Of a stretch of DNA of 42,968 nt, positions 1 through 42,968 are shown one piece after another; position 1 is the stretch's first letter, and the number at the start of each line of letters is the position of its first letter. The notes below the pieces were generated by a model, which did not search any database, had not been told where the DNA came from, and saw only the letters and a list, made by a program, of their open reading frames with translations. Origin of the DNA: an uncultured Fidelibacterota bacterium (GTDB taxonomy: Bacteria; Fidelibacterota; Marinisomatia; Marinisomatales; UBA1611). A program made the translations under genes and the position numbers. The DNA lies in assembly GCA_902562835.1 (NCBI GenBank), contig CACEUX010000014.1, positions 1-42,968 on the forward strand. The letters are read 5' to 3'.

Positions 1-498
1 TTATTAATTGGAGATGTTGGGCAGAATCTTTGGGAAGAAGTAAATTGGCTTAGCTGGGAAGAGTCGTTTGGTGCCAATTTTGGTTGGCGAATTATGGAGG
101 GTAATCACTGCTATAATCCTGAAGATTTTTGTGATACAACGGGGTTAATTATGCCAGTTTTTGAATATCCGAATAATGCATCATATCTGAAAATATTAAT
201 TGGAATGGATGAGAGAGAGGCTACTGGATGTTCAGTAACTGGCGGATATGTCTATAGAGGGGCTGAGAATCCCCATCTATGGGGAACCTATATTTTTGGA
301 GATTATTGTACAGGCCGTATATGGTCGTTCACATTAAACAATGGTAAACCTGTCAAGTTTCAGAACCTGCGACCTGAATTAAAAAAGCATAGCAAGGACG
401 TCCCGCTATTTATTTCATCATTCGGTGAAGATAGTTTTGGAGAACTCTATGTCGTGGATTATTTAGGTGCAATCTATAAATTCGTATCTAACCAATAA
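1..498 (+). CDS. PQQ-dependent sugar dehydrogenase, C-terminal part (5' end outside window)
   Basis: The reading frame is open from base 1 and ends in TAA at 496-498, so only the last 165 residues are present. They carry hallmarks of the glucose/sorbosone dehydrogenase (YliI/Asd-like) beta-propeller: GDVGQN followed by WEEVN, then FGWRIMEG, CSVTGGYVYRG, and IFGDYCTGRIW near the end. The family oxidises sugars with PQQ in the periplasm; whether this copy binds PQQ cannot be judged because the N-terminal catalytic His and Arg region is missing. In many marine bacteria such domains are fused to cytochrome or sorting domains, but this copy simply stops after the propeller. A small unknown gene follows 12 bases later on the same strand. 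Confidence 0.88.
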   Translation, partial: LLIGDVGQNLWEEVNWLSWEESFGANFGWRIMEGNHCYNPEDFCDTTGLIMPVFEYPNNASYLKILIGMDEREATGCSVTGGYVYRGAENPHLWGTYIFGDYCTGRIWSFTLNNGKPVKFQNLRPELKKHSKDVPLFISSFGEDSFGELYVVDYLGAIYKFVSNQ

Positions 499-510
499 GA
501 AATAACTGAC

Positions 511-819
511 ATGATGAAAATAGAAGAAGTGGTTGGTGACCTAATACTACTGATCTTAGACAACCACGAGCCACTAAAAAAAATAGGCATAGATCAAGAC
601 AAGATCTTTGTTCAAGTAAAGGGTTACGATGAAAATGGTATGTGGATACATCATCCGGGCTTTCAAGTCCCCGATTTTAAAAGCGACAAAGGAGACCAGA
701 CTCAAAAAGTAGAAGCATCTATTCTTATACCATGGGTCTTTATTGTTTCTATCGCACATTTCCCTGGTTTAGATGGATTTGACTTCCCATCGCCCTTTGA
801 TCAGAATATCGGATTTTAA
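511..819 (+). CDS. hypothetical protein, 102 aa
   Basis: I do not recognise this protein. It begins with ATG at 511 (a second ATG follows directly) after a poor ribosome binding site, and ends 8 bases before the ABC ATPase gene. It has no signal peptide or clear membrane segment; the middle (VQVKGYDENGMWIHHPGF) looks like a compact beta-rich fold, and the C-terminal third is rich in Phe and Pro. The phrase SILIPWVFIVSIAHF is hydrophobic but is flanked by charged residues and is probably a buried strand. Its position directly in front of the transporter operon suggests co-transcription. There is no competing long frame on the other strand. Confidence 0.55.
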   Translation: MMKIEEVVGDLILLILDNHEPLKKIGIDQDKIFVQVKGYDENGMWIHHPGFQVPDFKSDKGDQTQKVEASILIPWVFIVSIAHFPGLDGFDFPSPFDQNIGF

Positions 820-827
820 TAAAATCT

Positions 828-1754
828 ATGTCCTCACCAGCCATTGAAATTAAGGGACTGAAAAAGTCCTATGGAGATGTTCATGCCTTGGATGGTGTTG
901 ATATTAAAATTAATAAGGGTGAGTTTTTTGGATTACTGGGGCCTAATGGAGCAGGCAAAACCACAACCATCAATATCTTAACAGGTCTAGTATTCCGGGA
1001 TGAGGGATCAACTTTAGTTTTCGGTCGGGATACTGTTAGCGATTACCGTTTCACGCGTTCAAAGATTGGCATAGCAGCGCAAGAGTTTTCCGTCGATTGG
1101 TTCTTCCCCATTGAAAAGCTGCTTTTTTTTCAAGCAGGTTATTACGGTATTAGAAAAAAAGATGCAGCCCCGATGGTTGAAGAATTGCTTAATCGGTTAG
1201 GGCTTGATAAAAAGAAGAATGCTCGTTTGCGTCAACTTTCAGGCGGAATGAAAAGACGGTTTCAACTTGCCAAAGCACTTGTACATGACCCTGATATAAT
1301 TATTCTAGATGAGCCAACAGCTGGCGTAGATGTTGAACTTCGTCGAGACCTATGGCAATACCTACGCAACCTGCATGCAAAAGGAAAAACAATTCTTTTA
1401 ACCACTCATTATATTGAAGAAGCAGAACTTCTGTGTGAAAATGTTGCTATAATAGATCAAGGAAGTATTTTAAAAGAAGGCAGTCCAAAAGCATTAACAC
1501 AAGAACTAGGTACAGCAGGCATTTCAATCCACATTGGGAATACAAATGAAAAATTTGAATCCTATTTATCTGAATACATATATACCTATGAAAAAAACAG
1601 ACTTCATTTTTCAGTTAAGGACCCAGATCAAGCCCTACCTAAAATAATTAAAAGATTATCTGAGGCCAATGTTCACATTAATAGTATCGATTCCACAAGA
1701 TCATCATTGGAGGATGTATTTCTTAACTTAACAGGAAAAGGGATTAACGAATGA
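828..1754 (+). CDS. ABC-2 type exporter, ATP-binding subunit
   Basis: This is the ATPase of a DrrA/CcmA/YadG-type ABC exporter, 308 aa. The Walker A motif GPNGAGKTT lies near residues 38-46, the ABC signature LSGGMKRR near 138, Walker B IIILDEPTAGVD near 160 and the switch histidine in LLTTHYIEEAE near 190. The C-terminal 80 residues form the extension usual in this subfamily. It starts at ATG 828. Its TGA stop overlaps the ATG of the permease gene (ATGA at 1751-1754), which indicates translational coupling of the two subunits. The complex would sit in the inner membrane and export an unknown substrate, or extract a lipid or polysaccharide; nothing in the sequence fixes the substrate. Confidence 0.93.
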   Translation: MSSPAIEIKGLKKSYGDVHALDGVDIKINKGEFFGLLGPNGAGKTTTINILTGLVFRDEGSTLVFGRDTVSDYRFTRSKIGIAAQEFSVDWFFPIEKLLFFQAGYYGIRKKDAAPMVEELLNRLGLDKKKNARLRQLSGGMKRRFQLAKALVHDPDIIILDEPTAGVDVELRRDLWQYLRNLHAKGKTILLTTHYIEEAELLCENVAIIDQGSILKEGSPKALTQELGTAGISIHIGNTNEKFESYLSEYIYTYEKNRLHFSVKDPDQALPKIIKRLSEANVHINSIDSTRSSLEDVFLNLTGKGINE

Positions 1755-2512
1755 ACTGGGTGGGCTTTACTACTTTAGTAATGCGAGAGGTAGGCCGATT
1801 TTTTTCTGTATACCGCCAGACAGTATTACCAGGTGTCATTACTACTGCTTTATACATAGTGATCTTTGGATTCACGTTAGAACAAAGGATATCCGAGATC
1901 CAGGGGGTACCGTATACTTTATTTATTCTACCAGGGCTCATCATGATGAATACCCTTAATAATGCAACTGCTAATACCTCATCTTCAATGCTTCAAATGA
2001 AACTACTTCAACAACTACCAGATCTCCTGACAGCTCCATTATCAGGGTTTGAGATCTCGATTGCCTATATTATAGGTGGTACAGTTAGAGGGATGGTAAA
2101 TGGGACCCTAGTGCTACTTCTTGGGATGCTTTTAATTCAAATGCCAGTAAAAGACCCCCTGGGTACTTTGGTGTTCATATTTTTAGTTTCTTGGGCATTC
2201 TCAAGTATGGGTCTTTTGCTTGGGCAACTAGCAGAAAGCTGGGACCAGTTGGCCATGATGCAAAATTTCTTTTTGACCCCTCTAAGTTTTCTTGGGGGAA
2301 TATTCTATTCAATAAAGATGCTACCTGATTGGGCTCAAACTTTGAGCTTTATTAACCCTATTTATTACATGATAAATGGCATACGATATACCATATTAGG
2401 CGTAAGTGATTCCCCCGTTTTAATTAGTTATGCTATGGCCATTTCACTTACATTATTATTTACAATGATATCTATTTTACTCATGCAGAGTGGCAAAAAA
2501 ATCAAGCAGTGA
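1751..2512 (+). CDS. ABC-2 type exporter, permease subunit
   Basis: A 253-aa integral membrane protein of the ABC-2 (YadH/NodJ) permease family, with about six hydrophobic segments and the family's characteristic late segment FFLTPLSFLGGIFYSI followed by the NPIYYMINGIRY region. It starts at the ATG inside the ATPase stop overlap and ends in TGA, which overlaps the GTG start of the next gene (GTGA at 2509-2512). A homodimer of this subunit with two copies of the upstream ATPase would form the exporter. The next two genes encode envelope proteins, so the transporter probably serves envelope assembly; that is inferred from context only. Confidence 0.92.
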   Translation: MNWVGFTTLVMREVGRFFSVYRQTVLPGVITTALYIVIFGFTLEQRISEIQGVPYTLFILPGLIMMNTLNNATANTSSSMLQMKLLQQLPDLLTAPLSGFEISIAYIIGGTVRGMVNGTLVLLLGMLLIQMPVKDPLGTLVFIFLVSWAFSSMGLLLGQLAESWDQLAMMQNFFLTPLSFLGGIFYSIKMLPDWAQTLSFINPIYYMINGIRYTILGVSDSPVLISYAMAISLTLLFTMISILLMQSGKKIKQ

Positions 2513-3216
2513 TAAGGTTAGTCACAATATTTTTAATTGTGAGCTGCGTATTATCTCATGACTTAAGTAAAGAACAACTGGAATGGAAACAGTATTATCG
2601 GATCGGTAGTGTATTTTCTGCTAGTTCAGACGCTGGCATTTCTGGATATGGTCGCTTAAAACGAACAACAAGATATACATTTAGAGATATCCGGTTTTTT
2701 GGTCACTTCTTTAATAAAGATACAGAAATCAGGATAAGGCAGAAATCTAGTCGTCGATTCCTTACTTTTGAGTCTATATATTCATTTAATACACTACTTT
2801 ATGAAAAGAATACTATTCTCAATGTGAACCTTCGTTACCACTATAACCAAGGGCTTGGCTGGTTCATACAAAGGAGTAAATCTGGGAACATGACACTCGA
2901 GGCTGGCGTTGCATTTGATAACTCTGACTATTTAAATAATCAACAGAAAACTACATATGGACGAGGAGGACTTTCTTTCGACCGTACCATGAAATCTTTA
3001 TCTACAAAATTTGAAATAGATTATTATTATCAGATTAGTCAAATAATTGATTCATCGATTCTATCAAGGATACAGATTCTAAGTGAATTACAGTGGGCAG
3101 TAAATAGTAGATTCGGATTAATGGGGGGCTTTACATGGGATATTCAGGAGGGTGATTCTGACCCATCAATCTTTTTAACTATCTCATTCATTGACCCCCT
3201 CAATTGGTCGTTATAA
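2509..3216 (+). CDS. outer-membrane beta-barrel protein, DUF481-like
   Basis: A 235-aa secreted protein. The start is GTG at 2509 inside a GTGA overlap with the permease, and it yields a short signal peptide (hydrophobic residues 4-15, likely cleaved near SCVLSHD). The rest is alternating hydrophobic/polar strands with many aromatic residues, for example LNVNLRYHYNQGLGWF and TKFEIDYYYQISQI, typical of an eight-to-ten-strand barrel. The pattern of internal strands resembles the DUF481/YdiY family, but the match is by style rather than by a signature motif. The last residues end in Leu rather than Phe. Overlap with the next gene is TAATG at 3214-3218, so the four genes from 828 onward are probably one coupled operon. 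Confidence 0.6.
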   Translation: MIRLVTIFLIVSCVLSHDLSKEQLEWKQYYRIGSVFSASSDAGISGYGRLKRTTRYTFRDIRFFGHFFNKDTEIRIRQKSSRRFLTFESIYSFNTLLYEKNTILNVNLRYHYNQGLGWFIQRSKSGNMTLEAGVAFDNSDYLNNQQKTTYGRGGLSFDRTMKSLSTKFEIDYYYQISQIIDSSILSRIQILSELQWAVNSRFGLMGGFTWDIQEGDSDPSIFLTISFIDPLNWSL

Positions 3217-4718
3217 TGCGTTTAATATTTTATCTTTATCTAATTTTCTCTGTTGTCAATGCAAGTATCTATGATCAAAATGAATCTAAAATTGATAAAG
3301 GGATTGAAGAGCTTGATGATGATATTACCTTGGAGAAAAAATCCTTAATGATCCTAACTGCTGATGCAGATGATGATCAAGAAATCGCAGAAAGAGTTTT
3401 ATCGATCATATCTACACAGGCCACTTCCATTGGAAGGTTTGAAGTAATAGACCGGAACTTGGTTGACCAAATCCTTGAAGAACAAAAGTTTCAACTTTCT
3501 GGAATGGTTGATAGTGACCAAATTGTGGAAATAGGGGAACTTGCAGCCGCAGAAAATGCATTAACACTTGATATAGTAAACTTTGGACAGGAAGGCGTGC
3601 CTAAAGATGATGACGATGATACAGATGATGACGATGATACAGATGAAACATTATTTACTTGGCTAGTAAAGGCATTGGTTAAAGAGTCGATAGAGACAAG
3701 AAAAAGAAAAGACACCGAAAGAATGAGGCTAGAATTAAATAACAACATTCACACTGAGCTTAGAGCAAATATCAAAATAATAAATGTAGAAACAGGGATA
3801 TCAGAAAATTCATTTAGTCTAAATGCAAGTCATACAGGTGGTAATAGAGATGCCTCGCTTGAAAAGGTCCTGGCAATTATATCTACACAAATAAGAAGAA
3901 AATTAAAAGAACTCTTCATGATCACAAGTGAGGTCTTTGAAGTGGACGGTGCTTATTTAAATATCTTATCAGGCGAAAATTTAGGCTTAAGAAGAGGTGC
4001 AATGTTCGAAATAGCATCACAAAACAGAACAAAACTATACAAAGGCAAGACCATTAAACTTCCAGGTAAAACAAGAGGTCTTATCAAAGTTGTTGAAGTT
4101 GGGCCTGATGGTAGCAAAGCAAAAATTGTTCGAAAATGGAGGAAAATAAAAGAAGGTCATAAAGCATATGAGTTGAAGGCCCCTCCTGTAACGACTGATC
4201 TTAACTTTACAATTTTAAATGGTAATCGATATGAAATGTCAGGCAAGGCATGGCTCAATTCATTCACTGAGTTTTCTGCAAGCCTCAATTACCACTTAGG
4301 AATCATAAAGGACACTCGGGATGATATGGATGGATACATTGGTTTGGGTACCGATCTAAAATATGGCTTTTTCTCTGAGTTTGGGACTAGCGGCTATCTA
4401 TCATTAAATATCCCTATGTTATTTTCTCGGCGGGGCGATGATGAAGGACACAATGTAATATCACTATTTTCTGACCCGTCAATAGATGCAAATCTATCAA
4501 TACAGATAAGCAAGGAACGAGATATCGTTCTATCTGCAAGTTACGTATTCACAAGTATGCATACCCCTTGGCAGTGGCAGAAGGATACAGGGAACATTAA
4601 CGATGATGGTAAAAGTATTACTGAAACAGAGCCTGCAGTGTGGAACGATGGCATCAGTCCGGAGTTTAAGTCACAGGGGCTTTATTTTTCTTTTACAATC
4701 AGAAAAGTAAGATTTTAG
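3216..4718 (+). CDS. secreted CsgG-like protein with C-terminal beta-strand domain
   Basis: A 500-aa exported protein. I place the start at ATG 3216 (TAATG overlap) rather than an in-frame TTG 12 bases upstream, because this puts MRLIFYLYLIFSVVNAS at the N-terminus as a signal peptide. Residues about 40-230 resemble the CsgG/FlgT-type periplasmic fold: IGRFEVIDRNLVDQILEEQ then FQLSGMVDSDQIVEIGELAAAENAL. An acidic insert of two DDDDDT repeats (residues 131-142) interrupts this domain. Residues about 245-335 resemble the small C-terminal domain of FlgT-like proteins (NLGLRRGAMFEIAS). The last 160 residues are amphipathic strands ending in an aromatic pattern and a terminal Phe (YFSFTIRKVRF), suggesting outer-membrane insertion. 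No lipobox cysteine is present, unlike true CsgG. Confidence 0.6.
   Translation: MRLIFYLYLIFSVVNASIYDQNESKIDKGIEELDDDITLEKKSLMILTADADDDQEIAERVLSIISTQATSIGRFEVIDRNLVDQILEEQKFQLSGMVDSDQIVEIGELAAAENALTLDIVNFGQEGVPKDDDDDTDDDDDTDETLFTWLVKALVKESIETRKRKDTERMRLELNNNIHTELRANIKIINVETGISENSFSLNASHTGGNRDASLEKVLAIISTQIRRKLKELFMITSEVFEVDGAYLNILSGENLGLRRGAMFEIASQNRTKLYKGKTIKLPGKTRGLIKVVEVGPDGSKAKIVRKWRKIKEGHKAYELKAPPVTTDLNFTILNGNRYEMSGKAWLNSFTEFSASLNYHLGIIKDTRDDMDGYIGLGTDLKYGFFSEFGTSGYLSLNIPMLFSRRGDDEGHNVISLFSDPSIDANLSIQISKERDIVLSASYVFTSMHTPWQWQKDTGNINDDGKSITETEPAVWNDGISPEFKSQGLYFSFTIRKVRF
3606..3641 (+). repeat. two tandem 18-bp units encoding an acidic DDDDDT repeat
   Basis: Bases 3606-3623 and 3624-3641 are identical 18-mers (GATGATGACGATGATACA), in frame with the CsgG-like gene, giving two DDDDDT units followed by DE. 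A perfect in-frame tandem repeat of this sort can expand or contract by slippage. The aspartate cluster could be a calcium-binding or flexible linker segment. Confidence 0.85.
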
Positions 4719-4726
4719 AAAGTAAT

Positions 4727-7648
4727 CTAAAAGGGGTTTATGAGTGTTGTTTGGAAATAAGGTTCAGGCTGGATACCTTCTGACCACTTATCTTGCTCCT
4801 GTGCCCATCCATAGCTAAATATCAATAAAGGTTCATTGCCAATATTTATGGAGGCTCTCCATTCATATCCTGTAGTAATGATCATTTCTTGTGATGAATC
4901 ATTACTCCATGCATTCCCCATATCAGAGATCAACGCAAATGTTGGCATCCCTATTTTTATACTCTTTAGAAGTTCAAAAATGCTTATAGGAAGAACTGGT
5001 GCCCTTAATTCAAAGGTACTCATAAAAGCTTTTTCACCCAATCGGGGTGCACCAGTAAACCCTCTTGGAGACATATATTCACGACCAGGAGTTGTGGCTC
5101 CTGTAAAATAATAATTCCGTAAGTCTACTATCCCTAGCGTTTCTTGAGATGGAGGAGTCCCTATCATCATCTCATATCTTCCTCTTCCATAAAGAGCAAA
5201 GGGCCCAAGCTTTTTATTCATAAAAAAGTCGAACTCGGTTTTAGTATAATCAAAGACACCCCATATAGAACTATTTGCATTCTTTAATTTTATTTCAAGT
5301 CCATAGCCTTGATTTGGGAGTAACATATTTCGAGAATGAGCACGTTTATTAAGGAATAGATATGTAAGGTTTATACTGCCCTCATTCCCTTCATCTGGGC
5401 TAGGAAAAACCCTAGATGAGAATTCTATTTCATTATCGTACACATCCCTTTCAACAAGCTGTAAGGAATATATTAAAGAGTGATTTGCAGATAATGAATT
5501 ACCAAAGTTATGTAGGGTTTTTCCCCAAAAAGAGACACCATTAAACAGCTCCAAAAGAGTCTCTCCTTCATCATAAAGCTGCAATTGGAAATTGCTATTA
5601 CTATAAATATCAAATCCCCAAAAACCACCAGTCAGGAATCCAGTACTGTTTTGATATTGGACATAAAGGTTAGTAATTGAACTATAATCTGTAAAGAGTG
5701 CTCCAGCTATGGTATGCCGCCCTAACGCATCAGTAAATGCACCATTATATAAAAGACCTTCAACATCAGGAAAGAATATTGAGCCAACATGTCTCATTTT
5801 TTTATGAAACCTATATTTGCCCTCACTTCTAATATTTAATTCATAATTAGGGTCAATCTTATTTATAGGTTTATCAGGAGCTTTGGTTCGCCATGATGAG
5901 AAGGCTGGGTTCATATTAATCTTGGTTTTATTCGCGACTCGCGCTGGATCAATTGCAACCACTCTAGATGAGTCTACAGTTGGTAGAGTTTTTGCTGTGA
6001 TAGTTGAGGTTCGTTCATCCCATTGTAGCCCCATGACCATATCACCGATATCAGTATTCTGCACTGTATTTCCAGAAGTGAGGTCATTTGTATAAAGATT
6101 TGGTGTATAATCATAAAGACCCGTAAAAGATATGTTACTTCCATCTGGATGCCAGATAGGAAGAAAGTCAGCTTCTGCTGAATTAGTTATTTGTTTTGAT
6201 TCACCAGAATCTATCTCAAGTATGTGAATGTCCATTTCCCCATCAGGACCAGATTCCGCATAGGCAATAGATTTACCATCAGGGCTCCAAACTGGTGTTA
6301 TGATCTGGACATCACCCGTATTAGAGGTGATCTGCTTTATATTTTCCCCATTAATATCCATTGTATATAATTGTGTTGTAGATCGCTCATGGGCCACAAA
6401 AAGAATTGAACGACCATCAGGGGAAAATTTGGGGTAGTTTGCTCTCATTGAATTTGTCAGTAATGTTTTTTTCTTTGTCTCCACATTTATTTTCCATATA
6501 TCATATAACAAAGACTGATCTTTGCCATAGCGATACTTAGGATAGACAATAAACGTATTATCCGGTGAAACATCCAGGTTCATATTCATTTCACCAAAAA
6601 TACCATGATCTAATTCCTTTAGCTTCCACTTCGCTCTAACCTTTTTAGGTTTTTCATTTTTTTCTTCTGCTTTTTTAACCCGTTTTTCCCAAAGCTTTTT
6701 CTCTTTGGCAGTATCTCGCGTGGCAACCACTAAAGAGAGGTCCCTCTGACCTTTTGATAAGCGGCCGATCATTGCGACTCTTGTTGTATCAGTAAAATAA
6801 TCAAATGCTGAAACACGCTTCATTGGCAATTTGTGCACCCTGCCAATATCTTCAAGCTTTTCTTTTTGAGATCTATGCCCAAAAAAGAATGTATTCATCT
6901 GCCGACGCCAATCTTCATTGAATTGCTTGACGCTGATACCGGTATGTTTTTTAAATGATTCCTTAAAATCTAAATAGCCTGCTTTGTTTCGATGATTAAA
7001 TATCTTAGAAATCGTACTATCCCCAAACCTATCAGCAAGGTATAGAGTCTTAGAAAACCCATCATTATGTGGGTCTCTGATCTTATGTACCGTGTTTCGA
7101 ATTACGTGCCCCTTGTGGGAAATATCATATCTGAACGGTCGCCATTTTTCTGTGTAGTATTCAGCAATACCCTCAACTATCCAGGCAGGTACGCCGGCTA
7201 AACCTTCATTCATGGGCTCGGGCAACCACCATGGACCTTTAACCATATTATAATAAACAAGGTGTTGTAATTCATGCGCAAGAACAGTTCTGAGCCATTT
7301 TTCATCACCATTCCAAAGGGCTGCATCATTCTGGTCAACCCATATAATTGTATAATTACCTGACGTAGCAAATCCATTTAACACCTCATCCTCAGTCGTG
7401 AGTGTGATATCTAACCTTGGTAAAGTATCTAAACCCATTTGCTCAATTAGAGTCGGCCTTATCTGCTCTGCAATAGAAGCTCCTTTTAAAGCAATATCAC
7501 GAATCCCCTGATGATAATGAATATCAAAATGGTTCGTTGAGATCGTACTCCATTTTAATTCACCGTGGGTTCTTTGGCTCATCATCCAGGCCCCTGTGGC
7601 ATTTAAAATTGAAATACTAATGAGGTAAGCAAGTATTATTCTTTTCAT
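4727..7648 (-). CDS. surface metalloprotease-like protein: peptidase-MA domain + TolB-type propeller + outer-membrane barrel
   Basis: A 973-aa exported protein with signal peptide (MKRIILAYLISISILNATG). Residues about 35-240 form a gluzincin (peptidase MA-like) domain: HELQH at 125-129, with the third metal ligand most likely E159 in AWIVEGIAEYY. Residues about 355-560 contain WD40-like/TolB (PD40) repeats, seen as FSPDGRSILFV, WSPDGKSIAYAES and WHPDGSNISFTG. From about residue 640 to the end the sequence is antiparallel amphipathic strands like the bacterial surface antigen (Omp85/BamA) barrel, closing with a C-terminal Phe (TTLINPF). The charged KKLWEKRVKKAEEKNEKPKK stretch near 310-335 is an insert. 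It converges with the CsgG-like gene, with 8 bases between the stops. The active site looks intact; substrate unknown. Confidence 0.85.
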   Translation of the reverse strand: MKRIILAYLISISILNATGAWMMSQRTHGELKWSTISTNHFDIHYHQGIRDIALKGASIAEQIRPTLIEQMGLDTLPRLDITLTTEDEVLNGFATSGNYTIIWVDQNDAALWNGDEKWLRTVLAHELQHLVYYNMVKGPWWLPEPMNEGLAGVPAWIVEGIAEYYTEKWRPFRYDISHKGHVIRNTVHKIRDPHNDGFSKTLYLADRFGDSTISKIFNHRNKAGYLDFKESFKKHTGISVKQFNEDWRRQMNTFFFGHRSQKEKLEDIGRVHKLPMKRVSAFDYFTDTTRVAMIGRLSKGQRDLSLVVATRDTAKEKKLWEKRVKKAEEKNEKPKKVRAKWKLKELDHGIFGEMNMNLDVSPDNTFIVYPKYRYGKDQSLLYDIWKINVETKKKTLLTNSMRANYPKFSPDGRSILFVAHERSTTQLYTMDINGENIKQITSNTGDVQIITPVWSPDGKSIAYAESGPDGEMDIHILEIDSGESKQITNSAEADFLPIWHPDGSNISFTGLYDYTPNLYTNDLTSGNTVQNTDIGDMVMGLQWDERTSTITAKTLPTVDSSRVVAIDPARVANKTKINMNPAFSSWRTKAPDKPINKIDPNYELNIRSEGKYRFHKKMRHVGSIFFPDVEGLLYNGAFTDALGRHTIAGALFTDYSSITNLYVQYQNSTGFLTGGFWGFDIYSNSNFQLQLYDEGETLLELFNGVSFWGKTLHNFGNSLSANHSLIYSLQLVERDVYDNEIEFSSRVFPSPDEGNEGSINLTYLFLNKRAHSRNMLLPNQGYGLEIKLKNANSSIWGVFDYTKTEFDFFMNKKLGPFALYGRGRYEMMIGTPPSQETLGIVDLRNYYFTGATTPGREYMSPRGFTGAPRLGEKAFMSTFELRAPVLPISIFELLKSIKIGMPTFALISDMGNAWSNDSSQEMIITTGYEWRASINIGNEPLLIFSYGWAQEQDKWSEGIQPEPYFQTTLINPF

Positions 7649-7650
7649 TT

Positions 7651-8265
7651 TTATGTATTATCTAAGATTCCTATACGAAGTAATTCGTTTTTTAATTGTC
7701 TAGATGATTTAAAGTGAATCCCTTTTATCCCAACTAATTCTGCAGCCTGGATATTTTCTATAAGATCATCAATAAAAAGGCATTCTTGGGGTTTAGCACT
7801 AGCTAGATGCATTGCAATTTCATAGATCTTTTTCTCTGGTTTTCTATAGCCTACATCAAATGAATATACGGTACCATCAACTAGTTTTGGGAATAAATAT
7901 CTTTTTTCTATTTCATCTTGAATATGTTTAGGGTTAGTGTTAGAGAGCAACCATATAGAATAGTTTCTTTTTAGTAATTCCAAAATTTGAACCGTCTTCT
8001 TTTCTTCCCCGAGAAGAATTTTCCAGGCCTTCCAAAAATCAGAACTTTTTAAACAACATGGTTGTGGGAGTGCTTCTCGATAAGCGTAGAACCACTCTTC
8101 ATCACTAAGGGTTCCTCTTTCGTATTTATCATGAGACCCCCATGGAAATCTATTTTCTATAGTACTAATATCTATATCTACAGAATCACTTATATATTGA
8201 TATGTCCTTTCTGGATGTATATCAATCAATACTCCGCCAATATCAAAAAAAATAGTTTTAATCAT
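7651..8265 (-). CDS. HAD-superfamily phosphatase, YihX-like
   Basis: A 204-aa HAD hydrolase of subfamily IA. Motif I is FFDIGGVLID (nucleophile D8), with the usual second Asp replaced by Gly as in YihX-type glucose-1-phosphate phosphatases. Motif II is LLSNTNP, motif III the Lys in GYRKPEKK, and motif IV LFIDDLIEN. The cap-region phrase KYERGTLSDEEWF also resembles YihX. I use ATG 8265, one base after the stop of the upstream glycosylase gene; a TTG twelve bases upstream would overlap that gene and adds only MSGK. The gene ends 2 bases before the protease gene on the same strand, so it lies within a compact operon. A sugar-phosphate substrate is plausible but unproven. Confidence 0.85.
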   Translation of the reverse strand: MIKTIFFDIGGVLIDIHPERTYQYISDSVDIDISTIENRFPWGSHDKYERGTLSDEEWFYAYREALPQPCCLKSSDFWKAWKILLGEEKKTVQILELLKRNYSIWLLSNTNPKHIQDEIEKRYLFPKLVDGTVYSFDVGYRKPEKKIYEIAMHLASAKPQECLFIDDLIENIQAAELVGIKGIHFKSSRQLKNELLRIGILDNT

Positions 8266-8266
8266 T

Positions 8267-8881
8267 TTACCACTCAAATGGCCCTTCTAAAATCCTCCAA
8301 AAAAATAGACTCACTGTTGTTCTATGTGGTATCCACTTTTGAGACCATTCTAACATTTGATTCTCTTTGGGTAGATCATTCAGTTCAAAATAGTGTTGGA
8401 ATCCTTTTTGAAGTGCTAGGTCAGTAACAGGAAAAACATCAGGGCGATTAAGAGTAAACATAAGAAACATTTGTGCTGTCCAAGGGCCGACCCCTTTTAT
8501 TTCTGTTAAAAGCTGTATGATAGATTCATCTGATCTGTCATTAAGAGTTTTATATTTGACAGGGTCTTCTAAGAAAGCTGTAGCAACATTTTTAATATAT
8601 TTTGCTTTAGAGAATGATAGGCCAACAGATCGTAGAACATCTAGGTCGGTTGACATTACTTTTTCAGGCGAGGGATAAGGTTCTGGATTATAAATAGAAA
8701 TAAACCTATCATGAATCGCTTTAGCAGACGCACCTGATAGCTGTTGATAAATAATAGAACGGGCCAGTGACTTAAAGTAATTTTTCTCAGGCTTAAGGTC
8801 TTCCATCTTAAATGCATCCATCAGCCTTATAAGATCTGGATCTGCTTCTTTTAACTTTTTTATAGAATATTGGATATTCAT
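8267..8881 (-). CDS. DNA-3-methyladenine glycosylase II, AlkA-like (HhH-GPD)
   Basis: A 204-aa base-excision repair enzyme that removes alkylated purines. The HhH-GPD core is clear: YFKSLARSIIYQQLSGASA near residues 35-53 matches the first conserved helix of the family. The helix-hairpin-helix is IKGVGPWTAQ (128-137), and the catalytic Asp is D154 in FPVTDLAL. No iron-sulphur cysteine loop follows, as expected for AlkA-type proteins. A longer frame reaches 8956, but ATG 8881 lies just beyond the stop of the upstream methyltransferase gene and begins directly with the family's N-terminus, so I prefer it. At 204 aa it is the short form lacking the AlkA N-terminal domain. Confidence 0.88.
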   Translation of the reverse strand: MNIQYSIKKLKEADPDLIRLMDAFKMEDLKPEKNYFKSLARSIIYQQLSGASAKAIHDRFISIYNPEPYPSPEKVMSTDLDVLRSVGLSFSKAKYIKNVATAFLEDPVKYKTLNDRSDESIIQLLTEIKGVGPWTAQMFLMFTLNRPDVFPVTDLALQKGFQHYFELNDLPKENQMLEWSQKWIPHRTTVSLFFWRILEGPFEW

Positions 8882-8885
8882 AATA

Positions 8886-9617
8886 TCAATTTTTTTTGCA
8901 TACATATATTTGCATTTCACTTTCAGCGTCCATTGGTGAACCATCATAATCACCAATTTTTTTTTCTATCTTAAAGCCTGAGTCAGCTAATAATATATCC
9001 ATTTCATGAGGGTAGTACATTCTCATGCTGAAGAAATACTTATCTTCAGTGATCTGATCATCTTTCTCCAGATACCAAGTCAGTTTATTGATCTGTGTTT
9101 CTTCATCATATTCATTGGTTTCCAATACCCTACATTGACTGTTTTCATAATCAAAAAAGGATGTAGCTGGATGAAGTGTGTTTGAATCTCTATAAAGAAA
9201 AGAAGGATCCGGAATATATATTGATAATAAAAATCTTCCTTTTTTCTCAAGATGCTCATTGACGCATTTGAGACAGTTTTTTGCATCATATTTTGAAAGA
9301 TTATGTAGAAAAGAATTGAAACCAATAAAAATAAACTGGAATTTCATTTTTAATTTGAAGTCGCACATATCCCCTAAAAAAAACTGAGCTTTTTCACCAT
9401 GCCTCTTATTGGCCACTTTTAGAAATTGCTTGCTTTGCTCAAGACCATTGTAATCCAAACCTAGATCTAAAATACACTTTGTAAGCCGTCCTGTTCCTGA
9501 GGCAAGCTCTAACACTGGGCCGCTTGCACTGCGTGCAACTGTTTTAAGTAGCTCGATATCAAAATTACTACCGTTGTGAATCGCATCGTACAAATCTGGG
9601 TTAGAATAAATATTCAT
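8886..9617 (-). CDS. class I SAM-dependent methyltransferase
   Basis: A 243-aa Rossmann-fold methyltransferase. Motif I is LELASGTGRLTK (residues about 36-47), the acidic end of strand 2 lies in LDYNGLEQSK, and FFLGDMCDF corresponds to the adenine-binding loop. The post-motif segment FQFIFIGFNSFLHNL fits the Methyltransf_25 group, which includes small-molecule and lipid methyltransferases. The C-terminal half contains the repeated beta strands typical of the substrate domain (NKLTWYLEKDDQI). The substrate cannot be read from the sequence. ATG 9617 has no competing start. It lies 4 bases upstream of the glycosylase gene and about 60 bases downstream of the peptidase gene. Confidence 0.85.
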   Translation of the reverse strand: MNIYSNPDLYDAIHNGSNFDIELLKTVARSASGPVLELASGTGRLTKCILDLGLDYNGLEQSKQFLKVANKRHGEKAQFFLGDMCDFKLKMKFQFIFIGFNSFLHNLSKYDAKNCLKCVNEHLEKKGRFLLSIYIPDPSFLYRDSNTLHPATSFFDYENSQCRVLETNEYDEETQINKLTWYLEKDDQITEDKYFFSMRMYYPHEMDILLADSGFKIEKKIGDYDGSPMDAESEMQIYVCKKN

Positions 9618-9676
9618 TTAATTATAAATCAGAGACTATCGTAAATGGGACTATAAAAGCTGAGGAACAGTAAAGT

Positions 9677-10759
9677 CTAGTTTACAATAACGAGGTCCTT
9701 TGTCGTTTTATTAAGGATCTCACAGCCTTCATCTCCGATAATCACATCATCCTCGATTCGAACCCCTCCCCATCCAGCAAGGTAAATACCTGGTTCGATG
9801 GTCATAACATTATTCTTTTCTAATATCTGTTCACTTTGAGGGCTAAATCTTGGAGAAGTATGAATCTCCAGGCCCAGACCATGACCAGTCCCATGGGTAT
9901 AATATTCACCGTATCCCATTTCTGTAATGTAATCACGTGTGGCCGCATCTACCTCTTTACAAGGGACTCCAGCTTTTGCGATATCACAGCCTCGCTGCTG
10001 TGCTTCTTTTACTATGGAATAGATCTCTTCATGTTTCGATGTTGAAGAACCGACAACAGGTGTCCGTGTCATATCAGCATGATAGCCTCCATATTTTGCA
10101 GCGGCATCAATAACAACAAAATCACCATTTTGAAACTCCCTATCTGTTGGGATAGCATGCGGGAGTGCACCATTTGGGCCTGTTGCTACGATTGGAGAAT
10201 ACGCTTCACCTTCTGCATATTCACGATATTTAGAGACCATGGCATTTGCCACATCTTTTTCAGAAAACCCTGGACGTAACATTGGGAGGATTTCTTCATA
10301 TACTTTATCAGTGACCTCAACTGCAGTTCTAAAGCAATCTAGTTCATGGTCATCTTTTACTGAAGCAAGATCTTCAAGAATCATTGACATATTCTCCCAA
10401 TTTGTTTCGGGGAACATCTTTTTCATATTTTCATATTGTGCATAACTCATATGATCGCCTTCAAAGGCCAATCGTAGACCGCTAGTGATTAAACTATTTT
10501 TTTTGATCTGAGAAAAATGTGAACTCATATCTATAAATATCTCGAATCCCTTTACTTGAGCTTTTGATTGTTCAATATAGCGGCCATCAGTAATAAAATA
10601 TTGCCCGCTTGGGGTGACTAAGCAAGAAGCAGCGGAACCGGTAAACCCACATATATATTTTATATTTATAAGATTAGTAATTAAAATCCCATCCAAACCT
10701 TTATTTTGTAGAACATCATTAAGTTTTGTTTGGCGATTTAAATAAATAGGTTCATTCAT
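9677..10759 (-). CDS. pepP: Xaa-Pro aminopeptidase (M24B family)
   Basis: A 360-aa cytoplasmic metallopeptidase that cleaves the N-terminal residue in front of proline. An N-terminal creatinase-like domain (about 1-130, with GFTGSAASCLV and YFITDGRY) precedes the pita-bread catalytic domain. All five metal ligands are visible: D218 in VVIDAA, D229 in YHADMTRT, H293 in GTGHGLGLEIH, E322 in TIEPGIYL and E336 in VRIEDDVI. The length and single N-terminal domain match the bacterial PepQ/YpdF-like aminopeptidases. ATG 10759 lies 4 bases after the stop of the TPR gene, so the two are probably co-transcribed. The symbol is given by family only; the E. coli PepP protein is longer. Confidence 0.9.
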   Translation of the reverse strand: MNEPIYLNRQTKLNDVLQNKGLDGILITNLINIKYICGFTGSAASCLVTPSGQYFITDGRYIEQSKAQVKGFEIFIDMSSHFSQIKKNSLITSGLRLAFEGDHMSYAQYENMKKMFPETNWENMSMILEDLASVKDDHELDCFRTAVEVTDKVYEEILPMLRPGFSEKDVANAMVSKYREYAEGEAYSPIVATGPNGALPHAIPTDREFQNGDFVVIDAAAKYGGYHADMTRTPVVGSSTSKHEEIYSIVKEAQQRGCDIAKAGVPCKEVDAATRDYITEMGYGEYYTHGTGHGLGLEIHTSPRFSPQSEQILEKNNVMTIEPGIYLAGWGGVRIEDDVIIGDEGCEILNKTTKDLVIVN

Positions 10760-10763
10760 TTAT

Positions 10764-11474
10764 TTAATCCTTCTTTGATCTATCAATTAATGTTTGGATC
10801 GTCTCTCTTTCTAAAGAAATAGATTCTAGACTTTCACCTTTTTCTTCTAGTGCATCTAAAACTTCAAGAGCCTGTGAAAATAAACCCTGATTTTTTAAAA
10901 CAGAAACCAAAGTAAATGTCGCTAAACGTGAACTCACTTTTAAAGGGTCACTTACTTCACTGACCGGATCAATAGGCGTGGGGGACTCTTTTACAAGGTT
11001 CTTAGATACCTCAGGCTTTAGCTTTACGGGACTTGGTGTCTTTGTATATGTTTTGGATGGTTTATCTTCATCTTTACCAGAAACTTTTTTTACAAAATCT
11101 TTGGCTGTTTTATGATTTGGTTCTAATCGCAATACATGTTTCCATGATTTTAGGAGCCGATTCTGCGCTCGACCAAGAACAGTTTGTATCTCACATAGCA
11201 TTTCAATAGCAGCAAAATGACTGCGGTCATGAAGGCTCAATTGCTCTAATATCTTTTCTGCTTTTTTAAGATTGCCTTCTGTCCGCTCTACTTGTGCCAA
11301 AACAAATAGACCAGCGCTATCATTTGAATGATGTTTCAGGCCAATATCACAAACTTTTCTTGCGCGTCTTAAATCATTTTGCTCTAGATACATTTCTGCC
11401 AATATAGGGAACAAGATTGTATCAAAATGATCGGCAAAATATAATTCTAGCTCGATTTGATTTTTTAAATTCAT
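10764..11474 (-). CDS. TPR-repeat protein, function unknown
   Basis: A 236-aa protein with tetratricopeptide repeats in its first half: FPILAEMYLEQNDLRRARKV, GLFVLAQVERTEGNLKKAEK and the following helices up to about residue 125. A polar, proline- and lysine-rich linker (KPSKTYTKTPSPVKLKPE, about 140-175) separates them from a C-terminal helical pair with a further TPR-like unit (SVLKNQGLFSQALEVLDALEE). There is no signal peptide, so it is probably a cytoplasmic scaffold. It starts one base after the stop of the B12-binding mutase subunit and ends 4 bases before the peptidase, so it is likely co-translated with the former. No partner can be named from sequence. Confidence 0.75.
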   Translation of the reverse strand: MNLKNQIELELYFADHFDTILFPILAEMYLEQNDLRRARKVCDIGLKHHSNDSAGLFVLAQVERTEGNLKKAEKILEQLSLHDRSHFAAIEMLCEIQTVLGRAQNRLLKSWKHVLRLEPNHKTAKDFVKKVSGKDEDKPSKTYTKTPSPVKLKPEVSKNLVKESPTPIDPVSEVSDPLKVSSRLATFTLVSVLKNQGLFSQALEVLDALEEKGESLESISLERETIQTLIDRSKKD

Positions 11475-11475
11475 A

Positions 11476-11880
11476 TCAACGTCGGTTTTTATTAACCCAT
11501 TCTACAATATAATCTACTGTCTCTTGTACTGGTGTTCCGGGACCAAATAATTTACCTACACCTTTTTGCTCTAGCCTTTCTATATCAGCCTTAGGGATGA
11601 TTCCACCGCCTACTAATAAAACATCATCTAAACCTTTTTCATTCATCAGGCTGAGCACATTATCAAAAATTGTGTTGTGGGCATTGTTTAAACTCGACAA
11701 GGCAATAACATCTGCATCTTCTTGCAATGCAGCAGAAACTATCATTTCAGGGGTTTGTCGTAACCCCAGATAAATTACTTCCATACCAGCATCTCTATAA
11801 GCCGCAGCTAATACTTTTATTCCACGATCATGACCGTCCAAACCTGGCTTTGCCATAAGAATTCTTATCTTACGTTTCAT
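11476..11880 (-). CDS. stand-alone cobalamin-binding subunit of methylmalonyl-CoA mutase type
   Basis: A 134-aa B12-binding domain with the base-off/His-on signature GLDGHDRG (D15, H17, G20), which supplies the lower cobalt ligand. Further signature segments are [11 protein letters not shown] (cofactor pocket) and LLVGGGIIP, with [11 protein letters not shown] at the end. The length matches the separate small subunits found in archaea and many marine bacteria, where the catalytic TIM-barrel subunit is a distinct gene. That subunit is not in this window, so the partner (methylmalonyl- or another acyl-CoA mutase) is unresolved. It starts at ATG 11880, 62 bases downstream of dtd, and is tightly followed by the TPR gene. 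Confidence 0.9.
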
Positions 11881-11942
11881 AGGTTGAAAACTTTCTTGTC
11901 CTTTCTATCATTCCTTAAATTAGACTAATTAATACAAATATA

Positions 11943-12389
11943 CTATCTATCACGGCTATTCAATATTAGTGTTACAGGCCCATTATTAATTAACGATACT
12001 TCCATCATAGCCCCAAATTCACCAGTCTGGATTTGGATGCCCTCTTTCTTGAACCTCGATAAAAAGTAATTATAGAGCTCTTTCCCTTTTTCTGGTAACT
12101 CTGCATTGACAAAACTTGGCCTTCTACCTTTTCTAGTATCTCCGCATAGAGTGAACTGACTAATAACTAGAGCGGAACCTTCAATGTCTTTAATAGATAG
12201 GTTCATTTTTTCACTACTATCACTGAAGATTCGGAGTGTTGAGAGCTTTTTAACAAGATAATCTGCATCTGAAACTAAATCATTTTTTTGAATGCCTAAT
12301 AGCACAACGAACCCAATACCTATTTCACCGATTGTGTTTCCCCTTACATTGACATTCGCCTGGCTACATCTTTGAACGACAGATATCAC
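11943..12389 (-). CDS. dtd: D-aminoacyl-tRNA deacylase
   Basis: A 148-aa enzyme that hydrolyses D-amino acids mischarged on tRNA. The N-terminal VVQRCSQANV, the catalytic-site SQFTLCGDTRKGRRPSF and the cross-subunit NNGPVTLIL with its Gly-cisPro pair are all present. The start is GTG at 12389: the family begins M-x-x-VVQR, and there is no upstream ATG in frame before the dnaE stop 3 bases away. The close spacing implies translation coupled to dnaE. Length and motifs are typical of a functional DTD. Confidence 0.94.
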   Translation of the reverse strand: MISVVQRCSQANVNVRGNTIGEIGIGFVVLLGIQKNDLVSDADYLVKKLSTLRIFSDSSEKMNLSIKDIEGSALVISQFTLCGDTRKGRRPSFVNAELPEKGKELYNYFLSRFKKEGIQIQTGEFGAMMEVSLINNGPVTLILNSRDR

Positions 12390-12392
12390 TTA

Positions 12393-15300
12393 TCACTCAA
12401 TCCATACATTATCTTTACCATACTTAGTTCTTAACTGCTTTATGAACTGACCACCTGTTGAAACTCTTATATTATGCGCTAGGACCTTTAATGGGCGGCG
12501 AGACCCGGGATTTGGGAGATGAAATAATAGCTTACAGCTGCCGGGATTTTCTTTTGCAATATCCATAAGGATATCAACATCATTCGGCTCCACCTTCCCA
12601 GACGAAAACTTTATAATTAGAGATTGGGACAGTCTGTCTCTAACATTTTGAACAGAAATAATTTCATCAGCTAAAATCTTTAGGTCCGAGAAGTCTGACC
12701 CTTCTGATGGTTTCCCCTTAATAAAAACAACACTACCTTCTTTAATTAGCCGACTGTATGACTGATAGCAATCACTGAAAACAACTATCTCAGCATGCCC
12801 ACCTAGGCACTCCATATCAAAAAAAGCCATTTCTCGATTTCGCCTATCGTAGCGCCTAACAATCTTTGTGATCATTCCACCCACACATATAGTATCATTC
12901 TTTGATAAATCTTGCCCTTCTTCAAATGAAACGTTTGTGAACTCTTCTAGATCTTCTGCATGTTCTAAAAGAGGATGCCCAGAAACGTATAGCCCTAAAA
13001 CCTCCATTTCCTTTTCTAATGATTCTTTTTCAGACCAGTCTTGTATTTCATTTAGAGTGGGAGTTTTAATTAATGAGCTTTGTTCCTCTCCTAACCCAAA
13101 GAGGTCCACTTGATTCTTGTCTTTCTCAACCTGCATCTTATGGCCATATTTTATTGCTCCATCAACAGCCTCATACTTTTGTGCCCTATTGCCTTCTAAA
13201 GAATCAAGGCTCCCAGAAGCTGTTAAACTTTCTAATACCCTTTTATTTACTTTTTGTTGATCGACCCTTGAGCATATATCAAAAATTGATAGATAGATGC
13301 CATTGCTCAGCCTTTCTGAAATAATAGTTTCAAGTGCCTTAGAACCAACATTCTTAATTGCATTGAGCCCATACGAAATAGTTTTTTCATCTATCGGTCG
13401 AAAATCTTCATAGGAAACATTTATGTCTGGGGCTTTTACTTCAATCCCCATTTTTTTACATTCATTTATTAATACGACTATTCGGTCAATGGTGCCCATC
13501 TCGCTTGTAAGGTTGGCGCTCATAAATTCTGCAGGGTGGTGAACTTTTAACCATGCAGTCTGGTAAGCCACATAGGCATAAGCTGTCGAGTGGCTTTTAT
13601 TAAAACCATATTGTGCAAACTTTTCAATGAGTGAAAATATTTCTTCTGCTTTTTTCTTTTTTATTCCTTTCCCCTCCGCACCATTGACAAACTTGACGGA
13701 AAGCTCTTCCATTAAGGCTTTTATCTTTTTTCCCATTGCTCGTCGCATAATATCCGCTTCAGCTAGAGTGAAACCTGCTATTTCATGCGCTATTTGCATT
13801 ACCTGCTCCTGATAAACAATAATTCCGTAAGTCTCTTTTAAAATAGGCTCCATAATAGGGTGTGGATAAACAATCTTATTTTTACCATGTTTTCTAGAAA
13901 TGAAGTCATCAATGTTCTGCATTGGTCCAGGTCTATATAGTGCATTCATTGCAATAAGATCCTCTATACCAGAAGGTTTTAATTTTTTTAGATATTCACG
14001 CATTCCAGATGATTCAAACTGAAATACTCCTATAGTATGCCCTTTGGAAAACAACTTATATACGTTTTCATTATCTAATTCCAATTTATCGAGATCTACT
14101 GTTTCCCCTTTTTGTTCTATTAATTTAATCGCCTTATCAATTACCGTAAGGTTACGCAGGCCTAGAAAATCCATTTTCAGCAAACCCAGTTCCTCAAGCC
14201 CTTTCATATCGTATTGACTGGTAATATCATCAGTTGAAGACTTGTAGAGAGGAACGTAGTCTGTAAGCTCTCCTGGTGCAATTACGACTCCAGCTGCATG
14301 GATTGAAGCATGCCGGTTCATACCCTCTAGAACCTTGGAATGATCCATTAATTCTTTATAATTACCCTCTGCCATTTTTTGCAACTCAGGACTCTTTTCC
14401 AATGCTTTATTCAAAGTAATATTTAACTCATTAGGAATTGATTTTGCTATCTTATCCACATCAGAAAATGAATATCCCATAACCCTACCAACATCCCTAA
14501 CAACTTGTTTTGCTTTCATTTTACCAAAAGTTATGATTTGTGTAACTGAATTCTCACCATACTGATCTTTAATATAATTGATGACCTCTCCCCTTCTTTC
14601 AATACAGAAATCAATATCAATATCTGGCATACTTATTCGATCAGGATTTAAAAACCTTTCAAATAGCAGATTATGCTTTAGAGGGTCTATACTTGTTATT
14701 CCTAAGGCATAAGAAACAATGCTTCCCGCTGCAGACCCTCTACCGGGGCCTACTGGGATATTTGAATCTTTAGCATATTTGACAAAATCTGCAGTAATCA
14801 AAAAGTATCCCGCAAATCCCATATTTTTTATCACTTTTAACTCGTGCCCTATACGGCCTTTGATGTCTGGAGTTAAGTCACCATAAAGAGACATTGCACC
14901 TTTCTCCGTTAAAAGTCTTAAATAATCATCGGGGTCTTGAGTTGCAGAAGTACTAGGGATAGGAAAATTTGGGAGATGGGACTCCCCAATTGGTAAAGCA
15001 AGGTCAATACTATCAGCAATCTTTCTACTATTTTCAATTGCCTCTGGGAACTCTTTAAATAAGTGGAACATGTCATCCTGACTTTTAAAATAAAACTCTG
15101 GGGTTGCGTACCGAAGACGCTTAGGGTCACTCCTTTCTTTCCCTGTACCTAAACAAATATGTATGTCATGAGCTTCCCAGTGATCTTTTTTTGCATAGTG
15201 CGCATCATTAGTACATACAAGGGGGAGGCCTAATTCAGAAGACAACTTTTTCATGTTTTGAATGTTTTTTTCTTCCTCTGGGATACCATGGTTCTGTATT

Positions 15301-15827
15301 TCTAGATAGTACCTATCTGGGAAAATCTCTGAAAACATCAGGGCGGTGTTTTTAGCTCCTTCATAATCACCACTTAACATTCTTTCTGGCACCTCACCTT
15401 TCAGGCATCCAGACAAACATATTAGACCCTCGCTATATTGACGAAGTAATTCCATATCTATCCTAGGACGATAATAAAAACCCTCTAAATATCCAGCAGT
15501 GACAAGCTTCATAAGATTTTTATAACCAGTAAAGTTTTGAGCAAGAAGGATTAAATGGTTATTACCCCATCCTCCGCCAGGGCGAGGATTTTTATCAAAC
15601 CTTGATCCTGTTGCTACATACATCTCACAACCTATGATTGGCTTTATTCCAGCCCTCTTTGCATATTTATAATAAGGGACCGCACTAAACATATTACCAT
15701 GCTCGGTCAATGCAACAGAGTCCATATTCAAATCATCTATTGTATTGACCAATTGATCTATACGTTGAGCTCCATCTAATAAACTATAGTCAGAATGGTT
15801 ATGTAAGTGGACGAATTCAGAAGTCAT
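12393..15827 (-). CDS. dnaE: DNA polymerase III subunit alpha
   Basis: The replicative polymerase catalytic subunit, 1144 aa, close to the usual 1150-1170. An N-terminal PHP domain (FVHLHNHSDYSLLDGA, TEHGNMF, TNDAHY) keeps the metal-binding histidines. The catalytic core has GPGRGSAAGS at 360-369 and the aspartates D402 and D404 in PDIDIDF. Further conserved segments include ALYRPGPM, YQEQVMQIA and YGFNKSHSTAYAYVAYQTAWLK. A helix-hairpin-helix and an OB fold (VGGMITKIVRR) complete the C-terminus. It is the DnaE1 type, not PolC, and has no separate exonuclease motif beyond PHP. It starts with ATG inside the ubiA stop (ATGA at 15824-15827), so it is translated from the prfA-prmC-ubiA transcript. 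Confidence 0.97.
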   Translation of the reverse strand: MTSEFVHLHNHSDYSLLDGAQRIDQLVNTIDDLNMDSVALTEHGNMFSAVPYYKYAKRAGIKPIIGCEMYVATGSRFDKNPRPGGGWGNNHLILLAQNFTGYKNLMKLVTAGYLEGFYYRPRIDMELLRQYSEGLICLSGCLKGEVPERMLSGDYEGAKNTALMFSEIFPDRYYLEIQNHGIPEEEKNIQNMKKLSSELGLPLVCTNDAHYAKKDHWEAHDIHICLGTGKERSDPKRLRYATPEFYFKSQDDMFHLFKEFPEAIENSRKIADSIDLALPIGESHLPNFPIPSTSATQDPDDYLRLLTEKGAMSLYGDLTPDIKGRIGHELKVIKNMGFAGYFLITADFVKYAKDSNIPVGPGRGSAAGSIVSYALGITSIDPLKHNLLFERFLNPDRISMPDIDIDFCIERRGEVINYIKDQYGENSVTQIITFGKMKAKQVVRDVGRVMGYSFSDVDKIAKSIPNELNITLNKALEKSPELQKMAEGNYKELMDHSKVLEGMNRHASIHAAGVVIAPGELTDYVPLYKSSTDDITSQYDMKGLEELGLLKMDFLGLRNLTVIDKAIKLIEQKGETVDLDKLELDNENVYKLFSKGHTIGVFQFESSGMREYLKKLKPSGIEDLIAMNALYRPGPMQNIDDFISRKHGKNKIVYPHPIMEPILKETYGIIVYQEQVMQIAHEIAGFTLAEADIMRRAMGKKIKALMEELSVKFVNGAEGKGIKKKKAEEIFSLIEKFAQYGFNKSHSTAYAYVAYQTAWLKVHHPAEFMSANLTSEMGTIDRIVVLINECKKMGIEVKAPDINVSYEDFRPIDEKTISYGLNAIKNVGSKALETIISERLSNGIYLSIFDICSRVDQQKVNKRVLESLTASGSLDSLEGNRAQKYEAVDGAIKYGHKMQVEKDKNQVDLFGLGEEQSSLIKTPTLNEIQDWSEKESLEKEMEVLGLYVSGHPLLEHAEDLEEFTNVSFEEGQDLSKNDTICVGGMITKIVRRYDRRNREMAFFDMECLGGHAEIVVFSDCYQSYSRLIKEGSVVFIKGKPSEGSDFSDLKILADEIISVQNVRDRLSQSLIIKFSSGKVEPNDVDILMDIAKENPGSCKLLFHLPNPGSRRPLKVLAHNIRVSTGGQFIKQLRTKYGKDNVWIE

Positions 15828-16669
15828 GTAATTGTACCTGCGTAAATGGCAATCAACCCCATAAGGGTACTAAATTTCAAAATTCGAGCTCCCTTAGTAG
15901 CGGATGTGATTCCCGGATTATTTAACAACAAAAATACAACTAGCCCAAGCGGAATCTCAACGCCAAGAATCAATAAAATTCCGTAATAAAATCCATAGGT
16001 TCCATTAAAATAGGGTATAAGCGAACCAAGCCCAACAAACAGTACTAAAAAAACCGTGAGATGTATTGCTCGATCAATCCCTGCAATTATTGGGAAGGTT
16101 GAGATACCTATAGCTCTATCACCTTCGATATCTGCAATATCCTTTACCAACTCTCGAATTAAGGTTAAACCAAAAGCTAGAATCATTGGTATCCACATAG
16201 GCCCCACATTACCATGGGCAGAACCGCAAAATAAAAATGAAAGACCTAAGGTCAATGACACAGCAATATTCCCAATTAGTGGCTTCCCTTTAAGAGAAAT
16301 ATTATAAACCACCGTAAGAGGAATGGCTATAATAATTCCAATCATTTTTGAAGTATCTGATAATTGCATACATAATAATGCGCCTGTGGAAAACAAAATA
16401 TATGAAATCACCATGGCTGGTTTAATTTGAACATAACCCATTGGTATTGGCCTAGTTGGCTTGTTTATTAAATCTATCTTATAGTCTATAGCATCATTTA
16501 ATGCATTAGCAGCTGCAGTGTAACACATGACAATTAATGATGTTAATAAAACAATGCCCCATTCAATTTGGTTTTTATACAATATTGATGCAGCAATTAC
16601 CATTGCAAATCCACTTATAATCACATTAAATGGTCTTATAAGTTTCATATGATAGAAAAAAGTAGTCAT
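15824..16669 (-). CDS. UbiA-family prenyltransferase, geranylgeranylglycerol-phosphate geranylgeranyltransferase-like
   Basis: A 281-aa membrane enzyme with about eight to nine transmembrane helices. The two Asp-rich prenyl-diphosphate/Mg sites are NALNDAIDYKID (N58, D59, D62, D66) followed by NKPTRPIP, and KDIADIEGDRAIGISTFPI (D177, D180, D184). The sequence RELVKDIADIEGD is the form I know from proteins annotated as digeranylgeranylglyceryl-phosphate synthases in archaea and in FCB-group bacteria, rather than from UbiA or MenA. It would attach a prenyl chain to a glycerol-phosphate or a ring acceptor. Quinone or tocopherol-like acceptors remain possible. It lies between prmC (60 bases) and dnaE (overlap), an unrelated setting. 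Confidence 0.8.
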   Translation of the reverse strand: MTTFFYHMKLIRPFNVIISGFAMVIAASILYKNQIEWGIVLLTSLIVMCYTAAANALNDAIDYKIDLINKPTRPIPMGYVQIKPAMVISYILFSTGALLCMQLSDTSKMIGIIIAIPLTVVYNISLKGKPLIGNIAVSLTLGLSFLFCGSAHGNVGPMWIPMILAFGLTLIRELVKDIADIEGDRAIGISTFPIIAGIDRAIHLTVFLVLFVGLGSLIPYFNGTYGFYYGILLILGVEIPLGLVVFLLLNNPGITSATKGARILKFSTLMGLIAIYAGTIT

Positions 16670-16729
16670 ATCAATATTTAAGTTAATCTCACATTAACAA
16701 TTGTTACATTGAGAGAAAAACAATTCATT

Positions 16730-17584
16730 TTATAATTGTACCACCATTACTCTGTCATCTCCGTTGTAGTCTTGGATTAACTCAATACTAGTATATCCTT
16801 GATTAAAAAAAATATCATAGACTTTTTGAGGATGCTCCTTCAAACCAACTTCTAAAATTAATAAAGAATTATTATGAACTATTTTTGGCGCAATTTCTGA
16901 AAACCTTTTATAAAAAGTTAATCCATCACTATAATCTGTTAAGGCCGATTCAGGCTCAAATCCAATTACATCTTTCATCAACTCTGGGATTTCTTTTTTA
17001 GAAATATAGGGGGGGTTTGAGATTAAAAGGTCAAACATCCCTTTTGGAGTGGATTTTAAAATATTCATTTCGATAAAACTATACCCTGTCACTTTCAAAT
17101 GAGTGGAATTACGTTCAGCAATCTTAAGAGCTCTAATAGAGTTATCAACACCTACCACTTTAGCATCTGGTCTTTCTATTGCCATCGTAATAGCAATACA
17201 TCCAGACCCTGTTCCAATATCTAATATCTTGGGTGATTTAACAGTCTTTAATCTTGCTAAAGCAATATCTATTAGTCTTTCTGTCTCTGGGCGTGGGATA
17301 AGAACATCTGATGTGATAATAAATTCTCTTCCATAAAATTCACATGCTCCAGTAATATACTGGAGAGGTTCTTTTGTAAGCCTTCTCTTAACCCAATCTC
17401 GGAGAGTTTCTAATTGAGATTTGGATAACGGCTCATCATATCTTAGATATAAATCCAGCCTTTCGCAGTCTAATAATGAACATAGAAGCCATTCAATTTC
17501 TGTTCGAGGTTTTTCAAAAGATTTTTTTTCAAAGTATGCTTCAGCCCACTCAATCAAATCAATAACGCGCCAAGGAGTTGCCAT
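16730..17584 (-). CDS. prmC: peptide chain release factor N5-glutamine methyltransferase
   Basis: A 284-aa SAM-dependent enzyme that methylates the Gln of the GGQ motif in release factors, matching its neighbour prfA upstream. The N-terminal helical domain carries LQYITGACEFYGREF and VLIPRPETE. Motif I is ILDIGTGSGCIAI (about 121-133), and the catalytic motif is NPPYIS (N191-S196). I start at ATG 17584; the TTG 3 bases before is not needed. It begins 42 bases after the prfA stop. The pair prfA-prmC is a widely conserved gene order, and here prfA's target motif is intact. Confidence 0.95.
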   Translation of the reverse strand: MATPWRVIDLIEWAEAYFEKKSFEKPRTEIEWLLCSLLDCERLDLYLRYDEPLSKSQLETLRDWVKRRLTKEPLQYITGACEFYGREFIITSDVLIPRPETERLIDIALARLKTVKSPKILDIGTGSGCIAITMAIERPDAKVVGVDNSIRALKIAERNSTHLKVTGYSFIEMNILKSTPKGMFDLLISNPPYISKKEIPELMKDVIGFEPESALTDYSDGLTFYKRFSEIAPKIVHNNSLLILEVGLKEHPQKVYDIFFNQGYTSIELIQDYNGDDRVMVVQL

Positions 17585-17626
17585 CAACTAAATAATATCT
17601 AAGCGGTAAATGTATGCAAGATAAAA

Positions 17627-18694
17627 TTAGGAAATCTCAGCAGCCATTAATTCCTGCTGTTCTGCAATTTTTAATTGTTCAATAAGTTCTGTGATATCTC
17701 CATCTAGGACTTCATTCAAGCGATACGAAGTAAAATTAATACGGTGGTCAGTAACCCTACCTTGTGGGAAATTATATGTCCGTATCTTTGCAGAACGATC
17801 TCCCGTTGAAACTAGACTTCTACGCTCAGCAGCACGCTCTGCGGCAGCTTTTTCTTGCTCTGTTGCCAATAGTCTTGATTTTAGAACTTTTAACGCCGCT
17901 GCCCTATTTTTATGTTGAGATGATTCATCCTGGCAAGTTACTACTAAGCCACTAGGAATATGAGTAATTCGAATTGCAGATTCTGTTTTGTTTACATGTT
18001 GACCTCCGGCACCACTTGCACGGTATGTATCAATTTTCAAATCACCTTCATTGACCTCAATATCCACATCTTCCGCTTCAGGAAGAACAGCAATCGTCGC
18101 TGCAGAAGTATGGACACGTCCACTTGTTTCTGTTTTAGGGACACGCTGAACTCGATGAACACCACTTTCGTATTTTAACATACCAAAAGCACCATCCCCT
18201 TGCATCGACACGATTGCTTCCTTAATCCCTCCAATGCCTGTATCTGAAGAATCCATTACCTTGTGATTCCAATTGTTACGCTCAGCATAACGTATATATA
18301 TCCGGAACAAATCAGCAGCAAATAAAGCAGCCTCATCACCGCCAGTACCAGCTCTAATTTCTAAAATTAAATTTTTATCATCATTGGGGTCTTTGGGTAA
18401 CAAGAGGACCTTTAGTTCTTCTTCTAATTCAATTTTTTCATTTTCAAGATCTAGCATTTCCTCCTGAGCAAGCTCTTTCAGTTCATCATCATCACCTTCT
18501 AAAATTGCTTTATCATCATCAATCTGATCTAGAATAGATATATAGGCTTTCCCAGTGTTAACTACTTCTTCCATTGCCTTATGCTCTTTTGCAATTGCTG
18601 TAATCTTTTCTTGATCATTAAAAATTTCTGGATCCGTCATTTGCTCTGCAAGATACCCATGCTTTTCAATAATGGCCTGCAGTTTATCTTTCAA
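17627..18694 (-). CDS. prfA: peptide chain release factor 1
   Basis: A 355-aa release factor that terminates translation at UAA and UAG. The catalytic GGQ is at residues 230-232 (SGAGGQHVN), and the codon-recognition tripeptide is PKT at 186-188 in [17 protein letters not shown], which fits the PxT rule of RF1 and not the SPF of RF2. No frameshift site is present. The start is TTG at 18694, chosen because the family N-terminus aligns there and GAGG lies at 18702-18705 on the minus strand, 7 bases upstream; the next in-frame Met would delete a conserved helix. The gene follows rpmE with about 220 bases between, and prmC follows. Confidence 0.95.
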
Positions 18695-18860
18695 GCTATA
18701 GCCTCATTATAATATTCTTTATTAAACATAATTTTCATTAACACCAAATGCCGGAAGAAACAATGGCTATACATATTTTCAAATCTTTGGTCACTACTTA
18801 TCTACTGGCATAAATAAATCGATTTTTTTCCTTTTTACAAGTGCCCCCTATTAAAGCGAA

Positions 18861-18901
18861 AATGACCCTGCTAGAGCATTTTGGCTCTTAACATGGTCAT
18901 T
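18861..18901 (-). terminator. compound hairpin downstream of rpmE, possible terminator
   Basis: Outer arms AATGACC (18861-18867) and GGTCATT (18895-18901) enclose inner arms AGAGC (18873-18877) and GCTCT (18884-18888) with a 6-base loop. On the minus strand the structure starts 16 bases after the rpmE stop and is followed by TTTTCGCTTT. The T-run is interrupted, so this may be a weak terminator or a 3' end stabiliser for rpmE. The remaining gap (18695-18860) is AT-rich and shows no gene; it should hold the prfA promoter. Confidence 0.45.
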
Positions 18902-18916
18902 TAGGATATTCTTATT

Positions 18917-19165
18917 CTACTTACGTCCGTATTTTTGATTAAACTTTTCTATACGTCCAGCTGTATCAACAAGATTCTGTTTACCAGTAAAAAATGGATG
19001 AGATTTATTGGAAATTTCAATCTTACATAATGGATACTCATTCCCATCATCCCACTTTATCGTTTCTTTAGTTTCAACAGTTGACTTAGTTAAAAAAGCA
19101 TAATCACAAGACGTATCTTTAAAAACAACCAACCGGTAATTATCCGGATGGGTACCTTTCTTCAT
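18917..19165 (-). CDS. rpmE2: 50S ribosomal protein L31, type B (zinc-free)
   Basis: An 82-aa ribosomal protein. The opening [17 protein letters not shown] and the ending [21 protein letters not shown] with a lysine/arginine tail are diagnostic. The zinc-binding cysteine pairs of type A L31 are missing and the extra loop [11 protein letters not shown] marks type B, which in other bacteria is used under zinc limitation. No second L31 gene is visible here, so it may be the only copy. ATG 19165 is preceded by the strong site AGGAGA 5 bases upstream. The aspC stop lies 13 bases before the start codon, so both may share a transcript. Confidence 0.95.
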
Positions 19166-19178
19166 ATTTTTCTCCTAA

Positions 19179-20381
19179 TTAAATAATATTGGATAAAGCA
19201 GCACCAACCTGCTCTATTCCTTTTTCAATAACACTCGTACTTGTGGCATATGAGAACCTAATATGGCCAGGTGCTCCAAAACCATCGCCAGGTACTGTAA
19301 CAACACTCGCAGAGTTTAAAATATACTCTGAAATATCAAAAGTATCTTTCAAGACCTTCCCGCCTCCTTTCTTATTCAAATAAAAACTAAAATCAGGAAA
19401 CGCATAAAATGCACCACCTGGCATAAAAGAAGTAACCTTTGGCAATCGATTTAAGAGGTCAACCATCAACTCTCGTCTTTTTTTAAAAGAAAATTTCATT
19501 TCTTCAACACAATCTTGATTACCACTCAACGCTTCTATTCCAGCTTTTTGGCCTATAGAGTTTGCACATGATGTCGCCTGGCCTTGCAATTTAGACATCG
19601 CTTTTATGATTTTTCTTGGGCCTGCTGTATAACCAATTCTCCAACCTGTCATGGCATAGGTTTTTGACAGGCTTAAACATGTGACTACGGTAGCATTGAT
19701 ATTATTCTGCCTGTTTAATTTTTCTGTACTTATGAACTCTCCATCATATACGAGTCGCTCATAACATTCATCAGAAATAATAACCCACTCGTTTTCTTTT
19801 GCAATTCTTAATAGTTTTAACAATGCTTTCTCCCCCCACACACCTCCTGTAGGGTTTGATGGAGAATTAATAATGATTCCTCTTACATTCGGATTTATCT
19901 TTGATTGTAAATCATCAAAATCAGGTTCAAAATTATTTTCTGCTATAGTATCTACAAGTAAAGGCTCTGCATCTGCAAGTCGCACAAATTCCGGGAAGGA
20001 TACCCAATAAGGCCTAAGAATCATTACCTCATCACCAGCTCCAAATAGAGCCTGACATGCAGTATAAAGACTTTGCTTCTCTCCGTTGGAAACAAGGATA
20101 TCTTGTATATTATAAGCTATCCCATTTTCTTTGTTAAGCTTGTCACAAATTGCTTGTCTAAACTCAATCATTCCAGGACCAGCAGTGTATTTTGTATATC
20201 CTTGGTCCATTGCTTTTTTCCCAGCCTTGATAATGTGCTCAGGCGTATTAAAATCAGGTTCTCCAACTGAAAAATTAATTACGTCTAAACCTTGTGTACG
20301 CATTTCTGCCGCAATTGTTGCCATTTGTAATGTAAATGAAGGCTTGACCTTTGAAACGCGATCAGATAGTTTATAATTCAA
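19179..20381 (-). CDS. aspC: pyridoxal-phosphate aspartate aminotransferase, class I
   Basis: A 400-aa aminotransferase of the AspB/AspC (subgroup Ib) type, transferring amino groups between aspartate and 2-oxoglutarate. The PLP-binding lysine is K240 in SLSKTYAMTGWRIGY. The ring-stacking and phosphate-contacting segments are NSPSNPTGG (N175 region) and ISDECYERL (D204). The C-terminal arginine that binds the alpha-carboxylate lies in GHIRFSYATS. The start is TTG at 20381, inside the TTGA overlap with the upstream Cas6b-like gene; it matches the family's beginning LSDRVSKVKPSFT, and no ATG occurs before residue 20. Closely related enzymes can also accept prephenate, so aspartate/prephenate specificity is not settled. 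Confidence 0.92.
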   Translation of the reverse strand: MNYKLSDRVSKVKPSFTLQMATIAAEMRTQGLDVINFSVGEPDFNTPEHIIKAGKKAMDQGYTKYTAGPGMIEFRQAICDKLNKENGIAYNIQDILVSNGEKQSLYTACQALFGAGDEVMILRPYWVSFPEFVRLADAEPLLVDTIAENNFEPDFDDLQSKINPNVRGIIINSPSNPTGGVWGEKALLKLLRIAKENEWVIISDECYERLVYDGEFISTEKLNRQNNINATVVTCLSLSKTYAMTGWRIGYTAGPRKIIKAMSKLQGQATSCANSIGQKAGIEALSGNQDCVEEMKFSFKKRRELMVDLLNRLPKVTSFMPGGAFYAFPDFSFYLNKKGGGKVLKDTFDISEYILNSASVVTVPGDGFGAPGHIRFSYATSTSVIEKGIEQVGAALSNII

Positions 20382-21469
20382 AACTTATGTTGTTTTTTAT
20401 GGTGCTTCTCTGTGTTAAACTTATAATCATCTTTGGAATCATTCGGTTTTTTATTATCATCTCTATTTTCTTCTTCAATATCAAATTCCTCAGAGAATAA
20501 ATGTCCATGTCCTGGGCTCCTTTTCTTTTGATTGTAGGGGTTGTTCCGAGTTTGGATATTGCCTTTGTTCGTATTTGAATAGTATTTCTGTTTATTTTTT
20601 TTATTTTTATTCTGATGTTTTTTATTTTTATTCTGATGTTTTTTATTTTTATTTGATGAGCGTTTTCTGCGTTTTGGCTTTGGTACTTCAGATGCAGATA
20701 TACACTCTAAATCTTCTCTTTTTTCAAGAGGTTCAATCTCTTGGCCCTTTGCATCTTCCATTAATGCTTCTTTATCAAAAGAGAATGACTCAGGATTGAA
20801 CATCCCATAAATCGTTCCAAAACCGCGTGTAATCCCATTCCCAATACCAATATAATTTGGCAATATAAAATTTGTTTTAAATTCTCCCATAAATGCTCCC
20901 CATTTATTCTCATCAACAGGCTTGGGGAAAAGACTTGAAACCTTTACTTTTGTAAAAATGTTATCTTCTAGGCTTATGCCAACTTCATTAGCTAGAAAAA
21001 TAATATTTTGACCTAGCAACTTATTTAAATAAGATGGTTTTTCTTGATTTGTAAGAAATTTATATTTACCACCAGTCATGTGGTTCAAAGCAACCCATGG
21101 AGTAATAAAGCGATATCTTACCAAATGCTTAGCAGGGATAAATTGTTGATTTGCATCCTCTATGTCACAATCTTGAATTTCAAAAGTAATATTTCCAAAA
21201 TCCAGTGATTCGAACTTATCACAAATCGATAAAACTGATTCTACTCCCTCGTTTATGCCAATGATATAAATCTGCTCATTTAATATTTTTACTTGGACTC
21301 TAGGATAGAGGAATCTATCCCGGTATGAACCATCTAACATAGGCACAATGGGTTCATCTGAGTATTGCCGCATAAAAACACCTTTTACTTGGTAAGGAGT
21401 TTTTCTTACTGGTTTATTTGTAATGACCCTGGCGACAACAGATTTTATATCAGGGTAACTATCACTCAT
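20378..21469 (-). CDS. Cas6b-like RNA-binding/endoribonuclease-family protein with a basic low-complexity tail
   Basis: A 363-aa protein in two parts. Residues about 25-222 match the pattern I know for the Cas6b N- and C-terminal domains: YPRVQVKI (55-62), IIGINEGVESVL (69-80), YRFITPWVALN (119-129), and the glycine-rich RAMP loop LPNYIGIGNGITRGFGTIYG (203-222). The paired histidines often seen before the YP motif are not present (PMLDGSYRDRFLYP), so cleavage activity is doubtful; H115 and H130 are the only core histidines. From about residue 264 the protein is highly basic and disordered (KPKRRKRSS, then repeated NKNKKHQ units), with an acidic patch near 327-338 and a Lys/His end. It begins 24 bases after rho and overlaps aspC (TTGA). 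No other cas gene or array is in the window. Confidence 0.65.
   Translation of the reverse strand: MSDSYPDIKSVVARVITNKPVRKTPYQVKGVFMRQYSDEPIVPMLDGSYRDRFLYPRVQVKILNEQIYIIGINEGVESVLSICDKFESLDFGNITFEIQDCDIEDANQQFIPAKHLVRYRFITPWVALNHMTGGKYKFLTNQEKPSYLNKLLGQNIIFLANEVGISLEDNIFTKVKVSSLFPKPVDENKWGAFMGEFKTNFILPNYIGIGNGITRGFGTIYGMFNPESFSFDKEALMEDAKGQEIEPLEKREDLECISASEVPKPKRRKRSSNKNKKHQNKNKKHQNKNKKNKQKYYSNTNKGNIQTRNNPYNQKKRSPGHGHLFSEEFDIEEENRDDNKKPNDSKDDYKFNTEKHHKKQHKF
20597..20651 (-). repeat. 21-bp tandem repeat inside the Cas6b-like gene
   Basis: On the plus strand the unit TTCTGATGTTTTTTATTTTTA occurs perfectly at 20610-20630 and 20631-20651, and its last 13 bases also occur at 20597-20609. The unit length is a multiple of three. 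On the coding strand it encodes repeated KNKKHQN units in the basic tail. It has no spacers and is not a CRISPR. Such a repeat is prone to length change by slippage. Confidence 0.88.
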
Positions 21470-21493
21470 ATTGCATGCAAAATGCCAAAATAT

Positions 21494-22744
21494 CTATTGG
21501 CTCATTGTATCAAGGAATTCTTCATTAGACTTAGTTCGTTTCATTCTGTCTTGCATGAATTCCATTGCCTCTTCTACTTTCATATCATTCAAAAGTTTAC
21601 GAAGAATCCACATTCTACCTAATTCTTTACGACTGAGCAGTAATTCTTCTTTCCTGGTACCAGAACGTATAATATCGAAAGCTGGGTATACTCTTCTATC
21701 ACTTAATCGACGATCTAACGCTAATTCCATATTCCCAGTACCTTTAAATTCCTCAAAAATTACTTCATCTGCTCTGCTGCCTGTATCAATAAGCGCAGTG
21801 GATACAATAGTTAAACTTCCACCTTCTTCTGTATTCCTTGCCGCGCCGAAGAATTGCTTAGGTTTTTTAAGTGCATTAAAGTCTACACCTCCAGAAAGTA
21901 TTTTCCCACTATGGGGTATTACTGCATTGTGGGCACGAGCAAGTCGTGTTATACTATCAAGTAGAATAACTACATCATTTCCATATTCTACCATCCTTTT
22001 TGCTTTTTGTAAAACCATATCAGCAACAGAAACATGGCGTTCTGGAGGCTCATCGAATGTAGAACTAATAACTTCAGCGTTTACATTCCTTTTCATATCT
22101 GTTACTTCTTCTGGTCTTTCATCTATTAATAAGACAATTCTTTTTGTTTCTGGATGATTTTCACTTATTGCATTCGCTAATTTTTGTAGAAGAACAGTCT
22201 TGCCTGTTTTTGGTTGCGCTACAATAAGCCCCCTCTGTCCTTTGCCTATAGGAGAAATTAAATCCATAATTCTCATTGAAAGGTCTTTTGATTTTGATTC
22301 TAATTTAAATTTCTCTTCAGGATATAATGGAGTGAAGTTATCAAAAAGAATTATATCCTTTAATTTATCTATGGGCTCATCATTGACCATCTCTACTTTT
22401 AGTAAGGCGTAGAAGCGTTCTTTTGATTTAGGGGGTCTTATTTGCCCAGATATCAAGTGTCCTGTTTTCATCCCGAATCGTTTTATTTGCGATGGGCTTA
22501 CATAAATATCATCAGGACCAGGCATATAATTATAATCCGGAGACCGGAGAAACCCATAACCATCCTGCATAACCTCTAAAACACCTCTGGCAGTAAAAGA
22601 ATTATCTTTTTTTGCATGTGTTTCTAATATTTTAACAATTAGCTCTTGTTTATTAAGGCCAGCTATACCGCCTTCTATATTTAATTTTTGTGCTAATTCC
22701 GTGACTTCACGAATATTTAGTGATTGCAGCTCATTGAGGTTCAT
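21494..22744 (-). CDS. rho: transcription termination factor Rho
   Basis: A 416-aa hexameric RNA-dependent ATPase that ends transcription. The N-terminal Rho-N helices ([16 protein letters not shown]) precede the cold-shock-like RNA-binding fold ([20 protein letters not shown]). The P-loop is AQPKTGKT (176-183), in place of the more usual APPKAGKT. Other conserved parts are [11 protein letters not shown], the Walker [17 protein letters not shown] with the catalytic region, the Q-loop [13 protein letters not shown] and the R-loop GGSLTI. Length is typical with no large insertion. It starts at ATG 22744, 81 bases after folC, and the Cas6b-like gene follows 24 bases later with no terminator between them. 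Confidence 0.97.
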
Positions 22745-22779
22745 ATATTTAATACTCTCTTAAAAAATCTTTGGAAGAT

Positions 22780-22811
22780 AAAATTATAAAACTCCGCGGG
22801 GGCACTGGAGT
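22780..22811 (-). terminator. possible weak terminator between folC and rho
   Basis: Arms ACTCC (22791-22795) and GGAGT (22807-22811) flank an 11-base GC-rich loop. On the minus strand the hairpin is followed by TTTATAATTTT. It lies 15 bases after the folC stop. The five-pair stem is short, so the call is tentative; alternatively it is part of the rho leader, where autoregulation is known in other bacteria. Confidence 0.33.
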
Positions 22812-22825
22812 AGATATAAATTACA

Positions 22826-24088
22826 TCAAATAACACCTGAGTCAAAAGAAATTTCAAACTCATTGAAAATATCCTCGGCAATATAATGTGTGCCAAAAAT
22901 TAGTCCGATATCTTTATCTTTTATTAATGACATTAAACCTTTTATACCATCTTTTATTGATTCCACAGGACTATTATCTACACCCAGATTATTGAGTTTA
23001 GTTGATAAGTTTTCTGCATTAAGTAATAAACCATTTTTACTATCTGCGATAAATAGTTTTTTTAATTTATCTTTTAATTGAAAAGCAATAAGGTCTAAAT
23101 CTTTATCACCTTTTAGACAAAAAAGGCCATAAATATTATGATCGGGGTAAATCATACTGAAAGATCGTAATGTCGCTTTAATACCAGATTCATTATGCGC
23201 AACATCATAATAAATTTTCTTAGATAAACATTGTATTCGCCCAGGCCAATATAAATCTCTCAAACTTTTACAAATAGCTTTATGTTTGATTTTATTATCA
23301 AAATGCCCTACTGCGGATATAGCGAGTGCTGCATTTACCGCCTGAAAATCACCAATTAATGGTGTTTTATAATTTTTCTTATCAAGACTAAAACTTGTAC
23401 CATTAGGATTAATAGAAATATTTAGGGGATCATCAGCAACAATAATAGATGTTTTTTTTTCTTTAGCTTTATCAAATAATATATCCATCACGACTCTATC
23501 TTGTTTTGCAGTTATTAACACAATATCATCTTTTATAATACCAGATTTTTCTTTTGCAATTTGTTGTATACTATTTCCAAGAATATCCATATGGTCCATT
23601 GAAATAGGCGTCATAATAGTCATAATAGGCTCAATTACATTTGTAGAGTCTAATCTACCACCTAGGCCCGTTTCAATTACAGCTATGTCTACATTGTGAT
23701 CTTGAAAATATTTAAGAGCCATTGCTGTTGTAACTTCAAAAAATGTTGAGTCTATTTTTTGTATAGCAGTATCTACATTTTTTATAAAAGATATTATTTC
23801 ATCATTCTTTATAGGGAATCCATTAACCCTAATTCTCTCATTAAAATTAATTAAATGAGGAGAGGTGTAAAGCCCAACTTTATATCCATTCCCCCTAAGT
23901 ATACATTCTATATGTGCACATGTTGACCCCTTGCCATTTGTACCTGCAACATGAATTAGCTTCAGCTTCTTTTGAGGATTACCTAAAAATTCCAATAGTT
24001 GAAATGTGTGTTCAAGTCCAAGCTTGATTCCATTCCGCTGCAATGCATACAAGGAATCCAGTTCAACACTGATATCAGGAGAGGTCAA
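22826..24088 (-). CDS. folC: bifunctional folylpolyglutamate synthase / dihydrofolate synthase
   Basis: A 420-aa Mur-ligase-family enzyme that joins glutamate to dihydropteroate and extends folate polyglutamate tails. The ATP-binding loop is HVAGTNGKGST (46-56), followed by LYTSPHLINFNERI. The family's second block VIETGLGGRLDSTN and the TPISMDHMDILG segment with the Mg-ligand His are present; YYDVAHNESG is the C-terminal domain marker. The start is TTG at 24088, overlapping the end of murI by 14 bases; no ATG occurs before the P-loop and the family N-terminus (NGIKLGLE) follows directly. At 420 aa it is normal length. It is part of an amiC-murI-folC run. Confidence 0.93.
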   Translation of the reverse strand: MTSPDISVELDSLYALQRNGIKLGLEHTFQLLEFLGNPQKKLKLIHVAGTNGKGSTCAHIECILRGNGYKVGLYTSPHLINFNERIRVNGFPIKNDEIISFIKNVDTAIQKIDSTFFEVTTAMALKYFQDHNVDIAVIETGLGGRLDSTNVIEPIMTIMTPISMDHMDILGNSIQQIAKEKSGIIKDDIVLITAKQDRVVMDILFDKAKEKKTSIIVADDPLNISINPNGTSFSLDKKNYKTPLIGDFQAVNAALAISAVGHFDNKIKHKAICKSLRDLYWPGRIQCLSKKIYYDVAHNESGIKATLRSFSMIYPDHNIYGLFCLKGDKDLDLIAFQLKDKLKKLFIADSKNGLLLNAENLSTKLNNLGVDNSPVESIKDGIKGLMSLIKDKDIGLIFGTHYIAEDIFNEFEISFDSGVI

Positions 24089-24872
24089 TATGCTTCGCTT
24101 CTATTATACTTTTATGCAAGAATCTTGAGGCAAGAGTATCAAAATATTTAGGGTCATCTGTAACAAAACATTGAATTTCACCTTTATTAGCAGTTGAAAT
24201 TAATTTGTGGCTATTTAACTCATACGCTACCGATCTAGCTATGGCATTCCCTGAATCAACAAGGGTAATGTTTTTACCTAGAAATGATCCTATAACTTTT
24301 TTTAAAAGTGGATAATGAGTACAACCAAGAATTACTGTATCAATGTCGGAAGATTGGAGTTCTTTTAGATAAAAGCCTGCTACCGATAGAGGAATCTCTC
24401 CTTCTACTAACCCTTCTTCAACTAAAGGGACAAACAAAGGACATGCTTTACTGATAATTTTTATATCGGGGACTTTAGATAGCAGTTTTTTCCCATATGC
24501 ATTAGAGCTAATTGTCCCCTGTGTACCTAAAACCCCTATATTTTTATTCTTAGTTATATTTATTGCAAAATTAACACCAGGGTTGATTACTCCAACTATA
24601 GGTAAATAAAAGTGAGATTGTAAATAATGTATTGCCATTGACGATACGGTATTACAAGCGACAACAATTATTTTGCAATTTTGTTGAATAAGCCATTCCG
24701 TAATCTCCCGGGAATACTGCTTTATTCGTTGAGGACTTTTATTCCCGTATGGTACACGGGCGGTATCTCCTACATACAATATATTTTCATTTGGCAGAGC
24801 ACTTGAAAGAGCACTGACAACGGTTAACCCACCAATACCAGAATCAAATACCCCTATAGGTCTATCATCCAT
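24075..24872 (-). CDS. murI: glutamate racemase
   Basis: A 265-aa cofactor-independent racemase making D-glutamate for peptidoglycan. The opening IGVFDSGIGGLTV carries the catalytic-site Asp10 and Ser11. The two catalytic cysteines are C73 in VVACNTVSS and C184 in LGCTHYPLL, and ILYVGDTARVPYGNKS is the conserved substrate loop. Length and motifs are complete. It starts at ATG 24872, 3 bases after the amidase stop, and its end overlaps folC. The neighbourhood with an amidase fits a cell-wall role. Confidence 0.96.
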   Translation of the reverse strand: MDDRPIGVFDSGIGGLTVVSALSSALPNENILYVGDTARVPYGNKSPQRIKQYSREITEWLIQQNCKIIVVACNTVSSMAIHYLQSHFYLPIVGVINPGVNFAINITKNKNIGVLGTQGTISSNAYGKKLLSKVPDIKIISKACPLFVPLVEEGLVEGEIPLSVAGFYLKELQSSDIDTVILGCTHYPLLKKVIGSFLGKNITLVDSGNAIARSVAYELNSHKLISTANKGEIQCFVTDDPKYFDTLASRFLHKSIIEAKHIDLS

Positions 24873-24875
24873 ATT

Positions 24876-26342
24876 TCATTCTCCTGCAAGAATTTTTTCT
24901 CTTGATTGTTTGAAATGCTTTATAGCTTGGTAGATAGCCTCAGCTATTTTTTGTTTATGTGCTTTTTCTCTCAACTTTTTTTCCTCCGAAGGATTTGATA
25001 TAAAACCAACTTCCACTAAGGCATTTGGCATGGATGCTCCAATTAAAACATAGAACCCTGCTTGTTTGACACCTCGATTTGGGGTGTTTAAGCGTTTGTC
25101 TAATTCCATCTGTATAATCGAAGCAAGGTCTTCGCTTTCTTTCATAAACATACTTTGCGCCATAGTTGCCATAATGAGGGCCTCTCCAGTAAGATCTTCA
25201 TATTGGTCTGTAAATTCTTCTAAGCTTATAACAGAATTCTCTCTTGATGCGACTTCAATAGCGTCCTGACTTTTACCGGGTCTAAGTAAAAAGGTTTCAA
25301 ACCCTTGGACTTTTCTATTCTTATTTGCATTTGCATGGATGCTAACAAATAATTTCCCGTTTGAATCATTTGCTATTTTTGTTCTATCTAACAGAGGAAT
25401 AAAGACATCCTCGTCTCTAGTATAAACAACTTTAATACCAGATTTTTCTAAAAGTCTTCCTGCACGCTTGGTTATATCCAAAGCTACATCTTTTTCTTTA
25501 GTCCCATATTTGCCTATTGCTCCAGGATCTTTACCGCCGTGACCAGCATCAAGGACTACAGTATCCAAACGCCATCGTTCTTTTACGTCTTGGATATGCT
25601 CATCAATCTGACCAAGAGGCGTACGTAATGTAATAACAATTTCATTTGGATCAAGGCTTTGGTACCATTCATGGCTAATAACTTCACGGCTTAGCTTGAA
25701 GGCTATTTGTCCAGTGCTTCCAATTTGATCTGATTCTATCTGACGGACAACACCACGTGTTAAGCCAGAATTAATATTTACTGTATCAACTACAGCACCG
25801 GCAATTGTTAAATAATACCAACCATGTTTATTGATAAATGAACTAATATTCCTTTCAGAAAATGGTTTTTTTGTAGCTAAGTGAATTATTGTACCATTTG
25901 ATTTCACATCAATACTTATGTTTGTTACATTGAACCTAATGATATCAATTTCTAGTAATTCTTTTTGAGAATCAAAATTTATTCCAGGAAGAATGGTCCC
26001 CTTTATTATTTCAAAAAAATATTCAGCTGGAAGATATAAATCATCATCCTCTACCAGCGTTACTTGTGGCATTTGATATGCGTTATCATTTATAATAACA
26101 TAACTACTGTTACCAGAAACTTTAACTTTTGACCCTGAAATATAGAGTACTAGTTTTCGCCTCTCAGAATTTTCATATATCTTAGAAGTAAATGACTCTC
26201 CTAAATCTTTTGCAGAAACATATATCGGCTTTACACTGGGGAGAACTTTAATCTCTGATTCGGTGCCCGAACTTCGGTTAAAAACATGGATGTCGCTCCT
26301 CAGCAAAGAAAGGGGAATTATTAGTAATAATATATAGCGCAT
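24876..26342 (-). CDS. N-acetylmuramoyl-L-alanine amidase (Amidase_3)
   Basis: A 488-aa exported enzyme that cuts the amide bond between MurNAc and the stem peptide. A signal peptide (MRYILLLIIPLSLL) is followed by about 230 residues containing a copper-amine-oxidase-N-like/AMIN-type beta region. The catalytic domain has zinc ligands H268 (VVLDAGHGGKDPGAIG), E283 (KEKDVAL) and H336 (VSIHANAN), and the catalytic glutamate E444 in ALVEVGFISNPSE. The segment SMFMKESEDLASIIQ (about 407-421) falls where the autoinhibitory helix occurs in AmiB/AmiC proteins, suggesting activation by a LytM-type partner. ATG 26342 lies only about 20 bases from the T-tract of a terminator for the upstream genes. Confidence 0.93.
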   Translation of the reverse strand: MRYILLLIIPLSLLRSDIHVFNRSSGTESEIKVLPSVKPIYVSAKDLGESFTSKIYENSERRKLVLYISGSKVKVSGNSSYVIINDNAYQMPQVTLVEDDDLYLPAEYFFEIIKGTILPGINFDSQKELLEIDIIRFNVTNISIDVKSNGTIIHLATKKPFSERNISSFINKHGWYYLTIAGAVVDTVNINSGLTRGVVRQIESDQIGSTGQIAFKLSREVISHEWYQSLDPNEIVITLRTPLGQIDEHIQDVKERWRLDTVVLDAGHGGKDPGAIGKYGTKEKDVALDITKRAGRLLEKSGIKVVYTRDEDVFIPLLDRTKIANDSNGKLFVSIHANANKNRKVQGFETFLLRPGKSQDAIEVASRENSVISLEEFTDQYEDLTGEALIMATMAQSMFMKESEDLASIIQMELDKRLNTPNRGVKQAGFYVLIGASMPNALVEVGFISNPSEEKKLREKAHKQKIAEAIYQAIKHFKQSREKILAGE

Positions 26343-26363
26343 TAATTATGCCAGGACATTAGA

Positions 26364-26396
26364 TAAAAAAATACCACACTTGTAATATAAGTATGG
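26364..26396 (-). terminator. intrinsic terminator of the small-membrane-protein operon
   Basis: On the minus strand CCATACTT pairs with AAGTGTGG (plus-strand arms 26389-26396 and 26374-26381; eight pairs including one G-U) around a 7-base loop. It is followed by TATTTTTTTATC (the A-run at 26365-26371 on the plus strand). This is a standard intrinsic terminator, 100 bases after the stop of the 72-aa gene and just ahead of the amidase start. Confidence 0.72.
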
Positions 26397-26408
26397 CAGT
26401 TTATTCAT

Positions 26409-26442
26409 AGTGCTTCAAATAAATTAATTATAATTAAGCACT
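26409..26442. repeat. AT-rich inverted repeat in the 3' region of the small-protein operon
   Basis: AGTGCTT (26409-26415) and AAGCACT (26436-26442) flank a 20-base loop that itself contains the self-complementary TTAATTATAATTAA. It lies between the GC-rich hairpin and the intrinsic terminator, so three hairpins occur in series within about 110 bases. Confidence 0.5.
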
Positions 26443-26450
26443 CAAAACAG

Positions 26451-26475
26451 ATGCGCCCCGAAAGACGGGGCGCAT
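26451..26475 (-). terminator. perfect 10-bp GC-rich hairpin after the 72-aa gene
   Basis: ATGCGCCCCG (26451-26460) and CGGGGCGCAT (26466-26475) are perfectly complementary with the loop AAAGA. It lies 20 bases beyond the stop of the 72-aa gene on the minus strand and is followed there by CTGTTTTGAG, which is a poor T-tract. It may act as terminator or as a 3' mRNA stabiliser in front of the clear terminator further on. Confidence 0.6.
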
Positions 26476-26495
26476 TCACTGATTTCAAATTCAGA

Positions 26496-26714
26496 CTATT
26501 TTTTGTTGTCGTACCACATTACTAAAATCGCCAGTGAGAGTATTCCTGCAAATCCTGCGTCTCCAAATTGGGACATTATCCGACCCAATCCAGCAATAAC
26601 TCCAAAAAAGTCATCGAACAGAATTCCAACAATAATACCAATGACGACCAATGTCTTGGCCACATCAGTGATTTGCCCAAGCCATTCATTTAAGGTTTGC
26701 AAGCCTTTCAGCAT
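26496..26714 (-). CDS. small two-helix membrane protein B, 72 aa, paralogue of the adjacent 69-aa protein
   Basis: I recognise no named family. The protein has an amphipathic N-terminus (MLKGLQTLNEWLGQITD), a hydrophobic helix (about 20-34), a short turn with DDFF, then a second helix region ending in FGDAGFAGILSLAILVMW and a charged DNKK tail. Forty residues align without a gap to the neighbouring protein with 15 identities (V, K, L, V in helix 1; F, D, GFAG before helix 2), so the two are paralogues. ATG 26714 has a perfect AGGAGG (26720-26725) with 5-base spacing. That site is half covered by a possible hairpin. Two hairpins downstream would end the transcript. It is probably an abundant inner-membrane protein that oligomerises; this is inference. 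Confidence 0.82.
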   Translation of the reverse strand: MLKGLQTLNEWLGQITDVAKTLVVIGIIVGILFDDFFGVIAGLGRIMSQFGDAGFAGILSLAILVMWYDNKK

Positions 26715-26719
26715 AGTTT

Positions 26720-26773
26720 CCTCCTGTTGTCAGGAAAAGGAAGGTCAAAAAACATCCTTCCAACAATATCCTG
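26720..26773 (-). promoter_or_regulatory. possible switching hairpins around the ribosome binding site of protein B
   Basis: On the minus strand the segment TCCTG (26735-26731) can pair with the CAGGA that overlaps the Shine-Dalgarno (26726-26722, loop ACAA), hiding it. It can instead pair with an upstream CAGGA (26773-26769), which would enclose a GGAAGG/CCTTCC hairpin (26761-26756 with 26744-26739). That inner hairpin is followed by TTTT and could also act as a partial terminator. The two TCCTG pairings exclude each other, the layout of a translational attenuator or a coupling device. Confidence 0.42.
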
Positions 26774-26778
26774 TGTTA

Positions 26779-26988
26779 TTATCCCAGAAACGAGAGAAAA
26801 ACCAGCAAAGCGAGTAGACCTGCAAAGCCACCATCTAGAAACGTATTGACTAGATCTACAATTCCACCAATGGGATCAAAGCCTGTGGAATAAACAATGT
26901 TAACGAAAACGAACAGCACTATAAGCGCTTTAATAACTCCTACTACTCCAGATGCTGCGTTTTGTACGGTTGAGTTGACATCAGCCAT
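26779..26988 (-). CDS. small two-helix membrane protein A, 69 aa
   Basis: I do not recognise a named family. The N-terminus MADVNSTVQNAASG is polar, helix 1 spans about 15-34 (VVGVIKALIVLFVFVNIVY), a turn with GFDPIGG follows, then DLVNTFLDGGFAG leads into helix 2 (LLALLVFLSFLG) at the very C-terminus. It is an ungapped paralogue of the 72-aa protein downstream. ATG 26988 is preceded by AAGGAGGT (26995-27002) with 6-base spacing, a full match to the 16S rRNA end, the best ribosome site in the window, so strong expression is expected. The leader (about 165 bases to the next gene) holds its promoter. No signal peptide cleavage site or cysteine is present. Confidence 0.82.
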   Translation of the reverse strand: MADVNSTVQNAASGVVGVIKALIVLFVFVNIVYSTGFDPIGGIVDLVNTFLDGGFAGLLALLVFLSFLG

Positions 26989-27087
26989 GCCGATACCTCC
27001 TTGGTTTGGTTCTTTGGTTAGGATGGAAGCTCTTTACTAACATCCATTTTCCTCGATAAATAGATTGCCCAACTTTAACTTCTGCTA

Positions 27088-27140
27088 AAATAACAGACAT
27101 TCTTTTTCATCGAGTGAATTTACTAAGAAAGCTGTTATTT
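27088..27140. repeat. 9-bp inverted repeat in the leader of the small-protein operon
   Basis: AAATAACAG (27088-27096) and CTGTTATTT (27132-27140) are perfect inverted copies 35 bases apart, upstream of protein A. On the minus strand one arm lies inside a candidate FCB-type promoter (TTG at 27144-27142, 19 bases, then TAAATT at 27122-27117). It could be an operator or simply chance in AT-rich DNA. Confidence 0.3.
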
Positions 27141-27153
27141 CCAATATTTATAT

Positions 27154-28245
27154 TTATTGATCAGTTTTTAGTCGAGAAAGTAGGTTTATGGTAGCATTAA
27201 ATACTTTTTCAGAGGATATTGATACCATACAACTCTTACATAATCTCCAATGGCCAGATTGATGTTCACATATTGAATCTGGTCTTATTATAATACCTGA
27301 GTTATTGACGGGTTGGGTCTGTTTTGGGTTTTGTGAGCCAAAGATGGAAATAGTTGGAATCCCAATATGGGCAGCAAGGTGACCAGCCATAGAGTCTGGC
27401 GAGATAATACATTGCTGGTTTTTCAACCAGTTTTTAAAATCAATTATGCTTCCTTCAAAATATTCAACTCCTATCCTATCATCTTTTAATTGTTTTATTA
27501 AAGCTTCTGATTCTGGTAGTTTTACAACAGATACTTTATGCTTGACCGAGAAGAGTCTTGCCAATTTAACCCAATGAGCTACTGGCCATGATCTTCTTGG
27601 ATCTGTTGCCCCATTATGAAAAACAATGGCCCCATTAGTATTAATGTTTGGTTTAGATATATTATTTTCAATTATATTACATCCAGCTTTTTTTACTAAA
27701 GTATTTGCACGAATAGATTGATGTGAACCTTGATTCATTGAATGGGCATTAGTAAAAAAATACTCCCCTCCTGTTGTTGCATACCCATAACTAATCTTTG
27801 GATTTGTATGCCATAAAAACCAGCTATTTCGTAAATCACCCTTAAAATCAAATGCCAAATCAATACCTTTTTTAGAGAGTTTTCGAGCAAAAGTCCACAT
27901 TCTGAACCACTTCGATAAAGACCATCCCCATTCCGTCCAGGGGACCTTGACTGAAATTATTTCATCTGCCAGGTTTAAATTTTCAGCTAATAACCGAGCT
28001 GGCTTATTACATAATAATATTAATCGAGATTCAGGGAAGGTTTCCCTGAGACTGGTCAAAGCTGGTATAATCATCAGAATATCTCCAATACGGTGATATT
28101 CTGTAACTAGAATTGTTTTAACTTTAAGGTGACCTAATAGGTACTTTTTTCGAAACAGATTAAAAAAAGAGTAATATGGCAACAGAAGTGTGCTTATAAC
28201 TTTAGACCAAAATAAAGTTTTTGAACTATATACCTGGTTAATCAT
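27154..28245 (-). CDS. glycosyltransferase family 9 (heptosyltransferase-like)
   Basis: A 363-aa GT-B enzyme of the ADP-heptose:LPS heptosyltransferase family. The N-terminal domain has the ILVTEYHRIGDILMIIPALTSL acceptor-side helix pattern (RIGD is the family mark), and the nucleotide-binding half has SPDSMAGHLAAHIG and ISIFGSQNP, which correspond to the conserved D-x-x-x-x-H motif. The ATG at 28245 forms TGATG with the stop of the previous gene; a GTG 3 bases upstream is an alternative. It is the last gene of the polysaccharide operon. In the cell it would add a sugar to lipopolysaccharide core or a surface glycan at the inner membrane. Which sugar is transferred cannot be told. Confidence 0.88.
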   Translation of the reverse strand: MINQVYSSKTLFWSKVISTLLLPYYSFFNLFRKKYLLGHLKVKTILVTEYHRIGDILMIIPALTSLRETFPESRLILLCNKPARLLAENLNLADEIISVKVPWTEWGWSLSKWFRMWTFARKLSKKGIDLAFDFKGDLRNSWFLWHTNPKISYGYATTGGEYFFTNAHSMNQGSHQSIRANTLVKKAGCNIIENNISKPNINTNGAIVFHNGATDPRRSWPVAHWVKLARLFSVKHKVSVVKLPESEALIKQLKDDRIGVEYFEGSIIDFKNWLKNQQCIISPDSMAGHLAAHIGIPTISIFGSQNPKQTQPVNNSGIIIRPDSICEHQSGHWRLCKSCMVSISSEKVFNATINLLSRLKTDQ

Positions 28246-29330
28246 CACAATAACCCCAAATTTTCATAATAATTATATAATTTATCAGCTACATTTTTTA
28301 TATCATGTTTTTTCTCAACCCATCTTTTACCTGCTTCCCCTTGAGCTAATATTTTTTCACGATTATTTATAAGAAATCTTAATTCAGAATCAAGGTTCTC
28401 AGAATTAACATTGATAAATGGATGATCTGGAATAAAAGAATTATAAACATCATTCATCTCAGTTAAAGTACAAACCCCCATTGAAAGAGACTCGACAGAA
28501 TTCATACCATAACCCCACCCTCCTTTATTGCCTACTTGGTCAATAAAAATATCCGATTTTAATTTTCGATTTATGGCAACTGAGTTTGATACATTTTCAA
28601 TTAAATCAAATTCAATTTTTCCTTCGGATTGTAAGGCTTCACATATATTAATAATAATTTCAGAACCCTTGTAAAAGCGATTTGTTGGTGCATGGGATAT
28701 ACGAATTATATCATTTATATAGGTTTTTGATTTAAAACTTGAAGTTTCAAAGGGTAAAAACAGATAATCTATGTTAGGGTGTTTTGTTAATAGATCAACT
28801 TCGTTAGTGAGGTTTAAATCTGATATTTTATCAATATAAGGCATAACACCTCTACTCCTAAGGTCTTCACCATGGTAGTGACAGATTACTTTTTTTTCTT
28901 TCTCTTTTAATCCCTTAACAAAAAATTCATTTTTAAGAAAATCCATACCGCTTTCAAAATGCACAACATCAAAATCATATAGTGCATATTCATCTATAGC
29001 TTTATATATGACTGGCTTCCATAATCGGTCTTTTAACTTTAAGAAAGTACTATCCAGCCAACCATCAGGGCGCCAAATTGGTGGGTGTCCATCTTTTTCC
29101 CTAAAATATCCTTCTGCACCTCGATATTGCTTATAAAAGATGTTTCTCATCATTGACAAGTACGGCTTGGTAAAATTGAAGGGAAGATTTAAACAAATAT
29201 CTTCATCAAAACCTTTTGGAGACCTAAAAAATGTAACAGTTCGACATTGATTTTTTCTTTTTGTGTGCTCTTTTTTCCAAAGAGTTAAAGTCCCAACAGT
29301 ATTTTCAGGTGAGATATATAATATTTTCAT
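28245..29330 (-). CDS. GT-B type glycosyltransferase, family uncertain
   Basis: A 361-aa protein with the general plan of a GT4-like transferase. The C-terminal half contains GGWGYGMNSVESLSMGVCT, which corresponds to the G-x-G-x-x-x-x-E region that binds the nucleotide sugar, followed by a helix-rich end (GKRWVEKKHDIKNVADKLY) that packs back on the first domain. The N-terminal half is less typical and includes RKNQCRTVTFFRSPKGFDED and the segment VVHFESGMDFLKNEF. Overlap ATGA (29327-29330) links it to the previous transferase, and TGATG to the GT9 gene. Its role is taken from the operon: building a surface glycan. Confidence 0.72.
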   Translation of the reverse strand: MKILYISPENTVGTLTLWKKEHTKRKNQCRTVTFFRSPKGFDEDICLNLPFNFTKPYLSMMRNIFYKQYRGAEGYFREKDGHPPIWRPDGWLDSTFLKLKDRLWKPVIYKAIDEYALYDFDVVHFESGMDFLKNEFFVKGLKEKEKKVICHYHGEDLRSRGVMPYIDKISDLNLTNEVDLLTKHPNIDYLFLPFETSSFKSKTYINDIIRISHAPTNRFYKGSEIIINICEALQSEGKIEFDLIENVSNSVAINRKLKSDIFIDQVGNKGGWGYGMNSVESLSMGVCTLTEMNDVYNSFIPDHPFINVNSENLDSELRFLINNREKILAQGEAGKRWVEKKHDIKNVADKLYNYYENLGLL

Positions 29331-30430
29331 TTATGATCAAATAAAGAAGAATACTGCTCTTTTTTCTTTTCCCAGTTATATTTTTGTTTAATTAGGTTTC
29401 GGTTTTTGGAAATGTTGAGAGAATTATCTATTCGATCAAATGCATTTAAAATCGCATTCCCTATAGAGTATGAATCCCCAGGTGTAGACCAATGGATGGT
29501 GTCTACTACAAAATTGCGGATTGGGGGCACATCTGTTGCAACTATTTCTAAACCACTTGCCATCATCTCAAAAAGTTTTGTGGGGGTGTTTTCTTCAGTT
29601 AATGGTGTTTTTTTAAATGGAATAACGCCTATAGAATGTTTCTGCAATATCATCCATACCTCATCATGAGGGACTTGCGGGATTATATTTATATTATCCT
29701 TAAGGTTTAATTCGACAATCATATTAGAGATTTTTTTCTTAAACTCTTTTGTCCTAAATGTGCCTATTAAACTAAGCATGACATCTGAATGAACAGTTTT
29801 TATACGATGCATGGCCTCTATCAGATCTTTTAGACCTCTCTCAGGTGCAAGATGTCCATGATAAACTATAGATTTATTTTTTTTCATAGAGTTCAAGTTC
29901 AAACGTTTTAATTCAGGAAAATTTTCAATTATAATTATCGGAACCCCAGATTTCTCATATGGGTTTTTTGATATTGGGACATTCGCAAGTATAATCTGGT
30001 CAACATGTTTCAAGTATCTGCTCTCTTGATATTTTCGCAAAAATATCAAACCTTCTTTCAAAGGCTTTATACGCTTCGAAAAAGTTCTATAAAGCGCCTC
30101 CATGTTTTCATGTATATCATAAATAGTTTTAATATGAGAAAAACGAAATTTAATTTTTTTTAACAATGGGAGGAGGTCTGTCTCATGAATTTGAAGAGAT
30201 GTCATATCTTCAAATTTCGCAAGCTCGTTAAATACCTCATCAATGAAAGTCCTTACATTAGTTTTTTCATTAATATTATTATGGACTATAGACGGGCCTG
30301 TTAAATCAAGAGCATGATTTGATCGAGTGTAATATCTAATAAAAAACCCTTTTTCTATTAATGTCTTTATTTGCTTATGATATATTCTTTCGTCATCCGG
30401 AGAGTGGTGACAAGACACTATTGCTATCAT
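29327..30430 (-). CDS. glycosyltransferase family 4
   Basis: A 367-aa GT-B transferase. The N-terminal acceptor domain begins MIAIVSCHHSPDDERIYHKQ, a start seen in WbuB/WcaL-like GT4 enzymes. The donor domain begins with SIVYHGHLAPERGLKDLIEA, followed by MLSLIGTF, and the E-x7-E type motif is present as IGVIPFKKTPLTEENTPTKL and FEMMASGLEIVATD. Membership in GT4 is therefore sound, though the donor sugar is unknown. It overlaps the flippase gene by 4 bases (ATGA at 30427-30430) and the next transferase by 4 bases, so it is translated as part of the operon. Confidence 0.88.
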   Translation of the reverse strand: MIAIVSCHHSPDDERIYHKQIKTLIEKGFFIRYYTRSNHALDLTGPSIVHNNINEKTNVRTFIDEVFNELAKFEDMTSLQIHETDLLPLLKKIKFRFSHIKTIYDIHENMEALYRTFSKRIKPLKEGLIFLRKYQESRYLKHVDQIILANVPISKNPYEKSGVPIIIIENFPELKRLNLNSMKKNKSIVYHGHLAPERGLKDLIEAMHRIKTVHSDVMLSLIGTFRTKEFKKKISNMIVELNLKDNINIIPQVPHDEVWMILQKHSIGVIPFKKTPLTEENTPTKLFEMMASGLEIVATDVPPIRNFVVDTIHWSTPGDSYSIGNAILNAFDRIDNSLNISKNRNLIKQKYNWEKKKEQYSSLFDHK

Positions 30431-31845
30431 CTTACAAGCCTAATTAAATCTTGTTTTTCATCTTTGGTTAATGCTAAGAAAAACCATAACAGAGGATAAA
30501 TTATAGTAAGCCATAATTCGGGCAACAAGTCACCAATATTAAGTTGAACTCCAACTAGAAATATTATTGGGAATAAAATTGCACGCCAATTATATGGTAC
30601 TCGATAAATACGATATGTTTTAAAATATATTGATAGATTCATGGCCAAGAAGGCAAAGACCACACTGTATGCTGCCCCCATGAATCCAAAAATAGGTATT
30701 AACCAAATACATGATAAAATCAATGTTAATGCACCTGTAATACGAAAAATAGGAACCCAATTTGTAATCTCTTTCATATAAACGCCTGGAAGCTGTATAA
30801 CGTAGGTCCCAAAGAAAAAGTATCCGATAAGGATAACACTAACAACTGACTCACAATTCCAAAATTCAGAACCAATCAATGTTTGACCAAAAATTGATAA
30901 TTGCATTATTTCACCAACCCATATGCTTACAAGCATAGATATATAACCCATAATGCCAGAAAAAAGTGTAGCAACCTTTGCAAATTCAATTTTAGCACCC
31001 TTCTCTTGACCTCTTTTTAAAAAATACGGGGTCCAGCCCATATTAAAGCCCATTACTACTGTAAGGCCAAGCATCCCCATTTTTTTCCCAGCAGAATAAA
31101 GTCCAACATCGGCTATTCCTAAAAACCATTCAAGTAAATACCGGTCTGATAGTTCCATTACCATAGTGAAAATTCCTGCTGGCAGAAATGGTATAGCAAA
31201 TTGAAGGACTTTCATGAAAATCACTTTATCAAGCATCTTCAATTTTATACGTCGGATAATAATTGGAGTAGTTGATAGGAAAACAATAGCTGAAGCTATT
31301 ATATTAGCCTTGAATACACCTTCAATGCCAGAACCCCAATGCACAACGAATAAAATATTTAGAACCATGGTCGTTATAACATTTAAAAGGCTAAAAACTA
31401 TAAACGGCACAGCTTTTTCTTCAGATCTTAAAATTAGCAAAGGCAGATTCCACAGAGAGTCTAAGAATATAATGGCCGAAACATATATCATCCAATCGGG
31501 CCTATTAATACCCAACACCAGATATGCTAAATAATTTCTACTTAGGTACAAGCAAAGGGTAAAAATAGCGCCTGTTGTAATTTGAGATACCAAAATAACT
31601 GTAATATGCTTTGTCCTTTCCATGCCACTTGTCTGTACGGAAAATTTCATTAAAGCCGTGTCCATACCATATCGATATAAAATTAGAGCAAATCCCATAA
31701 AGGCATATGCCAGCGAAAGTGCGCCGTATTCTTCTTGGGTGAATGAGTGAGTATATAAAGGAAGTAATAAGAAGGTGATTAGTCTAGCTAAAATATGGCC
31801 AAGACCATATACCAAAGATTGTTTACCTAGGCCTTTAATTGACAT
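30427..31845 (-). CDS. polysaccharide flippase, Wzx/MOP family
   Basis: A 472-aa membrane protein with about twelve to fourteen hydrophobic helices and no long loops. The N-terminus GLGKQSLVYGLGHILARLITFLLLPLYT is the usual first helix of the polysaccharide_synt family, and the loop SFTQEEYGALSLAYAF is typical of O-antigen flippases. It would turn lipid-linked glycan units across the inner membrane. ATG 31845 lies 6 bases after the FemAB-like gene, and the stop overlaps the GT4 start. No Wzy polymerase or chain-length regulator is next to it in the window, so the glycan may be finished elsewhere or be a single-unit product. Confidence 0.92.
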   Translation of the reverse strand: MSIKGLGKQSLVYGLGHILARLITFLLLPLYTHSFTQEEYGALSLAYAFMGFALILYRYGMDTALMKFSVQTSGMERTKHITVILVSQITTGAIFTLCLYLSRNYLAYLVLGINRPDWMIYVSAIIFLDSLWNLPLLILRSEEKAVPFIVFSLLNVITTMVLNILFVVHWGSGIEGVFKANIIASAIVFLSTTPIIIRRIKLKMLDKVIFMKVLQFAIPFLPAGIFTMVMELSDRYLLEWFLGIADVGLYSAGKKMGMLGLTVVMGFNMGWTPYFLKRGQEKGAKIEFAKVATLFSGIMGYISMLVSIWVGEIMQLSIFGQTLIGSEFWNCESVVSVILIGYFFFGTYVIQLPGVYMKEITNWVPIFRITGALTLILSCIWLIPIFGFMGAAYSVVFAFLAMNLSIYFKTYRIYRVPYNWRAILFPIIFLVGVQLNIGDLLPELWLTIIYPLLWFFLALTKDEKQDLIRLVR

Positions 31846-31851
31846 AAAAGT

Positions 31852-32817
31852 TTATAGGCACAATTCGATTGTATCTCTAAAAATACCGCTGGCTCCAAAG
31901 TTTTCTTTGAACCTGCCCAGTCCCATATTTGGTTTTTCATTAACTGTAAAAGTTCCAAAATCGTAAATATTATAATTGTTATCTATTGCCCAATCAAAAA
32001 TAGTATAAAATAAAAGGTTAACAGCTCTGTACTTAGAAAATGCTTCATCATGGCTGATATAAAAAGCTAGAACAACGTGATCATTTACAATAAAATTGAC
32101 AACCCCGGCAATCATCTTCCCATCCAGGAATGCAGCAAAAAGATTAAACCTTTTCGGGAAAAGTTTTTTAATATTCCTTAACTCTCTAAGGCTATGTGTT
32201 GGACTCACCCCATGACGAATTTTCAAATTCTTTTCTAAAATAGAATAGAAAGAAGAAAGATCATTTGATTGCTCAACATGTACCCCGCTATCAATTGCTT
32301 TATTGACAGCCCTCTTATGAGAAGAACGAAATTTGTTTACTGTAGCTTTGAGTGTACTCTCTAAAAATAAGATACTAGTTATATCTCTCTTAAGATATTT
32401 AAAATCATATTTAAAAAAAGCAAAATCCATGTAGTTTGAAAGGCGTCTTTGATATAGGTTTGGTGGCAAAGTAATACGTATGCCGCTAAACCCCCTCTCT
32501 TGTGCATATGCAACTAAGCATTTCACCAATTCCATAGACTCAGCAATTGAAAGATTCTCAGGTATTACAAAAGAACCTACAGTGGCACCTGGATGAGATA
32601 TAAGATACGGCTTAGAATTAATTTTTTTTACTGCTGCGGGGAAAATAGAAAATAATTTTCCCTTTTTCTTAATTATAAGGCTATGGTCTTTAAAGCGTCC
32701 TTGAGGATGATAATTTAAGAATGTCCGAAGATGAAATATCGTTCCATTATTACCGAGTCTTACAAAATGATCCCATTCAGACTCATCCAGAGGCCTATAT
32801 TGATAAACTGTAAACAC
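31852..32817 (-). CDS. FemAB/GNAT-fold aminoacyl- or acyl-transferase
   Basis: A 321-aa protein of the FemAB-related GNAT group. The N-terminal WDHFVRLGNNGTIFHLRTFLNYH, the middle ISILFLES...KFRSSHKRAVNKAIDSGV region (a phosphate- and tRNA-contacting stretch in FemX-type enzymes), and LAAFLDGKMIAGVVNFIVNDHVVLAFYI with YDFGTF late in the chain fit the family. Such proteins transfer amino acids to peptidoglycan or acyl groups to polysaccharide. As the first gene of the polysaccharide operon, here it is more likely to decorate a sugar. The start is GTG at 32817. The 118-base gap to the divergently transcribed enolase should hold both promoters. Confidence 0.78.
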   Translation of the reverse strand: MFTVYQYRPLDESEWDHFVRLGNNGTIFHLRTFLNYHPQGRFKDHSLIIKKKGKLFSIFPAAVKKINSKPYLISHPGATVGSFVIPENLSIAESMELVKCLVAYAQERGFSGIRITLPPNLYQRRLSNYMDFAFFKYDFKYLKRDITSILFLESTLKATVNKFRSSHKRAVNKAIDSGVHVEQSNDLSSFYSILEKNLKIRHGVSPTHSLRELRNIKKLFPKRFNLFAAFLDGKMIAGVVNFIVNDHVVLAFYISHDEAFSKYRAVNLLFYTIFDWAIDNNYNIYDFGTFTVNEKPNMGLGRFKENFGASGIFRDTIELCL

Positions 32818-32935
32818 TAAACTACTTTAATTATTAATACCATACATTGTTCTAAGTTAAAAGTTTCATATTATTGCTATTGAATGATGTTTACACTCAA
32901 ATCTAATTTGGCTGTCTAATTTACGGGAGTAAAAT

Positions 32936-34222
32936 TTGAATTCTTCTATTGAAAAAATATTTGCTAGAGAAATTTTAGATTCTCGAGGTAATCCCACTGT
33001 TGAAGTTGATGTTATGACTACTGATGGATTAATGGGGCGTGCTGCAGTACCATCTGGCGCATCAACGGGGATTCATGAAGCCCTTGAATTAAGAGATGGG
33101 AATAAAAACAGATACCTAGGGAAAGGGGTAAGGACTGCCGTTAATAATATTAATACCATTATTGCACCTTCCTTAAAAGGCTGTGAAGCTACTCAGCAAT
33201 CAGAAAATGATAATCAGCTTTTAACTCTAGATGGGACTGAAAACAAATCGAATCTAGGAGCAAATGCAATCTTAGGAGTCTCAATGGCGATTGCACACGC
33301 AGGTGCAAAAATTGAAAAGAAATCTCTTTATCGATACCTAGGAAAGAATAATACACATATACTTCCTATGCCAATGATGAATATTTTAAATGGTGGGAGC
33401 CATGCCGATAACCATATCGATATTCAAGAGTTTATGATAATGCCTTTTGGTGCTAAAACATTCTCAGAGGCATTACAAATGGGGACAGAAGTATTTCACC
33501 ATTTAAAATCAGTATTAAAATCAAAGACATTGTCAACTACAGTAGGAGATGAAGGTGGATTCGCACCAAATCTAAAGTCCAACGAAGAAGCTATAGAAAT
33601 AATACTTGAATCGATATTACAAGCAGGGTTAAAACCAGGTTCAGAAATATTTTTGACATTGGATGTCGCTGCAAGTGAGTTATTTGAAGACAGTGTGTAT
33701 AATTTATATTCTGAAAATAAAAAATTAGATTCTATAGGGATGGTTGAATATCTTAGTAGCCTTGTTGAAAAATACCCTATTATATCCATAGAGGATGGAC
33801 TTCATGAGGATGATTGGGAAGGATGGAAACAACTGACAAAGAAGTTAGGAAATAAAATACAAATTGTTGGAGACGACCTAACCGTTACAAATATTTCACG
33901 ATTAGAGCGATCCATCAAAGAAAGCAGCATGAACGCTATTCTAATTAAACTCAACCAAATTGGGACTGTAACTGAGACCATTCAGACAATAAATCACGCG
34001 AAAAATGCAAATTTTGGGGCAATCATTTCCCATCGCTCAGGAGAAACTGAAGACACCACTATAGCTGATTTAGCAGTAGCTATGGGTGTGGGGCAGATTA
34101 AAACTGGTTCTGTATCCAGAACGGACAGGACAAGTAAATACAATCAATTATTACGTATTGAAGAAGAATTAGGAAATAATGGGTCAATCGCTAACATTGG
34201 CTATTTAGGCATTCCAAATTGA
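32936..34222 (+). CDS. eno: enolase (phosphopyruvate hydratase)
   Basis: A 428-aa glycolytic enzyme converting 2-phosphoglycerate to phosphoenolpyruvate. All active-site residues are visible: E206 in [10 protein letters not shown], Mg ligands D243 (TLDVAASE), E286 ([11 protein letters not shown]) and D313 (VGDDLTVTN), and K338 in [10 protein letters not shown]. The C-terminal [18 protein letters not shown] is diagnostic. The start is TTG at 32936, preceded by GGGAG (32925-32929) with 6-base spacing; the family N-terminus [20 protein letters not shown] begins right there. Its TGA stop overlaps the TTG of the FtsB gene (TTGA at 34219-34222). The order eno-ftsB is widely conserved. Confidence 0.97.
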
Positions 34223-34587
34223 GTAAGTATCGCACCATGAAACGAGCGACAGAACCAAGAGTCCTGCGCCAGAAAATTGTTGATACACAAAAAAGATTCA
34301 TAAGGGGAATTTTGTTTTTAATCGCTACAACTTTATTAGTTGTATTTGTTTTTGGAGACCATGGCCTTCTGCAGTTATACAAACTCAAAAGAGAGAGAGC
34401 CCAAATTCAAAATCATATAATAAAGTTGCGTCAGAATAAAGAAGTTTTAATCGCAGAAAAAAACCGTCTTGAAAATGATTTAGACTATATTGAAAAATTA
34501 GCACGTGAAAAATACAGAATGGCAAAACCTGGGGAGCAAGTTTTTAAAGTTATCCCAAAACAAGCAACTGAGGATTCAAACAAATAA
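34219..34587 (+). CDS. ftsB: FtsB/DivIC-type septum formation initiator
   Basis: A 122-aa cell-division protein. One transmembrane helix ([14 protein letters not shown], about 33-46) is followed by a coiled coil ([20 protein letters not shown] through [15 protein letters not shown]) and the conserved ending [15 protein letters not shown], which marks the FtsB/DivIC family. It would join FtsL and FtsQ in the divisome at the inner membrane. I use TTG 34219, coupled to enolase by overlap; ATG 34237 six codons later is the alternative. The gene converges with the MotB-like gene, the stops being 18 bases apart, without a clear terminator. Confidence 0.88.
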
Positions 34588-34605
34588 CTAAATGTAAATA
34601 TCAAG

Positions 34606-35340
34606 CTACAAACTTATTTCATTTTCAATATATGCTTTATCTTCTATAAAAGCATCCAAATATATTTCAACGCGCCGATTAACAGCTCTGGCTTTTTCTT
34701 TATCTGAATAGTTCTTAATTGCTCCAACATCAACAATTGGGCGATGCTCTCCGTATCCTAATGCAGAAAAATATTTCTCTGACATTCCAACATCTTCATT
34801 CATTAGCCTGACTATATTCAAGGATCTAGCTGCAGATAATTCCCAATTGCTTGGATATTCAGCACTTACTGGAAGTTTCTCATCATCTGTATGACCTTCA
34901 CATCTTATCTCAACATTTAAATCTGAACCTTGCTGATCAATCATTTTAAGTAAGGTCTTATAATTATCATTATACTCTACATTCATTAGCTCAGACTCTT
35001 TAATAATTTTACCTATCTGGTTAACAACTGGATAATATAAAGGGTCAATATCTGCAGAAGCAGACTTAAAAAGATTGCCCCGTATTGTAATCTTAATACC
35101 TTTTGTCTCTCGATCAACAGAAATATTATCAGATGAAAGGTCATTCGTCATTTTTACATATGTTTGGTCTAATAATCGATCAATTACAACATTAATGGTT
35201 TTCTCTGCATCATTTAACATAACTAATAGTAACACAAAGAAGGTTAATAAAAGTGTTACAACATCAGCAAAGGTCAGCGCCCAGGCGGTTGATTTTGCCT
35301 TACGCTCATCAAGAGAAATAGATTGACGCAAAGGTTCCAT
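34606..35340 (-). CDS. motB: MotB-like OmpA-domain stator protein
   Basis: A 244-aa protein with a short N-terminal cytoplasmic stretch and one transmembrane helix, WALTFADVVTLLLTFFVLLLVM, in which D26 corresponds to the proton-binding Asp of MotB. Residues about 100-235 are an OmpA-like peptidoglycan-binding domain, with EIRCEGHTDDEKLPVSA, NWELSAARSLNIVRLM and RAVNRRVEIYLDAF. The plug region between them is short. With MotA, 9 bases upstream in the operon, it would form an ion-driven stator anchored to the cell wall. No flagellar gene is in the window, so a swimming role is unproven; other MotAB-type pairs power gliding or other envelope processes. Confidence 0.9.
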   Translation of the reverse strand: MEPLRQSISLDERKAKSTAWALTFADVVTLLLTFFVLLLVMLNDAEKTINVVIDRLLDQTYVKMTNDLSSDNISVDRETKGIKITIRGNLFKSASADIDPLYYPVVNQIGKIIKESELMNVEYNDNYKTLLKMIDQQGSDLNVEIRCEGHTDDEKLPVSAEYPSNWELSAARSLNIVRLMNEDVGMSEKYFSALGYGEHRPIVDVGAIKNYSDKEKARAVNRRVEIYLDAFIEDKAYIENEISL

Positions 35341-35349
35341 ATTAAAGAC

Positions 35350-36192
35350 CTAAGCTTTTTCTTTATTATTATAGCGATACTGGGAAGGGACAAAGGTCAT
35401 TAGTTTTTCTCTTATTAAGATCGGGTGCTCACGTGAATGGATGCTGATTATTCCTTCAACAACAATATTTTTAAGCATCATCTCATTTTCTGAGCGTCGT
35501 TTTAGTTTCCCCCCAATGGGTAGAAAAATCATATTCGCCATAAATACACCATAGAACGTGGTGATTAATGCTAACCCCATCCCTCTTAAGAGCTCAGAGA
35601 ATCTTTCCGCTACACTATAGTCCGCGCCTAAATCTAAATCACCTCCGCCAGAAGTAAAATTCATCATCATAATAATCAAACCCAACACTGTCCCCAGCAT
35701 GCCAAAAGCAGGTGCGTAAGAGGCCATATATAAGAACAATTCTTGACCTGCAATATGACGGCTTTGAATGTTGTTCATTTCTAGGTTAAGAAATGTACGT
35801 AAGCGTTTTGTATCCCTTTCATTAATTGCAAGCTCAATACCATTTTTGAAAAACCCGTCCTCCATTCTGGAAAGATCAGCTTCTAGCGCTAGTAAACCAT
35901 CTTTTCTTGCCTTTGTCGCTTTTATAACCACCTCTTCGATAATTCCAGTATAATTATAATCTTCAGAACTAAAAACATTCTTTAAAATATTAAAAATATT
36001 GGTCACTGCTTTTAATGGCAGGTTTACCATTGTAGCTGCAAAGGTACCACCTAAAACAATTAAAATAGAATTAAAATTCCAGAACCAAGCAATTTTCCCC
36101 CCTGCTGATACGATACCTAATAAAATTATGCTGATCCCGGCAAGCAAACCGATTAGAGTCCCTAAATCTGTTGTACCTGAATTTTTATTCAT
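35350..36192 (-). CDS. motA: MotA-like stator channel protein
   Basis: A 280-aa membrane protein of the MotA/TolQ/ExbB family, four transmembrane helices in the order expected of MotA. The first is GTLIGLLAGISIILLGIVSAG, and NFNSILIVLGGTFAATMVNLP contains the family's second helix. The conserved TM3 region is SYAPAFGMLGTVLGLIIMMM (P161), and TM4 is GLALITTFYGVFMANMIFLPI. The cytoplasmic loop is charged (KARKDGLLALEADLSRMEDGF) and carries the residues that in flagellar MotA contact FliG. It starts at ATG 36192, 27 bases after the rhomboid gene. The channel would use the proton or sodium gradient together with the MotB-like protein. Confidence 0.92.
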   Translation of the reverse strand: MNKNSGTTDLGTLIGLLAGISIILLGIVSAGGKIAWFWNFNSILIVLGGTFAATMVNLPLKAVTNIFNILKNVFSSEDYNYTGIIEEVVIKATKARKDGLLALEADLSRMEDGFFKNGIELAINERDTKRLRTFLNLEMNNIQSRHIAGQELFLYMASYAPAFGMLGTVLGLIIMMMNFTSGGGDLDLGADYSVAERFSELLRGMGLALITTFYGVFMANMIFLPIGGKLKRRSENEMMLKNIVVEGIISIHSREHPILIREKLMTFVPSQYRYNNKEKA

Positions 36193-36219
36193 TAATAATC
36201 ACCAAAAAATTCAATACTA

Positions 36220-37047
36220 TTAGTCCTTTTTTTTGTGTCGAGATAAGGAACGACTACCCTTATATAAACTATCTTGTTCTTTCTTGGATAAACTATCAAA
36301 CCCTTCTCTATTAATTTTATCCAGAATAATATCTATGTCCTTTTCAATTTTCTGCCTATAGGTTGCTTTTTTTTCTTCTTGAACCACTCTATACTCCAAA
36401 GTTCTTTTTCTTATGGAAAACCATAATGAACTCCATTCTACAGGTCTCTTTAACATTAAATATCCAATTAACATGCCAGAAAGGTGTGTAATGTGACTTA
36501 CTTGAGATATATTATTGAATGATGACATAAAAGCAATCATGCCAATCCCAATTACAAACCAAATCGATTTAATAGGAATAATTCCATATAAATATATCTG
36601 TCGATTTGGATAAGTAAGTCCATAAGCTAAGAGGACTCCATAAACCGCACCACTTGCACCAACAATAGGGGTTATAGATTGGAGACTAAAAAGCATTGTC
36701 AAAAGGCCTGATCCTACACCGGTAACAAAATAAAATTTAAGGAAATGGCTCTTCCCCCATAGCCTTTCTAACTCACTCCCAAACATCCACAATACAAACA
36801 TATTAATCAATACGTGCCAAATGCCGCCATGGAAAAAGAGGTATGTAAATGGCTGCCAGATCATTAATTCTGACCAAACCATCCTAGGAACCAATCCAAA
36901 CAGGGGGAAGAAAAGGCCTTCTGCATTTGATAGGGTTTGTAAAACAAAAATCCCAAAATTAACAGATACTAATACTTTTATAGCATTGGTGAATAAGGTC
37001 GGTTTATATGAGAACTCGCCGGGATTTGATTGAAATTGATATTTCAT
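36220..37047 (-). CDS. rhomboid-family intramembrane serine protease
   Basis: A 275-aa protease with six or seven transmembrane helices that cleaves membrane-anchored substrates. The catalytic serine is S132 in VGASGAVYG (the GxSG motif) and the histidine H188 in HLSGMLIGYL. The oxyanion pair in FFHGGIWHVLINMFVLWMFGSELE (H78, N82) is present, as is WR-like loop 1 with the GLWG counterpart LERLWGKSHF. A charged cytoplasmic tail (about 205-275) with KKATYRQKIEKDID and a Ser/Lys-rich end follows. The domain order matches GlpG/YqgP-type bacterial rhomboids. ATG 37047 has no strong alternative. It shares the minus-strand run with recO (70 bases upstream). Confidence 0.93.
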   Translation of the reverse strand: MKYQFQSNPGEFSYKPTLFTNAIKVLVSVNFGIFVLQTLSNAEGLFFPLFGLVPRMVWSELMIWQPFTYLFFHGGIWHVLINMFVLWMFGSELERLWGKSHFLKFYFVTGVGSGLLTMLFSLQSITPIVGASGAVYGVLLAYGLTYPNRQIYLYGIIPIKSIWFVIGIGMIAFMSSFNNISQVSHITHLSGMLIGYLMLKRPVEWSSLWFSIRKRTLEYRVVQEEKKATYRQKIEKDIDIILDKINREGFDSLSKKEQDSLYKGSRSLSRHKKKD

Positions 37048-37116
37048 TTTTCAGTTAAATATACACAATTCAACTTAGTGGTAATAGCTTAAGGGGTTTA
37101 TCAAAATTAAACATAT

Positions 37117-37806
37117 TTATTCTGAAAGAATCTTTTTGATTACAGAAATTGATTTAACCTTTTGTAGGCCATCAAAATGATAACAGAGCAATAGCCAGAG
37201 GTATTCACTAATTATCATTCTATCCTTTTTTGTTATTGATTCACTAGGCAAATGGTGAATATCCTCAGCAAGTAAACTCGCTAAAATAGGAATACTATTC
37301 GGGCCCTCATTTAAGTTTGGCAGCACAAGTCCTGGCAATTTATTAGTTTCTAAATCGGGCTTAAATCCTAGATGGGTTAAAAGAGCACATTCATAAAACC
37401 AAAATAATAAATTAGGGTCTGATTCTTTGTTATTATATGCTTTCAACACATCACTTAATATGGAAAACAAACTAGGGTGGGGATCTTCATCGGTTATTGT
37501 TTTTTCAGTCAATTCAATAATTGCCATAGAAAGCGTAAGACTACGTAAATCATTTAATATTTTTGACCAGTATTCTATAAAATTAACTTTAGATAAAATT
37601 TGAAGCTCCCGTTGTGGTTTATAATTATAAATCAAATTGATGTAGCTTAAAGGTTGAAAATGAGCTGCTCGATTTGACTTTTTACTTCTTGCTCCTTTTA
37701 TAATTAGACTGATTTTCCCTTGCTCCTTTGAAAAACACCTCGAGATTAATGAGGTGTCACCATACGGGAATGATTTTAGAACAATAGCAGGAGTATGAAT
37801 TATCAA
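37117..37806 (-). CDS. recO: DNA repair protein RecO
   Basis: A 229-aa recombination mediator that helps load RecA on SSB-coated DNA. The N-terminal OB fold is clear: TPAIVLKSFPYGDTSLISRCFSKE followed by GKISLIIKGARSKKS and LQPLS-like FQPLSYINLIYNYK. The C-terminal helical part is present, including NLLFWFYECALLTHLGFKPDL. The four-cysteine zinc site of some RecO proteins is absent. The start is TTG 37806, where the family N-terminus (IIHTPAIVL) begins; no ATG is available. The gene begins 11 bases after the proS stop. Confidence 0.88.
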   Translation of the reverse strand: MIIHTPAIVLKSFPYGDTSLISRCFSKEQGKISLIIKGARSKKSNRAAHFQPLSYINLIYNYKPQRELQILSKVNFIEYWSKILNDLRSLTLSMAIIELTEKTITDEDPHPSLFSILSDVLKAYNNKESDPNLLFWFYECALLTHLGFKPDLETNKLPGLVLPNLNEGPNSIPILASLLAEDIHHLPSESITKKDRMIISEYLWLLLCYHFDGLQKVKSISVIKKILSE

Positions 37807-37817
37807 AGTTTTATGAC

Positions 37818-39284
37818 TTAATAGGCTTTTGCAAAAATCACTTCATGCTTTGCAGGTTCACCCGTAAGAATACAGGTCAATCCTTCTTGATGTTCATCAA
37901 AAGGAATACAACGGATGGTTGCTGCCGTTTGTTCTTTGATTTTTGCCTCAGTAGCTTGTTCTCCGTCCCAGCCACAGCGAACAAATCCACCATCTTTTAT
38001 TATTTTCTGAAATGATTTATAATCGGTGACTGAGTGTGTATTATCATTTCGAAAATTTTGGGCTTGCTCGAATAGTCCTGATTGGATGTCGTTCATTAAT
38101 TTTATGATATTTTCTTTAAAGTCCTTTTTTTCAATAAATAATTTTTCACCAGTATCGCGTCTTGCTAAAACAACCTGATTCTCGACTATATCGCGAGGTC
38201 CAATTTCCATTCGCACCGGCACCCCTTTCATTTCCCACTCGTTAAATTTAAACCCTGGAGAATTACTACTCCAGTCTTGGTAAACCCTGATTCCGATATT
38301 TTTTAACTGAGCAATTAATGGCTCCAAATATTTTTTAATTTCTTGTCGCTGAGCATCATTTTTTACTATGGGGATTATTACTAGTTGAACAGGTGCAATT
38401 TTTGGTGGCAACCTAAGGCCTTTTGCATCTCCATGAGTTAATATCACTGCACCAATCAATCGAGTGCTTACACCCCAGCTTGTAGCCCAAACATATTCTT
38501 CTTTATTTTCTTGAGTCTGAAATGTTACATCAAATGCTTTTGCAAAATTTTGTCCTAGATTATGTGATGTGCCAGCTTGCAAGGCTCTTTTATCCCCCAT
38601 CATCGCTTCAATGCAATAAGTGGTATCAGCCCCTGCAAATTTTTCTGATTCAGTTTTAATACCAGTATATACAGGAATCGCTAAATAATCCTCTGCTAAC
38701 TGGCGATAGAGTTCCAAAATGTCTAATGTCTCTTTTTCTGCTTCCTCTGCTGTTTCATGTGCAGTATGCCCTTCTTGCCAGAGGAATTCACTTGTTCGAA
38801 GAAACAGCCGGGTTCGCATCTCCCATCGTACAACATTTGCCCATTGGTTTATAAGAATGGGTAAATCTCTATAAGACTGAATCCATTTTTTATACATTGC
38901 CCATATGATGGTTTCAGATGTGGGTCGTACAATTATTTCTTCTTCAAGTTTTGAATCAGGGTCTACTACAACCCCCTTTTCAGAGTCGGCTTTTAAACGC
39001 GTATGGGTTACTATTGCACATTCTTTAGCGAACCCTTCAACATGCTCTGCTTCTTTTGCTAAAAAGGATTTGGGAATAAATAGAGGAAAGTATGCATTTA
39101 CATGACCGGTGTTCTTAATCATACCATCAAAAATTTCTTTTATATGCTCCCATAGCTGAAACCCATATGGCTTAATAACCATGGTCCCTTTTACAGGTCC
39201 ATAATCAGCAAGCCCAGCTCTATTTACAACTTGGGTATACCAACCAGAAAAGTCTTTATTTAAATCAGGTAGTCCTTTACTCAT
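37818..39284 (-). CDS. proS: prolyl-tRNA synthetase, archaeal/eukaryote type
   Basis: A 488-aa class II synthetase that charges tRNA-Pro. The short form without the bacterial editing insert, with the eukaryote/archaea-like C-terminal extension, is evident: the C-terminus has cysteines in FVRCGWDG, TIRCIPF and GLTCILTG and ends in Tyr (EVIFAKAY), which enters the active site in this type. Class II motifs appear in RPTSETIIWAMYKKW and RTSEFLWQEGHTAH, with the anticodon-binding domain after LPPKIAPVQLVIIPI. I start at ATG 39284 (MSKGLPDLNKDFSGWY), where the family begins and AGGA lies 9-10 bases upstream; an upstream frame reaches 39419 but is atypical. It lies divergent to the SpoU gene. Confidence 0.95.
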   Translation of the reverse strand: MSKGLPDLNKDFSGWYTQVVNRAGLADYGPVKGTMVIKPYGFQLWEHIKEIFDGMIKNTGHVNAYFPLFIPKSFLAKEAEHVEGFAKECAIVTHTRLKADSEKGVVVDPDSKLEEEIIVRPTSETIIWAMYKKWIQSYRDLPILINQWANVVRWEMRTRLFLRTSEFLWQEGHTAHETAEEAEKETLDILELYRQLAEDYLAIPVYTGIKTESEKFAGADTTYCIEAMMGDKRALQAGTSHNLGQNFAKAFDVTFQTQENKEEYVWATSWGVSTRLIGAVILTHGDAKGLRLPPKIAPVQLVIIPIVKNDAQRQEIKKYLEPLIAQLKNIGIRVYQDWSSNSPGFKFNEWEMKGVPVRMEIGPRDIVENQVVLARRDTGEKLFIEKKDFKENIIKLMNDIQSGLFEQAQNFRNDNTHSVTDYKSFQKIIKDGGFVRCGWDGEQATEAKIKEQTAATIRCIPFDEHQEGLTCILTGEPAKHEVIFAKAY

Positions 39285-39427
39285 AGAAAAATATCCTTGA
39301 AGATCAGGGTGAAAATTACCGGAGCCCAATGTGCGTACCAAGGCAGATTTAATGATAAATCTATACTTTGAATCTAAAATTCCTATGTACAGATTATAAG
39401 GTTTTAGATCAACCTTCATGGAACAAA

Positions 39428-40171
39428 ATGAATAAGAATCAACTTAAACAGGTAAAATCACTAAGGTACGCAAAATACCGAAAACTCTATGGGAAATTCT
39501 TTATTGAAGGTTCGAGGCTTGTTAAAGGAGCCTTAGACTGGGGATCAACTGTGGAAGGTATTTATTGCACCGAGGCATTCTATAAGGATAAGTATGAATC
39601 AGCTATATTTAATGATATTAGAAAAGATAAGATTAAAATTGTAACTGAAAGAGTGTTTAAAAATATATGCTCTACACAATCCCCATCCGGCATTGCTGCC
39701 ATATGCACAATACCCAAATATAATTCAATTAATCTTGAAGAGAGACAATGGATATATCTTGATCAGATAAGTGACCCAGGGAATTTAGGTACCCTTTTGC
39801 GATCGGCTTCTTGGTTTGGATTAAAAAATATAGCTTTATCACCCAGCTCTGTGGACCCTTATAATCCTAAAGTTGTTCGTGCTGCTATGGGTGCACATTT
39901 CGGTATAAACCTGTATGTAGATGTCAACTTAAACATATTTTATAAATCACATACTATCATTGCGGCAAGTCAAAAAGGTACTGATATAACTGATTTTAAT
40001 TTTCCTAAGAAATCAGTTTTTGTATTTGGCAATGAAGCACACGGGATTTCTAATAAAAGGATGAAAATAGTTCAGGAGCTCATCACAATTAAAAGGTTTG
40101 GAACGGGTGAATCGCTTAATATTGCTTCAGCTGCCTCAGTAATTATGTATATGATACGAAATAACAAATGA
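39428..40171 (+). CDS. SpoU/TrmH-family RNA 2'-O-methyltransferase
   Basis: A 247-aa methyltransferase acting on rRNA or tRNA. An N-terminal substrate-binding domain (SLRYAKYRKLYGKFFIEGSRLV) precedes the SPOUT knot. The three family motifs are visible: DQISDPGNLGTLLRSASWFG (motif 1, with catalytic-region Asn and Arg), FVFGNEAHGIS (motif 2) and GTGESLNIASAASVIMYMI (motif 3). I choose ATG 39428 over an upstream TTG at 39368, because the common family N-terminus starts at MNKNQLKQVKSL and the longer version would reach into the proS promoter region. The target nucleotide is not determinable; RlmB- or TsnR-like activity is possible. Confidence 0.93.
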   Translation: MNKNQLKQVKSLRYAKYRKLYGKFFIEGSRLVKGALDWGSTVEGIYCTEAFYKDKYESAIFNDIRKDKIKIVTERVFKNICSTQSPSGIAAICTIPKYNSINLEERQWIYLDQISDPGNLGTLLRSASWFGLKNIALSPSSVDPYNPKVVRAAMGAHFGINLYVDVNLNIFYKSHTIIAASQKGTDITDFNFPKKSVFVFGNEAHGISNKRMKIVQELITIKRFGTGESLNIASAASVIMYMIRNNK

Positions 40172-40289
40172 AATTTTATTTTTATTTGGAATCTTTTAGC
40201 TGCCGTAAATTTTAGATGCGAATAATCATTTCTTATTTTTTATTAATTATCGTAAGTCTTAAAAACAAAATATAAAGAAGCTGACTCCT

Positions 40290-41087
40290 ATGAACAGCCC
40301 GTTCAGTATACAAGCCGCGTTTGGCATTGTGGCTCTTTCAATTCTATCAGCATTTATTGCTGGTGGACTAGTCCTGGCTATTGGTCTATCTAATCCTGAT
40401 TCTTCTCAAAAGTTCTACACTTTCCTTTCTTTTATTATTGGACAGAGCTTCATGGTTATTCCATTGTTTTGGTTCCTTAAATCAAGGCAACAGCCCATAT
40501 TTAAACGACTAAGGCTAAATCCAATTTCTAATCAGACTCTAGTTTACACTATAATGCTGTCACTGGGAATCATTGTTTTATCCGATGAATTAGATAGAAT
40601 GATACAGTCATTTTTCCCAGCACCAGAGTATATTGTAGACCTTAATGGTCTTTTACGACCTGATACTCTCCTTGGTTTGATTTTATTATTTATAGCAGTC
40701 GCTATTATTGCTCCTATTGGGGAAGAACTTCTTTTTAGAGGGTTTTTCCAACAGGTACTAGAAAAACATTGGAATGATGTAACCCGGGCTATTCTTATTA
40801 CATCTCTTCTTTTTTCCATGATCCACATGAACCCTTATTGGTTTGCACAGATATATATTTTAGGAGTACTACTAGGTTTTATTACCTGGAAAAGCAAATC
40901 TGTTATTCCAGCACTTGTCTTGCATGGGATGAACAATGCTATGGCTATGCTTTTTGCATTTCTAGACCTTGAAAAAAATAATTTTTATATATGGGAGGGT
41001 CACGTTGCACCCTGGCTCATTCTTTTTGCAATATTTTCATCTTATTATGGTTTTAAAGGTATAAATCAAGCAGAAGCCAAATTATGA
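40290..41087 (+). CDS. CPBP-family intramembrane metalloprotease
   Basis: A 265-aa membrane protein with about eight transmembrane helices, of the CAAX prenyl protease/bacteriocin-processing (ABI) family. The catalytic motifs are complete: E145, E146 and R150 in IGEELLFRGFF, F175-x-x-x-H179 in LFSMIHMNP, and H212 with N216 in LHGMNNAMAM. In bacteria, members act in protein secretion, bacteriocin immunity or membrane stress; the substrate here is unknown. It begins at ATG 40290 after about 120 bases of AT-rich, gene-free DNA behind the SpoU gene, which should include its promoter. The stop overlaps the next gene (ATGA at 41084-41087), so it is likely co-transcribed with mgtE. Confidence 0.93.
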   Translation: MNSPFSIQAAFGIVALSILSAFIAGGLVLAIGLSNPDSSQKFYTFLSFIIGQSFMVIPLFWFLKSRQQPIFKRLRLNPISNQTLVYTIMLSLGIIVLSDELDRMIQSFFPAPEYIVDLNGLLRPDTLLGLILLFIAVAIIAPIGEELLFRGFFQQVLEKHWNDVTRAILITSLLFSMIHMNPYWFAQIYILGVLLGFITWKSKSVIPALVLHGMNNAMAMLFAFLDLEKNNFYIWEGHVAPWLILFAIFSSYYGFKGINQAEAKL

Positions 41088-42454
41088 GAAAAGAATTATT
41101 CAAACATGAGGTTACTATACTTAAAGACACATTTGGGCGTTTATTACGCCGCCGTGCAAAAACAAACCTAATAAAACTAATTAAAAAGACCCATCCAGCT
41201 GACCTGGCGATAGTATTTAGATATTTTAATGATAGTGAACAAACCCAGATTTTTGGACTAATGCAGAGCAATGATCATACCATAGAGTTTTTAGTTGAGC
41301 TAGACGACACGCTCATTCAGAAAATATTAAACATAAAAAGTGCAAAGAGGGTTGCAAACCTGATTCAAAATGCTTCCACAAATGATCAAAGTTATATTCT
41401 GGGCTTTTTACAAGAAGAGCAGGCTCAATCTGTAATTGATCTATTGAACAAGGACGAACAAGAAGAGATTGAGGAAATCATGGGTTATCCTGAAGATTCA
41501 GCAGGATCTATGATGGCTACCGAAGTATTTACCCTTTATCAAAATACTACTTGTGGCGATGCCTTAAAAACACTTCAGGATCAGCGAGATGCAGAAATGG
41601 TATTCTACCTTTATGTGACAGATGAAGATGGATCATTAGTTGGGGTCGCATCTCTACGCGCATTAGCGACTACACAGGCAGACATACAATTAAAAGACAT
41701 TATGGAAAAACGAGTGCACTCTGTAAGACCTGAAACAGATCAAGAAGATGTTGCTCAAATTGTTGCTCAATATAATTATCTAGCTGTTCCAGTGATCGAC
41801 AGTGATAACCGTTTGTTGGGCATAGTTACTGTCGATGATGTTGTTGATGTAATCAGAGAAGAAGCAACTGAGGATTTCTTGCAGATGGCAGGAGCAGGAA
41901 AAGACCGTGAAATTCTTCTGAAATCAAGTTGGGAGAATGCTAAAGTTCGCTTGCCTTGGCTTTTTGCAAGCTGGATAGGTGGTATTGTTGCAGCATATAT
42001 TATTGGGAAGTATGAACATATGCTCGAGAGCGTTATAGCTCTTGCTGCTTTTATACCAGTTATAATTGGTATGGGTGGAAATATTGGCACACAATCATCA
42101 ACAATTGTAGTTAGGGGAATGGCTACTGGCAGAATTGAAATTGGTAATGAGATCCAGGTTCTTTTAAAAGAGCTAAAAGTTGGATTAATGCTTGGGTCCT
42201 TATATGGAATAATGCTTGGAATTTTTGCAAATTTTAGATTTATAAGTACGGACCCAATGCTAGGGCTAGTGGTTGGACTAAGCATTTGTTCTTCGATGCT
42301 TTTGGCTGCTGGAGTTGGAACATTTACGCCCCTCATTTTAAGGAAATTAGATATAGACCCCGCGGTTGCTACCGGCCCATTTGTAACCACAAGCGTTGAT
42401 ATATTAGGAGTGTTATTATACTTTATGATAGCCGGATTATTATTAACAATATAA
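41084..42454 (+). CDS. mgtE: magnesium transporter MgtE
   Basis: A 456-aa Mg2+ channel. The cytoplasmic N domain of short helices (about 1-130) carries ILNIKSAKRVANLIQ and LGFLQEEQAQSVIDLL. The family-diagnostic MGYPEDSAGSMMATEV introduces two CBS domains (about 145-265), which sense internal Mg2+ and gate the pore. The transmembrane part (about 285-456) has five helices and the conserved GMGGNIGTQSSTIVVRGMATG selectivity segment. The length equals that of characterised MgtE proteins. It starts at ATG inside the protease stop overlap, and the next gene starts 4 bases after its TAA. Confidence 0.96.
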   Translation: MRKELFKHEVTILKDTFGRLLRRRAKTNLIKLIKKTHPADLAIVFRYFNDSEQTQIFGLMQSNDHTIEFLVELDDTLIQKILNIKSAKRVANLIQNASTNDQSYILGFLQEEQAQSVIDLLNKDEQEEIEEIMGYPEDSAGSMMATEVFTLYQNTTCGDALKTLQDQRDAEMVFYLYVTDEDGSLVGVASLRALATTQADIQLKDIMEKRVHSVRPETDQEDVAQIVAQYNYLAVPVIDSDNRLLGIVTVDDVVDVIREEATEDFLQMAGAGKDREILLKSSWENAKVRLPWLFASWIGGIVAAYIIGKYEHMLESVIALAAFIPVIIGMGGNIGTQSSTIVVRGMATGRIEIGNEIQVLLKELKVGLMLGSLYGIMLGIFANFRFISTDPMLGLVVGLSICSSMLLAAGVGTFTPLILRKLDIDPAVATGPFVTTSVDILGVLLYFMIAGLLLTI

Positions 42455-42458
42455 CTCT

Positions 42459-42968
42459 ATGTCTATTTTTATTGTTGCTTGTTTAAGCTGCATGCTATGC
42501 TTCATCCTGTTCATCATCTCAGGACTTTTTAAACATAGCTTTATGCCCATAAAATCTAGCAAGGAACTTCCTAAGGTTTCGGTTGTCATCGCTGCTCGAA
42601 ATGAAGAGGTGGTTCTTCCAGGCCTGATTAAGGACCTGGTTAATCAAGAATACCCCTTAGATAAGCTTGAAGTGATAATAGTTAATGATCGCTCTACCGA
42701 TGCAACAAAAGAAATTTTAACTAAAGCAAATGAAAACTATGCATTAATCAAAACTATCACAGTAGATAAGATATCGGGATATATGACCCCTAAAAAACAT
42801 GCATTGACCCTCGGCATTGAATCTGCAGAGGGAGAAATTATAATCTTAACAGATGCAGATTGTAAAGTCAGAAAACTTTGGGTATCCAGTATGGTTTATT
42901 CTGTTATAAATCAAAATTGTATATCTATTGGTTTTTCTGAGATAAAGCTAAATAGTAATTCTCTTTTC
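42459..42968 (+). CDS. membrane-anchored glycosyltransferase family 2 (3' end outside window)
   Basis: The frame starts at ATG 42459, 4 bases after mgtE, and stays open to the window end, giving 170 residues. An N-terminal transmembrane helix (about 2-24) precedes a GT-A domain: LPKVSVVIAARNEEVVLPGL, EVIIVNDRSTDATKEI and the metal-binding DxD-like IILTDADCKVR. This plan matches processive or lipid-linked GT2 enzymes such as hyaluronan-synthase-like or ceramide glucosyltransferase-like proteins that also carry C-terminal helices, which would be outside the window. The acceptor is unknown. Co-transcription with mgtE and the CPBP protease is likely from the spacing. Confidence 0.85.
   Translation, partial: MSIFIVACLSCMLCFILFIISGLFKHSFMPIKSSKELPKVSVVIAARNEEVVLPGLIKDLVNQEYPLDKLEVIIVNDRSTDATKEILTKANENYALIKTITVDKISGYMTPKKHALTLGIESAEGEIIILTDADCKVRKLWVSSMVYSVINQNCISIGFSEIKLNSNSLF

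Follow-up and report, generated by a model that had tools for sequence, protein, structure and literature searches.

The window (the whole stretch of 42,968 nucleotides that was analysed) carries a gene for a Cas6b-like protein within a run of housekeeping genes on the reverse strand. Its open reading frame of 363 codons begins with an ATG, 24 bases after the end of rho (21494), and it overlaps the start of aspC (20381) by 4 bases, which is exactly the spacing given in the preliminary description. Beyond rpmE, which follows aspC, lies a gap of 222 bases (18695-18916). In many relatives a gene of about 320-330 codons, with ILVGGQAVIEGVMMRVPGAYA close to its beginning, separates rpmE from prfA; only the gap is present at this place in the window. 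Rfam and tRNA scans of the window gave no match. The features of the locus are:

21494..22744, (-): rho, adjoining the Cas6b-like gene upstream (open reading frame list; same position at homologous loci)
20378..21469, (-): rho-linked Cas6b-like protein, 363 amino acids (Pfam Cas6b_N and Cas6b_C, PADLOC Cas6b, PDB 4z7k, AlphaFold/Foldseek)
20804..21469, (-): Cas6b core, residues 1-222, two ferredoxin-like (RAMP) halves (Pfam, phmmer alignment, AlphaFold; same fold in the model of the homologue L180)
21338..21343, (-): site of the canonical catalytic His-Asn-His, occupied by P43-M44 and with a deletion at the second histidine (alignment of linked and canonical proteins)
20816..20848, (-): glycine-rich loop GIGNGITRGFG, residues 208-218, which fits the Cas6 consensus GxGxxxxxGxG (PMC3727216)
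20510..20695, (-): Lys/Asn-rich tail, residues 259-320, predicted to be disordered, net charge +21 (charge count; pLDDT)
20381..20419, (-): conserved C-terminal motif, residues 351-363, FNTEKHHKKQHKF (homologues of the window's order)
19179..20381, (-): aspC-like aminotransferase, downstream (open reading frame list; homologous loci)
18917..19165, (-): rpmE (ribosomal protein L31), after aspC in the unit (open reading frame list; loci of relatives)

The assignment to Cas6b, first made from sequence motifs, was borne out by profile searches, by sequence similarity to a protein of solved structure and by the predicted fold. Pfam detects Cas6b_N at residues 8-106 (41 bits, cut-off 25) and Cas6b_C at residues 114-220 (84.4 bits, cut-off 39.4), and four rho-linked homologues from other families likewise score above the curated cut-offs for both domains. 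PADLOC matches the protein to Cas6 (1.4e-41) and Cas6b (7.3e-40), NCBIfam gave no meaningful match, and a sequence search of the PDB returned Cas6b of Methanococcus maripaludis (4z7k, 2.3e-24) as the sole match. An AlphaFold model built from 32 homologues predicts the core reasonably well and the tail as disordered; its best Foldseek match in the PDB is again 4z7k (TM 0.74, normalised to the target; E 3.8e-14). The model of L180, a homologue that lacks the tail, has a mean pLDDT of 90.4 and matches 4z7k with a TM of 0.81 (normalised to the target; E 2.1e-18), and all 31 of its Foldseek matches at E <= 0.001 are Cas6 or Cas6-containing entries. Both ferredoxin-like halves are thus present in the models of the window protein and of L180. 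In its two Pfam domains, its paired ferredoxin-like halves, its GxGxxxxxGxG loop and its core of about 220 residues, the protein resembles the Cas6b of type I-B systems (4z7k; PF17955/PF17262).

The rho-linked proteins differ from crRNA-processing Cas6b in that the His-x-His is missing, the loop is shortened and a glycine-loop lysine is replaced by asparagine. In an alignment of 29 rho-linked proteins with 9 canonical Cas6b proteins (8 from the same phylum plus 4z7k), the His-Asn-His before the YP motif has its first histidine in 8/9 canonical proteins and its second in 9/9, whereas the first is found in 0/29 rho-linked proteins and the position of the second is a gap in 29/29. The lack of the histidine pair before the YP motif, which had been noticed in the window protein, extends to all 29 linked proteins aligned. 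Two histidines have been implicated in catalysis by M. maripaludis Cas6b (PMC3652601); by our reading these are H38 and H40 of the phmmer alignment, in which H38 falls on P43 of the window protein and H40 on a gap. Other histidines are scattered near the site in some linked copies, and none is in register with the canonical pair. The residue after the GxG of the glycine loop is K in 8 and R in 1 of the 9 canonical proteins; it is N in 25 of the 29 rho-linked proteins, including that of the window. A lysine near residue 186, conserved in canonical Cas6b, is never lysine in the aligned rho-linked copies. Invariant across the linked proteins of the phylum are Y119, P124, W125, N155, F193, G195, F197, N200, P204, G210, G216 and G218.

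Loss of the histidines is by itself no proof of inactivity, because Sulfolobus Cas6 cuts RNA without an active-site histidine, through basic residues (PMC3652601). The rho-linked protein shares the missing histidine with this enzyme (Sso1437; PMC3652601), which is an active, dimeric crRNA nuclease with different basic active-site residues. The rho-linked protein might then still be a ribonuclease that acts on cellular RNA, in processing or decay, and not on crRNA, and the basic residues K19, K23, K29, R50, R57 and K61, invariant in the window's order, as well as a histidine that precedes the canonical site by a few residues in one family (f20), would suit such an enzyme. However, these six residues are not invariant phylum-wide, and the two lysines of canonical Cas6b, in the glycine loop and near residue 186, are replaced in the linked copies; we regard continued cleavage as unlikely. 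A possible model for its working is PhCas6nc of Pyrococcus horikoshii, an inactive Cas6 homologue that binds unstructured RNA in its inter-domain cleft (PMC3727216). The likeness is one of description, namely a Cas6 fold that holds RNA without catalysis; unlike the rho-linked protein, PhCas6nc was studied as a binder of CRISPR repeats and has no known linkage to rho.

The lysine- and asparagine-rich tail reported in the preliminary description is real: residues 259-320 carry a net charge of +21, against 0 for residues 1-228, and pLDDT is below 50 over most of this segment. It is not plain low complexity, since a conserved motif stands at its end. The pattern [FY]N[STRA]xx[YHF]H was found within the last 20 residues of all 57 homologues checked in the window's order, typically as FN[ST]xx[YH]HxxQH or a form near it. 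In most copies of this order the added stretch is rich in Lys, Arg and Asn, and the linker before the motif varies freely. In families outside the order, linked copies are about 220-250 residues long and stop at the glycine loop or shortly beyond it. As the tail and its motif are confined to one order, the ancestral function cannot reside in them. To judge from its sequence, the end motif may be a docking peptide. It was also considered as a module common to other proteins, an idea that was rejected when its DNA pattern matched this gene in 7 of 13 genomes and one other site.

The distribution of the gene was surveyed in 245 genomes of Candidatus Neomarinimicrobiota (Marinimicrobia), mostly metagenome-assembled and many of them incomplete. 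A profile built on the window's order matched 130 genomes, and a phylum-wide profile also matched 130; four of the matching genomes (G081, G083, G209 and G218) hold only an unlinked type, which leaves 126 carriers of the rho-linked type. Linkage could be read at 88 loci (87 genomes) of these carriers, and every one has rho immediately upstream in the same orientation, with a gap of -4 to 182 bp (median 30 bp); aspC lies directly downstream at 72 of 85 loci. Among 80 named public contigs rho is within 250 bp in 78, and the two remaining gaps measure 409 and 506 bp. The best 80 matches to the order-specific motifs in public contigs are titled Neomarinimicrobiota/Marinimicrobia, FCB-group or unspecified bacterium. 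In one genome (G021) two contigs (L033 and L037) each bear a rho/Cas6b-like/aspC unit, and the two units differ clearly in sequence; the assembly is probably mixed (5% contamination) and the unit not duplicated. Two others (G204, C128; G205, C93) have, in addition to the normal rho, an open frame of about 356-360 amino acids for another, divergent protein that contains a Rho RNA-binding domain. Searches of open-access literature found no description of a Cas6 that is linked to rho or comes from Marinimicrobia.

The gene is missing from families f15, f16, f17 and f26-f29. In f15 (reduced genomes of about 0.4-1.0 Mb), f16, f17 and one f20 genome, rho is followed directly by aspC, and in the small-genome lineages of f15 and f16 (L215, L216 and L229-L231) the absence is clean, with rho and aspC 1-11 bases apart. 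Since lineages with rho and without the Cas6b-like gene exist, Rho does not need this protein.

Ribosome-binding proteins commonly have basic tails, and rpmE, prfA and prmC are among the neighbours in many genomes. The protein could accordingly be an RNA binder that serves translation or the assembly of ribosomes and is carried along in a stable housekeeping operon, without being specially tied to Rho. This reading is set against the loci of families f22 and f23 (L189-L194), where aspC, rpmE and prfA were not seen downstream, the gene begins about 10-13 bases after rho and, in f23, dnaE comes after it. There the operon has been rearranged yet rho was kept, so it is rho, and not the other genes of the operon, that the gene accompanies; rho is, moreover, the upstream neighbour at each of the 88 loci. 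We consider a role in translation improbable to the same degree as a surviving ribonuclease. The order rho-aspC-rpmE-prfA is itself old, so that position alone could account for part of the linkage.

In a tree that also included 4z7k and the phylum's unlinked Cas6b proteins, the 56 rho-linked copies fall on one side of a branch with an SH-aLRT of 96, and the phylum profile separates the types, with E <= 2e-63 for rho-linked and >= 3e-48 for unlinked proteins. Presence and absence mapped on the rho tree require at least 8 changes. Because the gene is at the same place everywhere, one early capture followed by several losses is the simplest account, a judgement of parsimony rather than of a formal test against alternatives. 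Pairwise comparisons of the core gave dN of 0.015-0.093 at dS of 0.35-2.0, and a dN/dS of about 0.03-0.08, which is like that of aspC (0.05-0.08) and above that of rho; the tail evolves faster than the core. The rho-linked copies are under purifying selection.

HRAMP and other exapted CRISPR derivatives also place RAMP proteins outside adaptive immunity (PMC8730458), and the rho-linked gene might by analogy encode a defence protein derived from CRISPR and working without an array. Derived modules of this kind are known (PMC8730458), but they are multi-gene modules of Cas5/Cas7-like proteins and nucleases, whereas here a single Cas6 protein is found in a housekeeping unit. A fixed chromosomal place, vertical inheritance and slow evolution of the core are unlike defence genes, the recurring neighbours are housekeeping genes, and the conserved pattern of the gene was not found in viral contigs; a defensive role is accordingly very unlikely. 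That the gene is virus-borne was rejected on the same lack of a match in viral contigs.

The claim that no CRISPR system lies near the gene held for the window, in which no repeat family with CRISPR spacing, no array and no cas gene besides the Cas6b-like frame was found. The window's genome (78% complete) has no Cas1 and no second Cas6b_C match; among 61 relatives, Cas6b_C was detected in 56 and Cas1 in 4. Across the phylum Cas1 is found in 31/245 genomes, that is in 12/126 carriers of the rho-linked type and 19/119 non-carriers, counts in which the absence of Cas1 does not equal the absence of all cas genes. The rho-linked homologues are not next to CRISPR arrays; with both ferredoxin-like halves present as well, neither of the two outcomes named in the preliminary description as refuting it came about. 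Two genomes of the window's family are Cas1-positive, one with a Cas12a and one with a Cas9 system. Among close relatives of the window's genome, a type V-A locus (L247:580-6313) holds Cas12a, Cas1 and an array, and a type II locus (L248:8411-12745) holds Cas9, Cas1 and an array. Type II and type V systems do not use Cas6. Genome G044 has a type III locus with its own Cas6, and G179 has, besides its rho-linked copy, a type I-B locus whose own His-Asn-His Cas6b lies by Cas8b, Cas7b and Cas3. A type III locus at L250:3908-14194 comprises Cas10, a divergent Cas6 of its own, Cas1 and an array; the frame beside Cas1 there, which is followed by the array, resembles a reverse transcriptase by eye. 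That the protein, as a member of the Cas6b family, supplies crRNA in trans to a CRISPR system at another locus of the genome is already contradicted and was rejected as extremely improbable, given that 114 of the 126 carriers lack Cas1, that Cas1 in the two positive genomes of the window's family goes with Cas12a and Cas9 systems, that each type III or I-B system examined has a Cas6 of its own, and that the catalytic histidines are lost.

Differences from crRNA-processing Cas6b extend to the setting: the rho-linked gene lacks CRISPR surroundings, is fixed after rho and, in one order, adds a basic tail and end motif. That a Cas6b-derived protein has been domesticated into the rho unit is, taken alone, highly probable. 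The proposal that a RAMP protein had been recruited to general RNA metabolism is partly supported. Its recruitment away from CRISPR has strong support, in that linkage to rho is phylum-wide, the catalytic histidines are lost and the gene is decoupled from Cas1; RNA binding tied to Rho termination is a possible role. On the favoured reading, a Cas6b was captured behind rho early in the history of the phylum, lost its catalytic histidines and CRISPR partners, and has been inherited vertically within the rho transcription unit ever since. By analogy with the inactive PhCas6nc, we infer that it binds RNA and that it does not cleave it: RNA may sit in the cleft formed by the paired ferredoxin-like halves and the glycine loop. 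In the window's order the flexible, strongly basic tail could lend non-specific affinity for RNA, and the conserved end motif could be the docking point for a partner.

The genomic context, with rho adjacent at 88 of 88 loci, suggests a tie to Rho or to Rho termination. The likeliest partner would be Rho itself or the RNA that Rho loads on, so that termination or the expression of Rho might be modulated. Rho residues compared between carriers and non-carriers gave weak, lineage-bound differences and nothing decisive. A conserved RNA hairpin at the rho/gene junction was considered as a binding site and rejected, as the junction is not conserved across 20 relatives; it holds one weak terminator-like hairpin, of a kind expected by chance. 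The full chain, in which a captured Cas6b became a non-cleaving RNA binder whose partner is Rho or Rho-loaded RNA, is put forward tentatively, as a reading nearly balanced between right and wrong. More tentative again is its most specific form, a possible one on the doubtful side of balance, in which a CRISPR Cas6 was domesticated near the base of the phylum as a dedicated Rho partner, that is, a lineage-specific RNA-binding cofactor (or antagonist) of termination, retained for as long as the phylum has existed and fitted with an order-specific docking tail.

One practical consequence concerns annotation, since profile tools call the rho-linked protein Cas6 and so would give a false CRISPR signal in genomes without any such system. 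In this phylum, which is abundant in the ocean, a single Cas6 has become a vertically inherited core gene in a large share of its members, at an invariant place behind rho; in contrast, the CRISPR exaptations described in the reviews consulted retain several cas genes or guide RNAs. If the protein does bind Rho or its RNA, it would be a termination factor of a new class and a clear example of how a CRISPR protein can pass into the core RNA machinery.
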